Assembly: GCA_029261095.1 (NCBI GenBank)
Contig: JAJDBZ010000381.1
Location: 1-35,931, forward strand
Source: Candidatus Omnitrophota bacterium
GTDB lineage: Bacteria > Hinthialibacterota > Hinthialibacteria > OLB16
Direction: 5' to 3'
Length of the DNA: 35,931 nucleotides
Part shown: one piece after another, positions 1 to 35,931 of the stretch
How the letters are laid out: each line of letters starts with the position of its first letter
Position numbering within the stretch: the first letter of the stretch is position 1
Position numbers and translations under genes: made by a program
Notes under the pieces: generated by a model
The model's database searches: none
Told to the model about the DNA's origin: nothing
The model's input: the letters and a program-made list of their open reading frames with translations, nothing else

Positions 1-30
1 ACAGAGGAAAAACGATTCTAACATCGCAAG

Positions 31-59
31 GTGACTCCCTCTATCCAGTTTGCTAGAGT
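31..59 (+). promoter_or_regulatory. Candidate sigma70-type promoter of the secreted-protein operon
   Basis: A -35-like GTGACT (31-36) is followed by 17 bp and a -10 box TAGAGT (54-59). TG sits one base upstream of the -10, giving the extended form TGCTAGAGT. A start site near 66 would leave a leader of about 24 nt that contains the ribosome-binding site GGAGGTGA (76-83), six bases before the ATG at 90. The same TGCTAGA core occurs before the gene at 19293. Confidence 0.5.
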
Positions 60-89
60 CGCCCGACATTGCTATGGAGGTGAACTTCG

Positions 90-2273
90 ATGAAATTCGT
101 GTCTTTATTCTCAGTATTGTTATCGCTTCTTCTGGTCTCCACAATTGAAGTATCGTGGGGAGATCTCGATTACCGTCACCCAAGGCCCGCGGGATATCAC
201 GAACCGGACGCGCCGCCGAAAGAGAAGGAACTCACCTTTCAAGACGTATCTAAAAAAGCGAGCCGTTTCTTCGATATGACCGCGACTTTCCCCAAAGGTT
301 CCGCCCCGGAATTTCAAGTCGATCGGGTCGAACTCAATGGAAACCCGATTGATGAATATGTCGTCGAGAACGCCGGCATCTTTAATGGCAACCGCCGTGT
401 CCATGGATTAGAACAATTCGCGGTCTCCCTCGAAGGAGATTGGCAGCTCGCCAAGAAGTATCAGGTCAAGGTGACCGGTAAAGACAGCGCCGGCGAGGTA
501 GTCGAAGTGGCTGTAGCCGGGACCAGCCCCGAAAAGGAGGGCATGAATCCGAGTGTTGGATTCCAACGACCGACCATTGAAGACCCTTACCATCACGCCA
601 ATTTTTCCATCCCCAAGGCGGCGGTCGCATCGGCCACGGTCACGAAGGTTCTGGTGGATGGGGAGGAACACCGCAACTTTCGTGTCTTCCAATCGGGATA
701 CAAAGAGACCGACAAGGGACGTGAGCAGGTTCGCGAGGAGAACTACCATTTCCAAATCGAACCCGGCATGGCCGCCCAAATCCTAGTCACTTGTCATTGG
801 ACCAATGGCTCCGAACACACCGTCAAGGTCTTCTTGCAATCCGAGGAAGGCGAAAAAACTCTTGACGCGACTGGAACCGCACCCGGTAAGGGCGGGTATT
901 GGAACGCGGATTGGCCTCATTTCGTTTCGCTGACACTCCACGAAACTGTCGGATTAATCCGCCAGAAAGAACCGGTGATCGCCACCATCGGCGTCTTCGC
1001 GGACACAGTCACCGACCCGGCCAAGGAACTCCGCGTAGTGGCCTACGATCCAACCCACCCCGAGGCAGAACCGGATGGATACATCACCGCACCCTGTCAA
1101 ATCCTGAGTGTGACCACCTGGAACGACCAGGCGGTGATGGACCTCCCGGATGTGGATGGCGAGACCGGCGAACAGATCCATCGTTACGATCCCACCACAA
1201 CTATCGAATTTGTCTTCGCGGCCGATGTCCTTCCCTACGAGGAAAAGGTCTATCAGGTCCTCTATGGCAATCCGAATGCGGAGGCGATGGAGTACGAAAC
1301 GGAATTCCAGATTACACCCGGCGATAACCTGGGACAGACTGTCGCCGCGGCCGATTACGAAATCGGACTGGCCACCAACAGCGGAGCGGTCGAGACAGTG
1401 ATCATCAAAGGCGAGGGCGATCCGGTCCTTCTCGAACACAAGTTGGAAACCAACGGCGCTGTGCATTGGAACCCCGGCTGTTATGCCCCGCCGACTCCGT
1501 GGGTCCATGTCAGCGATTGGGAGAACCCGGAACTTATGGAACAAACCGGGCCGGTCATGCACCGTCGACGTGTCTATGCACCTCTCCCCCACATGACCGA
1601 TGTCGCGGCCAATGTCTCTTATGAGTTTTATTCGGGCCAACCCTACATCATTCAGGAATCGCTGATGGAGGTCATGAAAGACATCTTCGTGAAGGCGCTC
1701 CGCAACGGCGAGATCGTTTTTAATCATGCCGTTCTCAATGAGTTCGTATGGAAGGATGCTCTCGGGGTCGTTCAAAGTCTGGAGATTGAAGGATCTCGCG
1801 AACACCCGATCCATGCTTTGGAGGTTCCCGCCGATGTGGAGTGGATGGCATTTATCAATCGCAAGGAAAAGGTCGGGTTCGCCTCCATCACTTTGGACTA
1901 CTTGAACACCAATCGTTACGGCGACCTCGCCTCGGAGGCCCAACCCTATTTTTACGTTCAGAATGGTCCCTGGATTTATTGGTCCAGACCGCTGGTCTAC
2001 CCCTTCGGAACCAACAACCTGACTCGCATGATGCCGGCGAGGAATGGAAGTCTTTACTACGAGAAAAATGCCTGGGTGCCATTCCGCCTGGGTGATGAAG
2101 ACCCGTTCAAATCTCTTGAAGAAACTGAGAAGCGACTGCGCAACCCACTGCATGTCCATGAATGGATGGGGACCGATAACCGAACCCCCGATCATTGGAT
2201 CATGCCTCTCCTAACCGCCCCCTTCGATGAAGGCGTTTCCGGGGCGAAGGGCAGTCAGAAGGAGGAGGAATAG
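90..2273 (+). CDS. Secreted beta-rich protein, paralogue of the next gene, function unknown
   Basis: The 727-residue protein starts with a classical signal peptide (hydrophobic stretch about residues 5-20, likely cut near WG|D at about 24), so it is exported. Residues ~45-270 look like two consecutive Ig-like segments, each with a V-x-V-DG or V-x-LNG turn. The remaining ~450 residues align with the whole core of the downstream gene (shared blocks: LHE-VGL, AKELR, HWNP, VSY-FY, IRNGE or LRNGE, LYPF or VYPFG, W/F-VPF-LG). The core's pattern of short beta strands resembles the galactose mutarotase-like sandwich of polysaccharide lyases and hydrolases, but I see no certain catalytic signature and assign no enzyme activity. 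A strong ribosome-binding site supports this ATG. It is first in a three-gene operon of exported proteins. Confidence 0.85.
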   Translation: MKFVSLFSVLLSLLLVSTIEVSWGDLDYRHPRPAGYHEPDAPPKEKELTFQDVSKKASRFFDMTATFPKGSAPEFQVDRVELNGNPIDEYVVENAGIFNGNRRVHGLEQFAVSLEGDWQLAKKYQVKVTGKDSAGEVVEVAVAGTSPEKEGMNPSVGFQRPTIEDPYHHANFSIPKAAVASATVTKVLVDGEEHRNFRVFQSGYKETDKGREQVREENYHFQIEPGMAAQILVTCHWTNGSEHTVKVFLQSEEGEKTLDATGTAPGKGGYWNADWPHFVSLTLHETVGLIRQKEPVIATIGVFADTVTDPAKELRVVAYDPTHPEAEPDGYITAPCQILSVTTWNDQAVMDLPDVDGETGEQIHRYDPTTTIEFVFAADVLPYEEKVYQVLYGNPNAEAMEYETEFQITPGDNLGQTVAAADYEIGLATNSGAVETVIIKGEGDPVLLEHKLETNGAVHWNPGCYAPPTPWVHVSDWENPELMEQTGPVMHRRRVYAPLPHMTDVAANVSYEFYSGQPYIIQESLMEVMKDIFVKALRNGEIVFNHAVLNEFVWKDALGVVQSLEIEGSREHPIHALEVPADVEWMAFINRKEKVGFASITLDYLNTNRYGDLASEAQPYFYVQNGPWIYWSRPLVYPFGTNNLTRMMPARNGSLYYEKNAWVPFRLGDEDPFKSLEETEKRLRNPLHVHEWMGTDNRTPDHWIMPLLTAPFDEGVSGAKGSQKEEE

Positions 2274-2275
2274 CC

Positions 2276-4030
2276 ATGACTTTGCGGAAAACCTTACTCA
2301 CGCTCCTGGTCTTCGCGCTCTCACCCGTGGCTTGGGGAGAAGAGAAAGTCATCTTCGCCGAACAAGGGCGGGATGTCGGCGATGGCAATGTTCTTTACGA
2401 CACCCCCTACGACCCGAACGCAGTCGAGGAAGTCTCTTTCTATTACCCCACCATCACCCACCCCTTCTATGAAATCGTGGTCCCTCTTGGAGATTGGGAT
2501 GAAGGGAAGTCGGCGACATTGAAGGAAGTCCGTGTCAACGGCGTTTTATGCGAGGCGCCTTATGTCTTTGTGGATGGCTACTCCCATGTGCAGAGTGCAT
2601 GGATCACAAGGGACAGCCCAACCGCGAAGAACGTGGTAATCGTGGCACGTTCCCTTTGGCATAACGATTCCGAAACGAAGATCGAGATGGACATCACCGC
2701 TCAGGATGAGGACGGAGAATCTCAAACCATCACGAAGGAATTCACCGCCACCGCTCCATCGAAGGGAGGCGGTCCCGAAGGTTGGAAGCGGTACCAGTCG
2801 CTCGCCTTACATGAGCAGGTGGGACTCGATCGCGAGAACGAGCCGGTCGAATTCTCACTGGCCGCTCGGGCCGAAAACTGCTGCGATCTCGCGAAAGAAC
2901 TCCGCCTCTTCGAAGTGAGCGAGAAAGGGGATCTCATCCCAGTCGGTGTGCAAACCTTCGACGAGCAATCGTACAAGGGGACCCCGCCGGGAACCTCAAA
3001 CGAGAGCTACCTCCAGCACCCCAGCGAATCGCTTTCGGCGGTTTTTTTGGCGAGTGTCCCAGCCAACGATTCGAAGGTTTTTGTGGCGGTCTATGAAAAC
3101 CCGGACGCTCCCGAACCATCCGCTGTGGAAACCGACTTATCCGTGGAGGGGCCGGCAGTGGGCGCGGTGGTGGAGAACGAGTTCTACCGAGTCAAGCTCG
3201 ATGACAAGTGCGGTCAGATCGTCTCGTTCGAATTGAAGGGGCGTGAGGACAACCCGGCCCCGAAGCTGACCAACTCGCTCAGTTTGGCCGCGCATTGGAA
3301 CCCGGATTCCTTTTCCGACAATGGGAAATGGGGGCACACCTTTGCCTGGGACCCGCCCGAGAAGACGGTGGTTTCCGCGCGAGGTCCGATTCTGTTCCGT
3401 GTCACCAACAGCGGGAGAATGCCCGATTGGACACCACAGGTCCATGCCTCGGTGAGTTACTCCTTCTATGCTTCGAACCCTCATGTCGCGGTGAAAACCA
3501 TTACCGAAGTTCGCGATCCCCTTAACGCCAACGCGATCCGGAACGGCGAACTCGTTCTCGATTCCCACCTCATCACCCACTTCGTTTGGGGTGAACGCAA
3601 TGGAGAGATCCACCAGATTCGCACCGCGCACGGACCGAACTGGCAGGACGAGTGGGGGACACGGGTCGATCAGGATGTCCGGTGGCTGGCAATGACCCAT
3701 GAACTCGACGATTACGGTGTCGGAGTCTCTGTCCAAAACTCGATGGCCTTCAACCCGGAGCGTGGCCAGGCAACCACGCACCGTCCCGCTTACTACCTCT
3801 ACTACCACCACTTCTGGAGTATCCCGGTGACCTACTGTACCCGCGGGTGGCTCTATCCTTTCAGCGATTATCAGCGGGGTCCAAACATCCCCGCTCATCC
3901 TGGATCGACCTATGTGGAGGACTGCGCCTTTGTGCCCTTCTATCTTGGAGAAGAGGGTAGTCGGTACAAAATCATCGAGTCCGTAAGCAAACAGTTGAAA
4001 CATCCTTTGTCGCAGAGGTGGGGCCGTTAG
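2276..4030 (+). CDS. Secreted beta-rich protein, shorter paralogue of the preceding gene
   Basis: The 584-residue protein has a signal peptide (hydrophobic residues ~7-19, likely cut after AWG or GEE near 22). It follows the preceding stop codon by two bases. Its ribosome-binding site GGAGGAGG lies inside the last codons of that gene, so the two are translationally coupled. Architecture is one Ig-like segment (~45-160) and then the shared core (~165-584), one N-terminal Ig-like segment fewer than its neighbour. The segment starting VVENEFYRVKLDDKCG with strand-rich continuation resembles galactose mutarotase-like sandwiches; this is a fold guess, not a recognised family. The two products differ enough that the duplication is old. 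They could act on related substrates or form a pair. Substrate unknown. Confidence 0.85.
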   Translation: MTLRKTLLTLLVFALSPVAWGEEKVIFAEQGRDVGDGNVLYDTPYDPNAVEEVSFYYPTITHPFYEIVVPLGDWDEGKSATLKEVRVNGVLCEAPYVFVDGYSHVQSAWITRDSPTAKNVVIVARSLWHNDSETKIEMDITAQDEDGESQTITKEFTATAPSKGGGPEGWKRYQSLALHEQVGLDRENEPVEFSLAARAENCCDLAKELRLFEVSEKGDLIPVGVQTFDEQSYKGTPPGTSNESYLQHPSESLSAVFLASVPANDSKVFVAVYENPDAPEPSAVETDLSVEGPAVGAVVENEFYRVKLDDKCGQIVSFELKGREDNPAPKLTNSLSLAAHWNPDSFSDNGKWGHTFAWDPPEKTVVSARGPILFRVTNSGRMPDWTPQVHASVSYSFYASNPHVAVKTITEVRDPLNANAIRNGELVLDSHLITHFVWGERNGEIHQIRTAHGPNWQDEWGTRVDQDVRWLAMTHELDDYGVGVSVQNSMAFNPERGQATTHRPAYYLYYHHFWSIPVTYCTRGWLYPFSDYQRGPNIPAHPGSTYVEDCAFVPFYLGEEGSRYKIIESVSKQLKHPLSQRWGR

Positions 4031-4051
4031 AATGGAGAAGTTTCAAATCCG

Positions 4052-5083
4052 ATGAAAGGATCGCTACTCCTGTTCGTTGCGGTATGGGTTCTGCTTGAAG
4101 GGGCGGCCTGTGTCGCGCAGTCGGAATATGAATGGGTCAAGGTCACTCTCGAAGCCCCCTTCGCTCCTCGGGATGGTGCGGGCGCTCTTGTTTTCAAAGA
4201 CCGCATGTGGTTACTCGGCGGGTGGAACCCAAGAGACAAAGAAAACTTCCCAAAAGTCTGCACAAACGATGTCTGGAAATCCACCGATGGACTCCACTGG
4301 AAGTTGGTGAAACCGAACACCTTTGGTCTGTCGGAGTTCAATCCCCAATCGGATTGGGAGGGGAGACACACCGCGGGGTATGTGGTTCATGACAACAAGA
4401 TGTGGATTGTCGGCGGCGACCCGATCCAGGGGCACTATCAAAACGATGTCTGGAACTCGGAGGATGGAAAAACTTGGAAGAGAGTCGCGGGTGAGGTTCC
4501 ATGGGGTCCGAGAGTTCTTCACCATACGCTTGTCTTCAACAACAGAATCTGGGTCATGGGTGGCCAGACACTCCCGCAGTTCGCTCCCGAGGAAGAGAGG
4601 TTCTTTTCCGACATTTGGAACTCCACCGATGGAGTCCATTGGGAAAAGATAGAACCGGTTGATCCCATGTGGTCGGCTCGGGGAATGATCGGCGGTCACG
4701 CAGTCTTCAAGGGCCAAATGTGGATTTTAGGCGGTGGAACCTACGACACCCCGGACCATCCGGACAGAAATTTCTACAACGATGTTTGGAGTTCAGCCGA
4801 TGGAATCCATTGGGAGAAACACACGGATGATGCCGCTTGGAAACCGCGACAATACCACGATGTGGCAGTATTCGATGACAAACTCTGGATTTTGGAGGGC
4901 TGGAACCAGGAGAACCTCAACGACGTGTGGTATTCCGAGAACGGAAACGACTGGCATGAAGTGGTAGACACCCCTTGGGATCCCAGACATGCCGCAAGTC
5001 TCTTCGTCTATGACAACGCTCTTTGGGTGGTGACAGGCAACAACATGCAATCGGATGTCTGGAAACTGGTTAGAGTGGATTGA
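4052..5083 (+). CDS. Secreted Kelch-like beta-propeller protein
   Basis: The 343-residue protein has an N-terminal signal peptide (hydrophobic ~4-20; the Cys in GAACVAQ lacks a good lipobox, so lipoprotein status is unlikely but not excluded). The rest consists of about six repeats of 45-55 residues. Each carries a Kelch-type strand such as MWLLGG, MWIVGG, IWVMGG or MWILGG, followed by a conserved NDVW-S-DG-W box (for example at about residues 72-84, 130-142 and 188-199). This is the signature of galactose oxidase/Kelch propellers. Such domains bind carbohydrates or proteins; the copper ligands of galactose oxidase are not evident, so I do not call an oxidase. The gap of 21 bp after the paralogue pair suggests the same operon; its own ribosome-binding site (GGAG, ~14 nt away) is poor. 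Confidence 0.85.
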   Translation: MKGSLLLFVAVWVLLEGAACVAQSEYEWVKVTLEAPFAPRDGAGALVFKDRMWLLGGWNPRDKENFPKVCTNDVWKSTDGLHWKLVKPNTFGLSEFNPQSDWEGRHTAGYVVHDNKMWIVGGDPIQGHYQNDVWNSEDGKTWKRVAGEVPWGPRVLHHTLVFNNRIWVMGGQTLPQFAPEEERFFSDIWNSTDGVHWEKIEPVDPMWSARGMIGGHAVFKGQMWILGGGTYDTPDHPDRNFYNDVWSSADGIHWEKHTDDAAWKPRQYHDVAVFDDKLWILEGWNQENLNDVWYSENGNDWHEVVDTPWDPRHAASLFVYDNALWVVTGNNMQSDVWKLVRVD

Positions 5084-5114
5084 CCGACAAAATCTTCCAC
5101 GTCGGTGCCCCGAC
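5083..5114. terminator. Weak hairpin between convergent genes
   Basis: ACCGAC (5083-5088) can pair with GTCGGT (5101-5106) across a 12-nt loop. Alternatively GTCGG (5101-5105) pairs with CCGAC (5110-5114) across four bases. It lies exactly between the stop codons of the propeller gene and the convergent 97-residue gene. No T-run follows on either strand, so terminator function is only suggested by position. Confidence 0.22.
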
Positions 5115-5408
5115 CTATTCCACAGCGCAGCGGTAGATGATGCCTTTGGTTGAGAGAGAAACCGTTTTCGGTGCGGGGTGGAATCGAATCTGGGAGTAGA
5201 TCGAATCGAACTCCTCCCATGTGAGTTTGGGTTTGCCAATCGAGTCGGCGGGGGCATGCGGCCCAAACCTCTTTGACCAAGCGTTGTATGCCTTCCACAG
5301 GGGAAGTTGGTCGAGGTCCTGCCATCCGACGCTCATCGCGTACTTGGCGAACTCGAAAACATGTCGTTCCGGCGAGGGCGGCGCTTGTGTCTTCATCGTT
5401 CTTCCCAT
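5115..5408 (-). CDS. Hypothetical 97-residue protein with its own promoter
   Basis: I do not recognise this protein. It is a small, soluble, probably cytoplasmic protein rich in aromatic residues, with helical segments around FEFAKYAMSVGW and LPLWKAYNAW and a basic C-terminal part. It has no signal peptide or membrane segment. It lies downstream of the DnaC/DnaI-like gene on the same strand, separated by 65 bp that contain a good promoter (5417-5445), so it is probably transcribed separately. The first ATG is eight bases from the -10 box, implying a leaderless message. A second in-frame ATG at 5396 with GGGAAG upstream is an alternative start and would remove four residues. Homologues of the same length next to a helicase-loader gene elsewhere would strengthen the call. 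Confidence 0.6.
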   Translation of the reverse strand: MGRTMKTQAPPSPERHVFEFAKYAMSVGWQDLDQLPLWKAYNAWSKRFGPHAPADSIGKPKLTWEEFDSIYSQIRFHPAPKTVSLSTKGIIYRCAVE

Positions 5409-5416
5409 TTAAAAAG

Positions 5417-5445
5417 AGTATACATGATTTTTAAACGGGTGTCCG
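5417..5445 (-). promoter_or_regulatory. Promoter of the 97-residue gene, near-leaderless
   Basis: Read on the minus strand, CGGACA (5445-5440) and TATACT (5422-5417) are spaced by 17 bp. The -10 is followed by only eight bases before the ATG at 5408, so the transcript should start at or within a few bases of the start codon. Confidence 0.5.
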
Positions 5446-5473
5446 GTCGGAAAGGTAATGGTCGGTTAAGAAT

Positions 5474-6247
5474 CTAGAAGGATTTCGAATGTCTTCCGCT
5501 AATTCTGAAATCGATATCGCCTGGATTGACGATGCTGCACATCCCACAGACTCGCGAAAAAACCGGGTAAGTAATTTGTTCCTCAAGTTCTTTCATGTTG
5601 AGGTTGCTGGTCACAATCAGGGTTTTATTTTCCGAATACCTCTGATCGATAATCGAGTAGGTCTGCTCGCGCACAAAATCGCTGAGACGTGTAACCCCCA
5701 GGTCGTCAATCACGAGAATATCGACCGAGACGAGTCGATTCAGACGGGAATTCTCCTCGTCCGAAATCGATCCCCCGACACGGTTCCGAAAATCGCGGAT
5801 CAAGGAAGCGGAGTTGTAAAAAAGTCCGGTGTGCCCTTGTTCGACCAAGTCGATCAACGCAGCAACAGCGAGATGAGTCTTACCTGTTCCAGCCGCACCG
5901 AGCAGGAACAGTCCCCCTTTTTCTGTGGAGACATCGAACTCTTTGACGAATTTTCTGACCCGATGGGAGGCGTTTCTGCGCTGATCGGTATCGGCCTTGA
6001 AATTGTCGAGAGTCTTGGATTGGTATCGTTTGGGAATGTTTGCTTTCTTTAGGCGCTTTCGAATCTGCCGATCGGCCAAACAATGGCAGATCTGAACATC
6101 GTTATCGGATACGATATAACCGTAACCATCACAGTCCGGGCACTCATTCTCGACTGTTTCAGTCGGTCCCCTCTCCGCCAGGGATTGAATATCCCTCAGG
6201 AAGTTCAACACCTTTGGGTCTTCCCCAATCTTTTTGAACTCGTTCAT
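5474..6247 (-). CDS. DnaC/DnaI/IstB-type AAA+ helicase-loader-like ATPase
   Basis: The 257-residue protein has an N-terminal cysteine pair element (C36-P-D-C39 and C54-H-C56), likely a small zinc site as in DnaI-type loaders. An AAA+ domain follows with Walker A GAAGTGKT (117-124), Walker B ILVIDDLG (177-184), sensor-1 VTSN (~212-215) and a candidate arginine finger at R232. The known role of this family is loading the replicative helicase onto DNA; IstB transposition proteins share the fold. The context argues for replication: it follows a DnaD-like gene on the same strand and no transposase is nearby. The start lies 89 nt inside that gene in another frame. No good ribosome-binding site is visible, so translation is probably coupled. 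Confidence 0.85.
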   Translation of the reverse strand: MNEFKKIGEDPKVLNFLRDIQSLAERGPTETVENECPDCDGYGYIVSDNDVQICHCLADRQIRKRLKKANIPKRYQSKTLDNFKADTDQRRNASHRVRKFVKEFDVSTEKGGLFLLGAAGTGKTHLAVAALIDLVEQGHTGLFYNSASLIRDFRNRVGGSISDEENSRLNRLVSVDILVIDDLGVTRLSDFVREQTYSIIDQRYSENKTLIVTSNLNMKELEEQITYPVFSRVCGMCSIVNPGDIDFRISGRHSKSF

Positions 6248-6848
6248 CTTTACGGGCGCGCTTCAAATACTTTCGTATCCAACCCAGCGCGGTGACCCCC
6301 TCCTCCCGTGCCGCCGAGAACCCCTTCTCCAGTTGATGAGAGGGATACTGCTCGGCCAATTCCACCAGATCTTCGATGATCCGTGAAGACATTTTAAGGC
6401 CGCAGGTCTTTTCATACAACCGAAGGATTCTTTGGTACTTAGTCTCTCCTTTAGTCTCCTCCCAGTAGCGCCATAACTCGGGACGAGTTGGGAGGTTGAG
6501 TTGTTCGAGAACTTCGGCCATTTCTTCCGGAGATTTGGGGATCGGTAGGGGTGAGGCAATCCGGTACTGATAAAACTCAGCAGACTCCCCGAGATCACGG
6601 ATCTCAATCAACCCCTTTTCCCCGAGGGTTTCAAAGATCTTGTCACCCAGTTCCTTATGGATCCCACAACTGCTCATCCAGTTCAGAGAGTTGTAATCGA
6701 CCCAATCGGGGAAGAGGTTTTGGGCGATGTCTTCCTCCACCAGCCGACGAAAAAAGAGCCAGGCTTGTGGATCGACTTCTTGGTTAAGTTTTTCCGGAAG
6801 ACCCGAAGCCTCGAGCCAACGGGGAAAGCGGAGATAACGTTCGTCCAT
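6159..6848 (-). CDS. DnaD/DnaB-like primosomal protein (probable)
   Basis: I start the 229-residue protein at the ATG at 6848, one base after the ispF stop codon; an upstream extension would run through ispF. Residues ~15-105 look like a winged-helix domain (aromatic-rich helices with FFRRLVEED, then a beta part IEIRD--FYQYRIA). Residues ~130-205 carry the DnaD-type pattern: YEKTCG, helices with ELAEQYPSHQLEKGF, then AREEGVTALGWIRKYLKRA. In Firmicutes, DnaD bridges DnaA or PriA to the helicase loader DnaI. The DnaI-like gene directly downstream overlaps this one by 89 nt, which strongly fits that role. The charged tail (~200-229) lies in the overlap. The family assignment is by pattern and context, not by a diagnostic motif. 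Confidence 0.65.
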   Translation of the reverse strand: MDERYLRFPRWLEASGLPEKLNQEVDPQAWLFFRRLVEEDIAQNLFPDWVDYNSLNWMSSCGIHKELGDKIFETLGEKGLIEIRDLGESAEFYQYRIASPLPIPKSPEEMAEVLEQLNLPTRPELWRYWEETKGETKYQRILRLYEKTCGLKMSSRIIEDLVELAEQYPSHQLEKGFSAAREEGVTALGWIRKYLKRARKDERVQKDWGRPKGVELPEGYSIPGGEGTD

Positions 6849-6849
6849 C

Positions 6850-7335
6850 TTACTTACAATACAGGAGCGCGACCGCCTGAGCCACGATCCCCTCTTCCCT
6901 TCCGAGGAATCCCATCTTCTCGTTGGTGGTGGCTTTGATGTTGACACAATCCTTGTGAAGGTTCAGACGGCTCGCCAAATGATCGGCGATCTTCCTTTTG
7001 AATGGACCGAGTTTCGGTTTCTCCGCGATGATCGTCGCATCGATATTGATGGGGTCGAATCCGGCCGCATAGATTTTGTTGAGGGTCTCATCCAACAGAA
7101 TCCCGCTATCGATGCCTCGATACTTTTCATCGGTGGGAGGAAAGTGGTCGCCAATGTCCCCCAGGCAGGCAGCCCCCAAGAGAGCGTCGATGATCGCGTG
7201 GATCAGCACATCCGCATCGGAGTGGCCGACCAGTTCGACCTCGGCGGGTATGTCGATACCCCCGAGCCGCAGCGGACCGCCGGGTTTTAGTTGGTGGGTA
7301 TCGTAGCCGATTCCCACCCGATGATTGAATTTCAT
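6850..7335 (-). CDS. ispF: 2-C-methyl-D-erythritol 2,4-cyclodiphosphate synthase
   Basis: IspF cyclises CDP-methylerythritol 2-phosphate to the 2,4-cyclodiphosphate with release of CMP, the fifth step of the MEP isoprenoid pathway, in the cytoplasm as a zinc-dependent trimer. The 161 residues match the usual length. Signatures seen are GIGYDTH with metal ligands D12 and H14, HSDADVLIHA with H46, GDIGDHFPPTD, and the C-terminal TTNEKMGFLGREEGI. The ATG follows the ribonucleotide reductase stop directly (TAA then ATG, no gap), so translation is coupled. No other MEP-pathway gene is in the window; IspD, often its partner, is not adjacent. Confidence 0.97.
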   Translation of the reverse strand: MKFNHRVGIGYDTHQLKPGGPLRLGGIDIPAEVELVGHSDADVLIHAIIDALLGAACLGDIGDHFPPTDEKYRGIDSGILLDETLNKIYAAGFDPINIDATIIAEKPKLGPFKRKIADHLASRLNLHKDCVNIKATTNEKMGFLGREEGIVAQAVALLYCK

Positions 7336-9174
7336 TTAGACAACCGGTTCTTTCTCGGTATCGCCCGACCAGATCCGTGAGAGGTCGCATCCCCCATAGA
7401 CCGGAAGAGAGGCCCATTGTGAGGCGGATGCCCCGGAGTCTTCAAGCCCATGGTTCAATACCTGAAACGCGCGGCTCCCATCGCGGTAGATGGTGATCCC
7501 TTTGCAACCGAGACGATGGGAGAGGAGGTAGGCATCGGCGACATCTTCCAGCTTCGCCTCGTGATGGAAGTTGATGGTTTTCGACACCGCGTTATCGGTG
7601 TGTTTCTGGAAGGCCGCCTGCATTCGGACATGCTGTTCGGGGGATAGGTCGCGCGTCGTAACAAACAGATCGGCCACCTTCTCCGGGATCCCCTCAATCT
7701 CATGCAGCGCTTCTCCCGCAGCCACCCGACTGAGGAGTTTTTCGGAATAAAAACCCTCCTCTAATGCTCGGGATTTGAAGATGGGGTGCACCTCCACAAG
7801 ACGGTCGTTGTCCATCACATTCCGCCAGTAACAGATCCCAAAAAGAGGTTCGATCCCGCTCGAACAACCCGCGATGATGCTGATCGTCCCGGTCGGAGCG
7901 ACTGTGGTGGTGGTGGCGTTGCGCAGAGGCGGATATCCTTGACCCGGCCAGATGCTCTTCTCGAAATCAACGAACGGCCCTCGTTCGATGGCCAAGTCGG
8001 CGCTCGCTTTCTTGCTTTCGTCCTGAATGAATTTCATGAGACGATCGCCTTCTTCAAAGGAGGCGGCGGAACCATAAGGAATTTCGCGGAGGATGAGATA
8101 ATCGGCGAAACCCATGATCCCCAACCCGATCTTTCGGTTGCGTTCGGTGATCTCTTGAATTTGAGCCAGAGGGTAATTGTTTAATGCAATCACATTATCC
8201 AAGAAACGCACAGCTTGGTGAACGCGGACCTTGAGACGGTCCCAATCGACCTCCCGCGTCTGGGGGTGGACAAATTTCGAAACATTGAGCGACCCGAGAT
8301 TACAGGACTCGTAGGGCAGCAAGGGCTGCTCGCCGCAAGGGTTCGTGCTCTCGTATTCGCCCACATCCGGAGTCGGATTGTCCGCGTTGAGTCGGTCGAG
8401 AAAGACGACACCTGGATCGCCATTCTTCCAGGCCCCTTTGACGATTCGCCAGAAAACTTCGCGCGCGGGAAGCGAGTCGACCTTCTGACCGTTGCGGGGC
8501 GAGATCAGATCGTACTGACCCCCCTCTTCGACTGCTTTAAAAAAGTCTTCGGTCAGAGCGACCGAAATATTAAAGTTGTTGAGAGTGTCACCCGATTCCT
8601 TGCATTCGATGAATTCCAAAATATCGGGATGGTCCACACGTAGAATACCCATGTTGGCCCCACGCCGCGTCCCTCCCTGTTTGATGGTGTCGGTGGCCGC
8701 GTCAAAAACCGACATGAAGGAGATCGGACCGCTCGACACCCCTTGAGTCGATTGAACCACAGATTCCTTCGGTCTTAGCCTCGAAAAAGAAAACCCGGTA
8801 CCACCCCCCGATTTATGAATGAGCGCCGCGTGCTTAACCGATTCGAAAATCCCTTCGAGCGAATCCTCCACGGGGAGGACAAAGCAGGCGGCGAGCTGAC
8901 CAAGTTCTCTTCCCGCGTTCATCAGTGTGGGCGAGTTGGGAAGGAACTCGAGACGGGTCATCATTTCGTAGTAGGTTTCCGCCCACTCCTCCTGGTTTTG
9001 TCCGGTTTCTAGAACCCCCTCGCCAGTCGCCATGAAGGTCGCCACCCGATGAAACATCTCCTCCGGTTTCTCCAACAAATGTCCCCGTTCATCGCGCTTG
9101 AGATAGCGACGTTCGAGAACCCGTTTGGAGTTCTCAGTGAGGGTGAGGAAAGGATTTTCAGGTAGGGTTGGCAT
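7336..9174 (-). CDS. nrdJ: Adenosylcobalamin-dependent (class II) ribonucleotide reductase, short C-terminus
   Basis: This enzyme reduces ribonucleotides to deoxyribonucleotides with a thiyl radical generated from adenosylcobalamin. Seen in the 612 residues: PNSPTLMNAG (79-88), first redox cysteine C97 in ACFVLPVEDS, the HKSGGGTGF turn (120-128), KQGGTRRGANMG, the active-site NPCGEQ with C280 and E282, and second redox cysteine C291 in SCNLGSLN. The C-terminal ATTTTVAPTGTIS and GCKGITIYRDGSR blocks are also present. The protein ends ~50 residues after that block without the C-terminal cysteine pair that normally re-reduces the active site; only one cysteine (YGGC) is left. ispF follows without a gap, so no frameshifted tail is hidden there. 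The ATG has AAGGA five bases upstream. It is the first gene of a replication-linked operon. Confidence 0.95.
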   Translation of the reverse strand: MPTLPENPFLTLTENSKRVLERRYLKRDERGHLLEKPEEMFHRVATFMATGEGVLETGQNQEEWAETYYEMMTRLEFLPNSPTLMNAGRELGQLAACFVLPVEDSLEGIFESVKHAALIHKSGGGTGFSFSRLRPKESVVQSTQGVSSGPISFMSVFDAATDTIKQGGTRRGANMGILRVDHPDILEFIECKESGDTLNNFNISVALTEDFFKAVEEGGQYDLISPRNGQKVDSLPAREVFWRIVKGAWKNGDPGVVFLDRLNADNPTPDVGEYESTNPCGEQPLLPYESCNLGSLNVSKFVHPQTREVDWDRLKVRVHQAVRFLDNVIALNNYPLAQIQEITERNRKIGLGIMGFADYLILREIPYGSAASFEEGDRLMKFIQDESKKASADLAIERGPFVDFEKSIWPGQGYPPLRNATTTTVAPTGTISIIAGCSSGIEPLFGICYWRNVMDNDRLVEVHPIFKSRALEEGFYSEKLLSRVAAGEALHEIEGIPEKVADLFVTTRDLSPEQHVRMQAAFQKHTDNAVSKTINFHHEAKLEDVADAYLLSHRLGCKGITIYRDGSRAFQVLNHGLEDSGASASQWASLPVYGGCDLSRIWSGDTEKEPVV

Positions 9175-9215
9175 TCTAATCCTTGATCGACTTCTTCCAA
9201 AGATTTTATTTGGTT

Positions 9216-9244
9216 AGTATGGTGGCCTCAGGGTCTGATAACAA
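9216..9244 (-). promoter_or_regulatory. Candidate promoter of the nrdJ operon
   Basis: On the minus strand TTGTTA (9244-9239), 17 bp and CATACT (9221-9216) form a plausible sigma70 promoter about 41 bp upstream of the nrdJ ATG. The intervening 9175-9337 region between the divergent genes otherwise shows no clear cobalamin riboswitch. On the plus strand TAGTAT (9215-9220) and TATATT (9270-9275) are unsupported -10 candidates for the CopD-like operon. Confidence 0.35.
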
Positions 9245-9337
9245 AGGAAACGAATCTCATGATTCCTCCTATATTTTGATCCAATGGGCCGGTGGTGTCA
9301 ATATGTGCACTATCGCCTGTATGAAAGGGGCCAAACT

Positions 9338-9787
9338 ATGGAAAAAATCGGTTGGTTGTTTCATGGGTTTCATCTGCTGGCGGTGGTCATCGCGGTGGGG
9401 GGAACGTTTTGTTTGAGGTTCGTGGTCTGTCCGAGATTGGGCGAGGGAGAATCGGCTGCGGAGACTCGGAACGCCATCCTCAAGAAGTGGCGGCCCATTG
9501 TCTGGGCAATGATTATCCTCATCACCATCACCGGCCTCGCCAATGTCCACGCCGCTTTTAATCGGGTCGGCACCGATTTCATTTATTGGTGTGTCTTCCT
9601 GGTCAAATTCTTCGCGGCGATGCTCCTTTTCGGGATCGCGCTGATGCTCACGCTGCCCATCGAGGGTCTGGCCAAGGTGCGCGAGAACCGTGACCGATGG
9701 ATGCGCCACATCATCGAGATCGGAACAGTCATTCTCTTCCTCTCCGCCTATCTTCGGTACTTTCGTGTCGAGGACATCGCGGGATGA
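9338..9787 (+). CDS. CopD-like four-helix integral membrane protein
   Basis: I chose the ATG at 9338, preceded by AAAGGGG at a suitable distance; a longer in-frame start at 9284 adds 18 polar residues that do not look natural. The 149-residue protein has four predicted membrane helices (~6-30, 54-72, 80-104, 124-142). The first contains HGFHLLAVVIAVGG and is followed by FVVCPRL. This small-bundle pattern with a His in helix 1 resembles the CopD/DUF membrane superfamily, often linked to copper or haem handling. No partner copper gene is nearby, so the substrate is unknown. It overlaps the next gene by ATGA. Confidence 0.75.
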   Translation: MEKIGWLFHGFHLLAVVIAVGGTFCLRFVVCPRLGEGESAAETRNAILKKWRPIVWAMIILITITGLANVHAAFNRVGTDFIYWCVFLVKFFAAMLLFGIALMLTLPIEGLAKVRENRDRWMRHIIEIGTVILFLSAYLRYFRVEDIAG

Positions 9788-10197
9788 AGCGAACGGTTTC
9801 GCTTCCCCACAAGAGGGCAGAGGTTTATCATGCATTCATGGACCCGATTCTTCTTTCGGGTTGGTTGAATGTCCCGTATGTCAGCACCGGGCATGGGGAA
9901 CTGCACCTTTTTGAAATCGAGGATTGGAACAAAAATCATCCCTGGAAGATCCGATGTTTTATCCTGGACAGCATTCGGGATGAGAGTTTTCGCATCGAAA
10001 AGGATGAGATCGGCGATCATCATAAACCGGGTCTCGATCTTCGGTTAGTGGATTCCGAACAGGGGTGCGAACTTAGTCTGGAGTGGGAGGATTCCTACTT
10101 CGACCGACTCGCGAAAGAACTGCTCGACCCTCGCGGACACCTACGATTGGGCCACCTGATCGCGGTCGAGACAACCGATGCTTCGGAAACCCCCTGA
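9784..10197 (+). CDS. SRPBCC / AHSA1-like domain protein
   Basis: The 137-residue protein begins at the ATG inside the ATGA overlap with the preceding gene. The opening MKRTVSLPHKRAEVYHAFMD followed by ILLSGWL is typical of AHSA1/START-type (SRPBCC) helix-grip domains (V-x-x-AF-D-x-x-x-x-x-W). The remaining strands and the C-terminal helix around SYFDRLAKELLDPRGHLRLG fit that single-domain fold. Members bind hydrophobic ligands or act as chaperone-like modules; no ligand can be deduced here. Its stop codon overlaps the next start as TGATG, so CopD-like, SRPBCC and the large membrane protein form one transcript. Confidence 0.7.
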   Translation: MKRTVSLPHKRAEVYHAFMDPILLSGWLNVPYVSTGHGELHLFEIEDWNKNHPWKIRCFILDSIRDESFRIEKDEIGDHHKPGLDLRLVDSEQGCELSLEWEDSYFDRLAKELLDPRGHLRLGHLIAVETTDASETP

Positions 10198-12803
10198 TGA
10201 GCCTCAACCCCTACGCGAAAACAGTCTCCGATAGAAAACGGAGAACAGGGTTTGTTGTCTTTTCCATCCTCTACTGGGCTCTCTTCTTTCTCTTCGCCGA
10301 AACCACGATTGTCGGAGATGGCATCCACTACCACACCTTCTTCCCTGCCCTTCTCTCCGACCGCAACCTGAACCTGGCCGATGAGTTTGTCGCCTATCCC
10401 CAGGGTTCCCCCTTCGCCATCGGGTTCAAACTTCTTCCCACGGGTTATGCCGCGAACCCCTACCCCTTCGGGTCCAGTCTCCTTCAACTCCCGTTCCTCA
10501 TCGGCGCCTGGGTTTACGATCGAACGGTCGGTCTCGCCTCGGAGATAGGAATCCATGATTTTCTTTCCGCGCCCTATCTGGTCGCCCAGATCCTGTCGAC
10601 TTGGTTCTATTGCTGGATCGGATGCTTCTGCCTTTGGCGCATTCTCGAAAAACTATTTCGGACCGATGATTCATTCTTGATCGTCCTTTCGATGGTGACC
10701 GCCACACCACTCTTGAACTACCTGATACACGATCCCGCTTATTCCCATGCCTATAGTTTTTTCGCGGTCAGCTTTTTCTATTTCCTGTGGTTCTGTGTTT
10801 CGAGAAAAGATTCCTTCGCTTCCGGTCTACTGATCGGCGCGGCGGGTGGGTTGGTCTTCCTCGTGCGATGGCAGGATGTTCTCTTCCTCTTTCCGGCGGC
10901 AGTTTATTCGATCGGAATGGGCCTACGGGGTGTGGAAACCGAAGGAGAGTCGACGCGTCTCCGGCAACGCTTCGCTTTCGTCGCGGGGGGCCTCATCGGT
11001 TTCCTCGCTTGGATCTCTCCCCAACTCATCTACTGGAACATCCTTTATGGGTCACCGGTCCTTGTCCCGCTGGGGGAAAAGATCTATAGCGAGGGGTACT
11101 ATTTTCAAGAATCCCTCTTCTCCAAAAAGAACGGTCTTTTCAAGTGGCACCCGCTGACCCTGGCGGCCACTATCGGACTCATTTGGATGGCTTACAAAAA
11201 ACGGTGGCTCTGGTGGATTTTGCCCGCGATGATCCTCCAGTTTCTTTTCATCGGATCGCTCGCCGATTGGACCGGGTCCTATGCCTTCGGACAGAGACGC
11301 TGGGTGAGCGGTCTCCCCTTTTGGGCGATGGGTCTCGCGGCGCTCTTTTCAATCCGGTGGAAACCCTGGCGGTGGTTGTTGCGCGCCGGAATCCTCTACC
11401 TCATCGTGTGGAACTTTCTAGTCTTTCAAGTCTGGCATGGCGGGTTCTTCGAGGGGGGGCGTCACAGCACCAGCAAAGTCTTTTGGATGCTTCAGAACAC
11501 ACCAGAGTTTATTTTCGGAGACCTCTTTCAGCTCGCTTTCTTCCCCAACCTGATGGAAGAGGGTTCCCCCCGACGCCTCTCTCTCTTCCTGCTCGCTTTC
11601 CTCCTGACACTCCTCACCGCTTCGGCGGCGATCGTTTTCTTGAACCGACCCCTTGGCAGGAGAGCGGTCATGGCCCTGGCGCTTCCGATGACGGTCATCC
11701 CCCTTGTGCTGGGTGGAAGTTTTGTCCTGGCGGATCGAACGAGCGCGGTTTCACTTCAAGCCGATCTCATGGCGACTCTGTCCACCCCCGGGCAATCCCT
11801 TCCCCTGATCCCAGTGAAAAAGGGGAAGGCCGAGATTTACGCTGGTGTGAAAAGTTCGTTGATACTCGGACCGAAGCGGAAAACCTCTCTCCGAATTCAA
11901 AACCCACAAGTGGTCTCCGAGTTGAATCTGATTGGGTACCTCTCTTCAGCGGCGCCCGAAATCGAAAAGGGACAGGAGTGCCTGCGAATGGTGATCTCCG
12001 GGTTGGAAGGGAAGGAATCGAAAACGGTCCATGTGGGGGAGGAATTCGATTTTCCCTCCCCCGAGTTCGGAAGGATTCGCGAAGCGAGTGGCGCCCTCGA
12101 CCCTCAGACAGTGGAACTGGATGAGGGGGGAACCGTTTATTTTTCCTATGGTGTCGAGTTTCCCTTTTCCTCGCAGGTCGTGCGGGCGGTTACCCTCGAA
12201 AACCTCCTCCCCATGGGAGAGATCGGAATTGAGGCGGTTTCCTTAATCCCGATGAAATTTGAACGGGATGAAATAAGCGCGGTATCACCTGAAAGTCTTG
12301 TCGGTGGTCCCGCCGAGTTGAATCTGAATCCCGTTTACAACGATTCCATCGCTGACCTCGCGCCTCCATTGGGATTCATCCCGGGTGCCACTCTGGAATG
12401 GCGAGGGATTCCCTTTTCAATTTCGGATTCGACCGGATCAGCCTGCCTAAACACAGGAATCGAGCCCCTCCCCCTGAGTTTCTCGACCCCTGTGCGGCCC
12501 GTGGAATGCCAGGCGATTCAATTCTTGCTGACCGAGGAGGGAGCTTCCCCCGGGGATGAGGGACCGATCGCCACTCTACGACTTCATTTTTCGGATGGTG
12601 GGTCGGCTGGCGAGACGGTTTACACCTCCGATCTAAAGGGTGACTATTGGTCGGTTTCAACCAGTGAGGGTGGCCGGCCCGGGTTGTATGTGAAAACGGT
12701 TTTGGTCCCCAGCATGAGCGGCCCGCTCATCGGCTTGGAAATTGAACGCGATCACCAAATCGAACGGGCCTTGGTGATTCTTGCCGCGACAGCGGTCCCT
12801 TGA
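10197..12803 (+). CDS. Large polytopic membrane protein, GT-C glycosyltransferase-like, with C-terminal soluble domain
   Basis: The start at 10197 (TGATG junction) gives 868 residues; a longer in-frame extension would overlap the SRPBCC gene. About ten or more membrane helices lie between residues ~18 and ~512. The first loop carries VGDG (~39-42) and downstream LLSDRNLNLADEF, a pattern seen in GT-C type lipid-linked sugar transferases, where an acidic residue in the first loop is catalytic. The last ~350 residues are soluble, strand-rich and probably extracytoplasmic. Function is inferred from topology only: a transferase of lipid-linked sugar to an envelope glycan or protein is most likely, but a non-enzymatic membrane protein is not excluded. 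It has no close sequence similarity that I can see to the GT39-like gene at 15995. Confidence 0.7.
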   Translation: MSLNPYAKTVSDRKRRTGFVVFSILYWALFFLFAETTIVGDGIHYHTFFPALLSDRNLNLADEFVAYPQGSPFAIGFKLLPTGYAANPYPFGSSLLQLPFLIGAWVYDRTVGLASEIGIHDFLSAPYLVAQILSTWFYCWIGCFCLWRILEKLFRTDDSFLIVLSMVTATPLLNYLIHDPAYSHAYSFFAVSFFYFLWFCVSRKDSFASGLLIGAAGGLVFLVRWQDVLFLFPAAVYSIGMGLRGVETEGESTRLRQRFAFVAGGLIGFLAWISPQLIYWNILYGSPVLVPLGEKIYSEGYYFQESLFSKKNGLFKWHPLTLAATIGLIWMAYKKRWLWWILPAMILQFLFIGSLADWTGSYAFGQRRWVSGLPFWAMGLAALFSIRWKPWRWLLRAGILYLIVWNFLVFQVWHGGFFEGGRHSTSKVFWMLQNTPEFIFGDLFQLAFFPNLMEEGSPRRLSLFLLAFLLTLLTASAAIVFLNRPLGRRAVMALALPMTVIPLVLGGSFVLADRTSAVSLQADLMATLSTPGQSLPLIPVKKGKAEIYAGVKSSLILGPKRKTSLRIQNPQVVSELNLIGYLSSAAPEIEKGQECLRMVISGLEGKESKTVHVGEEFDFPSPEFGRIREASGALDPQTVELDEGGTVYFSYGVEFPFSSQVVRAVTLENLLPMGEIGIEAVSLIPMKFERDEISAVSPESLVGGPAELNLNPVYNDSIADLAPPLGFIPGATLEWRGIPFSISDSTGSACLNTGIEPLPLSFSTPVRPVECQAIQFLLTEEGASPGDEGPIATLRLHFSDGGSAGETVYTSDLKGDYWSVSTSEGGRPGLYVKTVLVPSMSGPLIGLEIERDHQIERALVILAATAVP

Positions 12804-12830
12804 TATGCGGTCTTTTGAAAGGACAGAACA

Positions 12831-13484
12831 ATGACCGATTCCATGACTCTCAAAGAAAGAATTGGCGATCTCGGTGTGGTTTCGATCCTGGTGATCGATG
12901 ATGTGGATGAAGCTCTCCGTGTAGGAGAAGCGCTCATGAAGGGGGGGCTCCCCTCCATGGAGATCACCTTCCGAACCGAAGCCGCTTTTGAGGGCATTCG
13001 TGCTCTGGTCAAAAACTTTCCCGAGGCCTTGGTCGGGGCCGGGACAATCCTCACCGATGACAATCTCTTACTCGCTCAGGATGCCGGTGCGCAGTTTGTG
13101 GTCACCCCAGGACTCAGCCCGCTTGTGGTCGAAAGAGCCATCGAAATTGGAATGCCGATGTATCCCGGTGTGATGACCCCCGGTGATGTAGAGAGGGGTC
13201 TTGGTTACGGATTGGACATTTTGAAGTTTTTCCCCGCCGGTGAGGCTGGGGGGGTTGGCATGATGAAGGCTCTTTCCGGCCCCTATGCCCACACCGGAGT
13301 CCAATTCATCCCCACCGGCGGAGTCAATTCGAACAACCTTTCCGATTATCTCTCACTCCCGATTGTCCTGGCCTGTGGCGGCACCTGGATCGCGAGCAAA
13401 GACCGTATCAAGAACGGGGATTGGGATGGCATCGAAGCGACCGCAAAAGAAACGGTGGAGATTGTCAAAACGGCGCGGGGTTAG
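12831..13484 (+). CDS. eda: KDPG / 4-hydroxy-2-oxoglutarate aldolase
   Basis: This class I aldolase cleaves 2-keto-3-deoxy-6-phosphogluconate to pyruvate and glyceraldehyde 3-phosphate (Entner-Doudoroff), or related 2-keto-acids. The 217 residues match the family length. Seen are MEITFRT with catalytic E44 and R48, VGAGTIL around T72, VTPGLSP, MYPGVMTPGD, the Schiff-base lysine K132 in DILKFFPA, and IPTGGVN for phosphate binding. AAAGGA lies before the ATG. Dehydratase (Edd) is absent from the window, so a role in sugar-acid catabolism is equally possible; the substrate cannot be set from sequence. The gene lies 27 bp after the membrane protein gene and just before the repeat island. Confidence 0.92.
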   Translation: MTDSMTLKERIGDLGVVSILVIDDVDEALRVGEALMKGGLPSMEITFRTEAAFEGIRALVKNFPEALVGAGTILTDDNLLLAQDAGAQFVVTPGLSPLVVERAIEIGMPMYPGVMTPGDVERGLGYGLDILKFFPAGEAGGVGMMKALSGPYAHTGVQFIPTGGVNSNNLSDYLSLPIVLACGGTWIASKDRIKNGDWDGIEATAKETVEIVKTARG

Positions 13485-13491
13485 TGTTCTG

Positions 13492-13553
13492 TGCTGGAAC
13501 ACTGACCTCATGTTGCTGGAACGTGGCTCGTGGTGCTGGAACGTGGCTGTGCC
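13492..13553 (+). repeat. Three iterations of a ~21-bp TGCTGGAAC unit
   Basis: TGCTGGAAC occurs at 13492, 13514 and 13534, each followed by related bases; the second and third share TGCTGGAACGTGGCT. The array starts a few bases after the aldolase stop codon and runs into the left inverted repeat, whose first 13 bases are the last iteration. Confidence 0.6.
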
Positions 13554-13690
13554 TCGTTCCTTTCCCCGCATCGGATTCCCATCCGATGTGAGACAGCATG
13601 AACAATAAAATGACGGAACCGATTTCAGCCGCGACGAGTTAAAACTCGTCGCTACTCACACGAAACCCACACCTATCGGTGTGGGTTGAG
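13536..13690 (+). repeat. Left arm of a ~155-bp inverted repeat flanking the beta-helix gene
   Basis: Its reverse complement recurs at 15710-15869. Conserved blocks in the same order are CTGGAACGTGGCT, CCTCGTTCCT, TCGGATTCCCATCCGATG, CCGCGACG-GTTAAAAC-CGTCGCTA, CACACGAAACCC and CACC---GG-G--GGTTGAG. It contains three internal palindromes: 13569-13588, 13631-13652 and 13664-13687. There is no open reading frame of note. Confidence 0.75.
13664..13687 (+). terminator. 10-bp perfect stem-loop, possible aldolase terminator
   Basis: AACCCACACC (13664-13673), loop TATC, and GGTGTGGGTT (13678-13687) form a strong hairpin 180 bp after the aldolase stop. No T-run follows. Because the same hairpin type recurs at ~15388 and ~15717 in the repeat copies, it may be a repeat component rather than a dedicated terminator. 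Confidence 0.35.
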
Positions 13691-13709
13691 GATCTGATCC
13701 AAATATCAA

Positions 13710-13738
13710 TTGACGAAATGTCCACCCACTACTAGACT
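13710..13738 (+). promoter_or_regulatory. Near-consensus promoter of the beta-helix gene, leaderless
   Basis: TTGACG (13710-13715), a 17-bp spacer and TAGACT (13733-13738) form the best plus-strand promoter of the window. The ATG at 13748 begins nine bases after the -10 box, which is about where transcription would start. No ribosome-binding site precedes the ATG, so a leaderless mRNA is expected. Confidence 0.7.
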
Positions 13739-13747
13739 TTTGTAGAA

Positions 13748-15133
13748 ATGATCGTCTATCGAGTCGCCCTGCTCATCGCTATATTCTCCCTCCCGGCTGC
13801 GGCGGCAACCCACCATGTCTCGAAGGATGGTAACGGGACCGATGGACAAACCTGGAAAAGGGCCTTCCCCGCCATCGGCGAAGCGCTCGCCCTAGCCTCG
13901 GCCGGTGACGAAGTGTGGGTCGCAAGTGGGACCTATCATGAGGTGATCGAATTGCCGACCGGCGTGGCATTGTTCGGAGGGTTCCATCCACCGTCGCAGG
14001 TGACGGAGTTCGAGGACCGAGATTGGAAATCGTTTGAATCGATTATAGACGCGACAGGACTTGAAAGGTCCGCCGTCGTTATCCATGCGAGTTGTACAAT
14101 CGATGGATTTACAATCACAGGGGGGTATAGCATTGGCAGAGACGGAGGGGGCATTTCGGTCGGGACCAGGAATACCTCAGGCAGCATCGTGCGGAACAAC
14201 CTCATAACAAGGAACATCTCATTCGGAGGAGGAGGAGGAGGGATTGCTCAATTCCATGGAGCGATTTGCGACAATACGATTAGTCATAATTGGTCGGTTT
14301 TAGACGCCACGATTACCGGTACGGTGGGAAGCGGTCAGGGCGGTGGTCTCTATCGATGTGATGGAGAGATCTATCGCAATGTTATTTCCACTAATAATTT
14401 GGGCAATACCAAATACAGATCTGGTGGCGGTTTGGCTCGTTGTGATGGGGTTATTTCAAAAAATATAATAGTGTCTAACCTTGGGTGGAGCGGGGGAGGT
14501 ATAGCCGGAAGTTCAGGAAGGATAGAAAACAATCTTATAGTGGGAAATATCGCAGAGACTCCACCGAATGAACGGTTACTGAAAGGGATAACAATGGAAT
14601 TCTTGGCCAACGGAGCTGGCTTGGATCAATGTCGTGGAGAAGTGATCAACAACACGATCGTGGATAATATCTCAGAACATAAGCCAGCAGGGATCAGCAT
14701 CTCTATTGTATCGAACTGTATAGCATTCTATAACCTTGTCTCTCAGTCTGGTGAGCAATCCGATATAGGGCTCGAATCTTCGGAAAGGTACTGCTGTATC
14801 GGAGTCGATGATAGAACACTTGACGGAAGTCCCGCTGGAGTTGGCAGCATTGGTGATGAACCCAGTTTCGTCGACAGGGAGGGTGGGGACTACCGTCTTC
14901 TATCCAGTTCTCCTTGCATCGACACAGCCACCGACACTGATCTGACCACCGATATCGAGGGAAACCGAAGACCCGTGGACGTGATTGGAGTGGGTCGAGA
15001 CGGCCAGGATGCGTACGATATGGGGGCTTATGAATTTCAAATTCCGAGATCCGACCTCAATGGCGATGGTTACACCAACCACGTGGACCTCATGATCTTC
15101 CAACAAGATTGGATGAAGGTGTCGGGGTCATGA
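13748..15133 (+). CDS. Secreted right-handed parallel beta-helix protein with dockerin-like tail
   Basis: The 461-residue protein has a signal peptide (hydrophobic ~3-18, likely cut after AAA at ~20). The entry segment HHVSKDGNGTDG--W--AFP-I-EAL is standard for secreted beta-helix (pectin-lyase-fold) proteins. Residues ~110-330 form rungs with recurring DNxI/NNLI and GGG turns. The tail at 436-454 (D-L-N-G-D-G-Y, then D, then W) is one dockerin-like calcium loop and ends seven residues later, so it is a half-dockerin. The middle (14380-14800) is visibly AT-richer than neighbouring genes. It may be a surface or polysaccharide-acting protein. It lies between inverted repeats, and a second copy of its last 15 codons follows at 15419. 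Confidence 0.85.
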   Translation: MIVYRVALLIAIFSLPAAAATHHVSKDGNGTDGQTWKRAFPAIGEALALASAGDEVWVASGTYHEVIELPTGVALFGGFHPPSQVTEFEDRDWKSFESIIDATGLERSAVVIHASCTIDGFTITGGYSIGRDGGGISVGTRNTSGSIVRNNLITRNISFGGGGGGIAQFHGAICDNTISHNWSVLDATITGTVGSGQGGGLYRCDGEIYRNVISTNNLGNTKYRSGGGLARCDGVISKNIIVSNLGWSGGGIAGSSGRIENNLIVGNIAETPPNERLLKGITMEFLANGAGLDQCRGEVINNTIVDNISEHKPAGISISIVSNCIAFYNLVSQSGEQSDIGLESSERYCCIGVDDRTLDGSPAGVGSIGDEPSFVDREGGDYRLLSSSPCIDTATDTDLTTDIEGNRRPVDVIGVGRDGQDAYDMGAYEFQIPRSDLNGDGYTNHVDLMIFQQDWMKVSGS

Positions 15134-15415
15134 ACGCTCGGGGTCTTGATCGGTGCAGGAAAACGGATCATACCCAAGGAATTCAAAAAGTGTCATTTCG
15201 ACGTTAGGAGAAATCTGATGGGAGAGACACGCTGAATCGACGCCACCGGTTACAATGGGTGAGTCGACTCCTTCGATTTAATTTGAGGTTGGACAAGATC
15301 AACAACACCTATCAGATTTCTCCCTCCGGTCGAAATGACAGTGAGTGAAGCATCTGGAGGAATCGAACGTTCAACCCACAACCCGCACCCCCAGGTGCGG
15401 GTTTCGTGTGCATAG
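15084..15415 (+). repeat. Tandem duplication, unit A (includes the gene's 3' end)
   Basis: The unit starts in the final 16 codons of the beta-helix gene and continues through non-coding DNA to GGTGCGGGTTTCGTGTGCATAG. Unit B (15417-15750) repeats it at a distance of ~333 bp. The first 44 bases are identical in A and B; the rest is clearly homologous but diverged with small indels. Confidence 0.8.
15191..15340 (+). repeat. ~150-bp element with ~28-bp inverted ends, copy 1
   Basis: It begins TGTCATTTCGACG--GGAGAAATCTGAT and ends with the reverse complement-like ATCAGATTTCTCC--CGGTCGAAATGACA. The interior is non-coding with a GAGTCGACTC palindrome. No transposase is encoded, so it looks like a MITE- or REP-like non-autonomous repeat. 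Confidence 0.7.
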
Positions 15416-15418
15416 ATG

Positions 15419-15466
15419 GACCTCATGATCTTCCAACAAGATTGGATGAAGGTGTCGGGGACATGA
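15419..15466 (+). pseudogene. Orphan 3' fragment of the beta-helix/dockerin gene
   Basis: Sixteen codons including the stop encode DLMIFQQDWMKVSGT, matching the last residues of the complete gene with one change at the end (T for S). No start codon or upstream coding sequence goes with it, so it is a leftover of duplication and not expressed as a protein. Confidence 0.75.
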
Positions 15467-15533
15467 ACGCGATGCCCTTTGATTGGTGAAGGCAACCTAA
15501 TCATACCCGAGGAGTTCACAAGGTGTCATTTCG

Positions 15534-15673
15534 ACGCTAGGAGAAATCTGCTGGGAGAGACACGCTGAACCGAAGCTGCCGTTTACAATGGGGTAGTCGA
15601 CTCTCGAGATTCAGTTTGAGATCGAATTGAACCCACATCATCTATCAGATTTCTCCCTCCGGTCGAAATGACA
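15534..15673 (+). repeat. ~140-bp element with inverted ends, copy 2
   Basis: It carries the same ends as copy 1 (TGTCATTTCGACG... and ...CGGTCGAAATGACA) and a diverged interior about 10 bp shorter. It lies at the same relative position in unit B as copy 1 in unit A, so the two were multiplied together. Confidence 0.7.
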
Positions 15674-15709
15674 CTTAGTGAAGCATCTTGAGAAATCGAA
15701 CGTTTAACC

Positions 15710-15869
15710 CTCAACCCGCACCCCCCGTGGTGCGGGTTTCGTGTGCGTAGCGACGCGGTTTTAACCCGTCGCGGACTTCAATCGGTTGGACATGTTTCCC
15801 AACTCTTTCCAAACTCCATCGGATGGGAATCCGACGCCGCCGAGGAACGAGGCGGGAGCCACGTTCCAG
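15710..15869 (-). repeat. Right arm of the ~160-bp inverted repeat
   Basis: The reverse complement matches 13536-13690 block by block. Palindromes inside include CATCGGAT-GGGA-ATCCGACG (15817-15836) and the GCGACGCGGTTTTAACCCGTCGC region (15750-15772). Confidence 0.75.
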
Positions 15870-15895
15870 GAAATGCCCAGCAACCTCAACCCCCT

Positions 15896-15940
15896 CCCAT
15901 GGTCGAAACCATGGGCTATTCTGAAAAGCCCCGATGGGGC
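15896..15940. repeat. Two adjacent palindromes at the end of the repeat island
   Basis: CCCATGGT-CGAA-ACCATGGG (15896-15915) is a perfect 8-bp stem with a tetraloop. GCCCC-GAT-GGGGC (15928-15940) follows. They close the ~860-bp gene-free stretch 15134-15994; nothing else in this stretch looks like a gene. Confidence 0.55.
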
Positions 15941-15954
15941 TAAAAGCAAGCCGC

Positions 15955-15983
15955 TCTACAATGTTTCTTGAAACCTGGATACT
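15955..15983 (+). promoter_or_regulatory. Weak candidate promoter of the glycan cluster
   Basis: TCTACA (15955-15960), 17 bp and GATACT (15978-15983) each match four of six consensus bases. The ATG at 15995 is 11 bases from the -10, so the leader would be very short, and no ribosome-binding site is seen. Confidence 0.3.
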
Positions 15984-15994
15984 CTTCTCTTGGT

Positions 15995-18091
15995 ATGAAT
16001 CACGAGACCCAAAGTTCGGAATGCGATTGTTGGGAACGCTCGCGGAAATTTCTTGTCGGCGTTTTGCTGACTGGGATTCTCCTGCTCGCGGCCTGCCTGC
16101 GTCTTCAGGATCTCGGAAAGAACTCCCTTTGGGGGGATGAGATCAACATGATGCAGGTCAGTTCCGAATCGAACCTGGCCGAGGTTTGGAAAGCGGTCCG
16201 ACGCCCGCACTCCGTCGGGTATCCCGCCTTTCTCCACTACTGGCAAAGGGTCGATCGAGCCGAGTCGATGGTGAGACTCCCCTCCGCCATCGCGGGGGTC
16301 CTCGCGGTCGGGTTGCTTTACTGGATTGGGAGCCTGGTTTGGAACCGTGGGCTCGGACTCTCCGCCGCCTTTCTTCTGGCCATCGCCCCGGGGGCCATTC
16401 GGTTTTCACGCGAGGTCGCTCCCTATGGCATTCAAAACGCGGTCATCCTTGGCATCTTTCTGGTCTGGCTCTATGCCCTGAAAAGAAACCGTTGGTTGGA
16501 TTGGGTCCTATTCTCAGTTCTCGCAGCATGGAGCCATTACCTCCACCCTTTGGCCTCTCCCACACCGATCGGTCTCATGCTCCTGGCCCCTCTGATTTGG
16601 TTTTCCGGAATACCCAACCGCGGTTCATCCTATTCGGTTCAAAAGAAATCGTTCTGCTTATCGAGATGGGGAGGATCGCTCCTCCTTTATGCAGTCCTCA
16701 TCTTTCCACAGGCCTATGACAACTTTCGCGGGAGCCGCCAGTATGTCGAGAGCGCGAAGGAAACCCTCTCCTTCGGCAATTACTTTGAGGAAATCTTTCG
16801 CTTGTTCGGCGACTTCAATCCGGAAACCGTTTGGGCGGCGAGAGTCATCCTTCCGCTGTTAGTTCTGGGCATACCCATCCTCTTCCTCCGTTCCTGGGTC
16901 TTGGCGCTGGCTGTTCTCGGTTGGGCCTCCGGGACTCTGGCCATCTGGTTCGCCTTTTGGTGGGTGCAATCGCATTTTTTCGATTACCACTATCTGACCT
17001 CCCACCTCCCTGCTCTGCTTCTATTCGCGGGAGCAGGCATCGTTTGGGTCGCTTCCCTTCCAGGTCGTCTCTTTCGTGAGGGCGCGAAAGGTCGTTGGAT
17101 TGTTGGCGGCTTGATCGGTTCCCTGATCCTTGGGGGAATCCTCTGGGCCAGCCTTCCCTCGCTCCGTTACGAAGCCAACCGCAAGTGGCCGAACTACCGT
17201 GAAGCGGGAGAGTTCCTGACCTACCGCCTGCGCCCACAAGACCGGTACTATGTCCAGCCCGATCATTTTCTCTCGCTCAAACTCAAATACTACGCCGAAC
17301 AGGTCATCGATCAGGAAGTCGGGTTCGATATCTTTTTCGACAGGGAGAAACAAAAACAGCTCGCCGAAGAGGAGGGCATCCTCTACATCGCTTCCGGAAA
17401 ACCGCTGGGGGCGAAACGCGACTATCAGCGAAAATACCTTCATGGGGTCAATCTTCAGTGGAACCCGGAGGCCCAGAAGGAGCCCGGGTTTTATCAGAAA
17501 GTCTACCAACAACTCCTTCCCCTCGATCTTTACAAATACGGATTGATCCTGGAGGCCGAGGGGGATTTATCCAGTGCGCTCGCAGCTCATATCCAGGCCG
17601 CCTCCGATTCGCCAACAGACTACCGCCCCTTAAAGAAGAAGGCGGAAGTTCTTTATAAGCTGGGGCGACCCGAGGAATCCATCGCCGCGTTTGAGGAATC
17701 GCTTCCTCATGCACCCGAGGAAGAACGCTGGTGGATCTGGGTGGAAATCGGCAAGCGGTATTCGGAAATGAATGATCTCGAAGGGGAGATCGACAGTTAT
17801 CGGAAAGGTTTGGAGGAACCGGATGCCAATGAAGGTTACCTGTGGGAGGTTATCGGCGAAGCCTATTATCAATCCGAAAAATATGAGGAAGCGATCGACC
17901 CCTTCAAGAGCGCGATCGAAGAGGACCCGCACCGCTCGCGGTCGCTGATCCGGCTGGGTGAATTGATGATCGAGAAAGACCCGAACGCGGCGCGCGATTA
18001 TACCGAGAAGGGACGCGCTCTTCTCGGTCGAACCGATTATTATTGGGTCCAAAAAGCCGATGAAATCGAAGCGAAACTCGAGGAACAATAG
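15995..18091 (+). CDS. GT39/ArnT-like glycosyltransferase fused to TPR repeats
   Basis: I start at ATG 15995; an in-frame TTG at 15968 would only add nine residues. The 698-residue protein has about ten to twelve membrane helices in residues ~18-395. The first periplasmic loop carries SLWGDE with D48-E49, the acidic site of dolichyl/undecaprenyl-phosphate-sugar-dependent GT-C transferases, and later R-S-REVAPYG typical of GT39. After a soluble stretch (~400-500), residues ~515-690 hold about five TPR-like helix pairs (YKLGRPEESIAAFEESLPHA, YYQSEKYEEAIDPFKSAI). The enzyme would transfer a lipid-linked sugar onto a lipid or protein on the outer face of the inner membrane, and the TPR part may dock a partner. 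The two downstream GT4 genes support envelope-glycan synthesis. Confidence 0.85.
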   Translation: MNHETQSSECDCWERSRKFLVGVLLTGILLLAACLRLQDLGKNSLWGDEINMMQVSSESNLAEVWKAVRRPHSVGYPAFLHYWQRVDRAESMVRLPSAIAGVLAVGLLYWIGSLVWNRGLGLSAAFLLAIAPGAIRFSREVAPYGIQNAVILGIFLVWLYALKRNRWLDWVLFSVLAAWSHYLHPLASPTPIGLMLLAPLIWFSGIPNRGSSYSVQKKSFCLSRWGGSLLLYAVLIFPQAYDNFRGSRQYVESAKETLSFGNYFEEIFRLFGDFNPETVWAARVILPLLVLGIPILFLRSWVLALAVLGWASGTLAIWFAFWWVQSHFFDYHYLTSHLPALLLFAGAGIVWVASLPGRLFREGAKGRWIVGGLIGSLILGGILWASLPSLRYEANRKWPNYREAGEFLTYRLRPQDRYYVQPDHFLSLKLKYYAEQVIDQEVGFDIFFDREKQKQLAEEEGILYIASGKPLGAKRDYQRKYLHGVNLQWNPEAQKEPGFYQKVYQQLLPLDLYKYGLILEAEGDLSSALAAHIQAASDSPTDYRPLKKKAEVLYKLGRPEESIAAFEESLPHAPEEERWWIWVEIGKRYSEMNDLEGEIDSYRKGLEEPDANEGYLWEVIGEAYYQSEKYEEAIDPFKSAIEEDPHRSRSLIRLGELMIEKDPNAARDYTEKGRALLGRTDYYWVQKADEIEAKLEEQ

Positions 18092-18093
18092 CG

Positions 18094-19245
18094 ATGGCGG
18101 GAAAGATCCGTTGTGCCCTCCTCTCCGAAATGCTTCAACCCTACCGCATCCCGGTCTTCAATCGCATCGCCGAAGATGACCGTATCGATTTCGAAGTCCT
18201 CCTCCTTTCGGTCCGGGAAGCGAACCGCGAGTGGGAGATCGAGATGGAGAACTGTCGGTTCAAATACCGGACTCTTCCGAGCAGAGATTTTTATATCCGC
18301 TCACTCGATTGGGGACTCCATTTCAATCGAGGCGTCGGCCGGGCATTGGATGAGATTGGCCCGGAGGTGGTGGTCGGCACGGGTTATGTTTCTCCGGCTT
18401 ACCTCGCCGGCCAGAAATGGGCCAAGAGGAACGGAGCGGGGTATGTGCTCTGGAGCGGCAGCACCGCCTCGACCTCCAGGATCGGTAAAGGGCCGCTCAA
18501 GTGGATGAAAAAAAGATTCGTTCGGAATTGCGAGGCCTACCTGAGCTATGGAACCGATGCCACTAAACAGCTGATCGCGCTCGGGGCGGATGCCTCCCGG
18601 GTGGTCACCGGATGCAATACAGTCGATATAGAAACGTTCGAAGAGAGGACGGAGACCGCGCGGAACGCCCCCGAATTCCCCGACTGGCGAAAGGGTTATC
18701 CCAAGCACCTGATCCTTTACATCGGACAGATGATCGAACGGAAGGGAGTCCCCGATCTAATTCGCGCCTTCCAATCGATCAAGGCTCGCGATCTCGGTTT
18801 GGTCCTGGTCGGAGATGGCCCTGAGCGCGAGCGATACCAGCGCGAATTCGAGGGGGTCGACCGAGTTTATTGGGAGGGTTACAAACAGTCTCGGGATTTG
18901 GGACCCTTCTTGGCCGCCGCCGATGTTCTGGTGATGCCCTCGCGTCTGGAGTTGTGGGGGTTGGTGGTCAACGAGGCGATGGCCTCCGGGCTGCCCGTGA
19001 TATCCACTACCTGTTCGGGTTCGACCACGGACCTTGTCGAAGAGGGGGTGACAGGCTATTCCTTCGAGGCAAAGGATGAGATGGCGCTGGCCACCCTGCT
19101 CAAATCGGTCGCCGATCACCCCGATCGTTGGGCGGAGATGGGCGGAAACGCTCGAGAACGTGTTCGAAAATGTGGACCGCGAGAGTATGCGGACTGTTTT
19201 GTGGAATCTGTTATCCTGGCGAAAGAGAATAAGATAAAGGGTTGA
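18094..19245 (+). CDS. Family 4 (GT-B) glycosyltransferase
   Basis: The 383-residue protein begins two bases after the preceding stop. Its N-terminal Rossmann half includes LQPYRIPVFNRI and the VVVGTGYVSPAYLAG segment. The C-terminal half has the nucleotide-sugar site: LYIGQMIERKGVPDLIRAF, LVLVGDGPERE, and the E-x7-E motif ELWGLVVNE (~286-294) followed by AMASGLPVISTTCSG. These are diagnostic for retaining GT4 enzymes, cytoplasmic or membrane-associated. Donor and acceptor cannot be deduced. It is in an operon with the GT39-like gene. Confidence 0.92.
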   Translation: MAGKIRCALLSEMLQPYRIPVFNRIAEDDRIDFEVLLLSVREANREWEIEMENCRFKYRTLPSRDFYIRSLDWGLHFNRGVGRALDEIGPEVVVGTGYVSPAYLAGQKWAKRNGAGYVLWSGSTASTSRIGKGPLKWMKKRFVRNCEAYLSYGTDATKQLIALGADASRVVTGCNTVDIETFEERTETARNAPEFPDWRKGYPKHLILYIGQMIERKGVPDLIRAFQSIKARDLGLVLVGDGPERERYQREFEGVDRVYWEGYKQSRDLGPFLAAADVLVMPSRLELWGLVVNEAMASGLPVISTTCSGSTTDLVEEGVTGYSFEAKDEMALATLLKSVADHPDRWAEMGGNARERVRKCGPREYADCFVESVILAKENKIKG

Positions 19246-19277
19246 ATCCATTCCGGTTACCCTCCCTTTCCAATTGT

Positions 19278-19286
19278 TGCTAGACT
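19278..19286 (+). promoter_or_regulatory. Extended -10 promoter, leaderless
   Basis: TGCTAGACT is a full extended -10 element (TG-n-TAGACT). There is no convincing -35, as is common for extended -10 promoters. The ATG at 19293 is six bases downstream, at the expected transcription start, with no ribosome-binding site. Confidence 0.55.
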
Positions 19287-19292
19287 CGCGAA

Positions 19293-20423
19293 ATGCCCAG
19301 AGTTCTTCACCTCTATAAAGACATCTTTCCCCCTGTCTATGGCGGGATCGAAGTGGTCATGGGAAAACTCGCCTCTCATCAGGTGGAGAAGGGATGGGAT
19401 GTAGCCGTCGCGGTCTCCGGTCCTGTCGACCGTGAATGGTCCGAAAAAACCGGTGTCGAGGTGATCCCGGTCGGAGAATGGACACGGACGTTATCCAATC
19501 CGGTCTCATTCGGTTTTCTCAAAGTTCTGCGACGTGAAGAATACGATGCCCTCCACCTCCATCTCCCCTGCCCGACTGTGGTGCTTTCGACTCTGGCGGC
19601 TGGAAAAAGGAATGTCCCCTGGTTCGCATCCTATCAAAGCGACATTGTCCGTCAGAAACTGACAGGAGCCCTCTATGCTCCCCTGCAGCTCCGATTCCTT
19701 TCCCAATGCGAACGGATCTTCGTCTCCTCCCCTCCACTCCTGGAGACATCGCCAGTCCTCCAAAAGGTTCAGGACCGTTGCCAGGTTGTCCCCCTCGGCA
19801 TCTCGAGCGAACGCCTCTCAAAGGAAGACCAGGACGAGGGAGATCGAATTCGCTCGGAGTATCCGGACCGCCCCATTATCCTCTTTGTGGGTCGCTTCCG
19901 CTGGTACAAAGGGCTCAATGTCCTCCTTCAAGCGATGGACGAAGTCGACGCCACCCTCTTGGTGGTCGGATCCGGAACTTCCACACAGGTCCGAGAGACG
20001 CGGAAAATCGCGGCTGGATTGAAACATCCCGATCGAGTCCAATTTCTCGGGACAGTATCACGCCTCGAACCCATCCTTGCGGCAGGCGACCTGTTTTGTC
20101 TCCCCTCGACTCATCGGGCAGAGGCTTTCGGTTATGTCCTACTAGAGGCCTTTCGGACGGGGCTGCCGGCAGTCACCACTGAGCTCGGAACGGGAACCTC
20201 CTATGTGAACCAGGATGGAGTCACCGGGTATGTGGTCGCACCGCGCGATGCAAAAGCATTAGCCGAAGGATTAAACAACGCCATCACTGATCGAGTTCAC
20301 TTGAGAGATTTGGGAATTGCTGCAAGGAAACGTGTGGAAAAAGAATTCGGACTTGAAAAGATGGTGGGAGATATCCTGGACTCTTACCAGACGAAGACAG
20401 CCATCTTCGAGGACACGCGATGA
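19293..20423 (+). CDS. Family 4 (GT-B) glycosyltransferase
   Basis: The 376-residue protein opens with HLYKDIFPPVYGGIEVV, the glycine-rich loop typical of GT4 N-terminal domains. It has VGRFRWYKGLNVLLQAM and the E-x7-E motif EAFGYVLLE (~277-285) with AFRTGLPAVTTELGTG. It likely transfers a hexose from a nucleotide sugar during O-antigen, capsule or lipid glycosylation; the donor is unknown. It is not a close copy of the preceding GT4. The stop overlaps the next start as ATGA, coupling it to the sensor kinase. Confidence 0.92.
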   Translation: MPRVLHLYKDIFPPVYGGIEVVMGKLASHQVEKGWDVAVAVSGPVDREWSEKTGVEVIPVGEWTRTLSNPVSFGFLKVLRREEYDALHLHLPCPTVVLSTLAAGKRNVPWFASYQSDIVRQKLTGALYAPLQLRFLSQCERIFVSSPPLLETSPVLQKVQDRCQVVPLGISSERLSKEDQDEGDRIRSEYPDRPIILFVGRFRWYKGLNVLLQAMDEVDATLLVVGSGTSTQVRETRKIAAGLKHPDRVQFLGTVSRLEPILAAGDLFCLPSTHRAEAFGYVLLEAFRTGLPAVTTELGTGTSYVNQDGVTGYVVAPRDAKALAEGLNNAITDRVHLRDLGIAARKRVEKEFGLEKMVGDILDSYQTKTAIFEDTR

Positions 20424-22459
20424 CGCCAGCTGAAGAGATCGACTCCGGCAAAGGGTCTGTCAAAACCGGGCGTTGGGGGTTCTACATCCTCACGTTCGCT
20501 CTGGTCTTCGGTTCCCTTCTCATCGAAGTCCTTCTGATGATTCTCCTGAATGAAACCTTTTGGTACAAGAAAAAGGAAATCAACGTCAACTTGGCAGACC
20601 CCATCGCGGAGATCCCAAGATTGGGTGCACCCATGTATTCACCTGAAATTGGGAGAAGAAAGGCAAATCCATCCTCTGTATCGGATGCGGAAATGGAGAT
20701 CCATGTGAGGGTCGCGTATGGCGATGCTTTCTTCCAGGCGATTCAGAGGATGAATAACCCCCTCATTCGGCTGGAAATGCTGAACGAGAAGGGAGAAACG
20801 GTTTTCAGTTGGGAAGCCTCAAACGCACAGAAAAAGAGAGATCACTTGAACACATGGGAAAACAGTCTCTTCAGTCGGGATTTCGAATACCCTGTGAAAA
20901 CCTCCAAAGCCCATGATCTCGTCCTTTACTTTGTGAATTCACCCGATGTCCTCGAGGACACCCGCTTTCTTGCCATGAGGTACCGAACTTATTTTGCAGT
21001 GATTACCGCAATTAATTTCTTTGTGGTCATGCTGGTTTATCGCGGTGGGATGCGTCCGCTCGGGAGGATTGCCGGGGCGCTCTCCCATCCACCGGAGGAG
21101 ACTCCACCCATCATCTTCTCCCCGATTCACGAAGCCGAAAAGGCATACAACACACTGGCCAGGAGTACACGGTTGGTGAGGTCCCATTCCGAGATGACTG
21201 ACCGATGGGAAAGCCTGGATGAAGGTAAAATGCTTTCTTCTCTTGAGGACCGAGAAATATTCTGGACGCCCGCGCTCAGAACAATCCGGTTGGGTATGTC
21301 ATACCGGTCGGTCTTTTGGATACCGGCAGTCGAGTTGGAAAGAGGCAGTTGGGACCCAGTGATCGAGATGGACGAAAGAGAGATCGGACTCTTCAATCAA
21401 GATTCCTTTCTTTCCCTAATGGAGAAGACGGACACACCTAATTTGGTTTGGGAATCTCATCCCGAAGGTAAATTGACACGAAACCCGGGTGGCCAAGGTT
21501 CGAGGCCTTGGTTTCTATCGAAGGTTTTTCAAAAAGAAAAGCTTGCGGGATTTCTTGTGGCGACACCAAGGGGGACCAGGGAGTCCTGTCGTCTCGACCT
21601 CCCCTACTTCCAGAATCTGACGGCGTATCTCAGTCAGATCCTAACCCGATCCCTTGAACGATCTGAGCAACTCGATCGGGAGAGGTTCGAAGTGAGTATC
21701 GATCTCTCCGCCTCCATGGGACACGATCTCACCAACATCCTGGCGACAGGGAAACTCGAATTGGAAACACTGAAGACCGCCTTCAAGCGCGGGATTGTCC
21801 AGGTTCCGGATGAGAAGAGGCCAGCGGTCGAAGCGGCTGTCGAGGGATTGCGGAAAACTACGGTCCTATTGCAAGAGGTGGTCAATGTTTATCGCGCGTT
21901 CAGTTTTACCCGGGAACCTCGGTGGGAGATAATGGAACTTTCTCAGACGATCGGGGAGGTCATGGAACTTTATAGGCACTCGACTTCGCGCCCGGTGACC
22001 TACGAGAACCTCAGCGGTGACGAGAAAGTCGAAGCCTTCGCCGATCCTCGTTTGGTCAAACTTGTTCTGTTTAACCTGTTGGCCAATGCCACCCAGGCGA
22101 TCACTGCGCGCCAAAGGGATTCCAAAGAACCTCAGGGTAAGGTGGAAGTCGATTGTCTCTACAAAGAGGGGCAAGCCGTCTTTCGAGTGATGGACAACGG
22201 GACCGGGTTCCGCGACACCGAGGGGCATCGGCTCGAAGGGGTCGCACTCGATCATATTTTCCATTTCGATTTTTCCACGAAAGGCAAACAGGGGGGACTT
22301 GGCCTAGCCTGGGTGAAGAGCATCATCGAAGAGATTCATCCTGGTCACCTGAAGCCCTCCAATCGGGAAGGTGGATTGGGGGCAAATATGGAGGTGTACC
22401 TCCCCATCCCCACCGATGAGGAGCGAGAGAAGGCGGAAACGAACCGTCCATTCGCATGA
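20420..22459 (+). CDS. Membrane sensor histidine kinase, orphan
   Basis: The 679-residue protein has two membrane helices (~20-44 and ~192-212) enclosing a ~145-residue extracytoplasmic sensor domain. A cytoplasmic region of ~220 residues, GAF-like in the part ~300-420, precedes the kinase. The H-box is SMGHDLTN with H435. The ATP-binding domain has N-box NLLANATQAI (~549-558), G1 DNGTGF (~592-597), F-box FDFSTK and G2 GGLGLAW (~626-632). No response regulator is nearby. The kinase lies between GT4 and waaF with 4-nt overlaps on both sides, so it is made together with glycan enzymes and may report on envelope state. The sensed signal is unknown. Confidence 0.9.
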   Translation: MTPAEEIDSGKGSVKTGRWGFYILTFALVFGSLLIEVLLMILLNETFWYKKKEINVNLADPIAEIPRLGAPMYSPEIGRRKANPSSVSDAEMEIHVRVAYGDAFFQAIQRMNNPLIRLEMLNEKGETVFSWEASNAQKKRDHLNTWENSLFSRDFEYPVKTSKAHDLVLYFVNSPDVLEDTRFLAMRYRTYFAVITAINFFVVMLVYRGGMRPLGRIAGALSHPPEETPPIIFSPIHEAEKAYNTLARSTRLVRSHSEMTDRWESLDEGKMLSSLEDREIFWTPALRTIRLGMSYRSVFWIPAVELERGSWDPVIEMDEREIGLFNQDSFLSLMEKTDTPNLVWESHPEGKLTRNPGGQGSRPWFLSKVFQKEKLAGFLVATPRGTRESCRLDLPYFQNLTAYLSQILTRSLERSEQLDRERFEVSIDLSASMGHDLTNILATGKLELETLKTAFKRGIVQVPDEKRPAVEAAVEGLRKTTVLLQEVVNVYRAFSFTREPRWEIMELSQTIGEVMELYRHSTSRPVTYENLSGDEKVEAFADPRLVKLVLFNLLANATQAITARQRDSKEPQGKVEVDCLYKEGQAVFRVMDNGTGFRDTEGHRLEGVALDHIFHFDFSTKGKQGGLGLAWVKSIIEEIHPGHLKPSNREGGLGANMEVYLPIPTDEEREKAETNRPFA

Positions 22460-23448
22460 AGACTCTTATCCGACTCCCCAATTGGATCGGTGACGCGGTT
22501 ATGGCTACACCGATGATTCGTGCTGTGTCGGGCGATCCCGGAACGGATTCCTGTTCAGTATGGGGACCACCCAAGGTGGCGACTCTGTTCCACCACGACC
22601 CTGGCATCGACTCCGTCATTGAGGCCGACTTGAAAGCCGATCCAAGTCGGAGTGAGGAGATTAGGGGAGCCGCGTTCGAACGGATTTACCTTTTGCCCAA
22701 CTCCTATTCCTCCGCGAGGGAGGCGAAATTTATCGAGATCCCGGAGCGGATCGGTTACCGGACTCAGTGGCGGGGTCCGCTTCTCACCCATCCAGTCAGG
22801 TGTGGCCCTAGAATCCGAACCTTGAGAATGGCGGAGTATTATCTTCACCTTCTCCCCACGGACATCCGTTCGCTCGCGGAGGGATCGGTCCCGAATCTTG
22901 CAGTTTCCGATGAAGAAAAGAGCGCGATAAGGGATCGACTCTCAGCCCTCCTCGAGTCGGGCTCTTCACTGGTGGGAATGGCTCCGGGGGCGGCGTTCGG
23001 TCCAGCCAAGCAATGGTTGATTGAGAATTTCCAAGAGCTCGCTGAGGAATTGGTTAGGGATAAAATATCCGTGGTGGTCCTTGGAGGGCCAAATGAGATC
23101 AATGCAGGAGATCAAATCGTTTGTAATCTCCCCTCGGGTTCGAGTCTCAATCTCGCCGGGAGGACGACGATACGCGAAATGATGGCGATCCTCGTTCATT
23201 GCCAAGCGTTAGTCACTAACGATAGCGGGCCGATGCACATCGCCGACGCTCTAGGGACACCAACCGTGGCCATTTTCGGTTCCACCGATTCTTCTTGGAC
23301 AGGGCCGCGTGGGAAACACCACCAAGTCTTGCAATCCAATGTCGCCTGCAACCCCTGTTTTTTGAGGGAGTGCCCGATTGGGTACGAGTGCATGAAAGGG
23401 ATCACGGTTGAAATGGCGAGGGAGGCGGTTGAGCGGGTGCTGGGTTGA
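22456..23448 (+). CDS. waaF: ADP-heptose:LPS heptosyltransferase (WaaF-like, GT9)
   Basis: WaaF adds the second L-glycero-D-manno-heptose to the LPS inner core on the cytoplasmic face. The 330 residues match family length. Seen are LIRLPNWIGDAVMATPMI at the N-terminus, VGMAPGAAFGPAKQW (ADP-heptose binding), VVLGGPNE, the TNDSGPMHIADALGTP-VAIFGSTD block, and the C-terminal cysteine-rich CNPCFLRECPIGYEC, all typical of GT9 heptosyltransferases II. Related GT9 enzymes using other sugars cannot be excluded. The gene starts in a 4-nt overlap with the kinase and is followed by a strong hairpin terminator. It implies a diderm cell with heptose-containing LPS. Confidence 0.9.
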   Translation: MKTLIRLPNWIGDAVMATPMIRAVSGDPGTDSCSVWGPPKVATLFHHDPGIDSVIEADLKADPSRSEEIRGAAFERIYLLPNSYSSAREAKFIEIPERIGYRTQWRGPLLTHPVRCGPRIRTLRMAEYYLHLLPTDIRSLAEGSVPNLAVSDEEKSAIRDRLSALLESGSSLVGMAPGAAFGPAKQWLIENFQELAEELVRDKISVVVLGGPNEINAGDQIVCNLPSGSSLNLAGRTTIREMMAILVHCQALVTNDSGPMHIADALGTPTVAIFGSTDSSWTGPRGKHHQVLQSNVACNPCFLRECPIGYECMKGITVEMAREAVERVLG

Positions 23449-23468
23449 ATCACGAACGGCTCGAAGGT

Positions 23469-23532
23469 GGCCGAAAGACTCGAAGAGAAGAATACAAAAA
23501 TCTTTGATTTTTGTCCTTCGAGTCTTTCGGCC
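23469..23532. terminator. Long perfect bidirectional hairpin between convergent operons
   Basis: Left arm 23469-23485 (GGCCGAAAGACTCGAAG) pairs perfectly with 23516-23532. Inside it ACAAAAATC (23494-23502) pairs with GATTTTTGT (23506-23514) around a TTT loop, giving a two-tier hairpin. It sits between the stop codons of waaF (23448) and the convergent phosphatase gene (23568). Confidence 0.75.
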
Positions 23533-23567
23533 CCTTTCGCGGTTTTCGTGGTTCGATTGAACGTAAA

Positions 23568-24287
23568 CTATCGATAACTCCAATCCGCTCTATCGCTCAG
23601 ATGCGGCGTCTCGTTAAAAGAGCTTAAAGTGAACTTGCCCTCGGTGAAGAGGAAGGTGGTGAGCGAGGCATTCCGCAGCATCCAAGAGAGTTGAAGGGTC
23701 GTCTCCGAGTCGGTTTTGAGGGCGTACTGCATCGCGACTCCGATGGTTCCACCCGAGGTGAAAGCGGCGATGTGTTGGCTGCGGCCGACGTTGCGGGTCA
23801 TTTCTTCGATGGAAGACTCGACCCTTCCCACAAACTCCTTCCAAGATTCGACTTTGTTGAAATGAATCTCTCCCGCGATCCAATGTCTCATCGCGGTCTC
23901 GAACATCTTTTGGTAGGTGCGGAAACGCTCTCTGTCGCCGGTCGCGTTTTTGAAGGTTTGGTATTGCTCCTCGAGGGAGGGATCGATTTCGCGAAGATCG
24001 TCGAGGTGGTTGTATAGAAACTCTTCGGCTTGGTATTCGTTCAATCCGGGGAGTACCTTGCTCTCGGGACATGAAAGACCTCGGTCGACGTAGACCTGAC
24101 GAACGATTTCCGCGGAATCAATCTGGCGTTTCAAACCCCCTGAGTAGATTGCATCCAATTGAAGATTCTGGTCGCACCAATATTCTCCGAGAAGTTGGAT
24201 CTGTTTCTCTCCCAATGGAGAAAGCCGATCGTAGTTGTCGGTCAGGAATGATGCCTGACCATGACGGACCAGCAAAAGAAGACTCAT
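23568..24287 (-). CDS. Histidine phosphatase superfamily protein
   Basis: The 239-residue protein has the phosphatase/phosphoglycerate-mutase start LLLVRHGQA with R8 and catalytic H9, the LSPLGEKQ segment, and YSGGLKRQIDSAEI. At the usual second-histidine position it has FTSGG, a variant seen in some subfamilies, so catalysis may rest on other residues. It contains no signal peptide. Substrate is unknown, and general phosphatase activity on small molecules is most likely. It starts within an ATGA overlap with the SGNH gene and is last in the minus-strand operon. Confidence 0.85.
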   Translation of the reverse strand: MSLLLLVRHGQASFLTDNYDRLSPLGEKQIQLLGEYWCDQNLQLDAIYSGGLKRQIDSAEIVRQVYVDRGLSCPESKVLPGLNEYQAEEFLYNHLDDLREIDPSLEEQYQTFKNATGDRERFRTYQKMFETAMRHWIAGEIHFNKVESWKEFVGRVESSIEEMTRNVGRSQHIAAFTSGGTIGVAMQYALKTDSETTLQLSWMLRNASLTTFLFTEGKFTLSSFNETPHLSDRADWSYR

Positions 24288-24940
24288 TCAGAAAGGTGCT
24301 CCCGCACCAGGTCCGACCAGATGGTGTATCCCTTGTCAGTCAAATGGAGACCGTCATTGAGAAGTAGGTCTGGTATCGGTTTCGCATCTTCGCCAATCAT
24401 CGGGGTATCGATGTCGATGTAGATCAGATTCTCATCCTGAGTGGTGTACTGCTCGATCAATTGGTTCGCTTTCCTCATCTCATCCACGAGGGTCCAGCGG
24501 GAGAGACTCGGTTTGATGCAGACATAGAGCAGGCGGGTGTCGGGGAGATGATCCTTGATGATCCCGGCAAAGGTTTTGTAGTCCTCGAAAACATCCTTAG
24601 CCGATTTTCCGCTAGCAATATCGTTGTCACCCGCATAGAAGACGACGGTCGCGGGTTTGTACGGGAGAAGGATGCGGTCTGCAAAATTGATCGAGTCGGC
24701 GATCTGAGAACCGCCGAAACCGCGATTGATGACAGGGAGATCGGGAAAGAATTTATCCAGATCCCAGAACCGAATGCTGGAACTCCCGACAAACAAGATC
24801 CCATTCTGAGGAGGGGGGTTGGCTTTATCCGTCTCCTCGAAAAATTGGATTTCATCCTCCCAACGAGTTGAGTCGTGTTCGGCATGGCACATAAGTGTTG
24901 GGATGATTAAACTGATGATGGAAAGAGCAATGAATCTCAT
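24284..24940 (-). CDS. Secreted SGNH/GDSL hydrolase
   Basis: The 218-residue protein has a signal peptide (hydrophobic ~3-17, cut after CHA at 20). It carries the four SGNH blocks: ILFVGSSSIRFW with nucleophile S54 (a GSS variant of GDS), NRGFGGSQ supplying the oxyanion glycine, YAGDNDI with N106, and NDGLHLTDKGY with the Asp-His pair. Such esterases remove acetyl or acyl groups from polysaccharides, lipids or lysophospholipids. The secreted setting and operon partner (a PVC-type protein) fit carbohydrate deacylation, which is inference. It overlaps both neighbours by 4 nt. Confidence 0.9.
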   Translation of the reverse strand: MRFIALSIISLIIPTLMCHAEHDSTRWEDEIQFFEETDKANPPPQNGILFVGSSSIRFWDLDKFFPDLPVINRGFGGSQIADSINFADRILLPYKPATVVFYAGDNDIASGKSAKDVFEDYKTFAGIIKDHLPDTRLLYVCIKPSLSRWTLVDEMRKANQLIEQYTTQDENLIYIDIDTPMIGEDAKPIPDLLLNDGLHLTDKGYTIWSDLVREHLSE

Positions 24941-27864
24941 GATCCTTCTCCTTTGAGGTAACCGATCAGATCCGCCAAATCTTGGCGGGACATATTCTTT
25001 TCCAGTTCCTGAGGCATCAGCGACAGGTTGGTTGAATAGATGTCTTCAATATCAGACCGAAGAATGGTTTCTTGCTCTCCTTTGGCTCGGCGGATGGTGA
25101 TGCTGGTCGGGGTTTCAGAGGCGATCAGTCCGGTCAGGACATCTCCATCGACTGTCTCGACGACGTAGTTGGTAAAACTCGGGATAGTCTCGTGATTCGG
25201 GATGAGGATGTGAAGGAGCAACGATTCTTTCGGCTGAGTCCGGATTCCTGTCAGGTCAGGTCCGACCTCTGCCCCTTCCCCATCCAGGAAATGGCACTGG
25301 GCGCAATGCACCTTGAACATCTCGAAACCTTGTTTGGGATCGGCATTCAGGTCGAGGACCGACTTGTAATCCTCAAAAACCTTTTTTCGATCAGGGTTCT
25401 TGATCCCCTCAAAAATCTTCTTGGCCCGCGATTGGATCTCCGCATTCGAACTCTTGAGCAGACGGTTTCGTTGGAGGGGTTCGATGGATGTGGATTGGAT
25501 GTCACCCTTCTCGAGCGCGGTTAGAAAAACGGGTAGGTGGTGCCCCCGGGTCACCACACTGGAGATAATAGTATCGCGCACCGGCGGAGTGAGCCCTCTC
25601 CAACGGTCGCCATCGGATAAAAATTGTCCGACTTCCCCTTCGGGCTTCCTTGCTAATGCCTTCGTGGACGCGATCTGGAGATCTTGTGGAACGAAGGGGC
25701 TGACCAGGTCGAACAATGACTGGCCCACTTTCTGAAACGAGGAGTATTGGAGGAAATCGACTCCTGCCAATCGTTCCTCCATAGGCGCCTCCGAGTCCTC
25801 GGCGACCTGTCTCGCCGATTCAAGCAGTTCCTGTATTCTCGAGGCTGTCTCGACATCATCTCCTGCTAGAAACACAAGGAGATCGGAGTGACCTCGGGCT
25901 TCAGGTTTTTTCTGGAGCGGTTCCAGAAGTCCGAGAATCGCGACTCGTTCCCAGGCCGCATCTTCAGGAGCAGTGGAGACGGTTACTTGGGAGGCGCGTT
26001 TTCGAATTCCTTCCAGAGACTCTTGATTCCCGAGGATGCCACAGAGTGAACGGAGAAACTCTGCCCGGCCTGGACTGCTCAGGTCGTCCCAGTCAAGTGA
26101 CAGTGAAAGCAGTTCACCTGATTTGTCCCCGAGCGAGGAGAGGACAGCGGCCCTTGTCCAAGGATCTTCGACACCGCGTTCCGCGATCGTCGCTAAGGCC
26201 TTCGTCTTTCCATCCAGATCGAATGCGCCGAGGGTCAGCGCGGCTTGGAAACGGACACGATGATTGGAATCGGTTGAAAGCGCGAGGATCCTTTCACTGA
26301 GGGCATCGCTGGCAATCGAGGGGTGGCGTTCTGCCAGGATCAGAGCATTCTCTCTCACACCTGGGTGCGCATCCGCAAGGGCTTCAAGCATTTCACTCTC
26401 GGTCAATGAGTCGAATCGTTCCAGCAACCAAAGTGAAAGGACTCTCCCCTGGGGCGTCGCCGCTTTTCCCACCAGTTCTTTCACTTCACTTACCCATTCA
26501 TCGGGTTCTCTTTCGATTAGTAGTCTTTGCGCCGTCTCTCTCCACCATGAGTTCGGATTATCCAAGAGCTCGGTGAGCTGAGCGGTTGTCATCTCAGCCG
26601 GAAACTTCTCCGGAATAGAAGAGGCGCCTCCGGAACTGTTGGATTTGAAACGATAAATCCTTCCGAGGTCCTTGCCCGTATCGAAGTCTGTGATTTTGCG
26701 GATAGATTCGGGGAGATACGTTGGATGCTCGATGGTTTTGCGATGCATGTCGCAGACGTAGAGCGCCCCATCCGGCCCATTCGCGAGATTGACAGGCCGG
26801 AACCAGTTGTCGGTCGAGGCCAAAAACTCAGTCTTTTCGCGCGGGCGTTCGGCAGTGTAGGAGGCTCCATGATCTTTCCTAACAGCCCGATGTATCAGAT
26901 TGCCGGTTGGATCGCAAACAAAATGGTTTCCATAGAACTCGGGGGGAAGGGCAGAGCCTCGATAGATCTGGAGGCCACAAGCGGCAGTGAAGGTGTGAGC
27001 GTGGGAAATCGCGGTTGTGATATTGTCGCTCATAGGGTAAAGACGGACCGGTTCCCCATCGCCATAAAGATCCTGAACTGTTTGGGTATATGCGAAAGAG
27101 GGATTACGGGAGAGATAATGAAAATCGACGACCACCTGTTCGGCGGGTTTCCGGTTCGAACAGACAAAACGGTGGCCGTAATCGTCGAAGGTATGCCCAA
27201 ATTGCGCTTGACCGGGGATGATCTGGACCTCGAAGGTTTCTGGATGAAACCGAAAATCGTTTCTTTGGGTCTCCACAGGTTTGCGGTCGGGAAAATTCGG
27301 AGAGGTGATGGCTCCGCCACTTAGCCCGTTGGTCAGATAAATCCAACCATCAAGGCCAACAGTCGGGTGGCTGACTCTGAGCTGGGTCGAACCGCCCTTG
27401 GAAAAACCGGTCAACCAAACCTCTCTGAGGTCGGCCTTCCCATCTCCATCGGTGTCTTTCAAAAACAACACATCGGGAGCGCATGTGACGATCACTCCAC
27501 CCTTCCATGGGAGCACTCCATTAGGGAAAGTAAAATCTTCCGCAAAAGTTGATCGCGTTTCATAGATTCCATCTCTGTTCCGGTCTTCCAATCGTGCGAT
27601 TCTCCCGGCTGGTGGTTCGCCTTCAGGGGGGCCGGATGGATATCCAATGTTTTCAACAACGTAAAGTTTCCCCCACTCGTCGAAAGCAAGGGCGACTGGG
27701 TCCAAAACCGTGGGTTCAGCGGCCACGATTTCGGCATTGATATCAGGATGAAGATGGAAATGTTTGAGGCTCTCTTCAGGAGAAACCGGGTTGGCTGCTC
27801 CGACAGATAGGTCGCAGAGAATCGTAACGATAAGGGAGAAAACAGTTGTCTGTGAAAGATTCAT
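24937..27864 (-). CDS. PVC-type membrane-bound dehydrogenase/HEAT/cytochrome c protein
   Basis: The 975-residue exported protein (signal peptide ~1-24) starts with a propeller-like dehydrogenase domain (~50-400) with DPVALAFDEWGKLYVVEN, FPNGVLPWKGGV and GPDGALYVCDMHR. It continues with helical HEAT-type repeats (~420-800), and ends with a cytochrome c domain bearing the haem site CAQCH (854-858), GPDLTGI and a methionine ligand candidate M950 in SLMPQ. This architecture is abundant in Planctomycetes and Verrucomicrobia. The substrate is unknown; oxidation of sugars or alcohols with electron transfer to the haem is the usual proposal. No ribosome-binding site is seen before the ATG, which lies 46 bp after kaiC-like. 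Confidence 0.92.
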   Translation of the reverse strand: MNLSQTTVFSLIVTILCDLSVGAANPVSPEESLKHFHLHPDINAEIVAAEPTVLDPVALAFDEWGKLYVVENIGYPSGPPEGEPPAGRIARLEDRNRDGIYETRSTFAEDFTFPNGVLPWKGGVIVTCAPDVLFLKDTDGDGKADLREVWLTGFSKGGSTQLRVSHPTVGLDGWIYLTNGLSGGAITSPNFPDRKPVETQRNDFRFHPETFEVQIIPGQAQFGHTFDDYGHRFVCSNRKPAEQVVVDFHYLSRNPSFAYTQTVQDLYGDGEPVRLYPMSDNITTAISHAHTFTAACGLQIYRGSALPPEFYGNHFVCDPTGNLIHRAVRKDHGASYTAERPREKTEFLASTDNWFRPVNLANGPDGALYVCDMHRKTIEHPTYLPESIRKITDFDTGKDLGRIYRFKSNSSGGASSIPEKFPAEMTTAQLTELLDNPNSWWRETAQRLLIEREPDEWVSEVKELVGKAATPQGRVLSLWLLERFDSLTESEMLEALADAHPGVRENALILAERHPSIASDALSERILALSTDSNHRVRFQAALTLGAFDLDGKTKALATIAERGVEDPWTRAAVLSSLGDKSGELLSLSLDWDDLSSPGRAEFLRSLCGILGNQESLEGIRKRASQVTVSTAPEDAAWERVAILGLLEPLQKKPEARGHSDLLVFLAGDDVETASRIQELLESARQVAEDSEAPMEERLAGVDFLQYSSFQKVGQSLFDLVSPFVPQDLQIASTKALARKPEGEVGQFLSDGDRWRGLTPPVRDTIISSVVTRGHHLPVFLTALEKGDIQSTSIEPLQRNRLLKSSNAEIQSRAKKIFEGIKNPDRKKVFEDYKSVLDLNADPKQGFEMFKVHCAQCHFLDGEGAEVGPDLTGIRTQPKESLLLHILIPNHETIPSFTNYVVETVDGDVLTGLIASETPTSITIRRAKGEQETILRSDIEDIYSTNLSLMPQELEKNMSRQDLADLIGYLKGEGS

Positions 27865-27910
27865 GGGGGGATGAGGTTAATGGAAACGAGAAAGAATTGA
27901 ACCTTGGTGC

Positions 27911-29638
27911 TTAGTCAACCAGTTCCTCTCCACCTAACTCTTGAACAAATTTGGAGAAATGCGTTATGCCGAAGTGTTCCCGCAACACGATATCGGCTAA
28001 TCCGAGTTTTTCACGGGCCGAAATGACTTTCTCTCGGTCTTTAGGAGTCAGCTCTCTTGAGTCGAGGACTTTACCCAGGGCCTGGGTCGATTCGGTCAGA
28101 GGTTCTAAAACATGGCCAGCAACTGCCTCGAATCGACCAGCCGTATTTCCGGATAAGATCCCAGACAGGCCGGTGGCCTTTGACCGAAGTTCCATCCCCC
28201 GGGAGGTGATCAAAAACTCGTGGAGATCTTTCGAATGGTCTGTCCCTACCATCTTCATAATCGCCAGAAATCGGTGAACTTTTCCGTTGATCTCCGCGAG
28301 AGAGAGTTGGATGACCGAATCGGCCAAGTAAGAGAAATCAAGACCCGAAGTCGAAAGCGCTCCGCTAATCTCAGCCGATTCATTGAGTGCAAGCGTCGTG
28401 ATGCCCGCCCTTCTGAGAAGAAGAACCAGGAGATGGACCATCTCGCGAAGTCGTTGGGAATCGTCAATTGAGGTACCCAAGTCGGAAATCGAATCAATGA
28501 CCATACAATCATAATGGTTACGGAGAATCCTGAGGGTTAGGTCTTGAACCAGCTTTTCTGGAATCAGACCGACCGGGGAAATGTATTTATAATCAAGTTG
28601 TTCTTTTTCTCGATAAGCCTTTAGATCGAGGCCGAAGGAGTCGGATGCTCCAAGAAAACGTTCTTCTGTTTCTTGGAAAGACAAATGGAAAGCACGTTTG
28701 CCGGAACTAAGGTTTGAGTGTAGAAAATGACGACCGAATGTGGTCTTCCCCGTCCCTGAGTACCCGACGAGCATGTTCAGGGATGGGGTCTCGAATCCAC
28801 CCCCAATCAGGGTGTCCAGGCCAGGCACTTCAGTCGGAATTCGGGTTGGGATAAAACATTTCGGAGCAAAGACTTTTTCAATATCGACAGGGCGGAGGTG
28901 AGGAAACACCTGAATGCCATCGGTCTGAAACTCGAATGGGTGGACCCCTGATATGTGTTTTTGCCCACGCGTTTTCCGGATTTGAATGCCGCGCTCGTTT
29001 TCGACCGCTGATGAAGACGGTTGGTTCGTCAATCTAATTGAAGCATCGACCGCATATTCCTCGAAAGAAACCGACTGCCCCGGGCCTGGATCGAGTTCCT
29101 TTACTAAGATGGTATTGACCCCTTTAATCTTGAGATTGTTGAGAATGCGATGGAGAATCTCGCGGAGTTCAGATTCTTTATTGGTGACCCGTTTGAAATG
29201 GCTGACACTGTCAATCACCAATCGTTTTGCCCCCATGTCATCGACGATCCGCCCGATCAGGTCATCCTTTCCGGAGAAACTCTCGACAACCTTTCTCGGG
29301 TCAGTCCAAATTACACGGAGTCGGTTCTCTTTTTCGAGAGCAGCGAGATCGAACCCATAGTCGGCATATTCCTGATAGATTTGTGTAGGAAACTCTTCGA
29401 ACGCCACCAGAATTCCGGGCTCGTTGTAGATCTTCGCTCCATGGTGAAGGATCTGAACGCCGACCGTGCTTTTACCGGACCCAGGAGGCCCCTCGATCAG
29501 AAGGGAGTTGGAACGATTGATCCCACCGGACAGAAGGTGATCGAGTCCCTTGATCCCGGTAGGCATCCGGCGTGCGAGAAGGTCGTCTCGTACCTTCTGG
29601 GCTCCAGTTTTAGTCTCGTGATCCCGCATTCTATTCAT
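27911..29638 (-). CDS. Double-domain KaiC-like RecA-fold ATPase
   Basis: The 575-residue protein contains two KaiC modules. Module 1 has GPPGSGKST (50-58), the catalytic glutamate pair E81-E82 in AFEEFPTQ, and the Walker B LVIDSVSHF with D143. Module 2 has GYSGTGKTT (292-300), MVIDSISDL (~379-387) and FQETEE where the first glutamate of the pair is glutamine (Q322-E323). About 75 extra residues follow after module 2. No KaiA or KaiB is present, so a clock is unlikely. KaiC-like proteins of this sort act as signalling or regulatory ATPases. It is 34 bp downstream of a GspE/PilB-type ATPase, which recalls the archaeal motility pair ArlH and ArlI. An AGGGAAGGGA ribosome-binding site precedes the ATG. 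Confidence 0.93.
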   Translation of the reverse strand: MNRMRDHETKTGAQKVRDDLLARRMPTGIKGLDHLLSGGINRSNSLLIEGPPGSGKSTVGVQILHHGAKIYNEPGILVAFEEFPTQIYQEYADYGFDLAALEKENRLRVIWTDPRKVVESFSGKDDLIGRIVDDMGAKRLVIDSVSHFKRVTNKESELREILHRILNNLKIKGVNTILVKELDPGPGQSVSFEEYAVDASIRLTNQPSSSAVENERGIQIRKTRGQKHISGVHPFEFQTDGIQVFPHLRPVDIEKVFAPKCFIPTRIPTEVPGLDTLIGGGFETPSLNMLVGYSGTGKTTFGRHFLHSNLSSGKRAFHLSFQETEERFLGASDSFGLDLKAYREKEQLDYKYISPVGLIPEKLVQDLTLRILRNHYDCMVIDSISDLGTSIDDSQRLREMVHLLVLLLRRAGITTLALNESAEISGALSTSGLDFSYLADSVIQLSLAEINGKVHRFLAIMKMVGTDHSKDLHEFLITSRGMELRSKATGLSGILSGNTAGRFEAVAGHVLEPLTESTQALGKVLDSRELTPKDREKVISAREKLGLADIVLREHFGITHFSKFVQELGGEELVD

Positions 29639-29672
29639 TCCCTTCCCTTCGGGGTTTGTGCATCTCTAGCCC

Positions 29673-31391
29673 TCATGCTCGCCCCAAGAGACCGACTCTT
29701 TCGATTTCCGGCAAGCTCGAAACTCCGCTGACCACGAGATCTCTCGCGACATCTTTCAGGGGTACCATCCCTTCTTTAGTCGCAACACGTTTGATTTCAA
29801 GATTAGCTCCTCGTTCCACGATGAGCTCATGAATGGATTCCTCCACCATCAAGAGTTCGTATATCCCTTGTCGGCCGCGGTATCCCGTTCCGCCGCATTT
29901 CGCGCAGCCTTTGGGGACGTGGATCTGATTGAGGTCAGCCACCTGAAGACGGGCCTGTTCGGTTTTGGTGGGTGCTTTAGCTTCTTTGCAGTCGGCGCAA
30001 AGAACACGGACGAGTCTTTGTGCAAGAACGGCACGGAGAGCTGCAGTGAGCAAGTAGGGTTCGACTCCCATGTCGATGAGACGAGTAATTGCGGATATCG
30101 CGTCGTTGGTGTGGAGTGTGCTGAACATCTTGTGGCCGGTCAGGGCTGCCCGGCAGGCGATTTCGGCCGTTTCGAAATCTCTGATCTCACCGACGAGGAC
30201 TGTGTCCGGATCCTGCCTGAGTATCGAACGAAGTCCAGATTGGAAGGTCAACCCAGCTTTGGGATGGATTTGAACCTGTGTAATCCCATCCATTTCGTAT
30301 TCCACAGGATCCTCGAGTGTGATGATATTCGTGGATCCGCGGTCCAAACTTGCAATCGAAGCGTAGAGCGTCGTTGTCTTGCCGCTACCCGTGGGGCCAG
30401 TCACCAATATCATTCCCAGTGGGAGGTCCACAACATTCTGCCACTTTTCGAGCAATTCGGGCGGCATCTTAATGTTCTCGAGTTCGAGCAACGAATCGTC
30501 TTTGGTTAGCAGGCGGATGACGATTTTCTCTCCCCATCTTGAGGGTAAGGAAGAGACACGACAGTCGACCAGCCCTTTTATGGGGTGTTCGAAGGATGTC
30601 CGTCCATCTTGCGGAATTCTACGTTCGGCAATGTCCATTCCCGAAACAATCTTGATTCGACTGATTAATGTTGGAGTCATCTCTTCGGGAAAAAGGCATG
30701 CTACTTGAAGGATTCCATCGACCCGAAATCGGACCGTCAGTCGTTCGTTGCCCGGTTCGAAATGAATATCGGTAACATCCAAATCGGCGGCTCTTTGAAG
30801 AATCTGTTTAGAAAGGTCTGTCGCACCGATTTCCTCTTTCATGACCTCTGGGAAGAGAGGTTTCACGCCACTCTCGAAGACGTTTCCAAACAACGACTTT
30901 TTTTTGTCATCCGTGGTTTCTTTGGATTTCAGCTCTTTGGTCAGAGTGCCATACCAGCGTTGAATCGCGGCATGTATCTCGGACTGTGTGGAGACATGGA
31001 TGTCGAGTTTACATTCCGATGCGATCCTCAAATCCTCGATCGCTCGCTGGTTATCCGGACAGGCGATTGCGACCTCGAGGACTCCCGCCTCTTTTTTTAT
31101 GGGGAAGGCCTCGTACCGGCGAGCCATGCGGTCGGGTATGAGCAGTAGTGCGGAGGGTTCGGGTTTGACTTTTCTGAGATCGATTGCGGGATGAAAAAAG
31201 TAGTTTTCCAGGGTCTTGAGAATCTCTTCGTGGGTGAAAACCCCCTCTTGGAGCGCGACAGCATCGAACGGAACCGACGAACCGTTGGAGGAACCGATCA
31301 GTTCCTCTACTACGGTTGGCTCTAACAGACGCCGCTCAGTAACGATTCTCAGGAAGACGTCGTCTTCGCTGGCAACTTCGAGTGTCATCAT
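29673..31391 (-). CDS. Type II secretion / type IV pilus assembly ATPase (GspE/PilB family)
   Basis: I start at the ATG 31391, preceded by AGGGA five bases away; an upstream ATG at 31436 lies inside the promoter. The 572-residue protein has a T2SSE N-terminal domain (~1-150), then the ATPase: Walker A GPTGSGKTT (332-340), Asp box with ITLEDPVEY (~357-365), Walker B TVLVGEIRD (~397-405), His box FSTLHTND (423-430), and a four-cysteine zinc site C465, C468, C496 and C499. These motifs define hexameric assembly ATPases driving pilin or pseudopilin polymerisation at the inner membrane. No GspF/PilC or pilin gene lies in the window, so the machine is elsewhere. KaiC-like follows on the same transcript. 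Confidence 0.94.
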   Translation of the reverse strand: MMTLEVASEDDVFLRIVTERRLLEPTVVEELIGSSNGSSVPFDAVALQEGVFTHEEILKTLENYFFHPAIDLRKVKPEPSALLLIPDRMARRYEAFPIKKEAGVLEVAIACPDNQRAIEDLRIASECKLDIHVSTQSEIHAAIQRWYGTLTKELKSKETTDDKKKSLFGNVFESGVKPLFPEVMKEEIGATDLSKQILQRAADLDVTDIHFEPGNERLTVRFRVDGILQVACLFPEEMTPTLISRIKIVSGMDIAERRIPQDGRTSFEHPIKGLVDCRVSSLPSRWGEKIVIRLLTKDDSLLELENIKMPPELLEKWQNVVDLPLGMILVTGPTGSGKTTTLYASIASLDRGSTNIITLEDPVEYEMDGITQVQIHPKAGLTFQSGLRSILRQDPDTVLVGEIRDFETAEIACRAALTGHKMFSTLHTNDAISAITRLIDMGVEPYLLTAALRAVLAQRLVRVLCADCKEAKAPTKTEQARLQVADLNQIHVPKGCAKCGGTGYRGRQGIYELLMVEESIHELIVERGANLEIKRVATKEGMVPLKDVARDLVVSGVSSLPEIERVGLLGRA

Positions 31392-31426
31392 GTTTCCCTG
31401 TGAGTGAATACCATCCCTCAGGGTGT

Positions 31427-31456
31427 ATGATATCAAAGTTATGTCGTTTTAGTCAA
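31427..31456 (-). promoter_or_regulatory. Strong promoter of the GspE-KaiC operon
   Basis: On the minus strand TTGACT (31456-31451), an 18-bp spacer and TATCAT (31432-31427) with TG one base upstream form a near-consensus extended promoter. The leader to the ATG at 31391 would be about 30 nt and holds the ribosome-binding site. This separates the operon from rph upstream. Confidence 0.75.
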
Positions 31457-31493
31457 GTTACACGTAAAAGCAAATCTTGATGGATAGGCAATA

Positions 31494-32225
31494 TTAGGTA
31501 TGTTTTTTCGAATGGAGCACATTCGTTTGAATTTGGATAAGTTCGCGGATTCCTTTCTCCGCTAATCCCAAGAATTGTTCCAGTTGGTCTCGCGAAAACG
31601 TTGTGGATTCGCCAGTCCCCTGAATCTCCACGAACTCACCGTTTTCGGTCATGACCACATTCATGTCGACACCCGCCAAACTGTCCTCCGAATAGCAGAG
31701 ATCGAGGAGGGGGTTCCCGTCCACCAATCCGACACTGACCGCTGCAATTTTTTCGCGGATGGGCCACTTCTCGAAAGCACCGGCAGAATGCATCAGTTCA
31801 CAAGCCTCCCAGAAGGCCACCAGTGCCCCGGTGATCGCCGCGGTCCGTGTCCCTCCATCGGCCTGAATGACATCGCAGTCAATGTTGACAAGACGCTGGC
31901 CTAAGGCCGCAGGATCAGTGATGGCCCTTAGCGAACGACCGATAAGACGTTGGATCTCAGCGGTCCGTCCTTTCGGTTTGCCGCCATCTCGATTGATCCG
32001 GCTTTTGGAAGACTTTGGAAGCATGCCATATTCCGCAGTCACCCAGCCTTGACCATCGGGTAACCAGTTGGGTGTGCTCTCCGAAAAGCTGGCTGTACAC
32101 AGAACCTTGGTCTTTCCAAACTCGATCCAACAAGAACCCTCAGCAGTTTCGAGAAAGGACTTTTGAATCTTGATAGGGCGTAGTTCGTCTGCTAGACGAC
32201 CATCTTGGCGTGGAGTCATTGTCAT
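31494..32225 (-). CDS. rph: RNase PH
   Basis: RNase PH trims tRNA 3' ends phosphorolytically in the cytoplasm as a hexamer. The 243 residues include the R-Q-DGR start region, LCTASFSE, GWVTAEYGMLP, KGRTAEIQRLIGRSLRA, the diagnostic DCDVIQADGGTRTAAITGA, and VEIQGTGE. The start is uncertain. A TTG at 32240 overlaps the upstream stop, but GGAGG then touches it; the ATG at 32225 sits ~13 bases from GGAGG and is preferred; an ATG at 32219 is also possible. It is translationally linked to mqnD-like upstream. Confidence 0.95.
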   Translation of the reverse strand: MTMTPRQDGRLADELRPIKIQKSFLETAEGSCWIEFGKTKVLCTASFSESTPNWLPDGQGWVTAEYGMLPKSSKSRINRDGGKPKGRTAEIQRLIGRSLRAITDPAALGQRLVNIDCDVIQADGGTRTAAITGALVAFWEACELMHSAGAFEKWPIREKIAAVSVGLVDGNPLLDLCYSEDSLAGVDMNVVMTENGEFVEIQGTGESTTFSRDQLEQFLGLAEKGIRELIQIQTNVLHSKKHT

Positions 32226-32236
32226 AGTGTCTCGGG

Positions 32237-33073
32237 TCAACCTCCAACAAATTCAAGTTCGACGGGGTTGGGGATGAGTCCTTTCTCATAGCCTTTCCGT
32301 AGAAGTGTACGGATCGCTTCTCTACCCCGGTCACCATAGTCAAGTGTCCAGTGGTTGACATACATCCCGACAAACTCATCCGCCAAATCCGCTTCCATAT
32401 CTCTTGCCCAGGACAGGGCATATTGAACCGCCTCTTCCCGGTGATCGAGCGAATACTGGATTGATTCTGTCAGTAGATCGGAAACCTCTTCCATGGTCTT
32501 CTTCCCGAAATCCTTGCGGATAGTGTTGGCGCCTAGTGGAAGGGGGAGTCCTGTATCTTCCTGCCACCAAACCCCAAGATCGACAATCAGTTTGAGACCC
32601 CTTTGGTTCCAGGTGAGTTGCCCCTCGTGAATGATGAGACCCGCATCCGATTTACCACTTTCGACATGCTCGAAAATCTGATCGAATGGGACGACCTCAT
32701 AGTCGAATTTCCCGATGCAGAGCGAAAGGGCCAGGAACGCGGTTGTCATGGTCCCGGGGACAGCAATCTTGTGGTCTGCCAGATTATCAAGAGTGATATC
32801 CTGGTTGGTGACCACCATGGGGCCATATCCATCTCCCATACTGGAACCGCTTGGAAGCAGGGCATACTTGTCCAGAACACTGGCGTAAGCATGGACACTA
32901 ATTGCGGTGATATCCAGTTCCCCTTTCATCGCTCGGCGGTTCAGGGTTTCGATATCCTGGAGGACATGTTCGAAGGAGTACCCTCTCTGGTCGATCTTGT
33001 CCTTCGCTAAGGCATAAAACATGAATGCGTCATCTGGATCGGGGCTGTGGCCCAGGGTCAAATGATGGGTCAT
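32237..33073 (-). CDS. mqnD: MqnD-like 1,4-dihydroxy-6-naphthoate synthase
   Basis: The 278-residue protein starts at ATG 33073 with GGAGAG ten bases before it; a TTG six codons upstream is less likely. GHSPDPDDAFMFYAL replaces the SPCPNDTF signature of characterised MqnD enzymes. The periplasmic-binding-protein-like fold continues with AVPGTMTTAFLAL, DAGLIIHEGQLTW and the C-terminal SIQYSLDHREEAVQYAL and YVNHWTLDYGDRG, all MqnD-like. MqnD makes dihydroxynaphthoate in the futalosine route to menaquinone. MqnA/B/C are not in the window. The diverged active-site motif leaves some chance of a related substrate. Confidence 0.78.
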   Translation of the reverse strand: MTHHLTLGHSPDPDDAFMFYALAKDKIDQRGYSFEHVLQDIETLNRRAMKGELDITAISVHAYASVLDKYALLPSGSSMGDGYGPMVVTNQDITLDNLADHKIAVPGTMTTAFLALSLCIGKFDYEVVPFDQIFEHVESGKSDAGLIIHEGQLTWNQRGLKLIVDLGVWWQEDTGLPLPLGANTIRKDFGKKTMEEVSDLLTESIQYSLDHREEAVQYALSWARDMEADLADEFVGMYVNHWTLDYGDRGREAIRTLLRKGYEKGLIPNPVELEFVGG

Positions 33074-33194
33074 GGTCGAATTTCTCTCCAAAATCTATAG
33101 AAAATCGTCAGGTGCAAAGCAGGGATAGTGCCTGAAAGGCGGAGTGATTTTAAGGGTGGGGGACCGAGCTGGATTGGAATGGACAATAAATAGT

Positions 33195-35009
33195 TCAGAA
33201 TCGATAGGTCGCCTCAAGTCCCACATTGAACGTGGAAGACTCGTTTTCGTCAAATGTATCAAAGAACTGCTTCGAATGAGAAACGGTGAGGGAGAACTGG
33301 AGGCTTTCTTTGGGGATATAATCGACAGAAAGGGATGAGTATGTCCCTGTAAAATCAGCGATCCGGGGAAAGTCGAAGAGATAAAATGCGGTCGCGCCTG
33401 TCTCTCCTTCGGGGAACCATCGGTGGTAAACATCCTCAAACAGGTTGACTCGCCATTGGTCGTTAGGAAACCAGGAGACCGAAAAATTCATCCCTGCTTC
33501 ACGATAATCTCCATCCGATTTGTCGCGCGGAAGACGTGGGTCGAGAGGGATGTCATCGGGGACCTCTCCAAAATGAAAGACCTGACCAAATCGCGGCTCA
33601 ACCGTTACAAAGAGTTCAGTTCCCTTTGAGTACTCATAGAGCCGGGCCAACTCAGCCCGGAGGGCGTTCGAATTGAGGTCTTCAGTCGTCGGATAGAAAC
33701 GAGGTTCCATTGTAAGCCGCCATCCTTTGGAAAAGGAATCGTTCAATCTCCTCCTACAAGTCGCAGTCCAGACAGAAATGAATTCGTCTTCCTCGCTCCC
33801 CGGTTGGTTGTAGTCTCGGTAGTAGAAATCCCCATCGAAATCGAAGCTGACGTCATCGTCCAGGGTGAAGACATGAGTCAGAAGACGATGCTCCCAATAG
33901 TCCTGGCTACTGTTATCGGAATCGAAACGGCTCTCGCGTGTCAACTCATACCCGATATCCACCCACTTATCGAACCCTTCTCGATAGTTCCATTCCGAAA
34001 TCAGAGTTCCTCGAATAAACCCATCGTCTCTGTCGGCTTCATATTCATGCCGTAGGTCTATTTCGAATCCACGCTGCCACTCCCACTCGTCTGAGAGTTT
34101 CTGAATGTACCTTGCTTCGAAGTCGTTCTGGACAAAAGAATCTCCTTGGTCATTTTGGAAGACTTTCCAGATCGATCGATTGTCCCACCAGAATCGATCC
34201 CCACTTGGCAAGTCGCGCTTCACAGTGAAATTCATCTCCTCGTAGAAGAAGTCCTGGTTCAATTCGATTTCGTTCTCGAAGTATAAGTGGCGCTCAGAGT
34301 CGAGGTCTCCGGATTCGACATAGTTCCAACTGACGAAACGTCCTATTTGCCTTTCCGTTCGCCTCGGCGCCTCGAATTCCGAAGTTGCATGGAAGACAAA
34401 CTGGTCGTAGTCGACTCCTGTACGAAGTGTCTGGTTGACCTCAAGGTCGGGGTAATGCGGTTTCATATCCTTGCCCAACGAATCCATGGTCGAATCGGGG
34501 GAGATCGAAATCTCTTCCGACTCCAATTGGAGAAGCCATGCCTCATAGTCGAGGAGAGTTTCATCAGTTACATCCGCCAAAAGATCGGGTGCCTGTTCAA
34601 GTATGGATTTGTCTTCTGTCGGAATCGACTCCAACAAACGATCGATCTTGTCAAAACTATCTTCGGTTTGTTTGAGAAGAACACTTTTGGAAGGATAAAG
34701 CAGAGCCCGGTCTCCCACCCTAACAGCGGACATAGTCTGTCGGTTTTCCTCACGGACATTAATATCGGATTCTGAGAGTTTATTGGTCACTCGAAAATCT
34801 ACTGGTCCTTGCCTCGATTGTATGAAACCCAGGGATCCAGTCGAAAGTTCGGTGGTAACCGAGAACCTGAGGGTCGCTTGTCCCCGGTCTGGCCGGACCT
34901 CTAGGACCCTCCCAGGTAGGAGGTCGGATTGGGTCCAGGCCGATTCAAGAACCAGGGTAATGGAAAGGATTGTGATGACTGCTAGCGCGGACCGTGCATT
35001 CACAAACAT
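33195..35009 (-). CDS. Predicted outer-membrane beta-barrel protein, family unknown
   Basis: I take the ATG at 35009, giving 604 residues with a signal peptide starting MFVNARSALAV. In-frame starts at 35045 (ATG) and 35096 (GTG) exist and no start has a good ribosome-binding site, so the N-terminus is uncertain. After a small beta domain (~30-110, with GRVLEVRPDRGQATLRF) and an acidic helical linker (~115-200), residues ~205-604 show alternating aromatic/polar strands (for example FDFDGDFYYRDYNQ, LFVTVEPRFGQVF). They end in NVGLEATYRF with the C-terminal Phe of Bam-inserted barrels. About 16-18 strands are plausible. Function, such as porin or export channel, is not recognisable. Confidence 0.75.
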   Translation of the reverse strand: MFVNARSALAVITILSITLVLESAWTQSDLLPGRVLEVRPDRGQATLRFSVTTELSTGSLGFIQSRQGPVDFRVTNKLSESDINVREENRQTMSAVRVGDRALLYPSKSVLLKQTEDSFDKIDRLLESIPTEDKSILEQAPDLLADVTDETLLDYEAWLLQLESEEISISPDSTMDSLGKDMKPHYPDLEVNQTLRTGVDYDQFVFHATSEFEAPRRTERQIGRFVSWNYVESGDLDSERHLYFENEIELNQDFFYEEMNFTVKRDLPSGDRFWWDNRSIWKVFQNDQGDSFVQNDFEARYIQKLSDEWEWQRGFEIDLRHEYEADRDDGFIRGTLISEWNYREGFDKWVDIGYELTRESRFDSDNSSQDYWEHRLLTHVFTLDDDVSFDFDGDFYYRDYNQPGSEEDEFISVWTATCRRRLNDSFSKGWRLTMEPRFYPTTEDLNSNALRAELARLYEYSKGTELFVTVEPRFGQVFHFGEVPDDIPLDPRLPRDKSDGDYREAGMNFSVSWFPNDQWRVNLFEDVYHRWFPEGETGATAFYLFDFPRIADFTGTYSSLSVDYIPKESLQFSLTVSHSKQFFDTFDENESSTFNVGLEATYRF

Positions 35010-35178
35010 CGACTTTTCGCTCTTACTCCTAGGTTCCCGTTCCATCAGATGCCGACTTACGAGGGTCGATTCAGAGTATCGACTGCTCGAAGCCACAACC
35101 AGAGTATGTCCAAAAATACCGAAAAATAAGGAGTGCCGGGTGAAGTTGGAGATCTTTTCAAAAAAACGGCATTCCCGC

Positions 35179-35208
35179 TTGTTCTATGCGTTTTCTCGGG
35201 GTTATACT
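35179..35208 (+). promoter_or_regulatory. Promoter of the 63-residue membrane protein gene
   Basis: TTGTTC (35179-35184), 18 bp and TATACT (35203-35208) lie just upstream of the ribosome-binding site GAGGAGGG (35218-35225) and the ATG at 35232. Confidence 0.5.
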
Positions 35209-35231
35209 CGGTGCGATGAGGAGGGATTGGC

Positions 35232-35423
35232 ATGGAGTGCGATCAGGAAAATCAGAATTTCGCGACCGATTCGGAAAATTATGGATTGGGTTTCCATAAA
35301 TGGCCACTGGGAATCGCGGTTGCGGTGACACTAGCCCTTTATGGGTTCATCTGGTTTTTCGTGGATTCCACTCCAACCTTTATCGATCCAATCCAATTAC
35401 CTCCTCCTCCAGGTAGTTTTTAA
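35232..35423 (+). CDS. Small single-helix membrane protein
   Basis: This 63-residue protein has an acidic, Asn/Gln-rich N-terminus, one membrane helix (~26-44, PLGIAVAVTLALYGFIWFFV) and a short proline-rich C-terminal tail (QLPPPPGSF). A promoter and a strong ribosome-binding site at good spacing make it likely real. I do not recognise the family. It lies 151 bp upstream of the anti-sigma-like gene; the region between shows no gene or clear promoter. Confidence 0.6.
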   Translation: MECDQENQNFATDSENYGLGFHKWPLGIAVAVTLALYGFIWFFVDSTPTFIDPIQLPPPPGSF

Positions 35424-35574
35424 ACCCCAAGGTGGGGGAGACGTTCTCGATCAATCGATCCAGAGAATCACAATCATGTGAATTCTTCTGGTTACAAAAA
35501 GTGTTTAACGGGCAATGTCTTCTAGAAGATTGGTCCTTTTTCCAGGAGGCTCGGTGTAAGCCGGAATAGCGGAA

Positions 35575-35931
35575 ATGGAAATCACGATCAAAAACAATTT
35601 GGACGAGATTTATTCTCTGGAACACACGATCCTGCAAAGAGTCGAAGAAGCGGGATACGAGGAGAGTTCCGCGTTCGCTATCCGTTTGGCTTTGGACGAG
35701 GCTCTGGTCAATGCCTACAAGCATGGCAACGCCGAAAACCCCGAGAAATCGGTACGCATTCGATACGAGATCGACGAGGAAAAAATCGATATCGAGATCG
35801 AAGACGAGGGAAAAGGATTCGATCAAACTCTTTTGCTCGACCCACGAACAGACGATCGCCTTCGAGAAACCAGCGGGCGGGGCATCTTCTTGATCCGTCA
35901 ATTCATGTCAAAAACCCTTTTCAATGACTAT
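35575..35931 (+). CDS. RsbW-like anti-sigma factor / serine kinase (partial at window end)
   Basis: The frame runs open to the last base: 119 codons seen, of ~140-150 expected. It is a GHKL ATPase of the HATPase_c_2 type, with N-box LDEALVNAYKHGN (40-52), G1 EDEGKGFD (76-83) and G2 SGRGIFLIRQFM (100-111). RsbW/SpoIIAB-like proteins bind a sigma factor and phosphorylate an anti-anti-sigma factor. A stop codon at 35557 in the same frame and GCGGAA near the ATG fix the start. Partners such as an STAS protein would lie beyond the window. Confidence 0.9.
   Translation, partial: MEITIKNNLDEIYSLEHTILQRVEEAGYEESSAFAIRLALDEALVNAYKHGNAENPEKSVRIRYEIDEEKIDIEIEDEGKGFDQTLLLDPRTDDRLRETSGRGIFLIRQFMSKTLFNDY

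Follow-up and report, generated by a model that had tools for sequence, protein, structure and literature searches.

Dispersed palindromic repeats delimit duplicated segments and flank beta-helix and IS200-type tnpA genes in a Candidatus Omnitrophota genome

Introduction

REPs and their transposases are generally regarded as a closed system that moves repeats only. Elements of the IS200/IS605 type carry LE and RE hairpins on one strand and have no terminal inverted repeats (TIRs), and MITEs consist of TIRs with a target-site duplication and contain no coding gene. TIRtrons (TIRYT) have a Y1 transposase with a long terminal inverted repeat on either side (Di Nocera et al. 2013, PMC3733652), and for REPtrons movement as a unit has been denied (PMC6006769). 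REPs, REPINs and both of these repeat-transposase systems are already known. In the genome described here, repeats of this kind lie at the borders of host-gene copies that may be mobile cargo, an arrangement of which a literature search, of incomplete coverage, found no report.

The window analysed here, a stretch of 35,931 nucleotides, is the whole of contig C314 of a 6.68-Mb MAG in 725 contigs. Like MITEs and other non-autonomous TIR elements, its segment 13536-15869 has inverted ends, dispersed copies and no transposase of its own; unlike MITEs, its arms enclose a full 1.4-kb gene. In outline the arrangement also recalls integron gene cassettes, with single-gene units, arrays and hairpin-forming recombination sites between units, but here there is a promoter per unit, the sites are inverted instead of a single attC, and the enzyme found nearby is an HUH transposase, that of integrons being IntI.

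Results and discussion

The inverted arms are composites of two dispersed repeats

The initial annotation had placed inverted repeats at 13536-13690 and 15710-15869. These sequences do match in inverted orientation, with 75% identity over 166 columns (E=6e-17 against the whole genome); the match spans 13536-13691 on the left and 15709-15869 on the minus strand on the right (E=6.3e-17). Matching inverted blocks between the arms lie at 13513-13529/15856-15872, 13536-13548/15857-15869, 13568-13588/15817-15837 and 13641-13673/15729-15761, and a further inverted block pairs 13652-13691 with 15376-15415. The internal palindromes that had been described were likewise found in both arms (GCGACGAGTTAAAACTCGTCGC, AACCCACACC..GGTGTGGGTT and CATCGGAT..ATCCGATG). 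Both arms combine two separable dispersed repeats, module A and element B (Table 1). In the left arm, B consists of hairpin h2 (GCGACGAGTTAAAACTCGTCGC), a CTA foot (GTAG on the opposite strand), CACACGAA and hairpin h1 (AACCCACACC..GGTGTGGGTT), and the truncated B element between the arms breaks off directly after the TAG foot. An Rfam scan of the window gave no match. Directly beyond the right arm, at 15895-15945, lies another dispersed repeat, AACCATGGGCTATTCTGAAAAGCCCCGATGGGGC, with copies of 88% identity on C48 and 80% on C613.

Table 1. Positions of the features in and between the two arms
Feature	Position	Strand	Basis
Module A, left arm	13534..13590	+	two-hairpin repeat CTGGAACGTGG..CGTTCC / CATCGGATTCCCATCCGATG; nhmmer
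B element, left arm	13617..13692	+	covariance model R1, 83 bits; covariation
Promoter-like TTGACG-17 nt-TAGACT	13710..13738	+	sequence; same in C201 and C613 paralogues
Secreted beta-helix-like protein, 461 aa	13748..15133	+	profile matches
3' untranslated repeat region	15134..15375	+	inverted GTCATTTCGAC..GGAGAAATCTG / CAGATTTCTCC..GTCGAAATGAC arms; common to paralogue C301
Truncated B element (h1 only)	15376..15415	-	R1, 38 bits; sequence
Candidate relic, 3' end of second beta-helix cassette	15417..15707	+	83% to C301 3' end, 291 columns
B element, right arm	15708..15786	-	R1, 80.5 bits
Module A, right arm	15817..15869	-	nhmmer, 49-50 bits

Only one gene is present between the arms, as had been claimed. 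The statement that no transposase accompanies it holds within the segment, but elsewhere in the genome tnpA genes of the IS200 type have these repeats on either side (see below). The inverted orientation of the arms had also suggested an invertible, phase-variable module switched by recombination between them, which we find scarcely credible. The promoter-like sequence lies inside the segment beside the gene, so flipping the segment would not switch expression and inversion is unlikely to act as a switch. A scan of window proteins revealed no site-specific invertase, and the arms are just 75% identical, where phase-variation modules have an invertase, near-identical inverted sites and a segment that carries or reverses a promoter relative to the gene. 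Moreover, where this layout is met again, at unrelated loci, it represents duplicated genes instead of inverted ones.

B is a covarying two-hairpin repeat with many copies

B is about 77 nt long and comprises two covarying hairpins linked by an invariant TAG foot, in the order CCGCRACRGGTTNAAACCYGTCGC, TANTCACACGAA and a second hairpin whose arms differ between copies. Among 38 copies, 8 of the 16 predicted base pairs show double compensatory changes; since these paired changes maintain base-pairing, it is the hairpins themselves that are conserved. REPs have GTAG or GTGG at the 5' foot of the palindrome. In B, on the opposite strand of the first hairpin, TAG is invariant in all 38 copies, extended to GTAG in 15 (both window arms among them) and to ATAG in most others.

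With covariance model R1, at least 114 B matches at E<0.01 were found in the 6.7 Mb MAG, 51 of which are strong (59 bits or more); because 150 of about 1,990 candidates were scored, the weak tail of these matches is a lower bound. The model gave no matches in 14 relatives from the same family, class or domain. Many copies form B-/B+ pairs with spacers of 0-65 nt, and as a short extragenic palindrome in many copies, often in inverted doublets, B resembles REPs and REPINs. Module A, about 55 nt with two hairpins, has 26 copies in the 1.24 Mb examined with nhmmer. A further GTAG-type family, the GTAGCGCCGTCTTCCAGACGGC palindromes, occurs in the genome as well (L161 on C669, 5' of a beta-helix gene, and L093 597-652).

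The enclosed gene and its 3' region

The 461-aa protein carries a signal peptide, DUF1565-type right-handed beta-helix repeats (Pfam DUF1565, 22 bits), a choice-of-anchor Q match (NCBIfam choice_anch_Q, 36.5 bits) and one dockerin-like EF-hand tail. The dockerin label, here and in the family, denotes sub-threshold Pfam scores of 15.5-18.5 bits against a cut-off of 22.9 (Dockerin_1, 15.5 bits for this protein). The -10-like hexamer of the promoter ends 9 nt 5' of the ATG. The same spacing of about 9 nt ahead of the start codon is seen at window 13733-13748 and in the paralogues on C201, C613, C494, C554 and C669, and this short -10-to-start distance across the family suggests that its mRNAs may be leaderless.

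Downstream of the gene, the duplication that had been reported is present: about 300 nt recur at a spacing of 333 nt (15084-15383 and 15417-15716, 83% identity). Its reading as a tandem duplication is replaced here by another. The second copy starts straight after ..GTGTGCATAG, the foot joining both B hairpins, and matches the 3' end of the C301 paralogue, and we read 15417-15716 as what probably remains, at the 3' end, of a second cassette that was mostly deleted. This relic comprises a DLMIFQQDWMKVSG-coding stretch, which encodes the end of a dockerin-like tail, and its 3' region. The first copy is 89% identical to C301 over 229 nt. The window gene is a mosaic, closest to C201 at its B+/promoter/signal-peptide end and to C301 at its 3' end. 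A third family of repeats, the inverted GTCATTTCGAC..GGAGAAATCTG, is often found immediately ahead of a B element, with sites at window 15182-15349 and 15515-15682, at 10900-11060 on C114 and on C301.

B copies are concentrated beside beta-helix genes

Beta-helix paralogues number 41 ORFs in the DNA examined, with 80 matched pieces genome-wide. Of approximately 55 strong B copies, sixteen are no more than 600 bp away from beta-helix ORFs, a flank zone of 37.8 kb or 0.57% of the genome; compared with the genome average, this is a 51-fold enrichment (p=2.7e-23). In contigs sampled without bias, 617 kb in total, only 2 strong copies occurred. Roughly two thirds of the strong copies are not beside beta-helix genes, and most of the 41 ORFs have no B. 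A plain repeat scattered at random, which the initial annotation had named as the finding that would speak against a cassette, is ruled out by the 51-fold enrichment. The same annotation had proposed looking for the repeat around other beta-helix genes, and several paralogues are indeed enclosed as B+ gene B-.

Eight convergent B pairs, 0.2-2.5 kb apart, were found in the DNA examined (B-bearing C325, C492, C481, C115, C471, C561, C412, C404, C713 and others lie outside this census). They enclose five beta-helix genes (on C314, the window, and on C201, C178, C578 and C494), two tnpA genes (C178 and C114), one beta-helix relic, and nothing else. The relic, on C303, is a B-bounded beta-helix/dockerin gene whose middle is deleted and whose A-B...B-A ends are those of the window (L093 184-423); the gene on C494 is frame-broken, with B elements still bounding it (L095 661-1805). 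Both appear to be decayed cassettes. C713 has weak convergent B matches about 1.5 kb apart. A loose convergent pair on C36, 3.0 kb apart, with one weaker B and four unrelated genes inside, was left out of the count. B-flanked genes occupy three separate parts of the C-terminal tree, so gain or loss of B has happened repeatedly.

Given the fragmentation of the MAG and the position of several B copies at the ends of contigs (C201, C494, C303 and C484), an assembly or binning artefact was considered; it is very unlikely, given that the window arms and the copies on C178, C578 and C114 are internal to contigs and that the copies are divergent rather than identical. We also weighed a role at the RNA level, in which B- past the stop codon would act as a terminator or mRNA stabiliser, B+ would end the upstream transcript, and both would have been co-duplicated as regulation. 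The hairpins do covary, and a GC-rich h1 starts about 4-15 nt from the stop codon in C201, C613, C178, C578 and C303, followed by GGGTTTCG. Against this, most paralogues are without B, B flanks tnpA on both sides as terminal repeats, and it occurs in both orientations at other genes, all of which makes such a role improbable.

Homology between copies ends at B

In four comparisons, homology between cassette copies ends exactly at the edges of B. Between C178 and C578, the alignment of the beta-helix cassettes covers 1,597 columns with 80% identity and runs from the first B+ to the outer end of the next B+, i.e. [B+ gene B- spacer B+]; past this point one contig has tnpA and the other an unrelated gene. 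Homology between C201 and the window begins on the 5' side at B+ (C201:72, window 13620), and that between C201 and C613 on the 3' side (84% over 752 columns) ends where B+ ends. The two tnpA units on C178 and C114 are 72% alike, with homology ending at B on each side. C17, which the C-terminal tree places closest to C178/C578 among the paralogues, is without B and has only coding sequence in common with them. B repeats, then, delimit duplicated segments and flank tnpA and beta-helix genes. Full-cassette identity between copies is 80% at best; with no pair of copies near-identical, no recent event is seen. An empty site in relatives was sought via the neighbouring 707-aa PMT/TPR gene and was not found, since the best match of that gene is only 36%, in another genus.

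On balance, we lean towards a reading in which the arms are REP/TIR-type A+B repeats and B-bounded beta-helix cassettes were duplicated within this genome with B as the breakpoint. The window gene would be one of several members of the surface-protein family in such cassettes, each of the form B+ -> promoter-gene <- B-, often in arrays linked via B-/B+ pairs. The earlier proposal of a non-autonomous cassette for a surface protein gains support from the tie of the repeat to the gene family, the recurrence of B+ gene B- and the ending of homology at the repeats. We infer that the B repeats caused the duplications, and the pattern suggests that they spread beta-helix genes around the genome. Dispersed B copies could have recombined with one another, or TnpA could have cut and joined B hairpins in single-stranded form, so that an excised [B+ gene B- spacer] was inserted at a different B; either route would yield the direct B+ repeats around the C178 and C578 cassettes. 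B-bounded duplication would explain part of the beta-helix gene expansion in the genome, and REP systems, whose repeats here mark the limits of duplicated host genes, would contribute to the spread and diversification of surface proteins. Several observations count against this reading: the strong B copies away from beta-helix genes, the many beta-helix ORFs that have no B, the scatter of B-flanked genes over the tree, the lack of near-identical copies, the usual enclosure of tnpA alone in named relatives and the low score of TnpA as a REP transposase.

It is also possible, though we doubt it, that REP-like repeats spread alone into intergenic DNA and persist beside a fast-evolving, expendable beta-helix family without any cassette mobility, the family having grown by ordinary segmental duplication with B copies as accidental breakpoints of homologous recombination. 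REPs are known to occur just downstream of ORFs (PMC3733652), B copies flank many other genes too, A copies mostly flank others, and the same intergenic regions are crowded with other palindromic repeat families. Against such passive accumulation stand the 51-fold enrichment beside beta-helix ORFs, the convergent pairs 0.2-2.5 kb apart that enclose beta-helix and tnpA sequences exclusively, and the blocks ending exactly at B in four comparisons.

B repeats bound IS200-type tnpA genes

Five PF01797 genes are present in the genome, two of which are enclosed by inverted B elements with the tightness of insertion-sequence ends. On C114, only a few bases separate the tnpA stop codon from B, and the gene starts about 20 nt past B. 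On C178, where tnpA directly adjoins a beta-helix cassette, a first B pair is followed by tnpA, a second B pair, the beta-helix gene and a third B pair; the three B pairs are 196 bp each and 93% identical, and their ends coincide with the outer edge of the second hairpin. Both tnpA units end exactly at B edges, the repeat-bounded arrangement of TIRtrons.

The TnpA proteins (136-155 aa) have the HUH (DHVH) and Tyr (YILNQ) motifs of IS200/IS605 transposases. They score 67.7-73.6 bits with the NCBIfam IS200/IS605 equivalog (cut-off 55) and match the ISHp608 structures PDB 2f4f and 2a6m (E about 1e-7 to 1e-8). With NCBIfam REP_Tyr_transpos they score 17-32 bits (cut-off 80), so that they are not recognised as the cognate RAYT of a REP or REPIN system. 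With their HUH and Y---Q motifs and ISHp608 structure matches, they resemble the TnpA of IS200/IS605 elements such as IS608 and ISDra2; unlike those elements, tnpA here is bounded by inverted two-hairpin B repeats of about 60-75 nt. As in TIRtrons, a small HUH/Y1 transposase is tightly bounded by long, internally palindromic, dispersed inverted repeats, but here cellular genes of a surface-protein family are enclosed by these repeats as well, whereas the accessible part of the TIRtron description mentions no cargo (PMC3733652). B shares with the RAYT-associated REPs of REPtrons, REPINs and BIMEs its nature as a palindromic extragenic repeat, often in inverted pairs with a short spacer, the position of tnpA between oppositely oriented repeats and possibly the GTAG/NTAG foot (PMC2817692, PMC3116915, PMC6006769, PMC8266576). 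It differs from them in that the transposase scores as IS200/IS605 and not as REP-associated, a strict GTAG is limited to 15 of 38 copies, and genes other than tnpA are enclosed.

B probably serves as terminal repeat to an IS200-like TnpA system of this genome, which would form a REPtron/TIRtron-like unit. TnpA remains a putative agent of cassette duplication, and present-day mobility is equally putative. The stronger proposal, that an IS200-type single-strand transposase with REP/TIR-like hairpins mobilises surface-protein genes as one-gene cassettes piling into arrays, strikes us as rather unlikely; such a system could be likened to integrons, but with HUH chemistry and REP pairs.

Relatives of these tnpA genes were found 80 times in named genomes, mostly of Chloroflexi, Cyanobacteria and Planctomycetota (L220-L299). 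Inverted repeats within 350 bp flank 59 of the 76 testable relatives, compared with 1 of 270 shifted control positions at the same loci, suggesting that this TnpA subfamily is generally bounded by inverted repeats; such loci resemble published TIRtrons and REPtrons (PMC3733652, PMC2817692, PMC6006769). When cargo was sought in these repeat-flanked loci, mainly tnpA alone was enclosed, so cargo does not appear to be general in the subfamily. The bounding repeats of the relatives are roughly 20-260 bp long and lie tight around the gene in most. In the present genome, a third IS200-type tnpA (L191, C167, 6043-6719) has on each side a repeat pair, the two almost identical, from a related but different subfamily (GCCCAAGGTTAAAACCTTGGGC), and the window itself encodes an IstB/DnaA-type ATPase, IS21 helper-like, at 5474-6247 on the minus strand, on the same contig as the arms.
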